From: Streptomyces tardus
GTDB lineage: Bacteria > Actinomycetota > Actinomycetes > Streptomycetales > Streptomycetaceae
Assembly (NCBI RefSeq): GCF_018101125.2
Contig: NZ_JAELVF020000001.1
Coordinates: 4,071,629-4,135,628, forward strand
Length of the DNA stretch: 64,000 nt
Reading direction: 5' to 3'
Part shown: positions 1 to 64,000 of the stretch, piece by piece
Position numbering within the stretch: the first letter of the stretch is position 1
How the letters are laid out: each line of letters starts with the position of its first letter
The notes under the pieces: generated by a model
What the model was told of the DNA's origin: nothing
The model's database searches: none
What the model saw: only the letters and a program-made list of their open reading frames with translations
Position numbers and translations under genes: made by a program

Positions 1-1
1 G

Positions 2-1516
2 GCGCTCATGGCCACCGCCGCGTTCGCCTACCCCGCGCTGGCCGCCGAGCGCGCGCCGAAGCCCGCCGCGTCGATCGAACTGACCGACGGCACCCTGGAA
101 TGGGGCGTCAAGGAGTCGTTCCGCAAGTACGTCACCGGGATCGCCATGGGCGAGATCACCGTCGACGAGGGCGCCGAACAGGCCGATGAAAACGGCGTGT
201 TCACCTTCTCCGGTGGCACCGGGACCTACGACACCGGCACCCATGCGGTCGACACCTCCTTCGAGGGCGGCGTCAACTTCGTCTCCAAGATCCACGGCTT
301 CGACATCAAGCTCGCCGACATCGAGCTGGTCACCGAGGACCGCGAGTCCGGGAAGATCACCGCGGACGTCACCCTCAACGGTGACACCACCGAGGACGTC
401 GACCTCGCCGACCTCGACCTCGCCGAGGTCGCTCCGGGCAGGGGCGACGGCGGCGAGATGACGTTCGACGACATCCCGGTGACTCTCACTGCCGATGGCG
501 CGGAGGCGTTCAACGGCATGTACGAGGAGGGCGCCGAACTCGACTCCGCCAGCCTCACCGTCAAGTCCGCAGCCACCGGCGGCGGCACGGGCGGCACGGG
601 CGGTACGGGCGGTTCCGGCGGTACGGGCGGCGACGGCGGTACGGGCGGTTCCGGCGGCAGTGCGGGCGGCACCGGCGGCAGCACGTCCGGCGGCGGGTCG
701 ACCGCCTCCGGCGGGCCGACCGGTGGCGGCTCCGACGCCCCCGCCGAGGCCGGCACCGTCGTCGACGGCAACCTCGACTGGGGCGTCAAGCAGTCCTTCC
801 GCAAGTACGTGGTCGGCCCGATCGGCAAGGGCAAGGTCGAGCTGAAGGACGGCGCCAAGGAGAACGGCGACGGCTACCGCTTCCCGGGCGGCAACGGCGA
901 GTACAACGTCGAAACCCCGGCGCTGGACGCCGCGTTCGACGGCGGAGTCGACTTCCTCGCGCACGCCGAGGGCGACGGCTACGCCCTGGAGCTGAAGTTC
1001 TCCGCGTTCAGGATCGACGCGAAGGCCGGCGGCAGCTCGCTGATCGCCGACGTCTCCTCCAAGGACCGCGAGTCCGGCAAGGTCACCGAGCACAAGGGCC
1101 TGGCACTGGCCAAGCTGACCGTCGCCGCGGACTCGCTCACGCCCGAGGGCGACGTCATCACCCTCCAGGACGTGCCGGCGACTCTCACCAAGCAGGGCGC
1201 GCAGGCGTTCGGCGGCTTCTACGAGGAGGGCGAGGCCCTCGACCCGGTGACCGCGGCCGTCTCGCTCTCCGACGACGCCGACCTGCCGGACGGCGACGGC
1301 TCGACCGGCGGCTCAAGTGGCGGTTCCACAGGCGGAGTTGACCCCGCCTCGGTGGGCGGCTCCTCGGGCACGGCCGGTACCGTGGGCGGGTCCGAGGCCC
1401 TCGCGAGCACTGGTGCGAGCGCTCCCACCGTTCCCCTCCTGGGCGGCGCCGCCGTCCTGGCCACGATCGGTGCGGCAGCGGTGTACGCCACCCGCCGCCG
1501 CTCCATGGAGAGCTGA
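2..1516 (+). CDS. HtaA-type heme-binding cell-wall protein, two HtaA domains, LAxTG anchor; 5' end outside window
   Basis: Surface protein expected to bind heme and pass it to a hemin importer. Two HtaA domains are visible (about residues 24-190 and 252-415, numbered from the ATG at position 8). Each opens with the same pattern, G-x-L-x-W-G-V-K-x-S-F-R-K-Y-V. A Gly/Ser/Thr-rich linker joins them (about 191-245). The C-terminus has LASTG at 465-469, a hydrophobic helix and an Arg-rich tail, which is the sorting signal of sortase-E (LAxTG) substrates in Streptomyces. The first visible residues look like the end of a signal peptide (AYPALA then AERAP), and the frame is open to the window edge, so the true start lies upstream. 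The heme oxygenase about 4 kb downstream fits the same heme-iron role, but it is a separate unit. Confidence 0.9.
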   Translation, partial: ALMATAAFAYPALAAERAPKPAASIELTDGTLEWGVKESFRKYVTGIAMGEITVDEGAEQADENGVFTFSGGTGTYDTGTHAVDTSFEGGVNFVSKIHGFDIKLADIELVTEDRESGKITADVTLNGDTTEDVDLADLDLAEVAPGRGDGGEMTFDDIPVTLTADGAEAFNGMYEEGAELDSASLTVKSAATGGGTGGTGGTGGSGGTGGDGGTGGSGGSAGGTGGSTSGGGSTASGGPTGGGSDAPAEAGTVVDGNLDWGVKQSFRKYVVGPIGKGKVELKDGAKENGDGYRFPGGNGEYNVETPALDAAFDGGVDFLAHAEGDGYALELKFSAFRIDAKAGGSSLIADVSSKDRESGKVTEHKGLALAKLTVAADSLTPEGDVITLQDVPATLTKQGAQAFGGFYEEGEALDPVTAAVSLSDDADLPDGDGSTGGSSGGSTGGVDPASVGGSSGTAGTVGGSEALASTGASAPTVPLLGGAAVLATIGAAAVYATRRRSMES

Positions 1517-1535
1517 CGGTCCAGCCCTCCGTACG

Positions 1536-1569
1536 CCGTGCCCGCCGGACCCTCCACCGGCGGGCACGG
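1536..1569 (+). terminator. Terminator after the HtaA gene
   Basis: Perfect 13-bp inverted repeat (arms 1536-1548 and 1557-1569, 8-nt loop), 20 nt after the stop codon. There is no T tract, which is common for Streptomyces terminators. It also faces the end of the convergent gene that stops at 1689. Confidence 0.7.
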
Positions 1570-1688
1570 ACGTGTCCGCACCCCCGGCCCCGCACGCCCC
1601 AGCGCTCCCCGGGGGACGGACGCGCCCGATCGCCGGCAGGTGTCACTCGGCCACTGTCCGCCGGGAGTTGGGCCCGAACCGCGGCGGC

Positions 1689-3206
1689 TCAGCGCGGCGG
1701 ACCCTCGGGAAAGCGGTCCAGGAAGTCGCGCCGGCTCGGCGCGGCCAGCGAGACACGCGCCCACGACCCGTCACGGAAGCCGAACTCACAGGACTGGCGG
1801 CTGATGTCCGGACGGGGGCGCAACCACACCACCTCTGTCCGGTCCACGACGAAGCCCGAGTCCACCGCTCCGAGCATCGACGGATGCGCACGGGCGCACT
1901 GCACGTACGCCACCCGCAGATGCCGATCGCTGAGCTGCACGACGTGGGTGACCCCGGTGGTGGGTGCGCGCGGGAAGAGCGCTGCCGCGAACCGACCCGC
2001 CTGACTGTCCCAACCGCCGCCCAGCGCACGGCCCCTGCCGCGCGGATGGCGCTCCGAGAGGTACTCCAGGAGAAGCGAGAAGGGGTACCCGAGCAGGCCC
2101 CACAGAAGCAGGCCGACCGACAGACACCGGCCCAGCGCCCGCCAGAACCCCCGCCAACGGTCTCCGGGCATTCGCAATCCGTCGAACGCGAGCGGCCTGC
2201 GTCCTCTGCGGGGCCGACGAAGGCGGTACCCGGGGCCGAGATGATGCGACGCCACCAGCCGTTCGTCGGCCGGCAGCACCAGCGCCGCCCGCTCCACGAC
2301 CTCTCGCTCCCTGCCGGTGTACCCGCTCCACCACTCCACCGGCTCGGACGGCGAGGGGCCCTGCGGACCCGCGGCGGCGGACGCCGTCGTCCCCGGCCGG
2401 GGTGCGGCCCCGCCGGCGGGCGCGGATGCGTGTGCGGGCGCGTGTGCGTGCGGGGGAGGGGAAGCGACCGCAGGAGCAGGCACGGGCACCGGGTGGGCCG
2501 AAGGAAGCGCGGACACCAGCGCAGGCACCGGCTCCTCGAAGCGCATGCGCACCCAGGAAGCGTCCGCGAACCCCAGGTCGTAGACTCCGCTGGTCTCGCT
2601 GGTGTGGTGCAGCCGCACCCAGGCGATCTGCGCCGTCGGCACCGACGGGCCGGCTTCCGCCATGCCGTGCGGACTGCCTCGCCGGCTCCGCTGCACATAG
2701 GTCAACAGCAGCCGCCGGTCGGTCAGTTGGAGCACCGGAACCACGTCGGTCGTGGTCCCCCGCGGGTACAGCGCGACAGCCAACACGTGGGCGAGGCTGC
2801 CCTGTCCGCCGCCGAGCGGCTCCGGCCCCGACTCGCCCGAGGAAGAACCCGACCCGAAGATCCTGCCGAACAGGCCGTCGAAGAGCCTGTCGAAGAAGTC
2901 GCTCATGCGTCGCAGGGGCCAGCCTGGCGCATGAAGGACCGTCCACATCCCGTCCTTGACGCCCTCCCAGCGGTCGCCCGGCATCCGCTGCCCGCGCAGC
3001 ACCTTCGGCCGGCGCCACCACCTCGGGCGCTCCAGCCCCGTCCCGGGCCCGACCTCCGCCGACGCCACCAACCGCTCACCGGCCGCAAGAACCACCGTCG
3101 CGCGCACCAGCGCACCGTCGGCTGCCGCCCCTGCAGGCGCACCCGAACCCGTCGGCCCGCCCGTCCCGACTCCCGGCGCCGTCGACCGGCCGTACATCTG
3201 TCTCAT
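1689..3206 (-). CDS. Actinobacterial protein of unknown function with an internal duplication
   Basis: About 505 residues. I do not recognise a family. The protein consists of two related halves. Each contains a block reading L-x-A-x-E-R-L-V-A-S followed by R-M-P-G-D-R-W, then a segment ending in V-V-x-L-[TS]-D-R-x-L, and a W-V-R/W-A-R-V motif. The halves are joined by a Pro/Ala/His-rich linker. The second half has one likely membrane helix (GRCLSVGLLLWGLLGYPF). An ATG at 3206 with a GGGAG Shine-Dalgarno is preferred over a GTG at 3305 that lacks one. It is transcribed alone and converges with the HtaA gene. Confidence 0.7.
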   Translation of the reverse strand: MRQMYGRSTAPGVGTGGPTGSGAPAGAAADGALVRATVVLAAGERLVASAEVGPGTGLERPRWWRRPKVLRGQRMPGDRWEGVKDGMWTVLHAPGWPLRRMSDFFDRLFDGLFGRIFGSGSSSGESGPEPLGGGQGSLAHVLAVALYPRGTTTDVVPVLQLTDRRLLLTYVQRSRRGSPHGMAEAGPSVPTAQIAWVRLHHTSETSGVYDLGFADASWVRMRFEEPVPALVSALPSAHPVPVPAPAVASPPPHAHAPAHASAPAGGAAPRPGTTASAAAGPQGPSPSEPVEWWSGYTGREREVVERAALVLPADERLVASHHLGPGYRLRRPRRGRRPLAFDGLRMPGDRWRGFWRALGRCLSVGLLLWGLLGYPFSLLLEYLSERHPRGRGRALGGGWDSQAGRFAAALFPRAPTTGVTHVVQLSDRHLRVAYVQCARAHPSMLGAVDSGFVVDRTEVVWLRPRPDISRQSCEFGFRDGSWARVSLAAPSRRDFLDRFPEGPPR

Positions 3207-3524
3207 CCGCTCGCTCCCGCACCGATCCGCCCACGCCCGACCGGCCGCACGGTGCTCGGCGGGCACGTGCTCTCCCGAGCCCGTCACAACTGCCCCCGCA
3301 GCCACAGCGTGTGACCAACCATCACGGTAGACGCGGGCGGACAGGGCGCGGAGCGTCTCCGGCCGCGAGCACAGGCCAATACGGCGTCAAAGTGCGGCGA
3401 ACCGATCAGTGATCCTGGTCACCAACACCGGAGACCGCGGCGACAGGTGCGCGTCCGACGTACACCCGCACCGCTCCGAGCCCACGAACTCCGCTGCGCA
3501 CAGCGCCAGTTGACCGGCAGACAG
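3207..3524. other. Intergenic region between two minus-strand genes
   Basis: 318 bases with no convincing gene. It should hold the promoter of the duplicated-domain gene (start 3206) and the end of the methyltransferase transcript. I see no strong hairpin and no clear -35/-10 pair. Confidence 0.4.
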
Positions 3525-4658
3525 TCAATCCCCAAGCCCCCGTCCCGGCTCGTCGAGCCAGAAATGGCGGCCACTCGTGTCGACGGTGACGCCGTACCGG
3601 GTGAAGTGCGGCCTCCCTCCGGTCCGCCACCGCGTGTACGCGGCCACCACCTCCGCCCACAGGTCCCTCGGACCCCACGCCCGCACCGCGCCGGGACTCC
3701 ACCACCTGCCGTGGTCGACCAGCGCCACCGACGTACCCGCGTCGTCCCAGAACTGCGCCTGGCGCTGCTCACCCTCCCCGCGCCGGTCGAAGGCGATGTC
3801 GGGCACGTGCAGACCGAGGGCGAAGTCCTGTGCGTGGTCCCGGTCCACGACCTCGGCGGGGGTGATGACGGAGGCCGATCTGCGCGGCTCGCCGAGAGGA
3901 GCGACCGTGTTCACCGGCCGGTGGCCCCGGGCCCACATGTACCGGGCGGTCCCCTCGAAACGCCCGTGGCCGACGCCGGAGGTGACTCTCAGCCTCAGCA
4001 ACCCGCCCGCCGCGTAACGGGTGTTGAACGGCGCGACGACGACGCAGCCCTCCGCGGCCTGCGCCAGCCAGGAGTGTGGGATCTCCCGCACCGCTGCGCT
4101 GGTGAGAATGCGGTCGAACGGCGCCGAGCCCGGGTGACCCAGGAGCCCGTCGCCGCACACCGACTCGGCTCCGTATCCGGCGCTGCGGAGATTGGCGCGA
4201 CCCCACGCGGCGAGCGCGGGGTCGACCTCCACACTGGTGACGTTCCCGGCACCGGCCCCCTCGCACAGCAGCGCGGTGTCGTAGCCCGAGGCGGTGCCGA
4301 GGTGCAGTACGCGGTTCCCCTGCTCGACCTCCAGCAGGTTGAGCTTCTCGAACACGATGTTCGGCGCGGAGAGGGAGGAGGTGAAGTCGCCGCGGGCCGG
4401 GCCGCGCCCAGGGGTGCGGCCGTTGTCCATCTGCGTGATCAGCGAACGGTGGGTGTCCCACACATGCCGGCGCCACAGGTCGACGTCAGCCTCGCGGTCG
4501 ACCACTGGGTGCAGCCCGTCTGCGCCCCGCTCCTGGGCCCAGAACCTCCGGGGAGCGAACACTTCCCGGTCGACCGCCTCGAAAGCCGGTCGCAGCCAAG
4601 GGGACCTGAACGCGCCCATGGCCGCGAGCTCCCCCGCACAGATCCCACGGTGATCCAC
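3525..4658 (-). CDS. PCMT-like SAM-dependent methyltransferase
   Basis: About 377 residues, related to protein-L-isoaspartate O-methyltransferase. The SAM-binding motif I is clear (VLHLGTASGYDTALL at about 119-133), followed by the acidic end of strand 2 (SVEVDP). The N-terminus (ELAAMGAFRSPWLRPAFEAVDREVFAP) resembles the substrate-side helix of this superfamily in actinobacteria. The C-terminal 150 residues are longer than in classical Pcm, so the target may not be isoaspartate; methyltransferases of this shape occur beside regulators and peptide-maturation genes. A GTG at 4658 follows a GGGGGCG Shine-Dalgarno. An ATG at 4619 is a possible alternative. The substrate cannot be told from the sequence. 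Confidence 0.75.
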   Translation of the reverse strand: MDHRGICAGELAAMGAFRSPWLRPAFEAVDREVFAPRRFWAQERGADGLHPVVDREADVDLWRRHVWDTHRSLITQMDNGRTPGRGPARGDFTSSLSAPNIVFEKLNLLEVEQGNRVLHLGTASGYDTALLCEGAGAGNVTSVEVDPALAAWGRANLRSAGYGAESVCGDGLLGHPGSAPFDRILTSAAVREIPHSWLAQAAEGCVVVAPFNTRYAAGGLLRLRVTSGVGHGRFEGTARYMWARGHRPVNTVAPLGEPRRSASVITPAEVVDRDHAQDFALGLHVPDIAFDRRGEGEQRQAQFWDDAGTSVALVDHGRWWSPGAVRAWGPRDLWAEVVAAYTRWRTGGRPHFTRYGVTVDTSGRHFWLDEPGRGLGD

Positions 4659-4692
4659 CAACGCCCCCTACTTCTGCGGCTGCCCGACACGA

Positions 4693-4899
4693 GTGGTAAC
4701 TCCCACTCAACCCGTTCGGGCACGGCCGGCGGCGAGGCTGCCGGCAGGTGAGCCGGTGGTGGAGCTGCGCCGTACCACGCGCACGGCGGACGGTACGGTC
4801 GTCGAGTACGCGGTCGGAGTGCACGCCGCCTCGCGGTTCGTCTGGCAGTACGAGTTCAGGCTGCCGGACTCCGGCGCCGGGGAGGGCGGGGCGACATGA
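4693..4899 (+). pseudogene. Remnant of a GntR/UTRA-family regulator (C-terminal fragment only)
   Basis: The 68-codon frame reads PAGEPVVELRRTT, TADGTVVEYAVGVHAASRF and WQYEFRLPD. This is the characteristic last strand and end of a UTRA ligand-binding domain of HutC-type GntR repressors. The winged-helix DNA-binding part and most of the UTRA domain are missing. Immediately upstream lies the divergent methyltransferase start, so there is no room for them. The stop overlaps the next start codon (ATGA), as in a normal gntR-ydcF operon. A deletion that removed the 5' end is the simplest explanation. It could still be translated as a short leader that couples to the next gene. Confidence 0.65.
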
Positions 4900-5564
4900 G
4901 ATTGACGGCGGCCGAGCGCGCGGACGCGCTGCTGGTCTGGGAGTACCACCGGATGGGGCACCGGGTGGAGTCGGCCTCGGTGGCGGTGGGGTTGGGCAGC
5001 CACGATCTCGGCGTTGCCGACGTGGCAGCGCGCCTGTATCTCGACGGTGTGGTGCCGCGGTTGCTCTTCACCGGCGCCAACAGCCCGACCACGCGCGTCT
5101 CGATGCCCCGCGGCGAGGCGGTGCACTACCGCGAGCGCGCTGTCGCGCTCGGCGTCCCGGCCTCGCACGTGCTGGTGGAGCCGAACGCGACCAACACCGG
5201 CGAGAACATCACCGTCTCCCGTGTGCTGCTGGCGCGGGAGGGCGTGGCGGTGACGTCGGTCGTGCTGGTGAGCAAGCCGTACGAGGAGCGCAGGGCGTAC
5301 GCCACCGCGCGCAGACTGTGGCCCGACGTCGAAGTCCTCTGTGCCTCCGACGAGTTGGGCTTCGAAGAGTACGTCGCCGCGATCGGTGACGCGAAGAAGG
5401 TCGTGGACATGCTGGTCGGCGCCCTGCAGCGGCTCGTGGTCTACCCCGAGCAGGGCTTCATGATCGCCCAGAAGGTCCCGGTCGAGGTGGACGCGGCCTT
5501 CCGACGCCTGTGTGCGGCAGGCTTCACCAGTCGTCTGGTGGGAGCTTCGGCGGCGCAGGGGTGA
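4896..5564 (+). CDS. YdcF/DUF218 family protein
   Basis: 222 residues. The DUF218 core is visible: a beta strand ending in VGLGSHDLG, then LLFTGANSP, GVPASHVLVEPNATNTGENI and VVLVSKPYEERRAYATARRLWP, which match the conserved Gly, Glu-x-x-(S/A)-x-(N/S)-T-x-x-N and Arg positions of the family. Family members bind S-adenosylmethionine or act on undecaprenyl or other phosphates, but most have no proven role. The start overlaps the stop of the GntR remnant by 4 nt. No membrane helix is seen, so this is the cytoplasmic subtype. Confidence 0.85.
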   Translation: MRLTAAERADALLVWEYHRMGHRVESASVAVGLGSHDLGVADVAARLYLDGVVPRLLFTGANSPTTRVSMPRGEAVHYRERAVALGVPASHVLVEPNATNTGENITVSRVLLAREGVAVTSVVLVSKPYEERRAYATARRLWPDVEVLCASDELGFEEYVAAIGDAKKVVDMLVGALQRLVVYPEQGFMIAQKVPVEVDAAFRRLCAAGFTSRLVGASAAQG

Positions 5565-5570
5565 AACGCG

Positions 5571-5616
5571 GCGGTCTCCGTCGCCCCCGTCGATCGGTGG
5601 GAGCCACGGAGACCGC
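5571..5616. terminator. Bidirectional terminator between the ydcF-type gene and heme oxygenase
   Basis: An 11-bp perfect inverted repeat (5571-5581 with 5606-5616) fills the 58-bp gap between two convergent stop codons. Confidence 0.65.
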
Positions 5617-5622
5617 GAGCCG

Positions 5623-6288
5623 TCAGGCGCTGAGGCGGAAGTGGCGGCCGAGGTCCCGGAAGACCGCGGTGTTGTGGTCGAAGGTGCGGTTCACCTCGTC
5701 GATGATCCGCTGCTTCTCCAGATCGTCCGCCGGTACGGCGTCGAGCAGTTCGCGATACTCGCGCTTGAACGCGGCGGGGTTGCCGACCGATTCGAAGACG
5801 TAGAAGCGCACGCCGTCGCCCTTGCGCTCGAAGCCCCAGGTCTTCTCGGCGGTGCCGCGGATGATCTGGCCGCCGGAGAGGTCGCCGAGGTAGCGGGTGT
5901 AGTGGTGGGCGAGGTACCCGCCGGGCCACTCCTGTGCGACCTCGCTGATGCGGGCGGCGTACGCCTCGGTGGCGGGCAGTGGCTGCAGGTCGGCTGCCCA
6001 GTCGGTGCCGCCGTGGAGGTGGCACAGGTCGCGTTCCAGCGCGGCGACCCGGAACAGGTCGGAGCGGATGAACGGTCCGGCCACCGGATCGTCCAGGAGC
6101 CGGCTCGCGGGCTCCTCCAACGCGCGGTAGACGAACCAGAGTTGCTCGGTGTAGCGGGTGTACGCGTCGACGCCGAGCCTGCCGCCCAGGAGATCGCTCA
6201 TGAAGGACGAGTTCTCGGCCTCGGTGTGCTGCTTCTGCGAGGCCGTACGGATCAGCGTGGAGAACGGGGTGGAGTCGGACGCGGCCAA
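5623..6288 (-). CDS. Heme oxygenase (biliverdin-producing, HmuO type)
   Basis: Opens heme to biliverdin, CO and Fe2+, releasing iron from imported heme. The axial heme ligand is His21 in QKQHTEAENSSFMSDLLGGRL. The distal-helix signature YTRYLGDLSGGQII is intact. At 221 residues it has the normal length for bacterial HO-1-like enzymes. The start chosen is TTG at 6288 because a CGGAGG Shine-Dalgarno lies 7 nt before it. A longer frame to 6348 has no ribosome site and runs towards the operator. An iron box at about 6360-6377 should place the gene under the iron repressor DmdR1/IdeR. It likely works with a heme-acquisition system that includes HtaA proteins. Confidence 0.93.
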   Translation of the reverse strand: MAASDSTPFSTLIRTASQKQHTEAENSSFMSDLLGGRLGVDAYTRYTEQLWFVYRALEEPASRLLDDPVAGPFIRSDLFRVAALERDLCHLHGGTDWAADLQPLPATEAYAARISEVAQEWPGGYLAHHYTRYLGDLSGGQIIRGTAEKTWGFERKGDGVRFYVFESVGNPAAFKREYRELLDAVPADDLEKQRIIDEVNRTFDHNTAVFRDLGRHFRLSA

Positions 6289-6358
6289 GGTGGGCCTCCG
6301 GTGAACCAGGGCGAAAGGGAAGGGGCGGCGGTATTCCGCCACCGCCACCGCAGATAAT

Positions 6359-6379
6359 GCTACTTAGGCTTACCTAAGT
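6359..6379. promoter_or_regulatory. Iron box (DmdR1/IdeR operator) upstream of heme oxygenase
   Basis: ACTTAGG (6362-6368) and CCTAAGT (6373-6379) form a perfect 7-bp inverted repeat around CTTA. The core TTAGGCTTACCTAA matches the 3' part of the actinobacterial iron-box consensus (TTAGGCTAACCTAA) at 13 of 14 positions. It lies about 75 nt upstream of the TTG start, where a repressor would block transcription under iron-replete conditions. Confidence 0.85.
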
Positions 6380-6590
6380 CAATCCCTTTCCGACGCTCTG
6401 TCGGTAACTTGAGCGTATCCCCGCCCCTGCAGGCACAAACGGGCCCGCTGCGGCCCGTGCGGAGCCCGGAGCCATCGGCGAACGGGCACCCCCAACGGGG
6501 CCCAAACGGGGAGCCCCCCTACGGGGAGCCCCGCACGGCACCGGGCTCCTCGCCGTCGGGGCCCGCTCACCGCCGGCCCTCGGACGCACC

Positions 6591-6623
6591 GCGCCCCGGC
6601 CGGGAACTCGCCGGCCGGGGCGC
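6591..6623 (-). terminator. Terminator after map
   Basis: Perfect 13-bp GC stem (6591-6603 with 6611-6623), 7-nt loop, starting 30 nt beyond the map stop codon. The rest of 6380-6590 is low-complexity G/C sequence with several GGGGAGCCC-like copies and no gene. Confidence 0.75.
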
Positions 6624-6652
6624 GAAGTCGCAGGAAGCGCAGTCGGGACTGG

Positions 6653-7510
6653 TCAGGGCAGGGTCAGGACCTCGGCCCCCGACTCCGTGACCACCAGGGT
6701 GTGCTCGAACTGCGCCGTGCGCCGGCGGTCCTTGGTGACGACGGTCCAGCCGTCCTCCCACATGTCCCACTCGTGTGTGCCGAGCGTCAGCATCGGCTCG
6801 ATGGTGAAGGTCATGCCCGGCTGGATCACGGTGGTCGCCCGGGGATCGTCGTAGTGGGGGACGATCAGCCCGGAGTGGAACGAGCTGTTGATGCCGTGCC
6901 CGGTGAACTCCCGTACGACGCCGTAGCCGAACCGCTTGGCGTAGGACTCGATGACCCGGCCGATGATGTTGATCTGACGGCCGGGGCGGACCGCCTTGAT
7001 CGCCCGGCGCAACGACTCCTCGGTCCGCTCGACCAGCAGCCGGGACTCCTCGTCGACCTCGCCGCAGAGGTAGGTCGCGTTGTTGTCGCCGTGGACGCCG
7101 CCGAGGTACGCGGTGATGTCCAGGTTCACGATGTCGCCGTCGCGCATCACCGTGGAGTCCGGGATGCCGTGGCAGATCACCTCGTTGACCGAGGTGCACA
7201 GCGATTTGGGGAAACCCCGGTAGCCGAGCGTCGAGGGGTAGGCGCCGTTGTCGCAGAGGAACTCGTGGGCGACCTCGTCGAGTTTGTCCGTGGTCACACC
7301 GGGCGCGATGTGCTTCGACGTCTCGACCAGCGCCTGTGCGGCGAGACGCCCGGCCGTCCGCATCCGTTCGACGGTCTCGGCGTCCTGCACCTCCGGACCG
7401 GTGTACGGGGTCGGAGTCTCCTTGCCGACGTACTCGGGGCGCGTGATCGACGCGGGTACGCCTCGCTGCGGGGAGACCTTGCCGGGGACGAGAGTTGACT
7501 GGCCAGACAT
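6653..7510 (-). CDS. map: Methionine aminopeptidase, type I
   Basis: Removes the initiator methionine from nascent proteins. The five metal ligands are recognisable: Asp in [19 protein letters not shown] (two Asp), His in [11 protein letters not shown], Glu in FTIEPM and Glu in [11 protein letters not shown]. 285 residues. The start at ATG 7510 gives the [15 protein letters not shown]-terminus that precedes the catalytic domain in actinobacterial type Ic enzymes. A longer frame to 7594 would overlap the divergent gene at 7563. Transcribed alone; a strong terminator follows. Confidence 0.95.
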
Positions 7511-7562
7511 GGCCGAGAGTCTAACCGTGGTGTGAACCGGTCCTTCGGGGCAGCATGAAGCC

Positions 7563-7847
7563 ATGGCACTCTTCCAACGCAAGACGACCGGCAAACCGGG
7601 CGAGTGGTACTACTGCCTCAAACACCGGAAGGTGGAGGAGGGCCCGGAGTGCCCCGCCAAGGACCGCCTCGGACCGTACGAGTCCCGCGAAGAGGCCGCG
7701 CAGGCGGTGCAGATCGCGCACGAGCGGAACGTGAAGTGGAGCAACGACCCGCGCTGGCAGGAGCCGGAGCCGGAGCCGGGGAGCGGGGAGCCCGGTGAGA
7801 GCCCGGGCGGCGGTTCGGGTGAAGCGCCAGGAGGGGGCGGGCGCTGA
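7563..7847 (+). CDS. Small conserved actinobacterial protein (often labelled SPOR-domain-like)
   Basis: 94 residues. The core [25 protein letters not shown] followed by [19 protein letters not shown] is a recurrent small streptomycete protein. The two Cys and the His give a possible metal site (C-x2-H with a second Cys). The last 25 residues are Pro/Glu/Gly-rich and look disordered. Divergent from map with a 52-bp gap, so the promoters overlap. Function unknown. Confidence 0.8.
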
Positions 7848-7944
7848 GGACGAGCGCCGTCGCCCGGAACGCGGCCCGCCGCGGACCTGGAGGTTCTGTC
7901 CGAACAGTGCCCGAAAAGTCGCCGCAGGCTGGCAGGATCTCGGT

Positions 7945-8655
7945 ATGACAACCTCCGAAAGCACCGGATCCGCCAAGCCCGCACCCAAGGACCCCTGGGA
8001 TCTGCCGGACGTCTCCTCGCTCGTCGTCGGCGTCCTCGGCGGCACCGGCGACCAGGGCCGGGGGCTGGCCCGCCGACTCGCCGAGGCGGGCCAGAAGGTG
8101 ATCATCGGCTCCCGCGCCGCCGACCGCGCCCGTACCGCGGCCGAGGAACTCGGCAACGGCGTCGAGGGCGCCGACAACGCCGAATGCGCCCGACGCAGCG
8201 ACGTCGTGATCGTCGCCGTCCCCTGGGACGGGCACGCCGCGACGCTGGAGGCGGTGCGCGAGGAGCTGTCCGGCAAGCTCGTCGTCGACTGCGTCAACCC
8301 GCTCGGCTTCGACAAGAAGGGCGCCTACGCGCTCAAGCCCGAGGAGGGCAGCGCCGCCGAGCAGGCCGCCGCGCTTCTCCCCGACTCCCGCGTGACGGCC
8401 GCCTTCCACCATCTGTCGGCCGTGCTGCTCCTGGACCCGGACATCGAGAAGATCGAGACCGACGTCCTGGTGCTCGGCGAGGTGCGGGCCGACTGCGAGC
8501 TCGTCCAGGCGCTCGCCTCGCGCATCCCCGGGATGCGGGGCGTCTTCGGCGGGCGGCTGCGCAACGCGCACCAGGTCGAGTCGCTGGTGGCCAACCTGAT
8601 CTCGGTCAACCGCCGCTACAAGGCGCACGCGGGCGTCCGGCTGACCGACATCTGA
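7945..8655 (+). CDS. npdG: NADPH-dependent F420 reductase
   Basis: Moves hydride between NADPH and coenzyme F420, supplying F420H2 for actinobacterial reductases. An N-terminal Rossmann fold with VVGVLGGTGDQGRGLARRLA binds NADP; SRAADRA follows the second strand, where the 2'-phosphate is read. Later hallmarks are VIVAVPWDGH, LVVDCVNPLGFDKKG and TAAFHHLSAVLLLD. 236 residues, family length. The ATG at 7945 gives the MTTSES start used by streptomycete homologues. Confidence 0.92.
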   Translation: MTTSESTGSAKPAPKDPWDLPDVSSLVVGVLGGTGDQGRGLARRLAEAGQKVIIGSRAADRARTAAEELGNGVEGADNAECARRSDVVIVAVPWDGHAATLEAVREELSGKLVVDCVNPLGFDKKGAYALKPEEGSAAEQAAALLPDSRVTAAFHHLSAVLLLDPDIEKIETDVLVLGEVRADCELVQALASRIPGMRGVFGGRLRNAHQVESLVANLISVNRRYKAHAGVRLTDI

Positions 8656-8761
8656 GTCGTACGGGTCGCGTTCGTCGCGTTCCGAGCCAGTCGAGGACGT
8701 CGAGGGGGCATGGGGGACAATGGTGGCGTTCCGCCGCCCGCCGCACCCCGAAGGTCGCCCC

Positions 8762-8989
8762 ATGCCCCGTATCGCCCTCTACTCCCTGATGGTCTGCGTC
8801 CTCGCGCTGGCCGCGGCCGTGGTCTCGTTCGTCCAGGGCAGCTGGCTGGGCATCGTCTGGGTGCTGATGTTCGGTGTCTCGTCCAACATGACGTGGTTCT
8901 ACTGGCGCAAGGCGCAGATCGACCGGCAGCGGGCGGAGGCCGCCGCCCGGCAGTCGCAGTCCGGCTGTGCCGGCGGCCCCCGCGCCTGA
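8762..8989 (+). CDS. Small membrane protein, two helices
   Basis: 75 residues. Two hydrophobic stretches (IALYSLMVCVLALAAAVVSFV and LGIVWVLMFGVSSNMTWFYW) are followed by a charged, Gln/Arg-rich tail. A GAAGG Shine-Dalgarno 7 nt before the ATG at 8762 decides the start over an in-frame ATG at 8720. It lies about 100 nt after npdG in the same direction. No known family or function. Confidence 0.6.
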   Translation: MPRIALYSLMVCVLALAAAVVSFVQGSWLGIVWVLMFGVSSNMTWFYWRKAQIDRQRAEAAARQSQSGCAGGPRA

Positions 8990-9051
8990 CGCCCCGCGCG
9001 GCGGTACGCCCCTCGCGCCCGGCCGCCGATCGCCGCCCCGCGCGCGGCGGT

Positions 9052-9831
9052 TCAGAAGCGCACGACGGGCTCCTCCTGCCAGAAGCGGAAGATCTCCAGC
9101 CCGTAGTAGATGTCGTCCTGTCGCACCCCCAGCCACTCCAGCGAGGGGTAGACGCAGTCCCAGAACGCCCCGTCGACCGCGGGTATCCACAGGCAGGCGA
9201 AGACCAGCAGCAGCCCGTACGGCGCCGGCGGCTCCAGCCGGCGGCGCAGGCCGCAGGGCAGCCACGGCTCCAGCACCCCGTAGCCGTCCAGACCCGGGAC
9301 CGGCAACAGACTGAGCAGTGCGGCCGTGACCTGGAGCATCACCACGAAGGCCAGGGCGAAGCGGAAGGCGAGCGGCGCCTGGTCCATCGCACCCAGCCGG
9401 AACGGTACGGCGAGGGCCGGCGCGAGCAGTGCGTGGGTCGCGGGGCCCGCCAGGGCGACGAGGCTGCGCCGCGCCCGGCCGGGCACCCGGTGGCGCCCGG
9501 CCGGGGCCGCTCCGCCGGGCAGCCCTATACCGCTCATGACCAGGAAGAGCACCGGCAGCAGCACGTTCAGCAGGGGATGCGCACCGTGCGTCGGGGCGAG
9601 GGCCGCGGAACCGAGCGCGGCGGAGGGACCGCCGCCGTGCAGCGCGGCCCTGGTGCGCGCGTACTCGCGCAGGGAGAGCGAGAGGAGCCAGGCCGACAGG
9701 ACGAAGACGAAGACCCACAGCCCTGTCAGCGGCGGCAGATCCCACCACACGGCCGCCCCCGAGGTGCCGGCGAGCGCCACCGGGACGGCTGACGGGGCGG
9801 TTGTCCGGTGGTGCGCCCGGGTGGCTTCCAT
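9052..9831 (-). CDS. Site-2-protease (M50) homologue lacking the zinc-binding histidines
   Basis: 259 residues, about six membrane helices. It follows the actinobacterial M50 S2P layout: GIGLPGGA, the LVALAGPATHALL helix, and the PVPGLDGYGVLEPWLP segment that carries the third zinc ligand (Asp). The active-site helix that normally reads H-E-Y-A-H here reads R55-E-Y-A-R59 (SLREYARTRAAL). Both zinc histidines are therefore arginine while the Glu is kept. The protein is probably not a protease and may be a scaffold or a decoy binder. The ATG at 9831 is 56 bp from the divergent SARP gene. Convergent with 8762-8989. Confidence 0.8.
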   Translation of the reverse strand: MEATRAHHRTTAPSAVPVALAGTSGAAVWWDLPPLTGLWVFVFVLSAWLLSLSLREYARTRAALHGGGPSAALGSAALAPTHGAHPLLNVLLPVLFLVMSGIGLPGGAAPAGRHRVPGRARRSLVALAGPATHALLAPALAVPFRLGAMDQAPLAFRFALAFVVMLQVTAALLSLLPVPGLDGYGVLEPWLPCGLRRRLEPPAPYGLLLVFACLWIPAVDGAFWDCVYPSLEWLGVRQDDIYYGLEIFRFWQEEPVVRF

Positions 9832-9887
9832 GAGCCACCAACGTAGCTGCACTGACCTGCGCCGTTGATCGAGGGGAGAATGGGCCC

Positions 9888-12800
9888 GTGGGCTACCGCT
9901 ATCAGATCCTCGGAACGACCCGCGTGCACCGCGACGACGGCAGCGCGGTGCCGATCGGCGGCGCGCGGCTGCGTGCCCTGCTGACCGCACTGGCGCTGAC
10001 CCCCGGTCAGGACGTACGGGCGGACGCGCTGATCGCCGCGGTCTGGGCGGACAGCGATCCGCCGGTCGACGCGCAGGGCGCGTTGCAGGCGCTGGTCGGG
10101 CGGCTGCGGCGGGCGCTGGACCACGCCGCGATCGCCTCCACGGGCGGCGGGTACCGGCTGGTCGCCGAGCCCGCGCAGGTGGACGCCGGCCGCTTCGAGC
10201 AGCTGGCGGACGCCGGTTCCCGGGCGCTTCTCGCCGGTGACGCGGCGGGCGCGGTGGAGCTGCTGGACGAGGCGCTGGGCCTCTGGCAGGGCTCGCCCTA
10301 CGCGGATCTCCCGGACGCCGGGGGAGCCGCGGCGGTACGGGCGGAGGCCGGCCGGCTGGAGGCCGCACGCACCCGCGCGGAGGCACGCGTCGCGCTCGGC
10401 GAGGCTGCTGCCACACTTGCCGACCTCGCGGTGCTCTGCGCCGAACACCCGCTGGACGAGCCGCTTCAGGCGCTGCGGCTGCGCGCCCTGCGGGACGCCG
10501 GCCGCCCGGCCGAGGCACTGGCGACGTACGAGGCGGTGCGCACCGAGCTGGCCGAGCTGCTCGGCGCCGACCCGGGGCCCGAACTGCGCGCCCTGCACGC
10601 CCAGTTGCTCACCCAGGCCGTGCCCCAGACGCTGCCCGCCGCCGACCGGGACGGCGCCGGCGCGCCGCCCCCGGTGTCGCCCGTCGGGCCCGTCCCACCG
10701 CCCGGGAACCTTCCCACCCGGCTGACCTCCTTCGTCGGCCGCGAGGAGGAACTCGCCGCTATCCGAACCGAGTTGGGCGCCTTCCGGCTGGTGACGCTGC
10801 TCGGCCCCGGCGGCGCGGGCAAGACCCGGCTGTCGCTGGAGGCGGCCGACGCGCTGGCCGCGCAGTGGCCGGACGGGGTGTGGCTGGCCGAGCTGGCGCC
10901 GGTGCGCGAGGCGGCGACCGTGCCCGAGACGGTGCTGACCGCGCTGGGCGGACGGGACACCGCCAGCAGGGCGACGGCCGCGCACGGACTGCGCACCGTC
11001 ACCGACAGCGCCCCTCCGGACCCGCTCGCGGAACTGGCCGAACTCTGCGTCGGACGGCGGATGCTGCTGCTCCTGGACAACTGCGAGCACGTCGTCGACG
11101 CCGCCGCGCAGCTCGCCGAGACGCTGCTGGTGCAGTGCCCCGCGGTCACGGTGCTGGCCACCAGCAGGGAGCCGCTGGGGGTCGCGGGGGAGTCGGTGCT
11201 GGTGGTCGACCCGCTGCCGCAGCAGACCGCCGAGAGGCTGTTGGAGGAACGCGGCGCGGCGGGCCGTACGGGGTTCCGCGCGGCGCAGGACCCCGAGGCG
11301 GTCGCCGAGATCTGCCGCAGGCTGGACGGGCTGCCGCTGGCGATCGAGCTGGCCGCGGCCCGGCTGCGGTCGCTGACCCCCCGGCAGCTCGCCGACCGGC
11401 TGGACGACCGGTTCCGGCTGCTCAACGGCGGCAGCAGGACCGCCCTGCCCCGGCAGCAGACGCTGCGGGCGGTCGTCGACTGGTCCTGGGAGCTGCTGGA
11501 CACCGCGGAGCGCGAGGTGCTGCGGCGGCTCTCGGTCTTCTCCGGCGGCGTCGCGCTGGAGCAGGCCGAGGTCGTCTGCCGGGGCGCCGGGGTGGACACC
11601 CGGGACGTCGCCGTCGTCCTCGGCTCGCTGGTCGACAAGTCGCTGCTGGTGCCGGTGGTGACCCCGGACGGCGGGATGCGGTACCGGCTGCTGGAGACCG
11701 TCGCCGAGTACGCCGCCGAACGGCTCGACGAGGCGGCCGAGCGGATCGCGGTCGAGCGCCGCCATCTGGTCTGTTACCGCGAACTCGCCCGCACCGCCCG
11801 CCGGTTGCTGCGCGGACCCGAGCAGCTGCGGGAGCTGGACCGGCTGGAGCGCGAGCACGACAACATCCGCGCCGCGCTGCACCGGGCGGTGGACGCCGGG
11901 GACGAGCAGGAGGCGCTGAGCCTGACGCTGAGCATGGGGTGGTTCTGGCAGCTGCGCAACCACCGCGGCGACGCCCGGCAGTGGTGTGCCGCCACCGCGG
12001 CTCTGGGGCCGGACCCGTTCGCCGCCGGCCGGCCGGCCCCGGACGTAGCGACGCGCTGCACCGATGTGCCGCCGCCGTTGGACGGTGAGCTGCTGTACGA
12101 GGCGAGGCGGCAGGTGCGCATGCTGGGGCTGGCGGTGGCCGATCAGGCCGAACTCGACGACGAGCGCCAGGTGCGGCTGGTGCGGGCGGTCATCGGCAGC
12201 TACCGGCCCGACCAACCGCAGGTGTGCCACAGCGTCAGCTCGCTCTGGTACTACGCCAGACTCCTGGCCGGCGATGTCGAGGCGCTGCGCGACGATCTGG
12301 ACCTGACCGTCGCCGGCTGCCGGAGGCTGGGCGACGACTGGGAGCTGGCCTCCGCGCTGCGGCTGCGCTCACGGCTTCGCGGCGGCGGTACGCCCGAACT
12401 GCGCGCCCGGGCGGTCGCCGACGCGGACGAGAGCCTGGAGCTCTTCGGCCGACTCTGCGACGGCTGGGGGATCGCCGAAGCCCTCTCCGGGCGCTCGGAG
12501 ATCCGGGAGGCCGACGGCGAACTGACCGGCGCCATAGAGGACTTGCGCGAGGGCGTACGGATCGCGGGCGGGCTGGGCGACCTCGCACAGGAGCAGCTGT
12601 TCCGGGCCCGGCTGGGCAATCTGCTGGTGGAGGACGGCCGGGCTGCGGAGGGGGAGCGGCTGCTGCGCCGAACACTGGCGGAGGGCGACCGGCTGGGCAG
12701 CGACACCCTGACGCTGACCAGGATCTATCTGGCCACCCTGCTCGGCCGGACCGGGCGGACCGGCGAGTGCCGCGGCCATCTGGACGCGCTGCTCGCCGAG

Positions 12801-13214
12801 TTCGTCGGTCGACGCGAGCAGCAGCGGCTGGTGCACGGCATGGTGGACGCGCTGTACGGCTGGCTGGAGCTGTTGGACGGACGGCCCGAACAGGCCCGCA
12901 CCCGGCTGCTGTTGGCGGCCGAGCGGGTCCGGCACCCGGTCGGCCGGCTGCTCGCGTCCGAGCTGGCCGGGGTCACCCTGCTGCACGGTTCCGAGGCCGC
13001 CGCCGCGCTCGACCGGCCGCTGGACGCCGCCCGGCTGCTCGGCGCGTTCGACGCGCGGCACGGCGCGCACACGCCCCGGCTCAGCCTGCTGCACCAGGAG
13101 TGCCGCGCCCGCGCCGAGCGCGCGGCCAGGTCGGCGCTGCCCGGGGCGGAGTACGAGGAGGCCTACGGCGGCGGCGCCGAGCTGAGCCTGAGCGAGGCGA
13201 TCACCCTGATCTGA
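9888..13214 (+). CDS. AfsR/SARP-type transcriptional regulator with STAND ATPase domain
   Basis: 1108 residues. An OmpR-like winged helix comes first (about 1-95, with RLRALLTALAL and GGYRL), then the bacterial transcriptional activation domain (about 100-245, ending ELLGADPGPELRALHAQLL). A STAND/NB-ARC ATPase follows: Walker A GPGGAGKTR at about 305-313, Walker B LLLLDNCEHVVD at about 393-404, and TSREPLG. The C-terminal half is helical, TPR-like. Such proteins activate secondary-metabolite or stress genes when the ATPase/TPR part senses a signal. No biosynthetic cluster is adjacent, so the target is not evident. GTG start with GAGGGGAG upstream. Divergent from the S2P homologue and convergent with the ABC exporter. 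Confidence 0.9.
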   Translation: MGYRYQILGTTRVHRDDGSAVPIGGARLRALLTALALTPGQDVRADALIAAVWADSDPPVDAQGALQALVGRLRRALDHAAIASTGGGYRLVAEPAQVDAGRFEQLADAGSRALLAGDAAGAVELLDEALGLWQGSPYADLPDAGGAAAVRAEAGRLEAARTRAEARVALGEAAATLADLAVLCAEHPLDEPLQALRLRALRDAGRPAEALATYEAVRTELAELLGADPGPELRALHAQLLTQAVPQTLPAADRDGAGAPPPVSPVGPVPPPGNLPTRLTSFVGREEELAAIRTELGAFRLVTLLGPGGAGKTRLSLEAADALAAQWPDGVWLAELAPVREAATVPETVLTALGGRDTASRATAAHGLRTVTDSAPPDPLAELAELCVGRRMLLLLDNCEHVVDAAAQLAETLLVQCPAVTVLATSREPLGVAGESVLVVDPLPQQTAERLLEERGAAGRTGFRAAQDPEAVAEICRRLDGLPLAIELAAARLRSLTPRQLADRLDDRFRLLNGGSRTALPRQQTLRAVVDWSWELLDTAEREVLRRLSVFSGGVALEQAEVVCRGAGVDTRDVAVVLGSLVDKSLLVPVVTPDGGMRYRLLETVAEYAAERLDEAAERIAVERRHLVCYRELARTARRLLRGPEQLRELDRLEREHDNIRAALHRAVDAGDEQEALSLTLSMGWFWQLRNHRGDARQWCAATAALGPDPFAAGRPAPDVATRCTDVPPPLDGELLYEARRQVRMLGLAVADQAELDDERQVRLVRAVIGSYRPDQPQVCHSVSSLWYYARLLAGDVEALRDDLDLTVAGCRRLGDDWELASALRLRSRLRGGGTPELRARAVADADESLELFGRLCDGWGIAEALSGRSEIREADGELTGAIEDLREGVRIAGGLGDLAQEQLFRARLGNLLVEDGRAAEGERLLRRTLAEGDRLGSDTLTLTRIYLATLLGRTGRTGECRGHLDALLAEFVGRREQQRLVHGMVDALYGWLELLDGRPEQARTRLLLAAERVRHPVGRLLASELAGVTLLHGSEAAAALDRPLDAARLLGAFDARHGAHTPRLSLLHQECRARAERAARSALPGAEYEEAYGGGAELSLSEAITLI

Positions 13215-13233
13215 GCGGGCCCGGCAACTGCCG

Positions 13234-13262
13234 GCAACCGCCGCGTGCCGCACGGCGGTTGC
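13234..13262. terminator. Terminator between the SARP gene and the ABC permease
   Basis: GCAACCGCCG (13234-13243) pairs perfectly with CGGCGGTTGC (13253-13262) around a 9-nt loop, in the 130-bp gap between convergent stops. Confidence 0.65.
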
Positions 13263-13344
13263 GGTCGCCGTACGGGCGGTGCGGGTGCGTGCCGGCACGT
13301 GGTCGCACCCGCCCCGGCCGGGCCCGCGAGTGCGCGGGCGGGTG

Positions 13345-14199
13345 TCAGGTCTTGCTGCGGAACTTGCGGACAGCCAGCGGCATGGTGATCGCGGTGATCG
13401 CGGCGCCCCAGAACAGGGTCATCATCACCGGCCCCGCGACCTCGCCCTCGCCGTTCATCAAACCCCGTGCCGCGTCGGCCAGTTGGGAGATGGGGTTCAG
13501 GTCGGTGAAGGTCTTCAGCCAGCCGGGCATGGTGGCCGGGCTGGCGAAGATCGAGGAGGCGAACTGCAACGGCATGATCACCAGCACGCCCAGTCCCTGC
13601 ACCGCCTGCGGGGTCTTCAGCGACAGGCCGAGCAGCATGAAGATCCAGGTCAGCGAGGCACCGAAGTAGAGCGAGAGGCCGACCGCACCCAGGAGTTGGA
13701 GCGGGCCCGTCTGGAGCTCGAAGCCCAGGATGAAGCCGACGACCAGCAGGATGAAGGAGGAGACCACCATCCGCCCGATCTCCACCACGACCTTGGCGAT
13801 CAGTACCGAGGAACGGGCGATCGGCATGGTGCGGAAGCGGTCCATCACCCCCTTCTTGAAGTCCTCGTTGATGCCGGTGCCCACCGACATCGCGAGCGTC
13901 ATCCCGCCCATCGCCATCAGGCCGGGCAGCAGGTAGTTGACGTAGTTGCCCTCGCCGCCCGTCATGGCGCCGCCGAAGACGTAGACGAAGAGCAGGGTGA
14001 AGATGATGGGCATCAGCACGGCGTCGAACATCGACTCCGGGTCGGCCCTGAAGTGCATGACGTTGCGCCGGACGAGGGCGCCGATGTGCCGCAGGTTGGC
14101 CCGCAGGCCTATCCGGCCCTCGCCTGGGCGGGCTCCGCCGCTCTTCCGCTGCTGCGCCGGGTGGTCCTCCGCGGGCTCCACCGTGTACACCGCGCTCAT
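13345..14199 (-). CDS. ABC-2 type exporter permease (DrrB-like)
   Basis: 284 residues with six membrane segments typical of ABC2_membrane proteins: FDAVLMPIIFTLLFVYVFGG, NYLLPGLMAMGGMTLAMS, VSSFILLVVGFILGFEL, LYFGASLTWIFMLLGLSL, VLVIMPLQFASSIF and MTLFWGAAITAI. FASPATMPGWLKTFTDLNPISQLADAARGLMNG is the family's C-terminal signature. The start ATG overlaps the stop of the ATPase gene (ATGA), so the pair is translationally coupled and forms one drug or lipid exporter. The exported substrate is unknown. Confidence 0.92.
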   Translation of the reverse strand: MSAVYTVEPAEDHPAQQRKSGGARPGEGRIGLRANLRHIGALVRRNVMHFRADPESMFDAVLMPIIFTLLFVYVFGGAMTGGEGNYVNYLLPGLMAMGGMTLAMSVGTGINEDFKKGVMDRFRTMPIARSSVLIAKVVVEIGRMVVSSFILLVVGFILGFELQTGPLQLLGAVGLSLYFGASLTWIFMLLGLSLKTPQAVQGLGVLVIMPLQFASSIFASPATMPGWLKTFTDLNPISQLADAARGLMNGEGEVAGPVMMTLFWGAAITAITMPLAVRKFRSKT

Positions 14200-15548
14200 A
14201 TGCCGATTCCCTGGAGTGAGTCCTGCGGGCCCTGGCCGCCACCGCGCCCGCCGTGGTCGTACGACGCCGGCCCGCCGGGCGCCCCGCCGAACTGGGCGGC
14301 CTGCCCGTCGTGTTGGCCGCCTTGCGCGCCGTACTGTCCGCCGTGGTGGCCGGACTGCCCGTACTGCCCGCCGTGTTGGCCGTGTTGGCCGGGGGCCTGA
14401 CCGTAGGTCCCGCCTTGGCCGGGCTGCCCGCCTTGGCCGTACTGCCCGTGCGGCCCGCCTTGGCCGTACTGAGGTGCGGGGTGGTGGGCCGGGCCCGGTC
14501 CCGGGTGGTGCGGCGGGGGCGGTGCGGCGCCGGGAGCGTCCTCCTGCCGCGGCGAGGTCTTGCGCCCGGTGAGCGCCAGGAACACCTCGTCCAGACTGGG
14601 CAGTTGGGTGCTGATGTTGGACAGCCGGAAGCCGTAGTGGCCCACCAGGCCGATCACCTGCGTGAGCTGGTCGTCCCCGACGATCGGCACCTGGACGACA
14701 CCCTCGTCCAGATCCAGCGTGGCATCGGCCGCACCGACGATCCCGGACTGCGCCAGGGCGCCGAGGACGTGGTGGATCTCGTCCTTCACCAGCGGCTCGA
14801 TGCGCAGGGTGCGCCCGCCCACCTTCGCCTTGAGCTCGGCGACCCTGCCCTCGGCGATCACCAGACCGCGGTCGATGACCGTCAGATCGCTGGCGAGCTG
14901 CTCGGCCTCCTCCATGTACTGCGTGGTCAGCAGCACCGTGGTGCCCTCGCTGGTCATCCGCTTGACCTCCTCCCACACCTCGATGCGGGTGCGGGGGTCC
15001 AGGCCGGTCGTCGGCTCGTCCAGGTAGAGGACCTGGGGCCGTCCGATCATGGAGGCCGCGAGGTCCAGCCGCCGACGCATACCGCCGGAGTACTGCGCGG
15101 CCGGGCGCTTGGCCGCCTCGGTCAGCGAGAAGCGCTCCAGCATCGCGTACGCCCTGCGGCGGGCGTCCTTGCGGCTGAGATCCAGCAGCCGGCCGATCAT
15201 GTAGAGGTTCTCCCAGCCGGAGAGCTTCTCGTCGACCGAGGCGTACTGGCCGGTGAGGCCGATCACCCGGCGCAGCTGGCGGGGATGGCGAACGACGTCG
15301 TAGCCGGCCACGTGGGCGGTGCCGCCGTCCGGGACCAGCAGGCTGGACAGGCAGCGCACCAGGGTGGTCTTGCCCGCGCCGTTCGGCCCGAGGACGCCGT
15401 GCACGCTCGCCTCGGCCACGGTGAGGTCGACGCCGTCCACCGCCCGGGTCGGCCCGAAGTGCTTGACCAGGCCGCGTACTTCGATCGCACCGCCGCCCTG
15501 GGGCGGAGCCGTGAGGCCCACTGTGCCGGTACCGCTGTTGCCCACCAT
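14196..15548 (-). CDS. ABC exporter ATPase (DrrA-like) with a Gly/Gln/His/Tyr-rich tail
   Basis: 450 residues. Residues about 20-320 form a DrrA/NodI-type ATPase: Walker A GPNGAGKTT, Q-loop LTGQYASVDEKLSG, signature YSGGMRRRLDLA, Walker B VLYLDEPTTGLDP, and the DrrA C-terminal domain ending LPSLDEVFLALTGRK. The last ~125 residues are low-complexity. They start with a Pro/His run and continue with imperfect GQYGQ/GQHGQ repeats rich in Gly, Gln, His and Tyr, which is unusual for this family. The ATG at 15548 was chosen because the upstream 69 codons have no domain and cross a terminator hairpin. It drives the permease encoded by the overlapping downstream gene. Confidence 0.92.
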   Translation of the reverse strand: MVGNSGTGTVGLTAPPQGGGAIEVRGLVKHFGPTRAVDGVDLTVAEASVHGVLGPNGAGKTTLVRCLSSLLVPDGGTAHVAGYDVVRHPRQLRRVIGLTGQYASVDEKLSGWENLYMIGRLLDLSRKDARRRAYAMLERFSLTEAAKRPAAQYSGGMRRRLDLAASMIGRPQVLYLDEPTTGLDPRTRIEVWEEVKRMTSEGTTVLLTTQYMEEAEQLASDLTVIDRGLVIAEGRVAELKAKVGGRTLRIEPLVKDEIHHVLGALAQSGIVGAADATLDLDEGVVQVPIVGDDQLTQVIGLVGHYGFRLSNISTQLPSLDEVFLALTGRKTSPRQEDAPGAAPPPPHHPGPGPAHHPAPQYGQGGPHGQYGQGGQPGQGGTYGQAPGQHGQHGGQYGQSGHHGGQYGAQGGQHDGQAAQFGGAPGGPASYDHGGRGGGQGPQDSLQGIGI

Positions 15549-15583
15549 GGGGGCATCCTCGCAGCGGCCACCGACAAACGACC

Positions 15584-15618
15584 GACAGCCCTCCCCCGGA
15601 GTGCAGGGGAGGGCTGTC
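15584..15618 (-). terminator. Terminator after panB
   Basis: Perfect 13-bp stem GACAGCCCTCCCC (15584-15596) with 15606-15618, 9-nt loop. It lies about 100 nt past the panB stop and just upstream of the ABC ATPase start, so it insulates the two minus-strand units. Confidence 0.75.
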
Positions 15619-15720
15619 GCGCTGAGCGGGATCAACCGGTGTGTGCGCCGATGGGGCGAATCGGCGCAACCGGTGGACCGGTGGACCCGCCGGGCGTGGG
15701 CTGCGTCGCGCCGTGCCGCA

Positions 15721-16584
15721 TCAGTGGAAGGTGTGTTCCTCGGCCGGGAACGCACCGCCGGACACGTCCTCGGCGAACGCCTTGGCGGCGTCCCCGAGCT
15801 GCTCCCGCAGTTGTGCGTACTGCTTGACGAAGCGCGGCAGCCTGCCGTCCGTCATACCGGCCATGTCCGCCCACACCAGTACCTGGGCGTCGGTCCCCGG
15901 ACCCGCGCCGATACCGATGGTGGGGATGGACAGCGAACGTGTCACCTCCGCGGCCAACTCGGCCGGCACCAGCTCCAGCACGACCGCGCAGGCGCCCGCC
16001 TCCTGGGCCGACTTGGCGTCGTGCAGCAGCCGGTGGGCGTCCTCCTCGGCGCGGCCCTGCACCCGGTAGCCCATGGTGTTCACGGACTGCGGGGTGAGCC
16101 CGAGGTGGGCCATGGCCGGGATGCCGGCCGAGACGATCAACTCGGTCTGTGCCAGCGAGCGTTCGCCGCCCTCCAGCTTGACCGCGCCGACCCCGGCCTC
16201 CTTGACGAGTCGGGTGGCGCTGCGCAGCGCCTGTGTCGGGCCCTCCTGGTAGGAGCCGAACGGCAGGTCCGCGACGACCAGCGCCCGGCTGGTGCCGCGC
16301 ACCACCGAGGCGGAGAGCATGGTCATCTGGTCGAGCGTCACGGGGACGGTCGTCTCGTACCCGAGCTGGCAGTTGCCCGCCGAGTCGCCGACGAGGAGCA
16401 CGGGGATACCGGCCTCGTCGAAGACGTTCGCGGTCATCGCGTCGTAGGCCGTGAGCATCGGCCACTTCTCGCCACGTTCCTTGGCGAGGATCAGGTCACG
16501 CGCGGTGACCCTGCGCTTGCGCGCGGTGTGGACTCCTCCGTAGAGCGCCTTGCTGCTGTCGGCAGCCGCCTGGGCATGCGTCAT
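15721..16584 (-). CDS. panB: 3-methyl-2-oxobutanoate hydroxymethyltransferase (ketopantoate hydroxymethyltransferase)
   Basis: First step of pantothenate/CoA synthesis: transfers a hydroxymethyl group from 5,10-methylene-THF to alpha-ketoisovalerate. 287 residues, a TIM barrel with hallmark segments [28 protein letters not shown] (the Asp of GDS binds Mg), [39 protein letters not shown]-like (here TMGYRVQGR), [15 protein letters not shown] and [23 protein letters not shown]. The ATG at 16584 has a CAGGAG Shine-Dalgarno 9 nt upstream; a longer frame to 16725 has none. Monocistronic, divergent from the EEP-family gene. Confidence 0.95.
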   Translation of the reverse strand: [287 protein letters not shown]

Positions 16585-17029
16585 TGCACTGGCTCCTGTG
16601 TTCTCGTCTCGAGGCGCCCCAACGGCGTCCCCGGATCTCCTGCCATGGTGACATCGGTGGGAACAGTGTGGAAGGGGCTGCGCCACACGCCCCCCGCCGA
16701 CGGGTGCAGGCCGGCGCGCGGTCACCGAGGGTTCGCCATGGGGGCCCCGGCACGCTGCGTTGATGACAGAGGGTCACTGAGATTTTGGCGTGAAGCGCGT
16801 GCCCGCGGAACCGTCGTGGATCAGTTGGCCGCAGCCGGAACCTTCGTGTGCCCCGTACTCGTCATGAGCGGGGAACGGTCCGCCGCGAGGCGGGGCGCGC
16901 ACGTTTTCTGGACAAGCCGACTGTGGCGTACTCTTCGCGAGATAGTCGCCGGGCCCCGGGTTCGCCCGGTCGCCCCCCCGCATTCGCCCGGTCGGCCGCC
17001 GGCAGTACCCGGGTAAGTGAGGACAGCGC
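16585..17029. other. Divergent intergenic region, panB / EEP-family gene
   Basis: 445 bases without a credible gene. The short frames here have no ribosome site and no recognisable content. It must carry both outward promoters, but I see no consensus -35/-10 pair that I would defend. Confidence 0.4.
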
Positions 17030-18055
17030 ATGGCAGGGGTGGACACCACGGGGGTGGGTTCGGTCGGTACCGACCAGCCCGAGGTGGGCGGCAGGGGTGC
17101 TTCGCGGCTCGGCTGGCGGGCCGGTGTGTGGCGCCGCGGCAGGATTCTCGCCGCTCTCGCCCTGCTGTTGGGGCTTCTCGTCGCACTGCACTCCAAGGTG
17201 CCCAACGCGATCGGCAGTCTGGGCAGCCTGCTGGAGACCTTCCTTCCCTGGTGCGGTATCGGCATCGTGCTGCTGCTGGGCTGTGCTCTGCTGCGGCGTT
17301 CGGCGACCGCGCTGGTGGCGCTGCTCGTGCCGCTCCTGATCTGGCTCAACTTCTTCGGCGGCCTGGTCACCGACAAGACCGGCGGTGACGGCGGCGAGCG
17401 CGGACTGACCGTCGTCACCCACAACGTGGACGCGGACAACTCCGATCCGGTGGGCACGGCCGAGCAGTTGGCGTCCTCCGGCGCGGACGTGCTGGCCCTG
17501 GAGGAGCTGCCGTCGGCCAAGGCCTCCTCCGCCTACACGGAGTCTCTGGCGGCCGACTACCCGCACCACGCGGTGCGCGGCACCATCGGCCTGTGGAGCA
17601 AGCACCCGCTGAGCGACGTCCGGGAGGTCGACATCAAGATCGGCTGGACCCGGGCGATGCGCGCCACGGTGGCCACCCCGCACGGTGACATCGCGGTCTA
17701 CGTGGCCCATCTTCCGTCCGTGCGCGTGGAGTTCAAGGCGGGCTTCACCGCCGGTCAGCGCGACGACGCGGCCGAGGAGCTGGGCCGGGCCATCGCCGCC
17801 GAGCGGTTGGAACGCGTCGTACTGCTCGGTGATCTGAACGGCACCATGAACGACCGCGCCCTGGCCCCGGTGACCTCTTTGATGCGTTCCACCCAGGGGG
17901 CCTCGGGGGCGGGCTTCGGCTTCAGCTGGCCCGCGGCGTTCCCGATGGCGCGGATCGACCAGATCATGGTCAAGGGGCTGGAACCGGTCTCCTCCTGGAC
18001 ACTGCCGAGGACGGGCAGCGACCACCTGCCGGTCGCCGCCTCCGTGGAGCTGTAG
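17030..18055 (+). CDS. Membrane-anchored endonuclease/exonuclease/phosphatase (EEP) family protein
   Basis: 341 residues. Three N-terminal hydrophobic helices (ILAALALLLGLLVALH, WCGIGIVLLLGCALL, ALVALLVPLLIWLNFFGGLV, residues about 40-112) are followed by an extracytoplasmic EEP domain. Its catalytic landmarks are present: THNVDADN (Asn), DVLALEEL (metal Glu), YVAHLPS, LLGDLNGT (Asp/Asn), IDQIM and the terminal GSDHLPV (Asp-His). Homologues cleave phosphodiesters of nucleic acids or lipids; the substrate is unknown. ATG with GAGGAC upstream. Stands alone, divergent from panB. Confidence 0.88.
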   Translation: MAGVDTTGVGSVGTDQPEVGGRGASRLGWRAGVWRRGRILAALALLLGLLVALHSKVPNAIGSLGSLLETFLPWCGIGIVLLLGCALLRRSATALVALLVPLLIWLNFFGGLVTDKTGGDGGERGLTVVTHNVDADNSDPVGTAEQLASSGADVLALEELPSAKASSAYTESLAADYPHHAVRGTIGLWSKHPLSDVREVDIKIGWTRAMRATVATPHGDIAVYVAHLPSVRVEFKAGFTAGQRDDAAEELGRAIAAERLERVVLLGDLNGTMNDRALAPVTSLMRSTQGASGAGFGFSWPAAFPMARIDQIMVKGLEPVSSWTLPRTGSDHLPVAASVEL

Positions 18056-18366
18056 CCGGCCGGTCGCAACGGCCCGCCCTGCGCGTCCGGCCGCCCGCTC
18101 CACCCTGTGCGTCCTCCTCCGCCCCGCCCTCTCCCGCCTGCCCCGCGCCGGCCTGCGCGCTTGCTGTCCTCGGCGGCCGTGCGGAGGTGCGGGGCTTGTG
18201 AGTTGCCGCGCCCGCCCGGGTTCCGGGCCCCCGCGATCCCTGCCGGTGTGATCCTCGCCGCTTGTGGCCCTTGGCGTGCGCGGCGGGGAACAGGCACGTG
18301 AGAGTATTTGTTCCGCGAGAGAACATAATCTCGCCCGCCTCCCTCCGAGAACCCGAAGGAACAGCC
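18056..18366 (+). other. Intergenic region before the MFS exporter with a possible operator
   Basis: 311 bases with no gene. The first 200 are Pro/Arg-coding low-complexity sequence. At 18309-18325 there is an inverted repeat, TGTTC-N7-GAACA, in a locally AT-rich stretch (CATAAT at 18324-18329 could be a -10). This would suit autogenous or TetR/MarR control of the exporter, but no regulator is adjacent. Confidence 0.35.
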
Positions 18367-19581
18367 ATGCCTCTGGCCCTGCTCGCCCTGGCGGTCGCCG
18401 CCTTCGGCATCGGGACCACCGAGTTCGTGATGATGGGCCTGCTGCCCGCGGTCGCCGAGGACCTCGGCACCTCGGTGCCCACTGCCGGCCATCTCGTCTC
18501 CGCCTACGCCATCGGTGTCGTCATCGGAGCACCACTGCTCACCGCCGCCGGGGTACGCGTCCCGCGGCGCCGCATGCTGATCTGGCTGATGGCGCTGTTC
18601 GCCGTCGGCAACCTCGCCTCCGCGCTCGCGCCGGGGTACGGCACCCTGCTCGCCGGCAGGGTGCTCGCGGGACTGCCGCACGGAGCGTTCTTCGGCGTCG
18701 GCGCGGTGGTCGCCGCCCAGCTCGTCGCCCCGGAGCGGCGGGCCCGCGCGGTGGCGACGATGTTCCTCGGACTGACCGTCGCCAACATCTTCGGCGTCCC
18801 CGCCGGTACGGCGCTCGGCCACCAACTCGGCTGGCGGGCCACGTTCCTGGTGGTCACCGCGATCGGGCTGCTCGCCATGGCCGCGCTGTGGGCGCTGGTG
18901 CCGCGCCTCCCGCTGGAACGCGGCAACGGACTCGGCAGCGAGCTGCGGGCGCTGGCCAACCGCCAGGTCGTACTCGGCCTGCTCACCGCGGTGTTCGGCT
19001 TCGCCGGGGTGTTCGCGGTCTACAGCTATCTGGCCAAGACCGTCACCGAGGTGACCGGCCTCGCCGACTCCTCCGTCACCTGGGTCCTCGCCCTCTTCGG
19101 TATCGGTATGACCTTCGGCGCGTTCGTCGCGGGACCGCTCACCGACCGCGCGCTGCGCCCGACCCTCTACGGATCGCTGGCCGCTCTCAGCGTCGTGCTG
19201 GTGCTCTTCCACTACACCGCCCACCACACCTGGGCGGCCCTGGTGACCGTCACGGTCATCGGTGCCGTGGGATTCATGACCACCACCCCGCTCCAGATGC
19301 TGGTGATGAACAGCGCCCACGCCGCACCCACGCTCGCCTCCGCCTCCAACCACTCGGCCTTCAACCTGGCCAACGCGGCGGGCGCCTGGCTCGGTGGCGC
19401 GGCGATCTCCGCGGGGTGGGGCTGGACCTCGCCGACCCTGGTGGGCGCCGGACTGGCCCTGGTGGGACTGGTCATCGCCCTGGTCGCGGGCGCCCTGGAC
19501 CGGGGCGGACGCCCCCGCGTCTCGCGGATCGTCGGCCGCAGTCCGATCCGGCGGAAGGCCGCGGCCCACGCCAGCCGGTAA
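18367..19581 (+). CDS. MFS transporter, DHA1 family (AraJ/PbuE/chloramphenicol-exporter type)
   Basis: 404 residues, 12 predicted helices. The N-terminus MPLALLALAVAAFGIGTTEFVMMGLLPAVAEDLG is the signature of the AraJ/CmlR subgroup. Motif A-like RVPRRRMLIW follows helix 2, and GRVLAGLPHGAFFGVGAVVA and ASNHSAFNLANAAGAWLGG are further family marks. It is probably a proton-driven exporter of small hydrophobic drugs, sugars or purines. The ATG at 18367 has GAAGGA upstream. Convergent with the LysR gene across a tandem-repeat spacer. Confidence 0.9.
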   Translation: MPLALLALAVAAFGIGTTEFVMMGLLPAVAEDLGTSVPTAGHLVSAYAIGVVIGAPLLTAAGVRVPRRRMLIWLMALFAVGNLASALAPGYGTLLAGRVLAGLPHGAFFGVGAVVAAQLVAPERRARAVATMFLGLTVANIFGVPAGTALGHQLGWRATFLVVTAIGLLAMAALWALVPRLPLERGNGLGSELRALANRQVVLGLLTAVFGFAGVFAVYSYLAKTVTEVTGLADSSVTWVLALFGIGMTFGAFVAGPLTDRALRPTLYGSLAALSVVLVLFHYTAHHTWAALVTVTVIGAVGFMTTTPLQMLVMNSAHAAPTLASASNHSAFNLANAAGAWLGGAAISAGWGWTSPTLVGAGLALVGLVIALVAGALDRGGRPRVSRIVGRSPIRRKAAAHASR

Positions 19582-19606
19582 CCGCCGGCCGGTGGGTGGC
19601 CGTGTT

Positions 19607-19683
19607 CAGCCGCCAGCCGCCAGCCGCCAGCCGCCAGCCGTCAGCCGGTCGCCGTCAGCCGGTCGCCGCCAGCCGGTCGCGGC
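19607..19683. repeat. Short tandem repeat array, 5 x 7 bp then 3 x 14 bp
   Basis: Five copies of CAGCCGC/T (19607-19641) run directly into three copies of CAGCCGGTCGCSGY (19642-19683). The 14-mer begins with the 7-mer, so the array grew from one seed. It fills the gap between the stops of the MFS gene and the convergent LysR gene. No clear terminator hairpin is present there. Confidence 0.9.
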
Positions 19684-19693
19684 TCGGCGCCCC

Positions 19694-22045
<2,352 letters not shown>

Positions 22046-22164
22046 CCCGGCAGCGGGGACCCGCGAGCCGGGTACCGCGAGCCGGGTACCGGGGGCGAGG
22101 AGACGGGCCCGGAGTCCGGCAGCCGGTTCGGGCCCCGCCGACCGGCCGTCGCAGACGTGCACGC

Positions 22165-22253
22165 CTCAGCCGCGCGCCCCGGCTGAGCGGGCGCGTACGC
22201 CGCCGTCGGTACTGCCGGGTCTCCGCGAGGGGACCCGGCCCCACCGACGGCGG
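22165..22253. terminator. Two stem-loops between dgdA and nadE
   Basis: Stem 1: CTCAGCCG (22165-22172) with 22180-22187. Stem 2: an 11-bp outer stem (22200-22210 with 22243-22253) enclosing a 7-bp inner stem (22215-22221 with 22232-22238). They separate convergent stops at 22045 and 22268 and should terminate in both directions. A 14-bp direct repeat (CCGCGAGCCGGGTA, twice) lies just before, around 22062-22090. Confidence 0.7.
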
Positions 22254-22267
22254 TCGCCCGGTGGAGG

Positions 22268-24025
22268 TCAACCGGCCGACTCGCGCCAGCGGTTGGTCAG
22301 CGGCAGCCTGCGGTCCTTGCCGAAGCCCTTGGCCGAGATCTTCGTCCCCGGCGGGTACTGCCTGCGCTTGTACTCCGCCGTGTCGGTCAGCCGCAGTACG
22401 CGCGTGACCAGCTCGGGGTCGAAGCCCTGCGCCGCGATCTCCTCGGCGCCGCGGTCGCGGTCGACGTACAGCTCCAGGATGCGGTCGAGCACCTCGTAGT
22501 CGGGCAGCGAGTCGGTGTCGACCTGGTCCGGCCGCAGCTCGGCGCTGGGCGGTTTGGCGATGGAGTTCTCCGGGATCGGCGGGGTCTCGCCGCGTTCGAG
22601 CGCCGCCTCGTTGCGACGGCGGGCCAGAGCGAAGACCGTGGTCTTGTAGACGTCCTTGATCGGCCCGTACGCCCCGACCGAGTCGCCGTAGAGCGTCGAG
22701 TAGCCGCAGGCCAGCTCGGACTTGTTGCCGGGGGCGAGGACGATGTGGCCCTCCTGGTTGGACAGCGCCATCAGCAGCGTGCCGCGCAGCCGGGACTGGA
22801 GGTTCTCCTCTGCCAGCCCGGTCAGTCCCAGCGCCTCCATGTACGCGGCGAACATCGGCTCGATGCCGGTGGTGCGCAGCCGCAGACCGGTGCGTTCGGC
22901 CAGGTCGGCGGCGTCGTCGCGGGAGTGGCCCGAGGAGTAGCGGGAGGGCATCGAGACGCCGTACACCTGCTCGGGGCCGAGCGCGTCCACGGCGATGGCG
23001 GCGACCAGCGCGGAGTCGATACCGCCGGAGAGGCCGATCAGCACCGAGCGGAAGCCGTTCTTGGTGACGTAGGCGCGCAGGCCGGTGACGAGTGCGGTGT
23101 AGATCTCGTCCAGATCGCTGAGCGGGGGAGCGAGGCCGCCGGTGTGCTCGACCTCGTAGCGGGGCAGCGGTTCGGCGCTCAGGGTGCGGTGGTCGATCCG
23201 CAGCCCGTCGGCGACGACACCGCTCGGCGGCTCCGGTGCCGCGGCCGGCAGCTCCAGGTCCAGCAGTACGCAGTGCTCGGCGAACTGCGGTGCACGGGCG
23301 AGTACTTCGCCCTCGGCGTCCACCACGATGGAGTCGCCGTCGAAGACCAGCTCGTCCTGCCCGCCGGTCATCGCGAGATAGGCGGTGGTGCAGCCGGCCT
23401 CGCGGGCGCGCCTTCGGACCAGCTCCAGCCGGGTGTCGTCCTTGTCGCGCTCGTACGGCGAGGCGTTGACGGACAGCAGCAGCCCGGCTCCCGCCTCCCT
23501 GGCGGCCGGCACCCGGCCGCCGTCCTGCCACAGGTCCTCGCAGATGGCCAGCGCCACATCGACGCCGTGCACCCGGATCACCGGCAGGGTGTCCCCGGGG
23601 ACGAAGTAGCGGAACTCGTCGAAGACGCCGTAGTTGGGCAGGTGGTGCTTGGCGAAGGTGAGTCGGATCTCGCCCCGGTGCAGCACGGAGGCGGCGTTGC
23701 GCGGGGCGCCGGCGGGGCGGCCGTAGCGGGGCCGCTCCTCCTCGGCGCGGTCCAGGTGGCCGACGACCACCGGCACCTCGCCCAGGCCCTCGGCGGCCAG
23801 CTCGGCGGCCAACTCCCGTACCGCGGCGCGGGAGGCCTCGACGAAGGACGGACGCAGCGCGAGGTCCTCCACCGGGTAGCCGGTGAGGGTCATCTCCGGG
23901 AAGGCCACCAGATGCGCGCCGTCGGCCACCGCCTGCCGGGTGCGGCGCAGCACGGAGGCGCGGTTCGCGTCGAGGTCGCCGACGGTGGAGTCGATCTGGT
24001 TCAGGGCCAGGCGTAGTTGAGGCAC
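22268..24025 (-). CDS. nadE: Glutamine-dependent NAD+ synthetase
   Basis: Last step of NAD synthesis: deamido-NAD + ATP + glutamine-derived ammonia. 585 residues, two domains. An N-terminal nitrilase-type glutaminase (about 1-260) has the Glu of AFPEMTLTGYP (Glu44), the Lys of FAKHHLPNYGVFDE and the Cys of ALAICEDLWQ. A C-terminal synthetase has the PP-loop GLSGGIDSALVAAIA, GNKSELACGYSTLYGD and the lid segment SIAKPPSAELRPDQVD. GTG start at 24025 with only a weak Shine-Dalgarno. Monocistronic. Confidence 0.95.
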   Translation of the reverse strand: MPQLRLALNQIDSTVGDLDANRASVLRRTRQAVADGAHLVAFPEMTLTGYPVEDLALRPSFVEASRAAVRELAAELAAEGLGEVPVVVGHLDRAEEERPRYGRPAGAPRNAASVLHRGEIRLTFAKHHLPNYGVFDEFRYFVPGDTLPVIRVHGVDVALAICEDLWQDGGRVPAAREAGAGLLLSVNASPYERDKDDTRLELVRRRAREAGCTTAYLAMTGGQDELVFDGDSIVVDAEGEVLARAPQFAEHCVLLDLELPAAAPEPPSGVVADGLRIDHRTLSAEPLPRYEVEHTGGLAPPLSDLDEIYTALVTGLRAYVTKNGFRSVLIGLSGGIDSALVAAIAVDALGPEQVYGVSMPSRYSSGHSRDDAADLAERTGLRLRTTGIEPMFAAYMEALGLTGLAEENLQSRLRGTLLMALSNQEGHIVLAPGNKSELACGYSTLYGDSVGAYGPIKDVYKTTVFALARRRNEAALERGETPPIPENSIAKPPSAELRPDQVDTDSLPDYEVLDRILELYVDRDRGAEEIAAQGFDPELVTRVLRLTDTAEYKRRQYPPGTKISAKGFGKDRRLPLTNRWRESAG

Positions 24026-24388
24026 AGAGACAGGCTAACCGTCACTCTGACGTTATGGGTCGCACCGGCGGCGTGATCTCCGCGACGCGGCGCCGGTGGC
24101 GGGTTCGCGTCGCAGACGGGAGCCGTTCCGGGTGCCGTATCCGGCCTCGCGGAAAGTGCGAACACTGCCCGAACCAGCTGTGCCGCAAGCATGTCTGCGT
24201 GTGGAGGAACGGTGACGTTCTCGTCGCAAGTTCCATGGAATCCCCACCCGGGAGTCTCTTGTTCTGCCCGCGTCAATCGGGTGAGGTGGATCACGTCCGG
24301 GCGGCACGGTGCGTGCCACCCGGACAGCGAACAGCACGCTGAACGCACCCCCCACAGCGCCACCCCCACATCAGGAGGCTTCTTCTCC
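24026..24388. other. Divergent intergenic region nadE / subtilase with a 5'-UTR hairpin
   Basis: 363 bases without a gene. An in-frame extension of the subtilase frame back to 24191 lacks a start signal and a signal-peptide pattern. A near-perfect 13-bp stem (24295-24307 with 24313-24325, one mismatch, 5-nt loop) lies about 64 nt before the protease start, so it should be in the mRNA leader. Confidence 0.5.
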
Positions 24389-25612
24389 ATGGCAGGTTCG
24401 CGTATGCACAAGGGCAACAGACGCCGCGCTTCCCTCACCATCGCCGCAGCGGTAGCGGCCGGAGCGATCGGCCTCGCCGTCGCCCTCCCCGCCAACGCCG
24501 CCTCGTCGGCCCCCGAGGGCGCCGTCGTCGGAGCGAGCTCCGCCGACGCGATCGACGGCAGCTACATCGTGACGCTCAAGCAGGGCCAGATGAAGGCCGG
24601 TTCGGCCGACGGCAAGTCCCTGATGGGCAAGTACGACGGCAAGGTCACCCAGACCTACAAGGCGGCGCTCAACGGCTACGCCGCCGAGCTCGACGCCTCG
24701 GACGCCAGGAAGCTCGCGGCCGACCCCGCCGTCGACCAGGTCTTCGCCAACCAGAAGGTCAGCATCGACGCCACCCAGGACAACCCGCCGTCCTGGGGCC
24801 TGGACCGCATCGACCAGGCCGACCTGCCGCTGGACGACAGCTACACCTACCCCGACAGCGCGGGCGCCGGCTCCACCGTGTACGTCATCGACACCGGTGT
24901 GCACATCAGCCACCAGGACTTCGGCGGTCGCGCCGTCCACGGCTACGACGCCGTGGACGACGACAACGACGCCAGTGACGGCAACGGCCACGGCACCCAC
25001 GTCGCCTCCACCGCCGCGGGCTCCGCGTACGGCGTCGCCAAGGAAGCCGACATCGTCGGCGTCCGCGTACTGGACGACAACGGTTCCGGCACCACCGCCG
25101 GTGTCGTCGCCGGCGTGGACTGGGTGACCCAGAACGCCGACGGCCCCTCCGTCGCCAACATGTCGCTCGGCGGCGGCGCGGACGCGGCGCTCGACCAGGC
25201 CGTGGAGAACTCCATCGCTGCCGGCATCTCCTACGCGGTCGCGGCGGGCAACTCCTCCGCCGACGCCGCCAACTTCTCGCCGGCCCGCGTCGACACCGCG
25301 ATCACCGTCGGAGCCACCGAGCAGAACGACAGCCGCGCCACCTACTCCAACTACGGCTCCGCGGTGAACATCTTCGCCCCGGGCTCGGGCATCACCGCCG
25401 CCTGGCACACCGGTGACACCGCCACCAACACCATCTCCGGCACCTCCATGGCCTCGCCGCACGTCGCCGGCGTCGCCGCGCTCTACCTCGCGGACAACCC
25501 GGACGCCGCCCCGGCGGACGTCTCGGCCGCACTGGAGGGTGCCGCCACCGAGGGTGCCGTCGGCAACCCGGGCAGCGGTTCGCCGAACCTGCTGCTGCAC
25601 GTCGTGCAGTAA
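24389..25612 (+). CDS. Secreted subtilisin-like serine protease (S8) with I9 propeptide
   Basis: 407 residues. Signal peptide (positively charged [13 protein letters not shown], hydrophobic core, cleavage near ALPANA-ASS, residue 37-38). An inhibitor I9 propeptide (about 50-125: SYIVTLKQG to [16 protein letters not shown]) is followed by the proteinase-K-like catalytic domain. Triad: Asp168 in VIDTGVH, His204 in GHGTHVA, Ser353 in SGTSMASPH; the oxyanion Asn is in [11 protein letters not shown]. No C-terminal extra domain, so the enzyme is a minimal exported protease. The ATG at 24389 has AGGAGG 10 nt upstream. Monocistronic with a strong terminator. Confidence 0.95.
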
Positions 25613-25680
25613 CGGCTCAAGGACGGGCGCCGCACGCCCGATCCGCGCAGCGACCAACTGCGCACCCCAGCACCGCAGTT

Positions 25681-25707
25681 CGGCCCACGCGAGCCTCGCG
25701 TGGGCCG
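25681..25707 (+). terminator. Terminator after the subtilase gene
   Basis: CGGCCCACGCGAG (25681-25693) and CTCGCGTGGGCCG (25695-25707) are perfect complements with almost no spacer, giving a compact high-GC hairpin 69 nt after the stop. Confidence 0.75.
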
Positions 25708-25868
25708 GACGGCGTTCTGCCGCGACCCGTACCGGCCGCCGCGCGCGCAACACCCGACAGCCCGTGGGGCGTACGCAATGCGCCGGAAACCGTGTGGTGG
25801 GATGCTCAGGTGCGCGGCCCAGCCCCCGGCAGCCGCTCGTAGCAGGTCTGACCAGCGACGATGGGTGA

Positions 25869-27239
25869 ATGGCGACAATGGACAAGCAGCAGGAATTCGT
25901 ACTGCGGACGCTGGAGGAGCGGGACATCCGGTTCGTCCGACTGTGGTTCACCGACGTACTCGGCTTTCTGAAGTCCGTCGCCATCGCCCCCGCAGAGCTG
26001 GAGCAGGCGTTCGACGAGGGCATCGGCTTCGACGGCTCCGCCATCGAGGGCTTCGCCCGCGTCTACGAGTCCGACATGATCGCCAAGCCCGCGCCCAGCA
26101 CCTTCCAGATCCTGCCCTGGCGCGCGGAGGCACCGGGCACCGCGCGGATGTTCTGCGACATCCTGATGCCCGACGGCTCCCCCTCCTACGCCGACCCCCG
26201 CTTCGTCCTCAAGCGGATGCTCTCCAAGACCTCCGACCTCGGATTCACCTTCTACACCCACCCCGAGATCGAGTTCTTCCTGCTCAAGGACAAGCCCGTC
26301 GACGGCAGCCGCCCCACGCCCGCCGACTCCTCCGGCTACTTCGACCACACCCCGCAGAACGTCGGCATGGACTTCCGCCGCCAGGCCATCACCATGCTCG
26401 AATCCATGGGCATCTCGGTGGAGTTCAGCCACCACGAGGGCGCCCCCGGGCAGCAGGAGATCGACCTGCGGTACGCCGACGCGCTGGCCACCGCCGACAA
26501 CATCATGACCTTCCGCCTGGTCATGAAGCAGGTCGCCCTCGAACAGGGCGTACACGCGACCTTCATGCCCAAGCCCTTCTCCGAGCACCCCGGTTCGGGC
26601 ATGCACACCCACCTCTCGCTCTTCGAGGGCGACCGCAACGCCTTCCACGAGTCGGGCGCCGAATACCAACTCTCCAAGGTCGGACGCTCGTTCATCGCCG
26701 GACTGCTGCGCCACGCCGGCGAGATCGCCGCCGTCACCAACCAGTGGGTCAACTCCTACAAGCGCATCTGGGGCGGCACCCAGCGCACCGCCGGCGCCGG
26801 CGGCGAAGCGCCCTCCTACATCTGCTGGGGCCACAACAACCGCTCCGCGCTCATCCGCGTCCCCATGTACAAGCCCGGCAAGATCGGCTCCACCCGCGTC
26901 GAGGTGCGCTCGCTGGACTCCGGCGCCAACCCCTACCTCGCCTACGCCGTGCTGCTCGCCGCCGGACTCAAGGGGGTCGAGGAGGAGTACGAGCTGCCGC
27001 CCGGCGCCGAGGACGACGTCTGGGCGCTCACCGACGCCGAACGCCGCGCCATGGGCATCTCCCCGCTGCCGCAGAACCTCGGCGAGGCCATCGACCTGAT
27101 GGAACGCAGCGAACTGGTCGCCGAGACCCTCGGCGAGCACGTCTTCGACTTCTTCCTGCGCAACAAGCGCCAGGAGTGGGAGGAGTACCGCTCCGAGGTC
27201 ACCGCCTTCGAACTGCGCAAGTCGCTGCCCGCGCTGTGA
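25869..27239 (+). CDS. glnA: Glutamine synthetase family protein, GlnA2-like
   Basis: 456 residues. GS fold with GIGFDGSAIEGFARVYESDM, the ATP/Glu-site Glu residues in THPEIEFFLL, the HHEGAPGQQEIDLRYADAL metal site, FMPKPFSEHPGSGMHTHLSLF, and the RVEVRSLDSGANPYLAYAVLLAAGL C-terminus. The adenylylation loop that reads K-D-L-Y-D-L-P in GlnA1 enzymes here reads E-D-D-V-W-A-L (Trp385). There is no Tyr to modify. Together with its place next to glnE (as glnA2-glnE in mycobacteria) this points to the GlnA2 class, whose Streptomyces member has been described as a gamma-glutamylpolyamine synthetase. True glutamine synthesis cannot be excluded. The stop overlaps the glnE start. Confidence 0.9.
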   Translation: MATMDKQQEFVLRTLEERDIRFVRLWFTDVLGFLKSVAIAPAELEQAFDEGIGFDGSAIEGFARVYESDMIAKPAPSTFQILPWRAEAPGTARMFCDILMPDGSPSYADPRFVLKRMLSKTSDLGFTFYTHPEIEFFLLKDKPVDGSRPTPADSSGYFDHTPQNVGMDFRRQAITMLESMGISVEFSHHEGAPGQQEIDLRYADALATADNIMTFRLVMKQVALEQGVHATFMPKPFSEHPGSGMHTHLSLFEGDRNAFHESGAEYQLSKVGRSFIAGLLRHAGEIAAVTNQWVNSYKRIWGGTQRTAGAGGEAPSYICWGHNNRSALIRVPMYKPGKIGSTRVEVRSLDSGANPYLAYAVLLAAGLKGVEEEYELPPGAEDDVWALTDAERRAMGISPLPQNLGEAIDLMERSELVAETLGEHVFDFFLRNKRQEWEEYRSEVTAFELRKSLPAL

Positions 27240-30200
27240 CGAACGAGCCGAGCCGACCCGGTCCGTACCGCGGCGAGAGCGGCGGCGACTCCGGCGGACG
27301 CCGCCGCAGCGCCTCCACCCGGCTGCTGCGGTACGGCTTCAACGATCCCGCCACCGCGAGCCGGCTGCTGGCCGCCGAGGAACTCGGCGAACTGGGCACC
27401 GACGCCGTCCTGTTGGACGCGCTCGGCGCCACCGCCGACCCCGACCTCGCCCTGCTCGGCCTGATCCGGCTGGTCGAGGCCCAACCCGACGAGACGGCCC
27501 GCCGCACCCTGCTGCGCACCGTGGGATCCGCCAAACCGCTGCGGGACCGGCTCCTGGGCGTCCTCGGCGCTTCCGAGGCACTCGGCGACCACCTCGCCAC
27601 CCACGCCGGGGACTGGCAGTCGCTCGCCGTCTACGAGTCCGCCGACCTCAACCCCGGGGTCGCCGACTTCGAAGCCGCCCTCGCCGACGTAAGGGACCCC
27701 GACGCCCTGCGCGTCGGCTACCGGCGCGCCATGCTCACCATCGCCGCCCGGGACGTCTGCGGCACCGCCGACTTCGTGCAGAACGCCGCCGAGCTCACCG
27801 ACCTCGCCACCGCCACCCTGCGCCGCGCACTGGCCCTGGCCGAGGCCGACGCACCCGAGGACGCCGCCGCCTGCCGGCTCGCCGTCATCGCCATGGGCAA
27901 GGCCGGCGGGCGGGAGCTGAACTACGTCTCCGACGTGGACGTCATCTTCGTCGCCGAGGCGGTCGGCGACACCGAGGAGGCGCCGGCCGTACAGGCCGCG
28001 ACCCGGCTCGCCGCCCATCTGATGCGGATCTGCTCCGACCCCACCGCCGAGGGCACCATCTGGCCGGTGGACGCCAACCTCCGCCCCGAGGGCCGCAACG
28101 GGCCGCTCGTGCGCACCCTCTCCAGCCACCTCGCGTACTACCAGCGCTGGGCCAAGACCTGGGAGTTCCAGGCGCTGCTCAAAGCCCGTCCGGTGGCGGG
28201 GGACGCGGCACTCGGCGCGGCTTACTGCCAGGCGCTGGAACCGATGGTCTGGCAGGTCTCGGAGCGGGAGAACTTCGTACCCGACGTCCAGCAGATGCGC
28301 CGCCGCGTCATCGCCGAGATCCCGGCGGGCCAGCGCGAACGCCAGCTCAAGCTCGGCCCCGGCGGGCTGCGGGACGTCGAATTCGCCGTACAGCTGCTGC
28401 AGTTGGTGCACGGCAGGGGCGACACCACCCTGCGCAGCTCCACCACCCTGGTCGCCGTCGACGCCCTCGCCACCGGCGGGTACGTCGGACGCCAGGACGC
28501 CGCCGCGCTGGACGCCTCCTACCGCTTCCTGCGCACCATGGAACACCGCATCCAGCTCCACAAGCTGCGCCGCACCCACCTCGTGCCCGAGGACGAGGCC
28601 GATCTGCGCAGGCTCGGACGCGGCGTCGGATTCCGCGCCGAACCCGTCACCGAGCTGACCCGGGCGTGGAAGCGCCACGCCTCCGTGGTGCGCCGCCTCC
28701 ACGAGAAGCTCTTCTACCGCCCGCTGCTGGACGCCGTGGCCCAACTCGCCCCCGGCGAAACCGGACTCAGCCTGGACGCGGCCCGCCTGCGGATGGAGGC
28801 GCTGGGCTACGCCGACCCCTCCTCCGCCCTGCGGCACCTGGAGGCGCTGGCGTCCGGCGTCAGCCGCAAGGCCGCCATCCAACGCACCCTGTTGCCGGTA
28901 CTGCTCGGCTGGTTCGCCGACTCGGCGGACCCCGACGCCGGCTTGCTGAACTTCCGCAAGGTCTCCGACGCCCTGGGCAAGACACCCTGGTACCTGCGGC
29001 TGCTGCGCGACGAGGGCGCCGCCGCCGAGAACCTGGCCCGAGTCCTCTCGGCCGGCCGCCTCGCACCCGACCTGCTGCTGCGCGCCCCCGAGGCGGTCGC
29101 CCTGCTCGGCGGGCCGGAGGGCCTCGCGCCCAGGGGCAGCCGGGCGCTCACCCAGGAGGTGCTGGCCGCCGTCCGCCGGGCAGAGAGCGCCGAGGCCGCC
29201 GTGGACGCGGCCCGGGGCGTACGCCGCCGCGAGCTCTTCCGCACCGCGGCGGCCGACCTCATCGGCGCGTACGGCACCGAGGGCCTGCCCGCGCACGAGG
29301 ACCCCGCGCCCTCCGTCGACCGCGTCGGCGAGGCCATCTCCGACGTCAACGCCGCGGCGATCGCCGGCACGCTGCGCGCCGCCACCAGGGCCCGCTGGGG
29401 CGACGAACTGCCCACCCGCTTCGCGGTGATCGGCATGGGCCGCTTCGGCGGTCGCGAGATGGGCTACGGCTCGGACGCGGACGTCCTCTTCGTCCACGAG
29501 CCCCGGGAAGGCGTCGACGAGGGCGAGGCCAACAAGGCGGCGTTCGCCGTGGCGACCGAGCTCCAGCGGCTGCTCCAGCTCCCGAGTACGGATCCGCCGC
29601 TGCTGATCGACACCGACCTGCGGCCGGAGGGCAAGTCCGGCCCGCTGGTGCGCACCCTGAGCTCCTACCGGGCGTACTACCGGCGCTGGTCGGCGGTCTG
29701 GGAGAGCCAGGCACTGCTGCGGGCCCGGCCGGTGGCCGGAGACGAGGAACTGGGCGCACGGTTCATCGAGCTCATCGACCCGCTCCGCTACCCCGAGGAC
29801 GGGCCGGGCGAGGACGCCGTGCGCGAGATCCGCCGTCTGAAGGCGCGGATGGAGGGCGAACGGCTGCCCCGCGGCGCGGACCCCACCACCCACGTCAAGC
29901 TCGGGCGCGGGGGACTCTCGGACGTCGAGTGGACCGTCCAGCTGCTCCAGCTGCGCCACGGCTCCTGCATTCCGCAGCTGCGCACCACCAGCACCCGGCC
30001 GGCGCTCGCCGCGGCTCTGGAGGCCGGGCTGATCGACGGGGAGGACGCGGAGGTGCTGGACGCGGCCTGGCTGCTGGCCACCCGGGTCCGCAACGCCGTG
30101 ATGCTGGTGCGGGGCCGTCCCGGCGACACCTTCCCGTCCGAGGCGCGGGAGCTGGCAGCGGTCGGCCGCTACCTCGGCTACGAGCCGTCCTCCTCCGCAG

Positions 30201-30301
30201 GGCAGGCGGAGATCGGGGCCAGCGGCGAGGTGCTGGAGGACTACCGCCGCACCACGCGCCGGGCGCGTGCGGTGGTCGACCGGCTCTTCTACGAGGACTG
30301 A
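27236..30301 (+). CDS. glnE: Bifunctional glutamine synthetase adenylyltransferase/deadenylase
   Basis: 1021 residues, with the two-fold architecture of GlnE. The N-terminal adenylyl-removing domain has VIAMGKAGGRELNYVSDVDVIFV (about 215-240) and the C-terminal adenylylating domain has VIGMGRFGGREMGYGSDADVLFV (about 730-755). Each has the G-S/V-S-D-x-D-V metal motif and is followed by an R-P-E-G-x-x-G-P-L-V-R-T-L-S repeat. GTG start at 27236, inside the glnA stop (GTGA), so translation is coupled. It modifies the main GlnA elsewhere in the genome in response to nitrogen status; the upstream GS here lacks the target Tyr. A strong terminator follows. Confidence 0.95.
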   Translation: MTNEPSRPGPYRGESGGDSGGRRRSASTRLLRYGFNDPATASRLLAAEELGELGTDAVLLDALGATADPDLALLGLIRLVEAQPDETARRTLLRTVGSAKPLRDRLLGVLGASEALGDHLATHAGDWQSLAVYESADLNPGVADFEAALADVRDPDALRVGYRRAMLTIAARDVCGTADFVQNAAELTDLATATLRRALALAEADAPEDAAACRLAVIAMGKAGGRELNYVSDVDVIFVAEAVGDTEEAPAVQAATRLAAHLMRICSDPTAEGTIWPVDANLRPEGRNGPLVRTLSSHLAYYQRWAKTWEFQALLKARPVAGDAALGAAYCQALEPMVWQVSERENFVPDVQQMRRRVIAEIPAGQRERQLKLGPGGLRDVEFAVQLLQLVHGRGDTTLRSSTTLVAVDALATGGYVGRQDAAALDASYRFLRTMEHRIQLHKLRRTHLVPEDEADLRRLGRGVGFRAEPVTELTRAWKRHASVVRRLHEKLFYRPLLDAVAQLAPGETGLSLDAARLRMEALGYADPSSALRHLEALASGVSRKAAIQRTLLPVLLGWFADSADPDAGLLNFRKVSDALGKTPWYLRLLRDEGAAAENLARVLSAGRLAPDLLLRAPEAVALLGGPEGLAPRGSRALTQEVLAAVRRAESAEAAVDAARGVRRRELFRTAAADLIGAYGTEGLPAHEDPAPSVDRVGEAISDVNAAAIAGTLRAATRARWGDELPTRFAVIGMGRFGGREMGYGSDADVLFVHEPREGVDEGEANKAAFAVATELQRLLQLPSTDPPLLIDTDLRPEGKSGPLVRTLSSYRAYYRRWSAVWESQALLRARPVAGDEELGARFIELIDPLRYPEDGPGEDAVREIRRLKARMEGERLPRGADPTTHVKLGRGGLSDVEWTVQLLQLRHGSCIPQLRTTSTRPALAAALEAGLIDGEDAEVLDAAWLLATRVRNAVMLVRGRPGDTFPSEARELAAVGRYLGYEPSSSAGQAEIGASGEVLEDYRRTTRRARAVVDRLFYED

Positions 30302-30316
30302 GGCGGAGGACGGGTA

Positions 30317-30358
30317 CGGAGTGGGGCGGTGCGGGGTCTCCCGCACCGCCCCACTCCG
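30317..30358. terminator. Strong terminator after glnE
   Basis: A perfect 19-bp stem (30317-30335 with 30340-30358) with a GTCT tetraloop, 16 nt past the glnE stop. It would also stop transcripts from the convergent PAP2 gene. Confidence 0.85.
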
Positions 30359-30438
30359 CACCACGCCACGCCTGTCCGCGGCCTGCGGTACGACCGACCG
30401 GCTGCGACTTCTGCTGCGGCTTCTGCGGCAGATCGGCC

Positions 30439-30498
30439 TGCGACTTCTCCGCCTACGACTTCTCGGGCTGTGACTTCTCCGCCTACGACTTCTCGGGC
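30439..30498. repeat. 30-bp direct repeat (built from 15-bp units) at the 3' end of the PAP2 gene
   Basis: Two tandem copies (30439-30468 and 30469-30498) differ at one base, and each is itself two 15-bp units sharing GACTTCTC. The second copy covers the last codons and stop of the PAP2 gene. Related but degraded copies extend upstream to about 30398. Read on the minus strand, each unit gives a G-(C/A)-E-K-S-like pentapeptide pattern, so the repeat looks like former coding sequence now beyond the stop. Confidence 0.85.
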
Positions 30499-31637
30499 TC
30501 GCCCTCGGCGTGCTGCGCACCCACCGCCGAGGCGCCCACCGGCATACGGGCACCGCGCTCGGTGTGCTCGGTGCGTTCCGGGCGCCCCGCCCGCTCGCCG
30601 TGCTCGCGCTGTGCGCGCCCGGGCGCCGGTACGGTGACCGCCGCCGGTGCGGGCTCCTTCGGCGCGGGCTCCCGGGGCGCCGCGACGTCCGCCGGGGCGG
30701 GGGGCGTCGCGGCTGTGGTCTGCGGCACCGCCGCTGGGCCCTCGGACGCATCCCGCCGCGTTCCGGGCCCCTCGCGCTCCGCGAACGTCGCGGGCAGCTG
30801 CTGGGGGTGGGCACGGAACCACCAGCGGGCGAGACCGAAACCGAAGCCGAGGCAGAGCAGACCGCCGACCGCGTCCAGCCAGAAGTGGTTGGCGGTGGCG
30901 ACGATCACGACCAGCGTCACCGCGGGGTAAAGCACACCGAGCACCTTGACCCAGCGGCGCTTGGCCAGCAGCAGGATGATCACCCCGCACCACGCAGACC
31001 AGCCGATGTGCATCGAGGGCATCGCCGCGTACTGGTTCGAGACGTTCGCCATGTCGCCGGAGGCCATCGAGCCCCAGGTGCCGTGGACGACGACGGTGTC
31101 GACGAAGTCCATGCCGTCCATCAGACGGGGCGGCGCCAGCGGGTAGAAGTAGTAGCCGACCAGGGCCACCGCGGTGGTCGCGAAGAGCGTGGTGCGCACG
31201 GCGGCGTAGCGTCCCGGCTGGCGGCGGTAGATCCACACCAGCACGGCTATGGTCACCACGAAGTGCAGCGTGGCGTAGTAGTAGTTCATGCCGACGATCA
31301 GCCAAGTGACGTCGTTGAACGCGTGGTTGACCGTGCGCTCGAAGGCCAGGCCCATGGCGTCCTGGGCGTCCCAGATCCAGCGGGCGTGGTTCTGCGCGGT
31401 CGCCTCGTGCTCCGGCACCGCGTTGCGGATGAGCGAGTAGACCCAGTAACTGACGCCGATCAGCGCGATCTCGAACCAGATGCGCGGCCGACGCGGCGAG
31501 CGGTCCTGCAGCGCGCGGCGCACCCTCCGCCCGAGCGCACTCGGAACTCCCCCCGACTGTGACGCCTGTTGTTCGGCGTCCGGCATCGCAATGGCCACCC
31601 GTTCTTCATCCCCAGGTCTCGTGGTCGGTGCCCCCAT
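30483..31637 (-). CDS. PAP2-superfamily integral membrane phosphatase/transferase
   Basis: 384 residues. Six membrane helices span about residues 50-265. Superfamily landmarks are FYPLAPPRLMDGMDFVDT, the MPSMHIGWSAWCG active-site segment (Ser-His) and TANHFWLDAVGG (the second His). This arrangement resembles the PAP2_3/inositolphosphotransferase-like group, which handles lipid phosphates or phosphoglycolipid transfer. The ~115-residue C-terminal tail is Ala/Pro/Glu-rich, cytoplasmic and low-complexity, and ends in a 15-bp DNA repeat tract. The start at ATG 31637 is uncertain; an in-frame ATG at 31586 is also possible. Monocistronic. Confidence 0.87.
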   Translation of the reverse strand: MGAPTTRPGDEERVAIAMPDAEQQASQSGGVPSALGRRVRRALQDRSPRRPRIWFEIALIGVSYWVYSLIRNAVPEHEATAQNHARWIWDAQDAMGLAFERTVNHAFNDVTWLIVGMNYYYATLHFVVTIAVLVWIYRRQPGRYAAVRTTLFATTAVALVGYYFYPLAPPRLMDGMDFVDTVVVHGTWGSMASGDMANVSNQYAAMPSMHIGWSAWCGVIILLLAKRRWVKVLGVLYPAVTLVVIVATANHFWLDAVGGLLCLGFGFGLARWWFRAHPQQLPATFAEREGPGTRRDASEGPAAVPQTTAATPPAPADVAAPREPAPKEPAPAAVTVPAPGRAQREHGERAGRPERTEHTERGARMPVGASAVGAQHAEGEPEKS

Positions 31638-31759
31638 GACGGATCAGTCTGCCAGACCGGCCCGTTCCTCCGATCATCCCCCAGGTGGGTCTTCCTCGCC
31701 CGCTCTCCTCCGAAGGTGCTATTGGTTCCCCGACCTCCGGCAGAGGCTGCGGAACGGTG

Positions 31760-32791
31760 TCAGAGGCGTCGATGAGCGGTCCGCGCAGAGGCAGTTGAAC
31801 CGCGTACGACAAGCTCGGGATGGAAGACGAACTCGGTGTGCGGCGTCGGGGTACCGCCCACGTCCTCCAGCAGTGCGCGCACCGCCGCCTGCCCCATGGC
31901 GGTGACCGGCTGTCGAACGGTGGTCAACGGCGGGTCGGTGAACGCGATCAGCGGGGAGTCGTCGAAGCCGACGACCGACAGCTCGCGCGGTACGTCCAGG
32001 CCGGCTTGGCGCGCCGCGCGCACGACGCCCAGCGCCATCATGTCGCTCGCGCACACCACCGCGGTCGCACCGCGGGCGAGCAGCGCGCCCGCGGCGACCT
32101 GGCCGCCCTCCAGGGTGTACAGAGAGTGCTCGACCAACTCCTCGGCGCCGTCGCCGGTCAGGCCGAGATGCTCGTCCAGGGCGGCCAGGTACCCCTCGCG
32201 CTTGCGCTGGACCGGGACGAAGCGTGCCGGACCGAGAGCGAGCCCGATCCGCTCGTGCCCGAGGGAGACGAGGTGGCCGACGGCCAGGTGCATCGCCGCG
32301 CGGTCGTCCGGCGAGACGAAGGGTGCGCGCACCGCGGGGGAGAAGCCGTTGATGAGGACGAACGGCACTCCCTGGGCGCGCAGCCTCTCGTAGCGCTGGG
32401 TGCCGGCCGTGGTGTCGGCGTGCAGGCCGGAGACGTAGATGATGCCCGCGACGCCGCGGTCCACCAGCATCTCCGTCAGCTCGTCCTCGGTGGAACCGCC
32501 GGGGGTCTGGGTGGCGAGCACCGGGGTGTAGCCCTGGCGGGTCAGCGCCTGCGAGATCACCTGGGCGAACGCCGGGAAGATCGGGTTCTCCAGCTCGGGC
32601 GTGATCAGGCCGACCAGCCCGGCGCTGCGCTGCCGCAGCCGCGGCGGGCGCTCGTACCCCAGGAGGTCGAGCGCGGTGAGTACGGAGTCCCGGGTGGCCG
32701 CGGCGACGCCGGGCTTGCCGTTGAGCACCCGGCTGACCGTCGCCTCGCTGACCCCCGCCTGGGCTGCGATGTCAGCTAGTCGTGCGGTCAC
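31760..32791 (-). CDS. malR: LacI-family repressor, probable MalR of the maltose regulon
   Basis: 343 residues. LacI helix-turn-helix at the very N-terminus (TARLADIAAQAGVSEATVSRVLNGKPGVAAATR), then a periplasmic-binding-protein-like sensor domain ending FTDPPLTTVRQPV. In Streptomyces coelicolor and lividans malR is transcribed divergently from malEFG. Here it points away from malE but lies 9 kb from it because a catabolic block sits between them. Its DNA-recognition region is nearly identical to that of the second LacI protein at 47094. GTG start at 32791. The stop is followed by only a short spacer to the divergent PAP2 promoter region. Confidence 0.85.
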   Translation of the reverse strand: MTARLADIAAQAGVSEATVSRVLNGKPGVAAATRDSVLTALDLLGYERPPRLRQRSAGLVGLITPELENPIFPAFAQVISQALTRQGYTPVLATQTPGGSTEDELTEMLVDRGVAGIIYVSGLHADTTAGTQRYERLRAQGVPFVLINGFSPAVRAPFVSPDDRAAMHLAVGHLVSLGHERIGLALGPARFVPVQRKREGYLAALDEHLGLTGDGAEELVEHSLYTLEGGQVAAGALLARGATAVVCASDMMALGVVRAARQAGLDVPRELSVVGFDDSPLIAFTDPPLTTVRQPVTAMGQAAVRALLEDVGGTPTPHTEFVFHPELVVRGSTASARTAHRRL

Positions 32792-32936
32792 ATCCCGGAC
32801 TGTACCGGCCGTATCGCCCGCTGCCCACAGCGAGTTGGTGCCCGTGACCGAGGGGGCGAGGGGCCGAGGCGTGCGGCGGGTCGAGCAGCGGACGACGTTT
32901 CTCTCCGGTCGAGTGGACTCGCGCACGCCGAGAGCG

Positions 32937-32978
32937 TTGACCGTCACGTGGACGCCATGTATACATGCGCCATACATG
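32937..32978 (+). promoter_or_regulatory. Promoter of the ABC importer operon with an overlapping palindromic operator
   Basis: TTGACC (32937-32942), exactly 17 nt, TATACA (32960-32965) is close to a housekeeping sigma (HrdB) promoter. The -10 lies inside a perfect 12-bp palindrome, CATGTATACATG (32956-32967), followed by a partial second copy, CATACATG (32971-32978). The GTATAC core also occurs twice upstream of gntR (39811-39827), so the GntR protein is the likely repressor. Confidence 0.65.
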
Positions 32979-33033
32979 GCCGGTTCTGATCGGCGAAACG
33001 AGTCAGCGTCAAGCCCTGAGAGGCGGAGATGGC

Positions 33034-34626
33034 ATGACGATGATGAACAGGCGGAGATTCCTCGCCGGCGCGACCGCCGCGCTCGGAACGTCCACCCTGG
33101 CGGCCTGCGGCGGCCCGGTGTCCCTGCCTCAGTCCTTGGAGTCCGTGGCGCCCGGTGCGCGCGGTGAACCCCGTCGTGGCGGCGTCCTCTATTTCGGACT
33201 GTCGACCGATCCGGCCAACCTCGATCCGCACGTGAGCACCGGTAGTGCCTCGGACTACCTGCGTCAGATGTCCTACAACGGGCTGCTCCAGTACGACGGC
33301 GACGGCGAGATCGTCGCCGACCTGGCCGCCGACCACGGTTGGTCGGATCGGACCACCTACAAAGTCACGCTGCGCCCCGAAGTCTCGTTCCACGACGGCT
33401 CGTTGCTCACCGCTGAGGACGTCGTCTTCTCGTTCCGGCGGATACTGGACGAGAAGACGGTGGCGACCTCCGGGCCACTGCTCGACATGGTGGAGACGGT
33501 CGAGGCCGCGGACCGGCGTACGGTCGTCTTCCGGCTGAAGCAGCCCGACGTCACGCTGCCCTTCGCGCTCGCTGCGCCGTCGTCCAACATCGTCTCGAAG
33601 AAGTGGATCGAGTCGGGCGCCGACACCAAGACCCAGGTGATGGGTACGGGCCCCTTCCGGTTCGTCGAGCGCATCCCCGGAGTCAGCACCACCTTCGTAC
33701 GGTTCGACGACTACTTCGAGCCAGAGCTTCCGTACCTCAACGCCATCGTCTTCCAGCCCATGGCCGACGACTACGCCCGGGTGACGGCTCTGCGCACCGC
33801 GACAGTCGACATGATCGACTACGTCCCCGCGACCCACGTCGACGTGATAACCGAGAACCCGCGACTGCGGTTCGTCTCCGACAGCAGCTTCGGCTTCGGC
33901 TTCGTCGGATTCGTGACCACCCAACCCCCCTTCGACGACGTACGCGTCCGCAAGGCGATCGCGCTGTCCATCAACCGGCCCTCCGTTCTTGAGACCGCCA
34001 TGCTCGGGCACGGCAAGCCCATCGACGGCTCGCTGATGCCCAGTGCGTTCGCCCGCTACCCGCGCAAGCTCGACCGGACCCTGCGCTACGACCCGGAGCA
34101 GGCCAGATATCTGCTGAAACGCGCGGGGCAGGAGGGACTGGCACTGCCGGTGGTGACGACCAGCTCGTACTCCGTCATCGCACGGCCCGCCCAGTCCATG
34201 CTCCCCGGGCTCCGTGCGGCAGGGCTCCGCGTCAACCTCAACCAGCAGGAGTGGCTGACCTTCAGGGCCAGCGTCGAGGCCAGGAAGTTCCCCGTCCACT
34301 CCTGGGGCACGGCACCCACCTTCGGGGACCCGGCCGCACTGAAGGACTTCATCGGCAGCGCCGGAACCTTCACCAGGAATCTCGACTTCAAGGACGAGCG
34401 CATCGACGAACTTCTCGCCTCAGCACGCAGAACCACGGACCCGGGCCTGCGTGACGAGATGTACCTGGACGTGGAGACGCGGGCGCTCGATCTGCTGCCG
34501 ATGACGTACACCGTGCGCCGGGAACAGGGCGAAGCACATTCCGACCGGGTCAGGGGCTTTGAGCATCCGCCCAAGGGCGCCTGGACCGGGGTCGCCCTCC
34601 GACGCACCTGGATGGAGCGGTCATGA
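33034..34626 (+). CDS. Oligopeptide-type ABC transporter substrate-binding lipoprotein (SBP family 5)
   Basis: 530 residues. The N-terminus has a twin-arginine-like motif (NRRRFLAG) followed by a lipobox LAAC with Cys25, so it is an exported lipoprotein. The SBP_bac_5 (DppA/OppA) fold is evident: GGVLYFGLSTDPANLDPHVS, the DGEIVADLAADHGWSDRTTYKVTLRPEVSFHDG motif, MGTGPFRF, and FDDVRVRKAIALSINRPSV. ATG at 33034 with GGAG upstream. First gene of an operon with two permeases (4-nt overlap), a hydrolase and a fused ATPase. Two ATA codons (rare in Streptomyces) occur here, hinting at transfer. The ligand could be a peptide, opine or amide compound. Confidence 0.9.
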   Translation: MTMMNRRRFLAGATAALGTSTLAACGGPVSLPQSLESVAPGARGEPRRGGVLYFGLSTDPANLDPHVSTGSASDYLRQMSYNGLLQYDGDGEIVADLAADHGWSDRTTYKVTLRPEVSFHDGSLLTAEDVVFSFRRILDEKTVATSGPLLDMVETVEAADRRTVVFRLKQPDVTLPFALAAPSSNIVSKKWIESGADTKTQVMGTGPFRFVERIPGVSTTFVRFDDYFEPELPYLNAIVFQPMADDYARVTALRTATVDMIDYVPATHVDVITENPRLRFVSDSSFGFGFVGFVTTQPPFDDVRVRKAIALSINRPSVLETAMLGHGKPIDGSLMPSAFARYPRKLDRTLRYDPEQARYLLKRAGQEGLALPVVTTSSYSVIARPAQSMLPGLRAAGLRVNLNQQEWLTFRASVEARKFPVHSWGTAPTFGDPAALKDFIGSAGTFTRNLDFKDERIDELLASARRTTDPGLRDEMYLDVETRALDLLPMTYTVRREQGEAHSDRVRGFEHPPKGAWTGVALRRTWMERS

Positions 34627-35567
34627 CGCGCTTCCTCCTTCAGCGACTCGGGCAAGCGGTGGCCCAGCTCCTGATCGTGGGCAGCATCGTGTTCTTCCTG
34701 GTCCGGCTGATCCCCGGCGATCCGGCGAGAGCCGCGCTCGGCGAGACGGCGACCGAGGAGCAGGTCGCCCAGACCCGTGAGGCGATGCACCTCAACGACT
34801 CCTTCGCGAGCCAGTTCTTCGGGTTCTGGGGGCGGCTCTTCCAAGGCGACCTCGGCACCTCCCTCGTCAGCGGGCGTGAGGTCATGCAGGATCTCCCGTC
34901 CCGGCTCGGCAACTCCCTCGAACTCGTACTGGTCTCGCTGGCCCTGGCGCTGCTGATCGGTGTCCTCCTCGGGCGAATCGCGGCCACCCGTGCGGACAGG
35001 CCGGCCGACCACGCACTGGTCGCCGGGTCGATCCTCGGAATCTCGCTGCCGGTGTTCGTCGTCGGTGCGCTGCTCCTGATGGTCTTCGCGATCCTCTACC
35101 CGATCCTGCCGCCCCAGAGGTTCACCTCGCCCCTCGAGGATCCGCTGACGCATCTGCAGACTCTCGTCCTGCCCGTGGTGACGCTCACCGCTGCCTCGTG
35201 CGCCGTGATCACCCGCATGACCAGGTCCGCGATGCTTGAGACGTTGACCGCCGATTACGTGCGGACGGCCCGGTCCAAGGGCCTCGTCGAGTCGAAGGTG
35301 GTCAACCGGCACGCGCTGCGTACGGCGATGGTGCCGGTCGTGTCCACGGCGACCGTCGAACTGACCACGCTCATCGGCAGCACGGTGCTCGTGGAGACCA
35401 TCTTCGGCTGGCCCGGCGTGAGTTCGCTGCTGATGGACGCAGTCGGGCAACGTGACTACCCGGTCATTCAGGCCGTGGTGCTCTCCGTCGCCACCATCGT
35501 GATCCTCGTCAACCTGATCGGCGATCTGGTTGTGCGGTTCCTCGACCCAAGGACGGAGGAGAGCTGA
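34623..35567 (+). CDS. ABC transporter permease, DppB/OppB family
   Basis: 314 residues, six membrane helices. Family N-terminus MTRFLLQRLGQAVAQLLIVGSIVFFLVRLIPGDPARAALG. The cytoplasmic coupling (EAA) loop is DYVRTARSKGLVESKVVNRHALRTAMVPVV, and the C-terminus has ETIFGWPGVSSLLMDAVGQRDYPVIQAV. The start overlaps the SBP stop (ATGA). With the next gene it forms the transmembrane channel of the importer. Confidence 0.93.
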   Translation: MTRFLLQRLGQAVAQLLIVGSIVFFLVRLIPGDPARAALGETATEEQVAQTREAMHLNDSFASQFFGFWGRLFQGDLGTSLVSGREVMQDLPSRLGNSLELVLVSLALALLIGVLLGRIAATRADRPADHALVAGSILGISLPVFVVGALLLMVFAILYPILPPQRFTSPLEDPLTHLQTLVLPVVTLTAASCAVITRMTRSAMLETLTADYVRTARSKGLVESKVVNRHALRTAMVPVVSTATVELTTLIGSTVLVETIFGWPGVSSLLMDAVGQRDYPVIQAVVLSVATIVILVNLIGDLVVRFLDPRTEES

Positions 35568-35569
35568 CC

Positions 35570-36463
35570 ATGTCGACTGCAGAGCAACTCCCGGTTCAGC
35601 TGCCGCCCGAGACGCCCTCGCGCGAGCGAAAGGGCTGGCGCAGCTTCGCACGACGGGTGGTGACCAACCGCCGTACCGCCATCGCGGGCGGGTTCCTCCT
35701 GTTCGTCGCAGCAGTCGCGCTGCTCGCTCCGCTGATCACCCCGCACGACTACCGCGACATCGTGGACAAGCCGTTGACATCCGGCGGCGCCCTGGGAGTC
35801 GACGACTACGGCCGTGACGTCCTGTCGCGCCTGCTCATCGGCCTGCGCACCTCACTGTCGGTCGCGCTCTCGGCCGTGCTGGTCGCCGGTGTCGTCGGCG
35901 TCACCCTCGGCCTGGTGGCCGGCTATGCGGGCCGGGTGGCCTCCACGCTCATCATGCGCGGCATCGACGTCCTGCTCAGCTTTCCGCCCATCGTGCTGGC
36001 GATTGCCGTGGTCGCCGTGCTGGGGCCGAAGCTGGTCAACGTCGTCCTCGTCATCGGGGTGCTCTACATCCCGAGATTCACCAGGATCGTCTACAGCCAG
36101 GTGCTGACGATCCGCAATCTGGAGTACGTCGAAGCCGCCCAGGTCATGGGCGCCAGGCCGACGTCCCTCCTGCTGCGCACCATCCTGCCCAACGTGGCGG
36201 CACCGATCATCGTGCAGCTCAGCCTCTCGGTGAGCTTCGCGATCCAGATGGAAGCCGGTCTGAGCTTCCTCGGCCTCGGCGCCCAACCGCCACTCCCGTC
36301 GCTGGGAACGATGGTCGGCTCCGGCCGGGACTTCCTGGAAGTCCAGCCCACGCTGCTCATCTACCCCTCGATCCTCATCGTCCTCGTTGTCCTCGCCCTG
36401 AACGTCTTCGGGGACGGCATGCGCGACCTGCTCGACCCCCGGCGTCGCGGCCGCACTTCCTGA
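35570..36463 (+). CDS. ABC transporter permease, DppC/OppC family
   Basis: 297 residues. N-terminal hydrophobic segment (AIAGGFLLFVAAVALLAPLITPHDY), DDYGRDVLSRLLIGLRTSLSVAL, the EAA loop EYVEAAQVMGARPTSLLLRTILPNVAAPIIV and ESGLSFLGLG-like segment (here EAGLSFLGLGAQPPLPSLGTMVGSGRDF) are DppC hallmarks. It starts 2 nt after the partner permease stop, so it is co-translated. Confidence 0.93.
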   Translation: MSTAEQLPVQLPPETPSRERKGWRSFARRVVTNRRTAIAGGFLLFVAAVALLAPLITPHDYRDIVDKPLTSGGALGVDDYGRDVLSRLLIGLRTSLSVALSAVLVAGVVGVTLGLVAGYAGRVASTLIMRGIDVLLSFPPIVLAIAVVAVLGPKLVNVVLVIGVLYIPRFTRIVYSQVLTIRNLEYVEAAQVMGARPTSLLLRTILPNVAAPIIVQLSLSVSFAIQMEAGLSFLGLGAQPPLPSLGTMVGSGRDFLEVQPTLLIYPSILIVLVVLALNVFGDGMRDLLDPRRRGRTS

Positions 36464-36526
36464 TCAACCGACACCAAGCCGCCGGCGCCCGGGGCCTCAC
36501 CGGTCGTCCGCCGCGAAAGGACCGAA

Positions 36527-37360
36527 ATGACCGACTCGACCGACTCGACCGGCCCCACCGTACCCATGCCCTCCACGCACCGAATCGGAGAGCTCTCCTG
36601 GACCCAGGTCAAGGCGCTTGCGGCTCAGGACCCGGTCGTCCTGCTGCCCATCGGAGCCATCGAGCAGCACGGACCCCACCTGCCGGTCCACGAGGACTCG
36701 ATCGTCGCCGAATGGGTCGCCGACCGTCTCGCACGCGAGAACGGGTACTACGTCGCGCCGGCGCTCAACTACGGCCACTCGGGCACGTTCCGCGGCTACC
36801 CGGGCAACCTTTCGCTCAGCCAGGCGACGCTGCGCAACGTGACGTACGAGATCATCGAGGCGCTCGTGCAGTCAGGCTTCAGCCGCATCGTCATCGTCGA
36901 CAACAACGGCGGCAACGTCGGGCCGGTGACCGGAGCCAGTCTCGACGCCCGGCGCGACCTCGGTGTCCTCATCGGGCACCTCTACCCGTGGCAGCTGGGC
37001 TACGCGCTGATGCGCGACGTGTACGAGGACCCCGGCGCCGCCTACGGTCACGGCGCGGAGCCCGAGCACTCGGCGATGCTCGCGATGTTCCCCGAGCAGG
37101 TGCAGCGAGAGCTGGCCGTTGCCGGCGGCCTGGAGTCCGCCGGCGGCTGGACGCCCACGAGCTACACCGAGGCAGCCGTTCCCGGCTTCACGGTCCCCGG
37201 CACCGTCTTCTGGGACTTCTCCGAGGTCAGCCCCACCGGGTGCACGGGCGACGTCAGCCTGGGCAACGCCGCTACGGGCGAGATCTGGATCGAGAGAGTC
37301 CTCGGTTTCTGCGCGGCCTACCTCCGTGAGTACGACAAGAACACCTCCGGCGAGCGGTGA
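36527..37360 (+). CDS. Creatininase-family amidohydrolase
   Basis: 277 residues. Creatininase fold with metal ligands in PIGAIEQHGPHLPVHEDSIVAE (Glu46, His48, Asp57), the conserved His84 in NYGHSGTFRGYPGNLSLS, the loop VDNNGGNVG (usually N-G-H-G-G-N; here the His is Asn) and the second-metal Glu in HGAEPEHSAMLAMFP. The family opens cyclic amides (creatinine, formamidopyrimidines) or removes formyl and peptide end groups. It sits inside the importer operon, between the permeases and the ATPase, so it probably acts on the imported compound. The exact substrate is unknown. Confidence 0.85.
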   Translation: MTDSTDSTGPTVPMPSTHRIGELSWTQVKALAAQDPVVLLPIGAIEQHGPHLPVHEDSIVAEWVADRLARENGYYVAPALNYGHSGTFRGYPGNLSLSQATLRNVTYEIIEALVQSGFSRIVIVDNNGGNVGPVTGASLDARRDLGVLIGHLYPWQLGYALMRDVYEDPGAAYGHGAEPEHSAMLAMFPEQVQRELAVAGGLESAGGWTPTSYTEAAVPGFTVPGTVFWDFSEVSPTGCTGDVSLGNAATGEIWIERVLGFCAAYLREYDKNTSGER

Positions 37361-37413
37361 TCCCTTCGCGTCCGCCACGGCACACGCCCGGCCCAGCTCT
37401 GTGAGGAGACGGC

Positions 37414-39084
37414 ATGACAACAGATACGACCGACCGGGAGCCGGTGCTGTCCGTCGACCGGCTCGCGGTTGATTTTCAGATCTCCGGCGCCTGGACGCCC
37501 GCCGTCAAGGACGTCAGCTTCTCCGTCGACAGAGGAGAGGTCGTGGCGCTGGTGGGCGAGTCCGGCTCCGGCAAGTCGGTCACCTCGCTGTCGGTGCTCG
37601 GCCTGCTGGGGCAGAACGCACGGACCCGGGGCGCGATCAGCTTCGGCGGGGTCGAGCTGCTCGGTCTCGGTGGTGAGGAACTGCGCGCGCTGCGCGGCAA
37701 ACGCATCGCGATGATCTTCCAGGAGCCGATGACGGCGCTCAACCCCGTGTACACCGTGGGCCGCCAGATCATCGAGGCGATCCGCTGCCACGAGCGCGTG
37801 ACGAAGGACCAGGCCAGGGCCCGTGCTCTGGAGTTGCTGCGGAAGGTGGGCATCCCCGAGCCCGAGCGCCGTATCGACAGCTATCCGCACCAGCTCTCCG
37901 GCGGGCAGCGGCAACGGGCGATGATCGCGATGGCCGTGTCGGGCTCGCCGGAGGTCCTGATCGCCGATGAGCCGACGACAGCGCTCGACGTCACCGTCCA
38001 GGCCGAGATCCTCGAACTGCTGCGGTCGCTGCGCAAGGACCTCGGTCTCGCCGTCGTCATCATCACGCACGACATGGGAGTGGTGGCTGACATCGCCGAC
38101 CGCGTCATCGTGATGAGACAGGGCGAGGTGGTCGAACAGGCCCCGGTGAGACGGCTGTTCGCCGATCCGCAGCATCCGTACACCCGGAAGCTGCTCGCCG
38201 CCGTGCCGAGGAGGAACGCACCCGGGCGCGCCGGGGAGCCCACCGAGCAGGAGGACACGCACGCCGGCGAGGTACTGCGCGTCACGGACCTGGACGTCGA
38301 GTACCCGGGCGGTCTGGGGCGCAAGAGCTTCAAGGCCGTCCACGGCGTCAACCTCACCGTGGACAGGGGTCGGATCCTCGGCCTGGTGGGCGAGTCCGGC
38401 TCAGGCAAGTCGACGATCGGACGGGCCATCGTCGGTCTCGTGCGGGCGACCGCCGGATCCGTGGAGATCTCCGGGCGCGACGTCACCCATCTCAAGGGCA
38501 AGGAGCTCCGGGCTTTCCGCCGGAGGTACTCGATGGTCTTCCAGGACCCGGGCTCCTCGCTCAACCCCCGGCTCTCCATCGGCGACTCGATCGCCGCCCC
38601 CATGGTCATCAACCGTCAGGCGGACCGATCGGCCGTACGGGGCCGGGTGCGTACGCTGCTGGAACAGGTCGAGCTGCCGACGGGTTGGGCCGACCGGTTC
38701 CCGCACGAGCTGTCGGGCGGCCAGCGACAACGCATCGGCATCGCGCGGGCGTTGGCGCTGGAACCCGAGCTGCTCATCGCGGACGAGCCCACATCGGCGC
38801 TCGACGTCTCCGTCCAGGCCACCGTGCTGCGGCTGCTCCAGGAACTCCAGGAGCGGCTCGGATTCTCCTGCCTGTTCATCAGCCACGACCTCGGCGTGGT
38901 GCAGTCGCTCGCGCACGAGGTCGCGGTACTTCAGCACGGCAGGCTGGTCGAACGGGGCCCGGCCACGGACGTACTGACCCGGCCGCGGTCCGACTACACC
39001 CGGCGGCTGGTCGCGGCCGCCCCCGTGCCCGACCCCGACGAACAGGCGGAACGCCGCAGCGCGTGGCGGGCGATGGCGGTATGA
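37414..39084 (+). CDS. Fused double ATPase of the oligopeptide-type ABC importer (DppD-DppF)
   Basis: 556 residues, two complete ATPase domains in one chain. First: Walker [12 protein letters not shown], signature [14 protein letters not shown], Walker [15 protein letters not shown]. Second: [41 protein letters not shown]. Each has the oligopeptide C-terminal tail ([31 protein letters not shown]). The fusion replaces the usual DppD/DppF pair. It ends 28 nt before the convergent gntR stop. Confidence 0.93.
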
Positions 39085-39112
39085 GGCCGGCTCGGCCGAG
39101 GCGGACGGCGCG

Positions 39113-39793
39113 TCACCGCAGGTGCGAGATGACCTGCTCGTCCGGGTTCAGGTGTCGGCGAAGTGTGGTCGACGCGGTCTCGAAGTCGTGGACGGTCAGC
39201 GCGTCCAGGAGCGTGCGGTGCTCCGGGTTGATGACTCTCAGACGCCGCGGACGCAGGGACACCGCGCTGACCGCGATCCGCTGGTGCCGCGACTGGAGGC
39301 TTCGGAAGAGGTCGATCAGTACGCCGTTCCCACTCGCCTTGACGAACGAGAAATGGAAGAAGAAGTCCAGCGTCGCGTGCCTGGCGATGGCGTCCCGGTC
39401 GCCGGCCCAGCACCGCTCCAGCTGCTCCGGGTCCTCCATCCGGTCGAGGTGCTCGTGGAGACCCGGGGGCAGCTCGGCGCGTTTGTCACACAGGAGTTTG
39501 AAGCCGTGGATCTCCAGGACCTGGCGCATCTCGTACGTCTCGAAGAGCTCCCTGGCCGTCACGCTGCGCACCTGGGCTCCGCGCCTGGGCAGCAGCTGGA
39601 TGTACCCCTCGGCCGCCAGTCGGTGGAATGCCTCCCGCACCGGAGTGCGGGAGACGCCGGCCTCGTCGGAGACCACCTTCTCCTCAAGGAAGGAGCCCTC
39701 CGGGAACCGCGAACCCAAAATCGCCTCCTTCGCCCACTGGTACGCCTGGTCACGTGCTGTCGGCGTCGGGCTCTCCCCGGATGACTTGATCAT
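39113..39793 (-). CDS. GntR-family (FadR/FCD subfamily) repressor of the catabolic block
   Basis: 226 residues. Winged helix at about 15-80 (AKEAILGSRFPEGSFLEEKVVSDEAGVSRTPVREAFHRLAAEGYIQLLPRRGAQV) and an all-helical FCD ligand domain with its metal-binding Asp/His pattern (RHATLDFFFHFSFVKASGN; EHRTLLDALTVHDFETASTTLRRHL). ATG at 39793 with GGGGTGG upstream. It is divergent from the aldolase gene, and a GTATAC palindrome lies in the 54-bp gap, so autoregulation is expected. The inducer is probably the imported acid or a breakdown product. Confidence 0.9.
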   Translation of the reverse strand: MIKSSGESPTPTARDQAYQWAKEAILGSRFPEGSFLEEKVVSDEAGVSRTPVREAFHRLAAEGYIQLLPRRGAQVRSVTARELFETYEMRQVLEIHGFKLLCDKRAELPPGLHEHLDRMEDPEQLERCWAGDRDAIARHATLDFFFHFSFVKASGNGVLIDLFRSLQSRHQRIAVSAVSLRPRRLRVINPEHRTLLDALTVHDFETASTTLRRHLNPDEQVISHLR

Positions 39794-39810
39794 TACCACC
39801 CCTTCGAATC

Positions 39811-39827
39811 GTATACTCAGTGTATAC
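39811..39827. promoter_or_regulatory. GntR operator between gntR and the aldolase gene
   Basis: GTATAC-TCAGT-GTATAC, a perfect 6-bp inverted repeat. The same GTATAC core is the centre of the palindrome over the -10 of the importer promoter at 32956-32967. Confidence 0.65.
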
Positions 39828-39847
39828 CTGTCCCTCAGAGGAGTTCC

Positions 39848-40612
39848 ATGACGGTCCAACAGGATCGCAGGTATGCTGCCTGGCTTTCGCAACCCGGCTT
39901 CGCAGCGGCCGAGATCGTCGCCGAATGCGGATACGGCTCCGTGGTGCTGGACATCGAGCACGGCTCGTTCGACCTCGCGGACCTCGAACGCTTCATCCCC
40001 TTTCTGCGGCGGCTGCACCTCGACGTGCTGGCCAAGGTGCTGGGGCCCGAGCGCGAGCCGATCCAGCAGGCGCTCGACTTCGGCGCGAACGCGGTGGTCG
40101 TACCGCACGTGGAGAGCGCCTCCCACGCACAGGCGGTGTGTGCCTACGGGAAGTTCCCCCCGCTGGGAGACCGAAGTTTCGCCGGTGGCAGGACGACGAG
40201 GTACGGCGGTTTCGACGACGACTGGGTTGCTCGCCAGGACCGGCAGACGCGGATCTATCCCATGATCGAGGACTCCGGCGCCTTCGAGGAGATCGACAAG
40301 ATCCTTGAACTCCCGGTGGTGGACGGGGTCTTCGTAGGGCCGAGTGATCTCTCCCTGCGCCGCGGGCGCGGCGCCTACACCCGTTCGGAAGGTGACTTCG
40401 CCGATCTGGCTGTCATCGCCGCCGCGGCGCGTGCTGCGGGCAAACCGTGGGTGCTTCCCGCCTGGTCGCCTGCCGAGAAGGCATTCGCACTGGAGAACGG
40501 TGCCGACCAGGTCGTGCTCACCATGGAACACGGCGCGCTCATGGCCGGTTTCAGGGCGGCGCGCGAACAGATCGACGAGCTGGCCGGCATCGACCGGCAG
40601 AACAAACACTGA
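39848..40612 (+). CDS. HpcH/HpaI-family aldolase
   Basis: 254 residues, TIM barrel of class II pyruvate aldolases (4-hydroxy-2-oxo-acid type retro-aldol cleavage). The catalytic-base His38 lies in VLDIEHGSFD; metal ligands are the Glu of YPMIEDSGAFEEID and the Asp of VDGVFVGPSDLSL. The conserved active-site Arg that holds the pyruvate carbonyl (V-R-V-P in HpaI) appears as Lys63 in LAKVLG, which may alter substrate choice. GAGGAG Shine-Dalgarno before the ATG. Co-oriented with the downstream C-N hydrolase (17-nt gap) and divergent from gntR. Confidence 0.88.
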   Translation: MTVQQDRRYAAWLSQPGFAAAEIVAECGYGSVVLDIEHGSFDLADLERFIPFLRRLHLDVLAKVLGPEREPIQQALDFGANAVVVPHVESASHAQAVCAYGKFPPLGDRSFAGGRTTRYGGFDDDWVARQDRQTRIYPMIEDSGAFEEIDKILELPVVDGVFVGPSDLSLRRGRGAYTRSEGDFADLAVIAAAARAAGKPWVLPAWSPAEKAFALENGADQVVLTMEHGALMAGFRAAREQIDELAGIDRQNKH

Positions 40613-40629
40613 GAACCCGGAGGAAGACA

Positions 40630-41424
40630 ATGCGCGCCACGGTTGGCCAGTTCAGCGCCGGCACCGACAAGAAACTCAACCTGGAGGCGGTCACCGACCT
40701 GGTGGCGCAGGCCGCGGGGCAGGGGGCCGACCTCGTCGTCCTGCCCGAGAACAGCATGTACGCCAACCCGGACACCAAGGCCGACATCTCGCCGTACACC
40801 GAGGCTGTGGACGGGCCGTTCGCCACCGCGGTCGCTGACCTCGCCAGGAAGCACCGTCTCGCGGTCGTCGCCGGGATGTCCGAGACCGACCCCGAGGGCG
40901 AGGGCAGGGCGAACAACGCGGTGATCGCCTTCGACCGGGAGGGGGCCTCGCTCGGCGTCTACCGGAAGGTGCACCTGTACGACGCCTTCGGCTACCGGGA
41001 GTCGGACCGCATCAGGCCGCACCGGCCCTCTCCGCTGGTCCTCACCCTGGACGGTCTGACGTTCGGCGTCATGACCTGCTACGACCTGCGCTTCCCCGAG
41101 ATGGCGCGGTTCCTCGTCGACGCCGGCGCGCAGGCCCTGATCGTGCCCGCCGCCTGGGTCGTCGGTCCGGCCAAGGAGGACCACTGGACGACTCTCGCCC
41201 GAGCCCGGGCGATCGAGAACACCGCTTACATGCTGGCCAGCGGGCAGACCGGGCCCGTATGCACGGGGCAGAGCCTGATCGTCGACCCGATGGGGCACAC
41301 GGTGGCTTCCGCCGGCGAGTCTCCCGGGGTGGCGACCGGCGTGCTTGAGGCCGCGCGGGTGGAGACCGTCAGGGTCCGCAACCCCAGTCTGGCCAACCGC
41401 AGGTTCGCCGTGACGTACGGCTGA
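40630..41424 (+). CDS. Carbon-nitrogen hydrolase (nitrilase superfamily, amidase branch)
   Basis: 264 residues. The catalytic triad is clear: Glu40 in VVLPENSMY, Lys113 in YRKVHLYDAFGY and Cys150 in MTCYDLRFPEMAR. The C-terminal SLIVDPMGHTVASAGESPG is typical of omega-amidase/deaminated-glutathione-amidase-like members, so a carboxamide is hydrolysed to the acid plus ammonia. ATG at 40630 with GGAGG upstream. Last gene of the block; a perfect 18-bp terminator follows. Confidence 0.92.
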   Translation: MRATVGQFSAGTDKKLNLEAVTDLVAQAAGQGADLVVLPENSMYANPDTKADISPYTEAVDGPFATAVADLARKHRLAVVAGMSETDPEGEGRANNAVIAFDREGASLGVYRKVHLYDAFGYRESDRIRPHRPSPLVLTLDGLTFGVMTCYDLRFPEMARFLVDAGAQALIVPAAWVVGPAKEDHWTTLARARAIENTAYMLASGQTGPVCTGQSLIVDPMGHTVASAGESPGVATGVLEAARVETVRVRNPSLANRRFAVTYG

Positions 41425-41453
41425 CGGGGCAGCCGGTGAAACGGCAGTGAGTG

Positions 41454-41496
41454 CAGGGGTGTTGCCGCGCCTGATGGGGGCGCGGCAACACCCCTG
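41454..41496 (+). terminator. Terminator closing the inserted catabolic block
   Basis: A perfect 18-bp stem (41454-41471 with 41479-41496), 7-nt loop, then a T-containing run (TTCTGTCT). It lies 30 nt after the C-N hydrolase stop and shields the malE promoter from read-through. Confidence 0.9.
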
Positions 41497-41540
41497 TTCT
41501 GTCTGCGTCATGGAACGCCCGCGTGCTGACGAGCAAGATT

Positions 41541-41605
41541 CCTTGCAGAAAATTGCCGCAAGGTCTTTCGGATGGCTTGCGGCCCTGTTAATTTCCTCGC
41601 AGCCC
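41541..41605 (+). promoter_or_regulatory. MalR-type operator(s) in the malE promoter region
   Basis: CCTTGC (41541-41546) and GCAAGG (41558-41563) form an inverted repeat containing TTGCAG, the element known from Streptomyces maltose and amylase promoters. A weaker pair, GGCTTGCGG (41574-41582) and CTCGCAGCC (41597-41605), follows, with an AT-rich GTTAAT between. The site lies 100-170 nt upstream of the malE start. I cannot fix the -35. Confidence 0.65.
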
Positions 41606-41708
41606 GGCGCCGCGAAGGTGCGGCCCGTGGGGAAGTGGGCGAAGCGCCGCGTGCTGGAAGCCGGCAGCGTACGACCCCGGATCGGGCGAATCACGGGAGG
41701 ACTTGATC

Positions 41709-42977
41709 ATGCGGCGTGGGATAGCGACCACCGCGGTGGTTGCGGCACTGGCTCTGTCGGCAACGGCTTGCGGGGGCGGCGACAGCGACAACCAGTCCGG
41801 CGGTTCCGGCGAGATCGCGGGGACCGTCACGTTCTGGGACACCTCGAACGAGGCCGAGCAGGGCGTCTACAAGAAGATCGCCGAGGACTTCACCAAGAAG
41901 CACCCCAAGGTGAAGGTCAAGCACGTCAGCGTGGACTTCGGCGAGGCGAACAACAAGTTCAAGAACGCCGCGGGCGGCAACGCCGGCGCACCCGACGTGA
42001 TGCGCACCGAGGTAGCCTGGGTCGCCGACTTCGCCAACCTCGGCTACCTCGCCCCGCTTGACGGCACCCCCGCCGTCGAGGGCAAGGACGACTTCCTCAA
42101 AACCGCCTGGGGCAGCACCCAGTTCGACGGCAAGACCTACGCAGTGCCGCAGGTCACCGACACCCTGGCGCTCTTCTACAACAAGCGCCTGCTGAAGAAG
42201 GCCGGTGTCGAGGTGCCGGAGTCGCTGGACGACATCAAGCGCGACGCCGGGAAGATCAAGGACAAGACCGGCGCCACGGCCCTCTACCTGCGCGGCGACG
42301 ACCCGTACTGGTTCCTGCCGTACCTGTACGGCGAGGGCGGCGACATGGTGGACGCCGACGCCAAGCAGGTCACCATCGACCAGGCGCCCGGCGTGCGGGC
42401 GTTCGAGCAGATGAAGTCCCTGGTCGACTCGAAGGCGGCCATCACCGACCTCTCCGACGGCTGGGACAACGGCCAGTCCGCGTTCAAGAACGGCGACGCG
42501 GCCATGCAGGTCAACGGCCCGTGGGCGATCGAGGACTCGCTGGCCGGCAAGGAGTTCAAGGACAAGGACAACCTCGGTGTCGCCGCCGTTCCGGCCGGCG
42601 ACAAGGCGCAGGGCTCCCCGCAGGGCGGCTGGAACCTCTCGGTCTACGCCGGCTCCAAGAACCTGGACGCCTCCTACGAGTTCGCCAAGTACATGGGCTC
42701 GGCCGAGGTGCAGGAGCGCACCACCAAGGAGCTCAGCCTGCTGCCGACCCGCAAGTCGGTGTACGAGACGGAGGAGGTGAAGAACAACGAGATGGTCGAG
42801 TTCTTCAAGCCGGCCGTCGAGAAGGCGGTGCAGCGTCCCTGGATCGCCCAGGGCAACTCGCTCTTCGAGCCCATCAAGGTCTCGCAGCAGGAGGTCCTCT
42901 CCGGCCGCACCTCGCCGAGCGACGCGGCCAAGGACGTCGGCAAGGCCTACCGCAAGATTCTGAAGGACTGGAAGTAG
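41709..42977 (+). CDS. malE: Maltose/maltodextrin ABC transporter substrate-binding lipoprotein
   Basis: 422 residues. Lipoprotein signal with the lipobox Cys at residue 21 (LSATAC-GGG). SBP_bac_1 fold: GTVTFWDTSNEAEQGVYKKIAEDFTKKHPKVKVKHVSVDF, APDVMRTEVAWVADFANLGYLAPLD, YAVPQVTDTLALFYNKRLLKKAG, FKNGDAAMQVNGPW, GGWNLSVYAGSKN. ATG at 41709 with GGGAGG 8 nt upstream (an in-frame TTG lies 6 nt earlier). First gene of malEFG-aglA-lacI. It binds the maltodextrins released by the amylase and pullulanase encoded downstream. Confidence 0.93.
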   Translation: MRRGIATTAVVAALALSATACGGGDSDNQSGGSGEIAGTVTFWDTSNEAEQGVYKKIAEDFTKKHPKVKVKHVSVDFGEANNKFKNAAGGNAGAPDVMRTEVAWVADFANLGYLAPLDGTPAVEGKDDFLKTAWGSTQFDGKTYAVPQVTDTLALFYNKRLLKKAGVEVPESLDDIKRDAGKIKDKTGATALYLRGDDPYWFLPYLYGEGGDMVDADAKQVTIDQAPGVRAFEQMKSLVDSKAAITDLSDGWDNGQSAFKNGDAAMQVNGPWAIEDSLAGKEFKDKDNLGVAAVPAGDKAQGSPQGGWNLSVYAGSKNLDASYEFAKYMGSAEVQERTTKELSLLPTRKSVYETEEVKNNEMVEFFKPAVEKAVQRPWIAQGNSLFEPIKVSQQEVLSGRTSPSDAAKDVGKAYRKILKDWK

Positions 42978-43081
42978 GCCCCGGCGTCCGGCGGGGCTCG
43001 CTCCCCCCGGACCGACCGGAGCCGGGTACGTGCGGCCGTGGAACCTGACGGCCACGGGCGCACGTACCGCGACGCGCACAC

Positions 43082-43124
43082 GCGTCACCAGCGGCGCGCA
43101 CGTCGTGTGCGCCGCTGGTGACGC
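43082..43124 (+). other. Very stable stem-loop between malE and malF
   Basis: 20-bp stem (43082-43101 with 43105-43124), a single G-U pair and a 3-nt loop, about 105 nt after the malE stop and 170 nt before malF. It is probably a partial terminator or a 3' stabiliser that raises the binding protein over the permeases. Confidence 0.75.
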
Positions 43125-43127
43125 TTC

Positions 43128-43172
43128 GCACGACGCCGTACCGCACGACGCCGTACCGCAGGACGCCGTACC
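43128..43172. repeat. Three tandem 15-bp repeats in the malE-malF spacer
   Basis: GCASGACGCCGTACC repeated three times (43128-43142, 43143-43157, 43158-43172), the third with one change. It directly follows the 20-bp hairpin. The 317-bp spacer (42978-43294) holds no gene. Confidence 0.85.
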
Positions 43173-43294
43173 GGCCGCGGGGCTGACGCGCGTACCGGTG
43201 AAGGGCGTCGCAGAGCAGCAGGCGTGAGAAGTGCGCGCGGACCGCACGCGAACAACGGCGGCGCGCGCCCGAGATGGGAAGGACGACCCGACAC

Positions 43295-44314
43295 GTGGCG
43301 AAGACCATGCAGTCGGCGGCGGAGACCGACGAGGCCGACGAGCGCTCAGGCGGCCCGCCCCCCGCAGGCAAGGGCGGCGGTCGCGCCCCCGGGCCACTGC
43401 GCCGCCGGCTGAGCAGGCACTGGTACGCGTGGATGATGATCGCCCCGGTGGCGCTCGTGATCGCGGTGATCGTCGGCTACCCGCTGGCGCGCGGACTCTT
43501 CCTCTCGTTCACCGACGCCAACGAGGCGAACGTCGAGCGGACCATCGGCGTCAACACCATCGAGGCAACCTACGAGTTCGTCGGCCTCGACAACTACGCG
43601 GCCATCCTCGGCGACAGCATGTTCTGGGGCCGGCTGGGGTGGACGGTCCTGTGGACCGTCGCCTGCGTCAGCCTCACCTTCACCATCGGCCTGACGCTGG
43701 CCAACATGCTCAACCGCAAGGTGCGCGGACGTGCGGCCTACCGGATCGCGCTGATCCTGCCCTGGGGCATCCCGGCCTTCGTCTCGGTCTTCGCCTGGCG
43801 GCTGCTGTTCAACGAGCGCAACGGCCTGTTCAACGCAGTCCTCGACGGCGGCGGCGTCGAGGGCATCGCCTGGCTGGGAGACCCGACCTGGGCCAAGGTC
43901 TCGGTGATCGCGGTCAACGTCTGGATCGGCGTTCCGTTCATGCTCGTCGCCACACTCGGCGCGCTCCAGTCCATCCCCGGCGAGCTGTACGAGGCCGCCG
44001 AGATGGACGGCGCGGGCCCGTGGCAGCGGTTCGTCAACATCACGATGCCCGGCATCCGCGCGGTCAGTTCCACAGTGATCCTGCTCAGCACCATCTGGAC
44101 CTTCAACATGTTCCCGGTGATCTATCTGCTCACCAGGGGCGGGCCGGGCGACTCCTCGGAGATCCTGGTGACCTACGCGTTCCGCCTCGCCTTCCTCGAG
44201 AGCCCGCGCGACTTCGCGACCTCGGCCGCCTGGGGTGTCATCATCCTGCTGCTGCTGTCGGCCTTCGCCGTGGTCTACCGCCGTGTCCTCCGCAAGCAGG
44301 GAGAGGTGTGGTGA
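43295..44314 (+). CDS. malF: Maltose/maltodextrin ABC transporter permease
   Basis: 339 residues, six membrane helices after a ~45-residue Gly/Pro-rich cytoplasmic tail. The EAA coupling loop is ELYEAAEMDGAGPWQRFVNITMPGI; FNMFPVIYLLTRGGPGDSSEILVTYAFRLAF is typical of MalF-like sugar permeases. The long periplasmic P2 loop of E. coli MalF is absent, as usual in actinobacteria. GTG at 43295 preceded by GGAAGG; an ATG at 43274 is an alternative. The stop overlaps malG. Confidence 0.92.
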   Translation: MAKTMQSAAETDEADERSGGPPPAGKGGGRAPGPLRRRLSRHWYAWMMIAPVALVIAVIVGYPLARGLFLSFTDANEANVERTIGVNTIEATYEFVGLDNYAAILGDSMFWGRLGWTVLWTVACVSLTFTIGLTLANMLNRKVRGRAAYRIALILPWGIPAFVSVFAWRLLFNERNGLFNAVLDGGGVEGIAWLGDPTWAKVSVIAVNVWIGVPFMLVATLGALQSIPGELYEAAEMDGAGPWQRFVNITMPGIRAVSSTVILLSTIWTFNMFPVIYLLTRGGPGDSSEILVTYAFRLAFLESPRDFATSAAWGVIILLLLSAFAVVYRRVLRKQGEVW

Positions 44315-45300
44315 GTACCATGAACACCCCACGGACCAGCACCGATTCGTCCACCGGCCGCTCGGCGCGCAACGGCAGCACCGGCCGTAGCGACAGCGCC
44401 GACGGTACCGACAGCGCCGCGTCCGGCGCGGGCGCGAAGCCGAAGAGGCCCGCCCGCCCCGCGGAGTCCGGCAGCCGGCGCCACCGCAGCCCGCTGGCGT
44501 CCTTCGGACTCCACGGCGGCCTGCTGCTCGCGGCGTTCATCGCGGTCTTCCCACCGCTGTGGCTGCTGGCGACCTCGTTCAAGCCGAACTCGGACGCCTT
44601 CACCCTCGACCCGGTCCGGAACTTCACCTTCGACAACTACAGCCACGTCATCGCCGACACCCACTTCCTGGACTGGTTCGGCAACTCGCTGCTGGTCGTC
44701 CTCGGCACCACCGTCATCGGCGTGCTGATCTCCTCCACCACCGGCTACGCGCTCAGCCGCTTCCGCTTCCCCGGGATGCGCCCGCTGATGTGGACGCTGC
44801 TCATCACGCAGATGTTCCCGATGGCGGTGCTGATCGTGCCGCTGTACAACCTGATGGCGCAGTTCGGCCTGCTCAACCAGCCGGTCGGACTGATCGTCAC
44901 GTATCTGACGATCGCGGTGCCGTTCTGCGCCTGGATGATGAAGGGCTTCTTCGACACCATCCCGGTCTCGATCGACGAGTCCGGCCGGGTCGACGGCCTC
45001 AGCCCGTTCGGTACGTTCTGGCGGCTGATCATGCCGCTGGCCAAGCCGGGTCTCGCGGTCACCGGCTTCTACACCTTCGTCACCGCCTGGGCGGAGGTCG
45101 CCTATGCGACCGCGTTCATGACCGGCGAGGAGAACCTCACGCTCGCGGGCGGACTCCAGACGTTCGTGAACCAGTACTCCGCCGACTGGGGTTCGATGAC
45201 CGCGGCGGCCGTGATCATCGCCGTACCCGCGGGGATTGTCTTCGGCTTCGCCCAGCGCTACCTGGTCTCCGGAATGACCGCCGGGGCGGTGAAGTCGTGA
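44311..45300 (+). CDS. malG: Maltose/maltodextrin ABC transporter permease
   Basis: 329 residues. The first ~60 are Ser/Gly/Arg-rich and cytoplasmic; six helices follow. MalG marks: LWLLATSFKP, YALSRFRFPGM, MFPMAVLIVPLYNLMAQFGLLNQPVGLIVTY, the EAA loop IDESGRVDGLSPFGTFWRLIMPLAKPG and the C-terminal FVNQYSADWGSMTAAAVIIAVPAGIVFGFAQRYLVSGMTAGAVK. The GTG start overlaps the malF stop (GTGA). No ATPase is encoded nearby, as expected in Streptomyces, where the multitask MsiK protein energises such importers. Confidence 0.93.
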   Translation: MSTMNTPRTSTDSSTGRSARNGSTGRSDSADGTDSAASGAGAKPKRPARPAESGSRRHRSPLASFGLHGGLLLAAFIAVFPPLWLLATSFKPNSDAFTLDPVRNFTFDNYSHVIADTHFLDWFGNSLLVVLGTTVIGVLISSTTGYALSRFRFPGMRPLMWTLLITQMFPMAVLIVPLYNLMAQFGLLNQPVGLIVTYLTIAVPFCAWMMKGFFDTIPVSIDESGRVDGLSPFGTFWRLIMPLAKPGLAVTGFYTFVTAWAEVAYATAFMTGEENLTLAGGLQTFVNQYSADWGSMTAAAVIIAVPAGIVFGFAQRYLVSGMTAGAVKS

Positions 45301-45414
45301 GCGGGCCGATCCGGCCCAGACCCGGCCGGCCCCGAACAGTCCCGAACTGACCGCGCCGCCTCACCGGCAGCCGGAACGCCGCACCTTGCCGACACCACAC
45401 TCTCCAGGGATGCC

Positions 45415-47097
45415 ATGACCCAGCACCTCGCCGCACCGGCCACCCCCGCAGCGAACGCCGCGACCACCACGGCGGAGCCCGCCGCGACGTCCGCCGCGAC
45501 TCCTGCCGCGGGCGGTGCCCCGGACTGGTGGCGCGACGCCGTCATCTACCAGGTCTATCCGCGCTCCTTCGCCGACGGCAACGGCGACGGCATGGGCGAC
45601 CTCGCCGGTGTCCGCCGGCGGTTGCCGCATCTGGCCGAACTCGGCGTCGACGCCGTCTGGTTGAGCCCGTTCTACGCCTCGCCGCAGGCCGACGCCGGGT
45701 ACGACGTCGCCGACTACCGCGCCATCGACCCGATGTTCGGCGACCTCACCGACGCGGACGCACTGATCGACGACGCCCACGACCTCGGCCTGAAGATCAT
45801 CGTCGACCTCGTTCCCAACCACTCCTCCGACCGGCACCAGTGGTTCCGGCAGGCGCTGCGCGAGGGGCCCGGCTCCCCGCTGCGGGACCGCTACCACTTC
45901 CGCACCGGCAAGGGCTCCGACGGCGAACTCCCGCCCAACGACTGGGAGTCCATCTTCGGCGGTCCCGCCTGGACCCGCACCACCGACCCCGACGGCACGC
46001 CCGGCGACTGGTACCTCCACCTCTTCGCACCCGAGCAGCCCGACTTCAACTGGGACCACCCCGCCGTCCACGACGAGTTCCGCTCGGTGCTGCGCTTCTG
46101 GCTCGACATGGGGGTGGACGGCTTCCGCATCGACGTCGCCCACGGCCTGGTCAAGGCCGAGGGCCTGCCCGACATGGGCCGCGGCGAACAGCTCAGACTG
46201 CTCGGCAACCAGGTCCTGCCCTTCTTCGACCAGGACGGCGTCCACGAGATCTACCGCTCCTGGCGCACCGTGCTGGAGGAGTACGGCGGCGGGCGCATCG
46301 GCGTCGCCGAGGCGTGGACTCCCAGCGCCGACCGCACCGCCCTCTACTTGCGCCCCGACGAACTGCACCAGGCGTTCAACTTCCACTACCTGGGCACCGA
46401 CTGGGACGCCGCGTCGCTGCGCGCCACCATCGACGAGTCGCTGGACTCCATGCGCACGGTCGGGGCGCCCACGACCTGGGTGCTCTCCAACCACGACGTG
46501 GTGCGCCACCGCACCCGCTTCGGCGGGCTGGCCCGGGCCCGCGCCGCGTCGCTGCTGATGCTGGCGCTGCCCGGTTCGGCCTACGTGTACCAGGGCGAGG
46601 AGCTCGGACTGCCCGAGGTCCTCGACCTGCCCGACGAGGTGCGCCAGGACCCCTCGTTCTTCAAGGACAACGGCCAGGACGGTCTGCGCGACGGCTGCCG
46701 GGTGCCGCTGCCGTGGACGGTCGGGGGCAGCTCGCACGGCTTCGGCGAGGGCGGCAGCTGGCTGCCGCAGCCCGAGGGCTGGGGCGAGCTGAGCGTCGAG
46801 GCCCAGCAGGGCGATCCGGACTCCACCCTGGAGCTCTACCGCACGGCGCTCACCGTCCGCCGCGACCACCCCGATCTCGGTGCGGGCGACGCGGTCCAGT
46901 GGCTGGCAGCGCCCGAGGGCGTGCTCGCCCTGCGCCGCGGCGCCTTCCTCTGCGCGGCCAACACCACCGGCGCGGCAGTGCCGTTGAGCACCCTGGACGG
47001 ACTCCCGGCCGAGCGGCGCACCCTGCTGGCCAGCGGCCCCTTCGCCGACGCCGACGCACTGCTGCCCGCCGACACGGTCGTCTGGTGGACCGTATGA
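45415..47097 (+). CDS. aglA: Intracellular alpha-glucosidase, glycoside hydrolase family 13
   Basis: 560 residues, no signal peptide, so it acts on imported maltose/maltodextrin. GH13 barrel: WWRDAVIYQVYPRSFADGNGDGMGDLAG, IIVDLVPNHSSDRHQWF, the nucleophile Asp240 in GFRIDVAHGL, the acid Glu299 in VAEAWTP and Asp361 in LSNHDVVRH. The TIM-barrel details (DWESIFGGPAWTR, HPAVHDEFRSVLRFWLDMGVDG) match oligo-alpha-glucosidases. A ~35-residue Ala/Thr-rich N-terminal extension precedes the domain. ATG at 45415, 114 nt after malG. The stop overlaps the regulator gene (ATGA). Confidence 0.94.
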   Translation: MTQHLAAPATPAANAATTTAEPAATSAATPAAGGAPDWWRDAVIYQVYPRSFADGNGDGMGDLAGVRRRLPHLAELGVDAVWLSPFYASPQADAGYDVADYRAIDPMFGDLTDADALIDDAHDLGLKIIVDLVPNHSSDRHQWFRQALREGPGSPLRDRYHFRTGKGSDGELPPNDWESIFGGPAWTRTTDPDGTPGDWYLHLFAPEQPDFNWDHPAVHDEFRSVLRFWLDMGVDGFRIDVAHGLVKAEGLPDMGRGEQLRLLGNQVLPFFDQDGVHEIYRSWRTVLEEYGGGRIGVAEAWTPSADRTALYLRPDELHQAFNFHYLGTDWDAASLRATIDESLDSMRTVGAPTTWVLSNHDVVRHRTRFGGLARARAASLLMLALPGSAYVYQGEELGLPEVLDLPDEVRQDPSFFKDNGQDGLRDGCRVPLPWTVGGSSHGFGEGGSWLPQPEGWGELSVEAQQGDPDSTLELYRTALTVRRDHPDLGAGDAVQWLAAPEGVLALRRGAFLCAANTTGAAVPLSTLDGLPAERRTLLASGPFADADALLPADTVVWWTV

Positions 47098-48152
47098 CCT
47101 CGCTCGACACCGACCGCGCCCCGGACCCGGCACCCGCCGTGTCCGGGCGCGGTGTGTCCACCGCCCGCCTCGCCGACATCGCGGCCCAGGCGTCGGTGAG
47201 CGAGGCGACGGTCAGCCGGGTCCTCAACGGCAAGGCGGGGGTCGCCTCCGGCACCCGGCAGAAGGTCCTCGCCGCGCTCGACGTACTCGGCTACGACCGC
47301 CCCGTGCGACTGCGCCAACGCAGCGCGGGACTGGTCGGGTTGGTCATCCCCGAGCTCACCAACCCGATCTTCCCCGCCTTCGCGCAGGTCATCGAGCAGT
47401 CGCTCTCGGGCTACGGGTACACCCCGGTGCTCGGCACCCAGATGCCCGGCGGCGCCACCGAGGCCGAGCTGGTCGACCAGCTCGTCGAACGCGGCGTCAC
47501 CGGCATCATCTTCCTCTCCGGACTGCACGCGGACCTCTCCAGCGACCCCGCGCGCTACGACCGGCTGGCCGGTCGCGGCGTACCGTTCGTGCTGGTCAAC
47601 GGGTACAACGAGGCGGTCGCCGCGCCGTTCGTCTCGCCCGACGACCGGGCCGCGGCCCGCATCGCCGTACGGCACCTGACCGACCTGGGGCACCAGCGCA
47701 TCGGACTGGCGGTCGGGCCCGGCCGCTTCGTGCCCGCCGCCCGCAAGGCCGAGGGGTTCGCACGGGCGTTGGAGGAGGCGGGTGCCCAGGGGGAGGTGCG
47801 GCACACGCTGTTCACCGTCGAGGGCGGCCACGCGGCTGCCGGCTCGCTCCTGGACGCGGGCTGCACGGGCATCGTCTGCGGCAGCGACCTGATGGCGCTC
47901 GGGGTGGTGCGTGCCGCAAGGGAGCGGGGGCTCGACGTACCGCGTCAGCTGTCGGTGGTCGGCTACGACGACTCCGAGCTGATCGCCTTCACCGACCCGC
48001 CGCTCACCACCGTGCGCCAGCCCGTACGGGCGATGGCCAACGCCGCGGTGCAGACGCTGCTGGAGGAGATCGGCGGATCGCCGGTGCCGCACGCGGAGTT
48101 CGTCTTCCAGCCCGAACTGGTGGTGCGCGCCTCCACGGCGGCGGCGCGGTAG
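47094..48152 (+). CDS. Second LacI-family regulator, paralogue of the MalR at 31760
   Basis: 352 residues. A ~22-residue N-terminal extension is followed by RLADIAAQASVSEATVSRVLNGKAGVASGTRQKVLAALDVLGYDRPVRLRQRSAGLVGLVIPELTNPIFPAFAQVIEQ, then a sensor domain ending FTDPPLTTVRQPV. Most positions match the protein encoded at 31760-32791, and the recognition helix is identical, so both should read the same or similar operators. Translationally coupled to aglA. It may sense a different sugar or act as a backup repressor of the maltodextrin genes. Confidence 0.9.
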   Translation: MTSLDTDRAPDPAPAVSGRGVSTARLADIAAQASVSEATVSRVLNGKAGVASGTRQKVLAALDVLGYDRPVRLRQRSAGLVGLVIPELTNPIFPAFAQVIEQSLSGYGYTPVLGTQMPGGATEAELVDQLVERGVTGIIFLSGLHADLSSDPARYDRLAGRGVPFVLVNGYNEAVAAPFVSPDDRAAARIAVRHLTDLGHQRIGLAVGPGRFVPAARKAEGFARALEEAGAQGEVRHTLFTVEGGHAAAGSLLDAGCTGIVCGSDLMALGVVRAARERGLDVPRQLSVVGYDDSELIAFTDPPLTTVRQPVRAMANAAVQTLLEEIGGSPVPHAEFVFQPELVVRASTAAAR

Positions 48153-48217
48153 CTCTGCGCCGCTTCCGAGGCCCCGTGCGCCCGGGGCGTACCTGTCGCC
48201 GACGCCGCGACGTGCGT

Positions 48218-48255
48218 GCGGGGCACGCACCGAGGAGGGTCGGTGCGTGCCCCGC
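48218..48255. terminator. Terminator after the mal operon
   Basis: A perfect 16-bp stem (48218-48233 with 48240-48255), 6-nt loop GGAGGG. It lies 65 nt past the regulator stop and can serve the convergent oxidoreductase gene too. 48256-48401 holds no gene. Confidence 0.8.
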
Positions 48256-48401
48256 GTCGCGCCGGTGCCCGACCGGATGTGTCACCGCCCGGTCGGGGCG
48301 GCGGATCCGTGGGCGAGGGGCGACGCGCTGTGGATGGTGCGGGTGGCGGATCAGCTCATGAACTTGCTGCAGGAGGCCGCCCGGGTCGGTGACTGCTGGG
48401 G

Positions 48402-49532
48402 TCACCAGAGCTTTGCGGCCACGTCCTTCGTCCACGGAGTCAGCTCGTCGAAGCGGCCGGCGGCGGTCTTGGTGATCCAGTCCGGGTTGGCCAGCAGCGC
48501 CCGGCCGACCGCTATCAGGTCGAACTCGCCGCCCTCGTAGCGCTCCAGCAGCGGCCCGACATCGGCGGTGCCGACCTCGCCCCGCTCCAGGAAGGGGGTG
48601 TTCAGCCCGACCGAGCCCACCACGATCGTGGGCAGCCCGGTCAGCTTCTTCGTCCAGCCGGCCAGGCTCAGCTCCGAACCCTCGAAGCCTGGCTCCCAGT
48701 GGCGGCGGGTGGAGGGGTGCAGAATCGTCGCCCCCGCCTCCACGAACGGGGTGAGCAGCGCCTCCAGCTCGGCGGGGGAGTGCGAGATGCGGGCGCCGTA
48801 GTCCTCGCCCTTCCACTGCGAGAACCGCACCGATATGGGGAAGTCGGGGGAGGTGGCGGCCCGTACCGCGGCGATGACCTCGGTGGTCAGCCGGGTGCGG
48901 CCGGCCAGGTCCTTGCCGTACTCGTCCTGCCGCCGGTTGGTGACCTCCCAGTGGAAGGCGTCCAGCAGATAGCCGTGTGCGGCGTGGACCTCCACGCCGT
49001 CGAATCCCAGCTCGTGGGCGAGGCGGGCGGAGTCGGCGTACCGCTGCACCAGTTCGTCGATCTCCGGTGTCGTCAGCGCCTCGCCGCGGTGGCGGGCGCG
49101 GCCGTCGATACCCGAGGGGGTGTGGACCGGGCCTGCGGCCTCGACCGGTTGGTTCCCGCCCATGTGCCAGAGCTGGGGGAAGATCTTGCCGCCCGCCGCG
49201 TGCACCTCCTCGACCACCCGCCGCCAGCCGTCCGCGGACCAGGGAGCGAGGCGGGGCACGGCGGGCGCGTCCCCCGCGCTCGGGTGGTCGGGGAATACGC
49301 CCTCGGTGAGGATCAGGCCCACCCTGTGCTCGGCCCGGCGGCGGTAGTAGGCCGCGACCTCCTCGGTCGGCACGCCGCCAGGCGAGAAGCTGCGGGTCAT
49401 GGGGGCCATCACGAACGGGCTCGACAGCTCCAGCCCCGCCACGGTCACCGGGCGGACCACATCGGAGAGGTGGACGGAGGCGGGGGCGTGGGCGGGCGCC
49501 GAGGTGTCGGACGCAGCGTCGGTCGTGGACAT
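48402..49532 (-). CDS. NADH:flavin oxidoreductase, Old Yellow Enzyme family
   Basis: 376 residues, FMN TIM barrel. Recognisable positions: PFVMAPMTRSFSPGG (FMN phosphate/isoalloxazine region), LTEGVFPDHPSAGD, KIFPQLWHMGG, the substrate-binding pair in GFDGVEVHAAHGYLLDAFHWEVTNRRQDEYG (His-x-x-H), ISVRFSQWK, and DLIAVGRALLANPDWITK. Reduces activated C=C bonds (enones, oxylipins, nitro compounds) with NAD(P)H. AAGGGAG Shine-Dalgarno upstream. Divergent from the amylase gene; not obviously part of starch metabolism. Confidence 0.9.
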   Translation of the reverse strand: MSTTDAASDTSAPAHAPASVHLSDVVRPVTVAGLELSSPFVMAPMTRSFSPGGVPTEEVAAYYRRRAEHRVGLILTEGVFPDHPSAGDAPAVPRLAPWSADGWRRVVEEVHAAGGKIFPQLWHMGGNQPVEAAGPVHTPSGIDGRARHRGEALTTPEIDELVQRYADSARLAHELGFDGVEVHAAHGYLLDAFHWEVTNRRQDEYGKDLAGRTRLTTEVIAAVRAATSPDFPISVRFSQWKGEDYGARISHSPAELEALLTPFVEAGATILHPSTRRHWEPGFEGSELSLAGWTKKLTGLPTIVVGSVGLNTPFLERGEVGTADVGPLLERYEGGEFDLIAVGRALLANPDWITKTAAGRFDELTPWTKDVAAKLW

Positions 49533-49712
49533 GGCTTGGTGACTCCCTTGCGGAGTTGGGGGTGTGCCGTCTCGGTCGGCCCCGGCGAGTCGGTGCCGAC
49601 GGTGGTCCCAACGGTCCGGACCCGCGGGCTATTCCGCGGTGGTGCCCGGCCCGGCCGTCCGCAGGGGGCCGGGCCGGGCGGCGGTGGCCCGGTCGGGGAG
49701 CTGCCGCACTCC

Positions 49713-49728
49713 CTGCAAACCCTTGCAG
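49713..49728. promoter_or_regulatory. MalR-type operator upstream of the alpha-amylase promoter
   Basis: CTGCAA (49713-49718), ACCC, TTGCAG (49723-49728): a perfect 6-bp inverted repeat of the element known from Streptomyces amylase promoters, about 50 nt upstream of the candidate -35. Confidence 0.65.
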
Positions 49729-49779
49729 CAGCCCGTGAAGGAACGGCTGTTGACGGCTGCCTCGTCTGTGTCCAAAGCC

Positions 49780-49853
49780 TTGACGGTATTTGACGGGGCT
49801 TCTACGGTCGGGTTTCGGAAGAGTTTCCAGGGACTTGCACAATTTCTTGCAGG
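49780..49853 (+). promoter_or_regulatory. Alpha-amylase promoter with a downstream MalR-type direct repeat
   Basis: TTGACG (49780-49785), 17 nt, TACGGT (49803-49808) resembles a housekeeping promoter. About 20 nt after the expected start site comes a direct repeat, CTTGCA (49834-49839) and CTTGCAG (49846-49852), where a bound repressor would block the polymerase. Confidence 0.6.
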
Positions 49854-50035
49854 CGAGTGGTGACCCTCCCCGTACGCCTGTGGTCGCGCAGCGGCACGAG
49901 GTGTGCGTACCCCCGGTCACTCACCACGTCATCCGCAGTCCCGAGCACCCCCACCGCATCAACAGACCCGCGGGCGCCACGCGTTGCCCGCGGAAGCTTC
50001 CGAAGCAGTACTCCCCCCATCGAGCTGGAGGCATC

Positions 50036-51463
50036 GTGAGTCGGAGAACCCGCAGGCCGACATGGCCGTCCCGGATGTCGTGGTCCTCGCGCGCGAGGAA
50101 GGCCACCGCCGTGGGCGCCGCTCTGAGCGCCGGCGTCGTCGGCGCCCTGTTCGCCGTACCGCAGTCGCAGGCCGCGCCGCCCTCGGAACGGGACGTCACC
50201 GCGGTGATGTTCTCGTGGAAGTTCGACGCCATAGCCAAGGCGTGCACCGACACCCTGGGTCCGGCCGGTTACGGCTATGTCCAGACGTCGCCGCCGCAGG
50301 AGCACATCACCGGCGAGCAGTGGTGGACCCAGTACCAGCCCGTGAGCTACGACATCGCCGGACGACTCGGCGACCGCGCGCAGTTCGAGAGCATGGTCGA
50401 CACCTGCAACGGCGCCGGGGTCAAGGTCGTCGCGGACGCGGTCATCAACCACATGAGCGCGGGCGAGGGCACCGGCACCGGCGGATCCGAGTACACCAAG
50501 TACAGCTACCCGAAGGCCGGTTGGGGCGACTCCGACTTCAACGAGTGCCGCCGGGACATCGAGGACTACGGCGACCGCGGCCAGGTGCAGGGCTGCGAGC
50601 TCGTCGGCCTCTCCGACCTGCGGACCGGCAGCGAGCAGGTGCAGCAGCGGATCGCCGACTACCTCAACGACCTCAGCTCCATGGGCGTCGAGGGCTTCCG
50701 GATCGACGCCGCCAAGCACATGCCGACCGACGACCTCGCCGCCATCAAGGCCAAGCTGGACGACCCGAACGCCTACTGGAAGCAGGAGGCCATCCACGGT
50801 GCGGGCGAGGCGGTCGACCCCGGCGAGTACCTGCAGAACGGCGATGTGCAGGAGTTCCGCTACGCGCGCGGTCTGAAATCGGCGTTCCAGGGCGGCGGCC
50901 TCGCCGGTCTGCAGAACTTCGGCGAGGGCTTCATGGACGGCGGGAACTCGGCCGTCTTCGTCGCCAACCACGACACCGAGCGGGTCGGCGACACCCTGAA
51001 CTACAAGGACAACGCCTCCTACACCCTGGCGCACGTCTTCATGCTCGCCCACCCCTACGGCAGCCCGGACGTCCACTCCGGCTACCGGTTCGACGACAAG
51101 GACGCCGGCCCGCCCTCCGGCGGAGCCGCTGCCTGCGACCAGGAAGCCTGGAACTGCGAGCACGAGTGGCGAGAGATCTCCTCGATGGTCGGATTCCGCA
51201 ACGCGGTCGGTGACGCCGGCCTGGAGCAGTGGTGGGACAACGGCAGTGACGCCCTCGCCTTCAGTCGCGGCGACAAGGGGTTCGTGGCGGTGAACAACGG
51301 GGGCGGCCAGGTCAGCGAGTCCGTCGCGACCTCGCTGCCCGACGGCGACTACTGCGATGTCCAGAGCGGCAACCCCGTTGCGGTGAGCGGCGGTTCGGTC
51401 CAGGTGGAGCTGTCCGCCGGTACGGCGCTCGCACTGCACGCGGACGCCACCGACTGCGGGTAG
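50036..51463 (+). CDS. Secreted alpha-amylase, glycoside hydrolase family 13
   Basis: 475 residues. Long Arg-rich signal peptide (about 1-46, cleavage near [10 protein letters not shown]). The catalytic domain is the animal/actinobacterial type: [46 protein letters not shown], the nucleophile Asp224 in [10 protein letters not shown], the acid Glu251 in [11 protein letters not shown] and Asp313 in [10 protein letters not shown]. The domain-C end ([10 protein letters not shown]) closes the protein; there is no C-terminal starch-binding module, which many Streptomyces amylases carry. GTG at 50036 with CTGGAGG upstream. It releases maltodextrins for MalEFG uptake, and TTGCAG elements in the promoter imply MalR repression. 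Confidence 0.93.
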
Positions 51464-51481
51464 CGGTCGCGGGCAGTGGTG

Positions 51482-51521
51482 GTGCGGCGGGCCCGAGCCA
51501 TCGGGTTCGGACCCGCCGCAC
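51482..51521 (+). terminator. Terminator after the alpha-amylase gene
   Basis: A 15-bp stem with one mismatch (51482-51496 with 51507-51521), 10-nt loop, 18 nt past the stop. The remaining 51522-51743 has no gene; a GGAGAA Shine-Dalgarno precedes the pullulanase start. Confidence 0.7.
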
Positions 51522-51743
51522 GCGCCGGCGCCGATGGTGCCGCCACGGCGCCGCGCCACCGAGGCGACGGGGCGCCGAGCAGTCGAGCCGCCGCCCCGTC
51601 GCCCTCGACGCCCGGGCCGTCGCGTGCGCCTCCCTCCCCTCTCCCTTGCCCTGCTCGCCTCTCGCACTGCTGGGCACTTGCCGTCCCGCTCGTCCGTGGC
51701 CCCGTGAACCTCGTCCCTCGCTCCCGCGAATGGAGAACCCTCC

Positions 51744-54434
51744 GTGCTCCCCAATACTGCGCGCCGCGCACTGGCCGCCGTGCTGGCGGCCGGGCTGCTG
51801 GCGACGCTCGGCCCTGCCGCCGCGCAGGCCGAACCGCCCACCGCCGCAGCCCTGGACCTGTCGGAGTCGCGGGCCCTGTGGATCGACCGGAACACCGTGG
51901 TGTGGCCGTCGGGCGAGGGCGCGTCGTCCGCCGGGCTGTACTACGCCCCGGACGGCGGCGCCGAACTCGTCGACGGTGAACTCTCCGGCGCACCGAACGA
52001 GTTGAAGCTCGCGAAGGTGGGTGGCGGACTCACCGACGAGCAGCGCGCCGCTTTCCCGCACCTCGCGGGGCACGCCGCTTACTCGATCGCCGAGGACGAC
52101 CGGGACCGTGTCGCCGACGCGACCCGCGGCCAGCTCGTCGCCACCCAACGCGACGGCGACGGCGGGCTCACCGCGGCAAGCGGCGTACAGATCCCGGGAG
52201 TTCTGGACGACCTCTACGGCAGCGCCGCCCAACAGGCCGATCTGGGTCCGGTGTTCGCCGAGGACGGCACCCCGAGCCTTTCGGTGTGGGCGCCGACGGC
52301 GCAGAGCGTGGAGCTCGAACTCGACGGCGAGCGGCGCACGATGGAGCGGGACGACACCACCGGCGTGTGGCGGGCCTCCGGCGAGCGGGACTGGCTCGGC
52401 AAGCCCTACCGCTACCGCGTGAAGGTCTGGGCGCCGACCACCGGCGAGATGGTCGTCAACACCGTCACCGACCCGTACGCCACCGCGCTCACCGCGGACT
52501 CCGAGTCCGCACTCGTCGTCGACCTCGACGATCCCGCGCTCGCTCCGCGGGGTTGGGACTCCTACACCAAGCCGGCGGCGACGCAGCCGCGCGACGCACA
52601 GATCCAGGAGCTGCACGTACGCGACTTCTCCGTCGCCGACCCGACCGCCGAGCACACCGGCCGCTATCTCGCCTTCACCGAGCGGGACAGCGACGGCAGC
52701 CGCCATCTGCGCAAGCTGGCCGACGCCGGTACCTCCCACGTCCATCTGCTGCCCACCTACGATCTGGCCACCACCCCGGAGCGGACCGAGGACCAGGCGG
52801 TGCCCGACTGCGACCTCGCCGCGTTCCCCGCCGATTCGCCGGAGCAGCAGAAGTGCGTGGGCGCGGTGCGCGACGAGGACGCGTACAACTGGGGCTACGA
52901 CCCGCTGCACTACACCGTGCCCGAGGGCTCCTACGCCACCGACCCCGAAGGGCCCGGCCGCACCCACGAGTACCGGCGGATGGTCCGCGCGCTCAACGAC
53001 AGCGGACTGCGGGTCGTCCAGGACGTGGTCTACAACCACAGCTACGCGGCCGGCCAGGACGAGAAGTCGGTGCTGGACCGCATCGTGCCCGGCTACTACC
53101 AGCGGTTGATGGAGGACGGCGCCGTCGCCGACTCCACCTGCTGCCCCGGCACCGCGCCCGAGCACACCATGATGGGCCGGCTGGTCGTCGACTCGGTGGT
53201 CACCTGGGCGAAGCAGTACAAGATCGACGGCTTCCGCTTCGACCTCATGGCCCACCACCCGAAGGAGAACATCCTCGCGGTCCGTACAGCCCTGGACGAG
53301 CTGACCCCGGAGAAGGACGGCGTCGACGGCAAGCGGATCCTTCTGTACGGCGAGGGCTGGAACTTCGGCGAGATCGCGGACGACGCACGCTTCGAGCAGG
53401 CGTCCCAGGCCAATATGGCAGGTACCGGCATCGCGACCTTCAGCGACCGTGCGCGCGACGCTGTTCGCGGCGGTGGCCCGTTCGACGAGGAGCCGGGTGT
53501 CCAGGGCTTCGCCTCCGGTCTCTACACCGACCCCAACGACACCGCCGACAACGGCAGTCGGGACGAGCAGCGGGCCCGACTGCTGCACTACCAGGACCTG
53601 CTGAAGGTGGGGCTCACCGGCAGTCTCGCCGAATACACCTTCACCGACACCGCGGGTCGGCAGGTCAAGGGCTCGGAGGTCGACTACAACGGCTCGCCGG
53701 CCGGCTACGCGGGAGCGCCCGGCGAGGCCCTGGCGTACGCCGACGCCCACGACAACGAGTCCCTCTACGACGCTCTCGCCTACAAGCTGCCGACCGGCAC
53801 CTCGGCGGCGGACCGGGCCAGGATGCAGGTGCTGGCCATGGCCACCGCGGCCCTCTCCCAGGGCCCTGCGCTGAGCCAGGCCGGCACGGACCTGCTGCGC
53901 TCGAAGTCGCTGGACCGCAACTCCTACAACTCCGGTGACTGGTACAACACCATCAACTGGGACTGCTCCGCGGGCAACGGCTTCGGCCGCGGCCTCCCGC
54001 CTGCCTGGGACAACGAGCAGAACTGGCCGTACGCCGCGCCGCTGCTGACCCTGCCGCAACTGCGGCCGGGCTGCGCGGAGATCGACGCGGCCTCGGCCGC
54101 CTACCGCGACCTGCTCACCCTCCGCACCAGCGAGCCGGCCTTCTCCCAGTCAAGCACCGCGGACGTCCAGCGCGAGCTGGGCTTCCCGCTGTCCGGCACC
54201 GAGGAGACGCCCGGGGTGGTGACCATGCGCCTGGGCGAGCTGCTGGTCGTCTTCAACGCGACCCCCGAGACGGCCGAGCAGACCGTGACACAGGCGCAGG
54301 GCGGTTCGTACGCGCTGCACCGGGTGCAGGCCGACGGTGCGGACGAGCAGGTCAAGTCCGCCTCGTTCGACGCCGGCAGCGGCACCTTCACTGTGCCGGG
54401 CCGCTCGGTCGCGGTCTTCGACGGCCGGGGCTGA
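51744..54434 (+). CDS. pulA: Secreted pullulanase-type alpha-1,6-glucosidase
   Basis: 896 residues with a signal peptide (ALAAVLAAGLLATLGPAAAQA). Order: an N-terminal pullulanase N2-like region with alternating secondary structure, a CBM48-like domain (PSLSVWAPTAQSVELELDGERR to YRVKVWAP), and the GH13 barrel with the pullulanase fingerprint YNWGYDP. Nucleophile Asp500 in GFRFDLMAHH, acid Glu537 in YGEGWNFGE, Asp670 in ADAHDNES; the C-terminal domain follows. Debranches pullulan, amylopectin and limit dextrins outside the cell. GTG start. It follows the amylase in the same direction but after a terminator. Confidence 0.93.
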   Translation: MLPNTARRALAAVLAAGLLATLGPAAAQAEPPTAAALDLSESRALWIDRNTVVWPSGEGASSAGLYYAPDGGAELVDGELSGAPNELKLAKVGGGLTDEQRAAFPHLAGHAAYSIAEDDRDRVADATRGQLVATQRDGDGGLTAASGVQIPGVLDDLYGSAAQQADLGPVFAEDGTPSLSVWAPTAQSVELELDGERRTMERDDTTGVWRASGERDWLGKPYRYRVKVWAPTTGEMVVNTVTDPYATALTADSESALVVDLDDPALAPRGWDSYTKPAATQPRDAQIQELHVRDFSVADPTAEHTGRYLAFTERDSDGSRHLRKLADAGTSHVHLLPTYDLATTPERTEDQAVPDCDLAAFPADSPEQQKCVGAVRDEDAYNWGYDPLHYTVPEGSYATDPEGPGRTHEYRRMVRALNDSGLRVVQDVVYNHSYAAGQDEKSVLDRIVPGYYQRLMEDGAVADSTCCPGTAPEHTMMGRLVVDSVVTWAKQYKIDGFRFDLMAHHPKENILAVRTALDELTPEKDGVDGKRILLYGEGWNFGEIADDARFEQASQANMAGTGIATFSDRARDAVRGGGPFDEEPGVQGFASGLYTDPNDTADNGSRDEQRARLLHYQDLLKVGLTGSLAEYTFTDTAGRQVKGSEVDYNGSPAGYAGAPGEALAYADAHDNESLYDALAYKLPTGTSAADRARMQVLAMATAALSQGPALSQAGTDLLRSKSLDRNSYNSGDWYNTINWDCSAGNGFGRGLPPAWDNEQNWPYAAPLLTLPQLRPGCAEIDAASAAYRDLLTLRTSEPAFSQSSTADVQRELGFPLSGTEETPGVVTMRLGELLVVFNATPETAEQTVTQAQGGSYALHRVQADGADEQVKSASFDAGSGTFTVPGRSVAVFDGRG

Positions 54435-54668
54435 CCCCGCGCCGTACCCGCCGCGTTCCCGCGCCGCACCCGGGCGTTCTCGCGGCGCGGGCTCGCGGCG
54501 GGTACCCGCCGTTCGAGCGGTCGGCCGCTGTGCGCTCGGGGTGCCAACTCCGTTCGTACGGCGGCCTGTTGCGACTCGGTGTCCGGCGCCCGCGGCGGCG
54601 ATCACTCGTGGCCGGCTTGTCACCCCGGTGCGTAGACAAGGGCGCCCGCGCGCGGGATAAGTGAGCGC

Positions 54669-56726
54669 ATGCGAGCGACTCGAGCGAGTTCGGTCATGGG
54701 CGCGGTGGCACTTGCGGCGACGCTGGGGGCGACGCTGCTCGTCCCCGGAGCTTCGGCCCGTACGGCACCGGAGCCGGTCACCCAGCCAAGTACGCCGTCC
54801 CAGGGCTGCGACCCGATCGACCCGGCCGCCTGCCTGCTGCCGTTTCCCAGCAACTGGCACACGAAGAAGGACAGTTCGACCGAGACCGGGCGGCGGGTGG
54901 ACTTCGACCCGGCGTCGATGCCGCGCAACGTCCAGGGCACGGCGATCGACCCCACCGAGTGGAACCGCAGCGACGGCTTCTCGCCGGGCTCCATGCTGCT
55001 CGCCCGCGTTCCCGGCCTCGATCTGGACAGGACCGGCGCGGCGCCGATCACCGACATCGGCAGCTCGCTGGAGAACGACGCGCCGATCGTGCTGCTGGAC
55101 CTCACCACCGGTGAACGGTGGCCGTACTGGGCCGAGTTGGACGCGAACGCCGTCGGCCCGGACCGACAGGCGCTGATCGTCCGGCCCGCGAAGAACCTGA
55201 TCGCCGGCCACGACTACGCCGTCGCGCTGCGCGACCTCAAGGACGGCGACGGCAAGCCGATCGAACCGCCCACCGCCTTCGCCGACCTCCGCGCGGGCAA
55301 GGGCCCCGGTGAGGCGAAGGGCGCCGGTGAGCCGAAGGGCGCCGAGCGAGCGGCGCTTCGCCGGCGAGCTCGTCAACTGGCGCCCGCCTTCGAGGGGTTG
55401 GCGAAAGCCGGAGTGAAGACCGAACACGCCTACCTCGCCTGGGACTTCACCGTCGCCAGCACTCGCTCCCTGAGCGAGCGCATGCTGCACCTGCGCGACG
55501 ACTCCTTCGACCAACTCGGCGACGCTGCGCCCGAGTTCGTGGTCGGCGAGGTGACCGAGAACCCGGCGGACGATCCGATCGCCCGCTCGGTGCGCGGAGT
55601 CTTCAACATCCCCAGTTACCTCGACCGCCCCGGCGGACCGCCCGGCGCGGGCTTCGCGTACGACGAGCGCGGTCTGCCGCGGCGCACCGAGGGCAACAAG
55701 CAGATCGCCTCCTTCCAGTGCGAGATCCCGCGCAAGGCGCTCGCCGACCCCGCGGTGCCCGCGCTCTACGGCCATGGGCTGCTCGGTGCCGAGGGCGAGG
55801 TCGGCTCCGGGAGCATCACCGCGATGGCCGCCGAGCACAACCTGGCGTTCTGCGCCACCAAATGGGCCGGGATGTCCTCCGACGACCTCTCGTTCGTCGC
55901 CGAAACCCTCCAGGACCTCGGCAAGTTCCCGGCCGTACCGGACCGGCTCCAGCAGGGCATCCTGAACGGGCTGTGGCTCGGCAGGCTGCTCACGCACAAG
56001 GACGGATTCGCCTCCGACGAGGCGTTCCGCAACGACGCCGGCACCTCGGTGCTCGACGCCGACGCGGATCTCGCCTACTACGGCAACAGCCAGGGCGGCA
56101 TCATCGGAGGCGCGCTGACCGCCGTCTCCACCGAGGTCGAACGCTCGGCGCTCGGCGTCCCCGGCATGAACTTCTCCACGCTTCTCAACCGCAGCAGCAA
56201 CTGGGCGCCCTTCGAGCAGATCGTGGACACCGCCTACCCGGACAAGCTCGATCAACAGGTCAACCTGGCCCTCATCCAGATGCTCTGGGACCGCGGCGAG
56301 ACCAACGGGTACGCCCAGCACCTGACCCACGACCCGTTGCCCAACACCCCCGAGCACCGGGTGCTGATGCACGTCGCCTTCGGCGACCACCAGGTCTCGC
56401 CGAGCGCTGCCGAGGTCCAGGCCCGGACCGTCGGAGCGAGGATCCACCGGCCGACGGTCGCGGCCGGCCGGAACCCGGACAAGGAGCCCTACTGGGCGAT
56501 CGAGCCGTTGGAGTACCCCGCCTCGACCGGCTCGGCGATGGTCGTCTGGGACAGCGGCGCGCCCTACCAGCCCCTGACCAACACGGCGCCGAGCGAGGGC
56601 GCCGACCCCCACGGCGATCCCCGCAACGACAGGGCCGCCCGTGCTCAGACCGGCGAGTTCCTGCGCACCGGGAGGATCGTGGACGTATGTTCCGGGGCGC
56701 CCTGCGAAGCCGCTCCCCGGGGCTGA
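54669..56726 (+). CDS. Secreted alpha/beta-hydrolase-like protein of unknown substrate
   Basis: 685 residues with a signal peptide (VMGAVALAATLGATLLVPGASA). An N-terminal ~250 residues (CDPIDPAACLLPFPSNWHT, LIVRPAKNLIAGHDYAVALRDLKD) resemble a beta-sandwich lead-in seen in large secreted bacterial proteins with a Ser-hydrolase core. The core has a G-x-S-x-G elbow at Ser474 (AYYGNSQGGIIGGAL), preceded by LYGHGLLG. LMHVAFGDHQVSP supplies a candidate Asp/His pair. A charged insertion with KGPGEAKGAGEPKGAE looks like a recent repeat expansion. Substrate unknown (ester or lipid likely). Ends in a terminator shared with the convergent tetR gene. Confidence 0.72.
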   Translation: MRATRASSVMGAVALAATLGATLLVPGASARTAPEPVTQPSTPSQGCDPIDPAACLLPFPSNWHTKKDSSTETGRRVDFDPASMPRNVQGTAIDPTEWNRSDGFSPGSMLLARVPGLDLDRTGAAPITDIGSSLENDAPIVLLDLTTGERWPYWAELDANAVGPDRQALIVRPAKNLIAGHDYAVALRDLKDGDGKPIEPPTAFADLRAGKGPGEAKGAGEPKGAERAALRRRARQLAPAFEGLAKAGVKTEHAYLAWDFTVASTRSLSERMLHLRDDSFDQLGDAAPEFVVGEVTENPADDPIARSVRGVFNIPSYLDRPGGPPGAGFAYDERGLPRRTEGNKQIASFQCEIPRKALADPAVPALYGHGLLGAEGEVGSGSITAMAAEHNLAFCATKWAGMSSDDLSFVAETLQDLGKFPAVPDRLQQGILNGLWLGRLLTHKDGFASDEAFRNDAGTSVLDADADLAYYGNSQGGIIGGALTAVSTEVERSALGVPGMNFSTLLNRSSNWAPFEQIVDTAYPDKLDQQVNLALIQMLWDRGETNGYAQHLTHDPLPNTPEHRVLMHVAFGDHQVSPSAAEVQARTVGARIHRPTVAAGRNPDKEPYWAIEPLEYPASTGSAMVVWDSGAPYQPLTNTAPSEGADPHGDPRNDRAARAQTGEFLRTGRIVDVCSGAPCEAAPRG

Positions 56727-56800
56727 CGAAGCCGCTCCCCGGGACTGAGCGGACACGGTGTCCGCCGACGTGCGGGGTGGGCCGTCCGCAGGGAGCCCGA

Positions 56801-56830
56801 CCCTGATCGGGTACGGAGACCCGATCAGGG
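56801..56830. terminator. Bidirectional terminator overlapping the tetR stop codon
   Basis: CCCTGATCGGGT (56801-56812) pairs perfectly with ACCCGATCAGGG (56819-56830). The right arm includes the tetR stop (56825-56827), so the hairpin forms at the very end of that coding sequence. Confidence 0.8.
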
Positions 56831-57574
56831 GGCCTGCGCGAGAGCCGTCCGGCCGGGGGAGCCGACGAGGGGCCCGTCCGCGACACCGGTCAGCCGCGCC
56901 ACCAGGGTGGCCAGCGGGCCGTCGGGGCCCTCGCCCGCCACCAGGGCGCGCAGCATCGTCGCCGTCTGCTCGTCGTAGGCCGCGGTCACCGCCGCGAGCG
57001 CGACGAGGTCGTCCACCAGGCGCGGCACCAACTCCTCGCGCGGAACGGCGCGTTCGGTGACCCAGCCGAACGCCGCCGTCTCGACCAGCCCGACCCACGA
57101 GGTGAGCAGCAGCCTGAGCCTCGGCCCGGGGTCGGCCAGCCGCAGGTGCAGGCGCATCTGTGCGTACGCCTTCTCCCGCACCCCCTCCAGCGCGGCGCCC
57201 TCCCGGGCCGCACCGGGGGTGGCGCCGCCGGCGCTGCCGCCGCGCAGCAGGGCGCAGAAGCTCGGGCCTTGTTCCTGGACGAAGTCGAAGTACCGGTTGA
57301 GCACACGGTTCAGACGGGCCGTCAGGGGCCCTTCGGCCGGTTCGACGAAGAGCGCGGTCAGCTCGTCGGCCGCGACCTGGACGGCGGCCTCGTACAGGCT
57401 GTGCTTGCCGGGGAAGTAGTGGTAGACCAGCGGCCGGGAGATCCCGGCAGCAGTGGCGATGTCGTCGATGGACACGTCGTCGGGGGAGCGGGTGCTGAAC
57501 AGCTCGAGCGCCACGGCGATGAGCTGCTGTCGGCGTTGCTCCGTGTCCATTCTGCGTCGAAGCGCGGTTGCCAT
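56825..57574 (-). CDS. TetR-family transcriptional regulator
   Basis: 249 residues. N-terminal TetR HTH (DTEQRRQQLIAVALELFSTRSPDDVSIDDIATAAGISRPLVYHYFPGKHSLYEAAVQ, about 9-68), then a helical ligand domain with LLTSWVGLVETAAFGWV near the pocket. AAGGTGGGCGG precedes the ATG. No obvious partner: the divergent gap leads to repeats and then a convergent gene, so the target may be its own promoter or a distant gene. Confidence 0.9.
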   Translation of the reverse strand: MATALRRRMDTEQRRQQLIAVALELFSTRSPDDVSIDDIATAAGISRPLVYHYFPGKHSLYEAAVQVAADELTALFVEPAEGPLTARLNRVLNRYFDFVQEQGPSFCALLRGGSAGGATPGAAREGAALEGVREKAYAQMRLHLRLADPGPRLRLLLTSWVGLVETAAFGWVTERAVPREELVPRLVDDLVALAAVTAAYDEQTATMLRALVAGEGPDGPLATLVARLTGVADGPLVGSPGRTALAQAP

Positions 57575-57708
57575 CCGCCCACCTTAGAACCTGCCCGGCG
57601 AATACCCGGAGTTGAAACGGTGTGGACACCAACAGGCTGTCCGCACACGGGAGTTCAGTGTGCATCACATGCATCGGAGGCGCACGGACGGCACCCGGGA
57701 GCGCGGCC

Positions 57709-57781
57709 CGTACGTACGCACTCCTCACGCGTACGTACGCACTCCTCGTGCGGGGCGTGCGCACTCCTCGTGCGGGGCGTG
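57709..57781. repeat. Two adjoining direct-repeat pairs upstream of tetR
   Basis: CGTACGTACGCACTCCTC occurs at 57709-57726 and 57730-57747. The overlapping 22-bp unit CGCACTCCTCGTGCGGGGCG (plus TG) occurs at 57738-57759 and 57760-57781. All copies share GCACTCCTC. The 57575-57842 gap otherwise holds no gene. Confidence 0.8.
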
Positions 57782-57842
57782 CGCGGGCTGCGGCTCCGGG
57801 CGGTTCGCCGCGCGGGGACGGCGAACCGCGCGCCGGGCGTGC

Positions 57843-59900
57843 TCACTTCAGCGGCCCCAGCTCCCCGCCGTCCGCGAGCGTCGCACGCAGCTTCGCCTTC
57901 GCGCCCTGCTCGACCGGTGTCATCATCAGCCGCCCCTCCACGCGCGTCTGCACTCCGCCCTCGGCGGTGATCGAGGTGACCCCCTCGCTGCCCACCGCCA
58001 GCAGGTACCAGGTGCCGCCGGGCGACTTCCACAGCGCTCCCGCCAGCGCCCGCGGATCGCGGGCTCCGCATTCGGCGCCGCCCTTCGCCCGGCCCACCAC
58101 CGCGGCCTGGGTGCCGGCCGGGGCCGGGGCCCGGAACTGCGCGTACGCCTGGCCCTGGCTGCCGCGCCAGGTGTCCGCCCTGGTGCACACCCAGGAGGCG
58201 GCCCCGGCGTTCTCGGGCAGCTGGTGGGAGCCGAACTGCCAGGAGTTGACCGACCGGACCCCCGAACCGCTCAGCACCGGCAACTGGCAGGCAGAGCCCG
58301 CGAGCAGCCGCCGAGCGGGTTCGGAGAGCGCGTCGACCGGCGCGGTGCCGGGCGTGCCGAAGGTGAGCCTGGCCGGGACGATCTCGCCCAGATCCGTGAG
58401 CAGGTACGGGCGTTCGCTCTTCGTCTGTGCGCGCAGCGCGGGCCAGCTCTCGCAGCGGCCGGTGCCCAGCGGCGGTGCCGGCAGCGGATCGCTCACGCCG
58501 TCGCTGCCGCGCCCGACTTCCTTCCCGGTGTCGTCGGGCTTGAGCAGGTCCACCGTGCTCAGCCGGCTCACCCAGGGAGCGGTGAGGTAGCGGGAGTTGG
58601 AGTCGCTCCGGGTGAGCAGCGCCGCCGAGGATCCGGCCGGGTCCGCGCCGTCGGTACGGGCGAAGTCCAGCCCGACCGGGCCCTGTTCGCCGCCCGCCGG
58701 CTCCGCGTACCGCACCAGTCGCAGCCCGTCGTGCAGCAGCACCAGGGAGGCGCCTTCCGCCTCGCCGGCGTAGAGCAGCTGTGCGGGGCCGGCCGCCGGG
58801 CCGGTCTGGGTGCCGGGTGTCGCGGTGACCTCGACCTGACGGCCCGGCCGGGCCCAGACCGCGAGCGCGCGGCTCAACAGGCGGTTGTCGTCGAGGAGTT
58901 CGCCGCGTGCGGGCCAGACGGAGAAGTCGGTCCTGGCCGACTTGCGCCACGCGCTCCCCGGCACTCGCACCAACTGCTCGGGGTCCAGGGCCTGTTGGGC
59001 CGCAGGATTCTGTGCGTACGCGGGGGCGGCGGCGCCGCTCGGACCCCAGCCCTCGCCCGGCATCCCGAGCAGCACGCCGAGCACGGCGAGCGCTGCGACA
59101 CCGATCACCAGGGCCCGGCGGTGCTGACGGCGGCGCAGCAGATCCGTGGGGCGCGCCCGCAGCACACTGGGGTCCAACCCCCAGCCGGCCGTCGGTACGT
59201 CCCGGCTGCCGGCCGGCAGCGGCACCCCGTCCGCCTCGTCCAACGCGTCGTCCGGATCGCCGACGCCGAGCGCCTCCAGCAGGTCGTACACCTCGTCGTC
59301 GCTCAGCCCTTCCAGGGCCTGCAGCGCGAATGCCGCCCGGCCCTCGCCCGAGCACTCGGAAAGGGCGCGATCCAGGGCGAGTTCGTCCTCGCTGCACATC
59401 CGGGGCAGCAGCCGCAGCCCTGCCGCCCGCGGCAGGCCGAGCCGAAGCCGGGGCCCGCGCCCGAGCCGCAACGGGCCGATCCGCCACGGGTGTTCGGCGT
59501 CCAGCGCCCGGCGCACCACCCGCATCCGCACGTAGGCGTACCCCGCGTCCGCGACTCCGCCGCCGGGTCCGCGCTGCGCCGGCAGCCGGGGATCGTCGGC
59601 GGCCCGGCCCCTGGGCAGCGCGCGCTGCACCACCTCGTGCGCCGTCAACACCCTGCGTTCGCGCCCCAGCGAGGCCGGGAGCGTGAGATGGGCGAGCCGC
59701 ACCAGCCGCGCGTAGTGCTCGACGATCACCGACTCGGCCACGTCGACGGCCACCGGGCCGGAACCCGACGCAGGAGTCGGCTGGTCGCGGGGGGCGTGCG
59801 GGTCCGGCGGAGCCGCACCGCCGGGCTGCTGCTCGTCGTCGGCCGGTGCCGTACCTGCTGCTCGGTCCGCGCGGTCGGAAGTCACGTCTGAAGGGGCCAC
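57843..59900 (-). CDS. Sigma-factor-like domain fused by one membrane helix to an extracytoplasmic domain
   Basis: 685 residues. After a disordered Pro/Ala-rich start, residues about 55-235 resemble a degenerate ECF sigma factor: a region-2-like helix set (VIVEHYARLVRLAHLTLP to AYVRMRVVRRALD) and a region-4-like set (LALDRALSECSGEGRAAFALQALEGLSDDEVYDLLEALGV). One membrane helix (RRALVIGVAALAVLGVLLGM, about 263-283) leads to a ~400-residue outer part rich in beta strands with five or more Cys. This would connect an outside signal to a cytoplasmic transcription-type domain. GTG start at 59900; Shine-Dalgarno weak. Function unknown. Confidence 0.7.
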   Translation of the reverse strand: MAPSDVTSDRADRAAGTAPADDEQQPGGAAPPDPHAPRDQPTPASGSGPVAVDVAESVIVEHYARLVRLAHLTLPASLGRERRVLTAHEVVQRALPRGRAADDPRLPAQRGPGGGVADAGYAYVRMRVVRRALDAEHPWRIGPLRLGRGPRLRLGLPRAAGLRLLPRMCSEDELALDRALSECSGEGRAAFALQALEGLSDDEVYDLLEALGVGDPDDALDEADGVPLPAGSRDVPTAGWGLDPSVLRARPTDLLRRRQHRRALVIGVAALAVLGVLLGMPGEGWGPSGAAAPAYAQNPAAQQALDPEQLVRVPGSAWRKSARTDFSVWPARGELLDDNRLLSRALAVWARPGRQVEVTATPGTQTGPAAGPAQLLYAGEAEGASLVLLHDGLRLVRYAEPAGGEQGPVGLDFARTDGADPAGSSAALLTRSDSNSRYLTAPWVSRLSTVDLLKPDDTGKEVGRGSDGVSDPLPAPPLGTGRCESWPALRAQTKSERPYLLTDLGEIVPARLTFGTPGTAPVDALSEPARRLLAGSACQLPVLSGSGVRSVNSWQFGSHQLPENAGAASWVCTRADTWRGSQGQAYAQFRAPAPAGTQAAVVGRAKGGAECGARDPRALAGALWKSPGGTWYLLAVGSEGVTSITAEGGVQTRVEGRLMMTPVEQGAKAKLRATLADGGELGPLK

Positions 59901-60095
59901 ATTGAGCAGAACGAGTGAATCCGCAGTTGGTCACTTGCCGCGCCGGCGCCGCTCGCCGCGCCCGCCGCACCGGGTCCGTACCCGCCGCACAGCGTCCGTA
60001 CCCGCCGTACGCCGCGCCCGCCGTACGCCGCAACTGCCCCGCCACGCGCCCGAACGCGCCCGTACACCCCGGCGGCGGCGAACCGGGGCCGGGTG
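59901..60095. other. Intergenic region, response-regulator end / sigma-like gene start
   Basis: 195 bases of repetitive CCGCC/GTACGCC sequence with no gene. A weak stem, CCCCGG (60067-60072) with CCGGGG (60083-60088), may terminate the two-component operon. Confidence 0.4.
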
Positions 60096-60752
60096 TCAGC
60101 TGCTGCTGCCGTGGTCCAGGTAGGCGAGCACGGCGAGCACGCGGCGGTTGCTGTCCTCGGCGGGCGGCAGCTGGAGCTTCTGGAAGATGTTCGCCGTGTG
60201 CTTGGCGATGGCCCGCTCCGTCACGACCAGGCGTTCGGCGATGGCCGCGTTGGAACGGCCCTGGGCCATCAGCTCCATGACCTCCTTCTCGCGCGGTGTC
60301 AGTGCGGCCATCGGACGGTCGCGCTCGCGTCGCGTCAGCAGCTGCTGGATGACCTGCGGGTCCATCGCGGTGCCGCCTGCGGCCACCCGCCGCACCCCGT
60401 CGATGAACTGCTCCGCGTCGAAGACCCGGTCCTTGAGCAGATAGCCGACCCCGCCGTTGCCGTCGGCGAGCAACTCCGAGGCGTACAGCTGCTCCACGTG
60501 CTGGGAGAGGACCAGCACCGGCAGCCCGGGCCGCTCCCGCCGGGCCTGCAGGGCGCACTGCAGGCCCTCGTCGCTGAAGGTCGGCGGCAGCCGTACGTCC
60601 ACCACGGCCACGTCCGGTCGCAGCTCGGCGAGCGCCTCGGTCAGTTCTGGTCCGCTCTCCACCGCCGCGGCGATCTCGAAGCCGAACGCCTCCAGCATGC
60701 GCACCAGTCCGTCGCGCAGGAGAAAGAGGTCTTCGGCCAGTACGACGCGCAC
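60096..60752 (-). CDS. NarL/FixJ-type response regulator
   Basis: 218 residues. Receiver domain with the acidic pair AED, the phospho-acceptor Asp52 in VAVVDVRLPP and the Lys of YLLKDRV. A LuxR-type HTH sits at the C-terminus (LTPREKEVMELMAQGRSNAAIAERLVVTERAIAKHTANIFQKLQL). GTG at 60752 with CCGGAG upstream. It follows the kinase gene by 161 nt in the same direction and is its obvious partner. Targets unknown; the His-rich membrane gene divergent from the kinase is a candidate. Confidence 0.93.
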   Translation of the reverse strand: MRVVLAEDLFLLRDGLVRMLEAFGFEIAAAVESGPELTEALAELRPDVAVVDVRLPPTFSDEGLQCALQARRERPGLPVLVLSQHVEQLYASELLADGNGGVGYLLKDRVFDAEQFIDGVRRVAAGGTAMDPQVIQQLLTRRERDRPMAALTPREKEVMELMAQGRSNAAIAERLVVTERAIAKHTANIFQKLQLPPAEDSNRRVLAVLAYLDHGSSS

Positions 60753-60913
60753 GGTTTCTCCGGGGAGCGAGAGGGAGCGGGAGAGCGGGCCGGGGGAGCC
60801 GCCCGTCCGAAACTACCAACAGGGCCATCGGGCGCCGTAGTTGGCCGGAGCCCGACCAGCTCAGGAGCCGGAGTGCCACTGGGCGCGCCGCAGCGGGTGC
60901 GGCCGGGCGGGGG

Positions 60914-62191
60914 TCAGGGCCTGACCGGTCGGCAGGGGATCTCCATGGTGACCATCGTCGGGCCGCCGGGCGGGCTGCTGACCGCGAGCACACCGTCGAA
61001 CGGGCCGAGCCGCCGCTCCACGCCGGTGATGCCGGTGCCGCCCGCCGGATCCGCGCCGCCCCTGCCGGAATCGGTGATCGCTATCCGCAGCGCGTCCCGC
61101 TCGTAGTGCACATCCAGCCAGACCCGGTCGGCGCCCGAGTGCTTGGCCGCGTTGGTCAGCACCTCGCTGACGGCGAAGTACGCCGCGGACTCCACCGGCT
61201 CCTCGAAGCGGTCGGGCAACCGGACGTCCGTCTCCACCGTGAGCGGCATCCGCAGTGCCAGGGCTCGTACCGCGTCACCCAGTCCGCGTTCGGCGAGTAC
61301 CGGCGGATGGATACCGCGCACCAGGTCGCGCAGCTCGGTCAGCGCCTCGGCCGAGTTCTCCCGAGCCTGGCTGATCAGCTTCTTGGCGGTCGCCGGATCG
61401 CTCTCGATCAGTGCCTCGATGGTGCCGAGGGACATGCCCATGGCCACCAGGCGGGCCTGCGCACCGTCGTGCAGATCGCGTTCGATCCGGCGCAGTTCGG
61501 CGGCCGAGCTGCCCACCGCATCGTGCCGGGTCTCGTACAGCTCGCTCACCCTGCGGGTCAGGGCGTCCTTGGGCGGCGGCTTGAGGAGCGTGTGGGTGAG
61601 ACGGCCGTGCACCCCCATCAGCGGACGGGCCAGCAGCGGCCCGGCAGCGATCAGCAACACGCCCAGCCCGGCGGCGATCACCGCGGTGGGGAAGGAGTCG
61701 ACCGGTACGAAGAGGTACCAGTGGGTGTCGCCGGTGCCGCCCGAGGTGAGCGGGTCCCACAGCCACGGCAGCAGCACCCCGAAGATCCCCTGCGCGATCA
61801 TCCCCAGCGGGATGACCGCCAGAACCGCGCCCGCGGTGCCGTCCGCATGGACCCACAGCAGATCGCGCCAGGTCGAGGGGTCCCGGACCAGGGTGAGGAA
61901 CCGCTTGAAGTGGCCGGAGAGCCCCGGCTCTGTCGGCAGCCTGTGGTACGCGCTGCCCACCGGGATCCCGGCCCATGCCGCGTTCAGCTCACGGCGCTTG
62001 TTCGCGTACGCCCGCAGCGCCAGCACCGCGTACGGCGTGGTCAGCAGCCCGATGCCGGCGGCGGGCACGAGCGCCAGGGAGATGAGCAGCAGCGAGCCCA
62101 GAACGATGCCCGCCGTCATCGCGACGAGCCCCAGCCAGAATCCCCGTGCGGCGGCGAGCATCCCGCCCCGCACCCCCGTCGACCCGTCCAT
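60914..62191 (-). CDS. Sensor histidine kinase, NarL-partner type (HisKA_3)
   Basis: 425 residues. An N-terminal four-helix membrane sensor of the streptomycete putative-sensor type (helices about 13-60 and 115-190), then a dimerisation/phosphoacceptor domain with His241 in RIERDLHDGAQARLVAMGMSLG. The HATPase has the N-box VSEVLTNAAKHSGA, the G1 box ITDSGRGGADP and the G2 box GTGITGVERRL. Operon with the response regulator. A near-perfect palindrome about 100 nt upstream of its start may be the autoregulatory site. Confidence 0.93.
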   Translation of the reverse strand: MDGSTGVRGGMLAAARGFWLGLVAMTAGIVLGSLLLISLALVPAAGIGLLTTPYAVLALRAYANKRRELNAAWAGIPVGSAYHRLPTEPGLSGHFKRFLTLVRDPSTWRDLLWVHADGTAGAVLAVIPLGMIAQGIFGVLLPWLWDPLTSGGTGDTHWYLFVPVDSFPTAVIAAGLGVLLIAAGPLLARPLMGVHGRLTHTLLKPPPKDALTRRVSELYETRHDAVGSSAAELRRIERDLHDGAQARLVAMGMSLGTIEALIESDPATAKKLISQARENSAEALTELRDLVRGIHPPVLAERGLGDAVRALALRMPLTVETDVRLPDRFEEPVESAAYFAVSEVLTNAAKHSGADRVWLDVHYERDALRIAITDSGRGGADPAGGTGITGVERRLGPFDGVLAVSSPPGGPTMVTMEIPCRPVRP

Positions 62192-62287
62192 GCCTCAGCC
62201 TCTCCGAAGGTCCTTGTGCGCACTGTGGTGTGCCCCTTGATTCTGGCCGTACGCGGGGCCGCGGACACGGGGCCTCCCACCCGAAGC

Positions 62288-62311
62288 GGGGGTGCACCCA
62301 GGTACACCCCC
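62288..62311. promoter_or_regulatory. Candidate operator between the kinase gene and the His-rich membrane gene
   Basis: GGGGGTGCACC (62288-62298), CA, GGTACACCCCC (62301-62311): 11-bp inverted repeat with one mismatch. It is centrally placed in the 279-bp divergent gap, as expected for a regulator of one or both genes. Confidence 0.45.
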
Positions 62312-62470
62312 GGCAGCCGCTCGGTCGGCGACCCCTCGACCGGGCCGTCTCAACGTCCCTGGCCTGCGCGGTTGTTGGGGAATAAACGCGGAGCGGCGAT
62401 CCAATCGGACCGGGAAATTCCTGTACCGACCGCTGACGCGAGTCGGTGACCGTGCCATGATTCCGCCACT

Positions 62471-63178
62471 GTGCTGCCTCGAATAGTCCAGACCAGAGCC
62501 GCGCCGCTCCGCGCCGTACGAGCCACGCTGTTCACAGCCGTGTGCGTGGTACTCGCCGGTGCCGGTCACGCCGCGGTCTCGGGCCGGGCGGTGCCGCCGT
62601 GGGTACTGCTGGCCGCCTGCGTCGCTGTGGGAGCGCTCGCCTGGGCGGGCGTTGCCCGCCGACGCGGCCCGTACGCCATCGGCGGCGCGCTGCTCGTGCT
62701 CCAGGCCGGCCTGCATCTGCTCTTTGCGCGACTGGGCCCCGCACCGGCCGCGGCGCACCCGGCAGCACCCCCGGCCGACGCCGGGCACGGCCACCTCGGC
62801 GCACACGCCGGCACGGCCGGCGCCGGGCACTCGGGCGGCCACCACGGCTCGGTGCAGGAAGGGGCCGACGCCCTGCTGTCCGGCGTCGTGCACGGTTCGC
62901 CCGCGATGACCACGGTGCACCTCCTGGCCGCGCTCGGCTGCGCCCTGTGGCTGTGGCGCGGCGAGGCCGCACTCTTCACGCTCCTGCGGCTGCTGGGCGA
63001 CCGGGCGCACACCGTGCTCGTACTGCTGCTCGCCCCGGCGCCACTGCCGGCGGCCGAGTCCGGGCCGCGGCCCGTCGACGCGCCGGACGCGCCGCGGACC
63101 GTGCTGCCGGCCCACTCGCGCCAGGGCCGCGCGCCGCCACGCCTTCGGCGGGACCTCCCGGCAGCCGCCCTCGTCTGA
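62471..63178 (+). CDS. Four-helix membrane protein with a His-rich loop
   Basis: 235 residues. Hydrophobic helices lie at about 18-38, 42-62, 66-88 and 146-175. The loop at about 95-125 contains some eight His with Gly/Ala (GHGHLGAHAGTAGAGHSGGHH), a typical weak transition-metal buffer. The C-terminal 40 residues are Pro/Arg-rich. It lies 189 bp upstream of a PepSY-TM gene in the same direction. Streptomyces often pair such proteins in copper or iron homeostasis loci, but the metal cannot be told here. GTG start at 62471. Confidence 0.65.
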   Translation: MLPRIVQTRAAPLRAVRATLFTAVCVVLAGAGHAAVSGRAVPPWVLLAACVAVGALAWAGVARRRGPYAIGGALLVLQAGLHLLFARLGPAPAAAHPAAPPADAGHGHLGAHAGTAGAGHSGGHHGSVQEGADALLSGVVHGSPAMTTVHLLAALGCALWLWRGEAALFTLLRLLGDRAHTVLVLLLAPAPLPAAESGPRPVDAPDAPRTVLPAHSRQGRAPPRLRRDLPAAALV

Positions 63179-63367
63179 ACCCGAGAGAGGCCCGTCCGGT
63201 CCCGCGCCCCGTGCCGGGCGTGCGGCAACCGCCGTACGCCGTCGAGGAGTTCACCCCACGCACCCGCCGACCCGGTGCGCAGCCGTGCTCGCGCGGCTGC
63301 CCCGTGCCCGCTCGTGACTCCCGGCGACCCCATGGCCAACCTCGCCACTGACAAGGGAACACCAGAC

Positions 63368-64000
63368 ATGTCCTCATCCTCTTCTGCGCGAGAAGTCGAG
63401 ACCGACCCCCCGCAGCCCTCTCCCCGACCGCAACCCGCCGCTCCCCGCCGCCGCTCCGGCCTGCGGGCGATGCGGCCCCTGGTGATGCGGCTGCACTTCT
63501 GCGCCGGGCTGCTCATCGCCCCCTTCCTGCTGGTCGCTGCGCTCACCGGGGCGCTGTACTCCACCTCGTACCAGGTCGAGAAGGTCCTGTACTCCGACGA
63601 GCTGACCGTTCCGGTCGGCGACCAGGTGCTGCCGCTCTCCGAGCAGGTGGCGGCGGCCCAACGAGCCCATTCGGAAGGGGAGTTGAGCGCGGTACGGCCC
63701 GGTGACAATCCCGGCGCCACCACCCGCGTGATGCTGGACGACCCGAGCGCCGCCGAGAACAGGCTGCTCGCTGTCTTCGTCGACCCCTACACCGCCGAGG
63801 TGCGCGGCGCGCTGGACAGTTACGGCAGCTCCGGCGCACTGCCGTACCGCGCCTGGGTGTCCGAGCTGCACCGCATGCTGCACTTCGGTGAAACCGGCCG
63901 CCTCTACAGCGAGTTGGCGGCCAGCTGGCTGTGGGTGGTGGCGCTCGGCGGTGTCCTGCTGTGGCTCGGCAGGCGGCGTTCCCAGCGGCGGCTGAAGGGC
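63368..64000 (+). CDS. PepSY-associated TM-helix protein (PiuB-like), 3' end outside window
   Basis: The frame is open from ATG 63368 to the window edge (211 codons seen). A Pro-rich cytoplasmic start is followed by the first helix (MRLHFCAGLLIAPFLLVAALTGALY), a PepSY-type extracytoplasmic region (RVMLDDPSAAENRLLAVFVDPYTAEVRGAL), then LHRMLHFGETGRLYSELAASWLWVVALGGVLLW, the second helix with its conserved L-H-x-x-L-H-x-G-x-x-G motif. The family includes iron-regulated membrane proteins thought to reduce or move metals at the membrane. GGGA Shine-Dalgarno. Only about half of the usual length is present. Confidence 0.88.
   Translation, partial: MSSSSSAREVETDPPQPSPRPQPAAPRRRSGLRAMRPLVMRLHFCAGLLIAPFLLVAALTGALYSTSYQVEKVLYSDELTVPVGDQVLPLSEQVAAAQRAHSEGELSAVRPGDNPGATTRVMLDDPSAAENRLLAVFVDPYTAEVRGALDSYGSSGALPYRAWVSELHRMLHFGETGRLYSELAASWLWVVALGGVLLWLGRRRSQRRLKG

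Follow-up and report, generated by a model that had tools for sequence, protein, structure and literature searches.

A candidate sigma mimic: a conserved membrane protein of Streptomyces carrying a remote ECF sigma-like domain

Introduction

Membrane-fused ECF sigma factors have been described. The examples given in PMC8999054 and PMC5826349 are ECF48, ECF52, ECF53 and IutY. According to these accounts, proteolysis activates IutY and is expected to activate ECF48, ECF52 and ECF53 as well (PMC8999054; PMC5826349). Hence, the layout of a sigma factor plus a membrane anchor is already known.

PhyR is a sigma mimic, or anti-anti-sigma factor, of the alphaproteobacterial general stress response. 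Its partner is NepR. To our knowledge, PhyR of Alphaproteobacteria is the main known case of sigma mimicry, and there it is driven by a kinase cascade. As set out in PMC8103513, PhyR has a correct ECF structure in which the promoter and RNA polymerase regions are degenerate, and it titrates an anti-sigma factor. A phosphorylated receiver domain acts as the switch in the descriptions given by PMC8103513 and PMC4598750.

Here, we describe a protein encoded in a 64,000-nucleotide stretch of the 6.16 Mb Streptomyces tardus genome (G000:C2:4071629-4135628), referred to as the window. Streptomyces is a genus rich in sigma factors. Like ECF52 (SCO4117), ECF48, ECF53 and IutY (ECF243), the window protein has a cytoplasmic ECF-type part, a membrane helix and a large extension in one chain. 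Unlike the window protein, those four are taken as working sigma factors. The resemblance to PhyR lies in a predicted ECF fold, in apparently degenerate polymerase and promoter contact regions and in weak sequence and structural matches. Unlike PhyR, a membrane helix and outer domain take the place of the receiver domain, for which Pfam gave no Response_reg match in the window protein, and no NepR-like partner is known.

Results

One chain joins a cytoplasmic helical domain to an outer domain

Features of the locus are listed in Table 1. The open frame of 685 residues was present on the minus strand as first reported. In the family alignment, the N-terminal start is variable and common to few homologues. 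The true start may be further downstream, as few homologues align across the first 20 residues. Briefly, the chain runs from a sigma-like helical domain (about residues 52-229) through a juxtamembrane segment and a membrane helix to the outer domain. A scan of window positions 57500-60400 identified no promoter and no terminator (expected, 0.1 and 0.3, respectively). Tandem repeats are found just downstream of the gene (window 57709-57784, 22-base unit, 3.3 copies) and just upstream (window 59961-60007, 20-base unit, 2.3 copies).

Table 1. Positions, in window coordinates, of the gene, its predicted parts and two neighbours
Feature	Position	Strand	Basis or remark
Whole gene	57843..59900	-	685 aa, GTG start as listed
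Sigma region 2-like part, residues 52-134	59499..59747	-	A2 alignment, AF2 helices, hhalign to ECF factors
Region 2.2-like motif TAHEVVQRAL, residues 86-95, where ECFs have DAED-xVQE	59616..59645	-	
Linker, residues 135-170, with conserved xxGLRxFP segment (predicted strand 162-166)	59391..59498	-	
Sigma region 4-like part, residues 171-229	59214..59390	-	Homologue model scans, PDB profile search, hhalign
Stretch replacing the -35 recognition helix, residues 210-229, net charge -6	59214..59273	-	
Conserved cytoplasmic juxtamembrane motif, residues 241-262	59115..59180	-	
Membrane helix, residues 263-281, N-in	59058..59114	-	
Outer domain, residues 286-685, beta-rich, pLDDT 94.6, last ~70 residues Ig/FN3-like	57846..59045	-	
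Conserved Cys483	58452..58454	-	
Conserved Cys538	58287..58289	-	
Conserved Cys572	58185..58187	-	
Conserved Cys611	58068..58070	-	
Upstream NarL/LuxR-type response regulator	60096..60752	-	Neighbour, possible functional link
Upstream histidine kinase with PF13796 sensor	60914..62191	-	Neighbour, possible functional link

The membrane helix was anticipated by the original prediction. From residue 263, mean hydropathy is 2.45 over 19 residues. Seven K/R residues flank the helix before its start and none after its end. Mean hydropathy is at least 1.6 at this position in 102 of 103 aligned family rows, and K/R are in excess on the N side in 101 of 103 (average K+R 5.3 before, 0.4 after). Hence, by the charge rule, the N end is inside. 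Immediately before the helix, the family motif is E-F-D-P-C-x-L-x-x-R-P-T-D-L-x-R-R-R. The common family Cys of this motif is replaced by Ser245 in the window protein.

An outer domain of about 400 residues containing cysteines had also been foreseen, and four cysteines proved to be conserved. Counting rows with a residue at the position, Cys483 is kept in 99/99, Cys538 in 98/98, Cys572 in 98/98 and Cys611 in 98/99; the four or five rows with gaps are four short forms without outer domain plus, at two positions, L084. The domain is probably disulphide-bonded. The structural model is confident (pTM 0.91, with the pLDDT of Table 1). No sequence relative was found in the PDB at E up to 10. Foldseek returned five matches with E up to 0.001, the best (1.2e-4) being nucleoporin and ROS1 chains, with TM-scores of 0.20 or less among the 50 matches listed. 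Using VIA-align, good alignment was obtained for the last 70 residues only (Ig/FN3-like, best Z 6.8). These searches gave no clear relative for the outer domain as a whole. Two paralogues, L064:5953-7437 (plus strand) and L065:5872-7362 (plus strand), have the membrane helix and outer domain and no sigma-like domain. Hence, the outer domain can be retained without the sigma-like part. Part of the juxtamembrane motif is kept in L064.

The inner domain is a remote relative of ECF sigma factors

Scanned alone, the window protein matched no Pfam family at E up to 10. Nothing in NCBIfam scored above cut-off; a sigma model gave E 0.08 and an unrelated model E 0.16. The sigma-like module is absent from this single-sequence scan and emerges from family comparison. 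We scanned 54 homologues singly. TIGR02983 (SigE family sigma) was matched in 15 of these, with a best E of 3.2e-5 that, judging by E-value, puts the matches far below the model cut-off of 141.55 bits. Sigma70_r4_2 was also matched in 15/54 (best E 0.0016). The PhyR model of the scan that included TIGR02983 was matched in 12/54 (best E 0.02) and the Pfam PhyR model in 4/54 (best E 0.076). TIGR02983 is thus the best family-model match among homologues. Unlike SigE family factors, the window protein has no DAED motif and no basic recognition helix.

A 79-row profile returned ten PDB sequences with E up to 1 (best E 0.0073). Three are named SigE and seven are named response regulator or sensory transduction protein. 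Two of the seven, 4qic and 9by5, are named PhyR; the remaining five we take to be PhyR-type. We then aligned the 79-row domain alignment to 20 ECF factors of the same genome using hhalign. The local probability was 94.4% (E 9.2e-8, 138 columns), and the global comparison of the same pair gave 94.9% (E 1.1e-8). The local alignment spans region 2 to region 4. For 17 controls, of which one was the ECF alignment reversed and 16 were neighbour families without relationship, probability was at most 0.7%. In a genome search, the domain profile reached past its own family to ECF-sized frames. One such frame of the same genome (G000:C2:3881265-3881651) was reached at E 3.0e-5, and is an ECF factor (TIGR02937, 105.6 bits vs a cut-off of 42.9). 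We conclude that the kinship with sigma factors is remote but real, and beyond chance.

The AlphaFold2 model of residues 45-252 has pLDDT 83.4 and pTM 0.82, with a poor linker stretch. Searched against the PDB with Foldseek, the model had no significant match (best E 0.77), yet the first six rows were ECF factors. By structural alignment, the first eight rows were ECF factors or PhyR (rmsd 3.4-5.3, 118-149 residues aligned). Their Z scores ran from 9.4 to 6.9, with row nine at 3.5, in a range (under about 13 for helical folds) that can reflect a common arrangement. The chains are SigG1 of Streptomyces tsukubaensis, SigW, PhyR, RpoE and CnrH. For five of the eight best-aligned entries, the name indicates a complex with an anti-sigma factor. 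When aligned at length to four ECF chains bound to polymerase, the model gave rmsd 28.5-29.1; hence, the predicted domain is compact. The model suggests a sigma2 and a sigma4 fold, in that order and without sigma3, again with remote kinship. The original prediction was of a degenerate ECF-type region 2/region 4 module whose structure should resemble sigma factors. Both hhalign, with its controls, and the structural alignment agree with it.

Polymerase and promoter contact motifs are degenerate

In ECF factors, as described in PMC8103513, the DAED motif of region 2.2 is negatively charged, contacts the positive beta' clamp of RNA polymerase and is essential for holoenzyme formation. We counted the corresponding residues in 100 family rows, after dropping L064, L065 and L124 (domain missing or frame-broken). 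No acid occupies the DAED tetrad in 93 rows, one acid is found in five and two acids in two. For comparison, 19 of 20 ECFs have two or more. Both two-acid rows are short forms with a lipoprotein neighbour and without outer domain. Therefore, their behaviour need not apply to the window protein. The commonest tetrads are TAHA (42), AAHA (17) and TAHS (13) in a 102-row count; the window protein has TAHE. The residue following the conserved region 2.2 glutamine is arginine in 85/100 rows, and acidic in 17/20 ECFs.

Region 4.2 tells a similar story. The 20 residues replacing the -35 recognition helix have a mean net charge of -2.6 in the family (range -8 to +3, n=100) compared with +3.9 (range 1 to 7) in the 20 ECFs. 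A positive stretch remains in 11 of the 100 rows. After thinning to 34 rows below 70% identity, two or more acids were found in 1/34, mean charge was -1.85 and 5/34 were positive. At the level of sequence, the polymerase and -35 contact motifs are lost while the predicted fold is kept. The inner domain probably no longer reads promoters itself. The original prediction named a lack of RNA polymerase contact residues as grounds for refutation, and such a lack is what the sequences show. The proposal of a one-protein signalling route stands in its anatomy and is not supported where the protein would act as a sigma factor.

We also considered phosphorylation at the DAED position, as described for EcfP in PMC8103513. 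Threonine is first in the tetrad in 60/100 rows and alanine in 21/100. Hence, this would not be general.

An ECF52-type protein of the same genome differs from the window protein

The same genome encodes an ECF52-type protein (L155, G000:C2:2377867-2380373; gene 379-2424, minus strand; 682 aa) that provides a natural control for the window protein. It has a membrane helix. Sigma70_r2, zf-HC2 and NPCBM are over their cut-offs in this protein, and Sigma70_r4_2 is under its cut-off. ECF52 factors feature a zinc finger, a proline-rich stretch and a carbohydrate-binding module, whereas the window protein has no Pfam family. A blastp comparison of the two proteins gave no relationship (best E 0.41). 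Membership of ECF52 was rejected, as the zinc finger and NPCBM domains and similarity to L155 are absent.

The family is conserved and includes short forms

The family is conserved. At E up to 0.001, matches were found in 45 of 61 genomes searched, including that of the window. The 16 genomes without a match comprise two of the same genus, five of the same order and nine of the same class. All ten named relatives are Streptomyces, the closest (L039) being 94% identical. In a wider draw of the class, the full-length profile matched 58/394 genomes, the weakest of these being short or incomplete hits that have a sigma-like part but no outer domain. The outer-domain profile matched 9/296 genomes across the phylum, all of the same genus; this is an undercount because nearly full-length members were found in other families by other searches. 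In several genomes, the full-length protein is encoded at least twice. Within blocks 61-80 and 161-180 of the sigma-like domain, the frequency of the commonest residue averages 0.85 (56 rows). Parts of the linker and of the juxtamembrane segment are highly conserved, with one predicted strand in each.

Pfam and NCBIfam leave the family unnamed. It is likewise unnamed in the titles and abstract openings searched, a coverage outside which the main ECF reclassification paper lies. The same literature search identified no report of a membrane-fused layout combined with sigma mimicry. The S. coelicolor orthologue may lie near SCO2217-2222, a guess from gene order for which we claim no tag.

Short forms (278-313 aa), found in another family of the class, consist of a sigma-like domain and a membrane helix. 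At L128:2581-5117 (plus strand) and L130:10019-12543 (minus strand), the end of such a protein overlaps the start of a lipoprotein-like gene. The overlapping pairs, from two genomes of one genus, encode proteins of 309/313 aa and a lipoprotein-like protein of 533 aa. Peripla_BP_6 is matched by the L128 lipoprotein-like copy (2.2e-38). Both loci also encode, a few kb away, another sigma-like membrane protein, of 278 aa. A further protein, of 150 aa (L129:2974-3423, minus strand), is hardly more than a degenerate sigma-like domain.

Gene neighbourhood is loose

In the window, the gene order is histidine kinase, response regulator, the 685-residue frame of Table 1 and a TetR regulator, all on the minus strand. 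We compared 59 loci including the window, some near-identical, with flanks of about 6 kb and clusters formed by single linkage. A kinase was found at 23 loci, a regulator at 15 and either at 25. A TetR gene was present at 22 and a homologue of window 51744-54434 at 24. None of these four neighbours was found at 22. For a second family, the kinase is likewise present in 7/10 loci. We rejected a fixed operon with the kinase and regulator, as other genes often lie in between.

No sigma or anti-sigma gene was identified among the window neighbours or the ten neighbour examples scanned. The latter comprised a tyrosine phosphatase, a metal hydrolase, DUF1996, NAGLU, a ferredoxin-type oxidoreductase, LacI, a kinase, an epimerase, Rrf2 and an NAD-binding protein. 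Separately, window 54669-56726 (plus strand) encodes another protein of 685 aa with no Pfam match over cut-off. In the neighbourhood maps, its cluster was seen only in the window, L039 and L133.

Discussion

Our preferred interpretation, held tentatively, is that the protein is a one-pass, N-in membrane sigma mimic. Its outer domain would control cytoplasmic binding of a sigma partner, most likely an anti-sigma factor. The cytoplasmic domain probably descends from an ECF sigma factor and has lost, at the level of sequence, the residues that bind RNA polymerase and the -35 element. The outer 400-residue domain may sense something outside the cell or in the envelope. The signal could travel by way of the membrane helix and of the conserved segment next to it, changing exposure of the sigma-like domain. 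This closed domain might then hold, or release, a cytoplasmic protein that partners real sigma factors, an anti-sigma factor being the likeliest. The proposed binding is modelled on that of PhyR with NepR. The analysis shows the anatomy, the charge-based topology, the ECF kinship, the loss of both contact motifs and the conservation, whereas disulphides, sensing, the anti-sigma partner and the switching direction are inferred.

A kept fold with lost contact residues argues that the domain mimics a sigma factor and does not act as one. We count in favour of this interpretation the PhyR-like degenerate regions together with the weak PhyR matches. Strong conservation of the sigma-like domain, despite the lost contact motifs, is counted likewise. 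So too is the L128-type lipoprotein-like protein, which would give an inner domain of this kind a ligand-binding partner outside the cell. Against this interpretation, we count the lack of a sigma or anti-sigma gene among the neighbours scanned, the lack of a significant Foldseek match, Z scores that can reflect a common arrangement, the 11/100 rows with a positive region 4.2 stretch and the paralogues that keep the outer domain without the sigma-like part. The short forms with a lipoprotein neighbour are also those with two-acid tetrads, which limits their bearing on the window protein.

Nearly as likely is that the sigma fold has been kept as a scaffold and binds outside the sigma network. 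Its target could be the neighbouring kinase or regulator, a membrane protein or its own chain. The protein would then serve as a sensor in the envelope, or in a structural role, and would not take part directly in sigma control. Loss of both contact motifs is consistent with this, as is the lack of a sigma or anti-sigma gene among the neighbours scanned. The kinase or regulator flanking 25 of the 59 loci, the kinase in the second family and the highly conserved linker and juxtamembrane parts, with their predicted strands, also point this way. However, synteny is loose; intervening genes occur in many maps and 22/59 loci lack all four tracked neighbours.

A working membrane-tethered sigma factor that regulated proteolysis sets free, a mechanism proposed for ECF52 and demonstrated for IutY, is less favoured than a mimic or a scaffold and we consider it improbable. 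The layout is shared with ECF52 and IutY as these are described in PMC8999054 and PMC5826349. However, the DAED tetrad lacks any acid in almost all rows and the mean charge of the region 4.2 stretch is negative. In addition, Pfam finds no zinc-finger anti-sigma segment in the window protein, and the predicted domain is compact when set against polymerase-bound ECF chains. Least likely is a decoy or inhibitor directed at RNA polymerase, which would still bind some part of the enzyme and either block it or retain it at the membrane. In favour, 87/100 rows keep the region 2.2 glutamine (Q92), but the arginine that usually follows is opposite to what the positive beta' clamp needs, as stated in PMC8103513.

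Returning to the sigma mimic, a broader version can be proposed, which we regard as doubtful. Transmembrane sigma mimics might be widespread in actinobacteria. They would be PhyR-like decoys, in which an outside ligand frees or traps a sigma factor without phosphorylation or proteolysis. Fused or partner sensor domains would switch such proteins directly. If the mimic interpretation is true, sigma mimicry would extend to Actinobacteria and be linked directly to the envelope, and a conserved, unnamed protein would gain a testable role.
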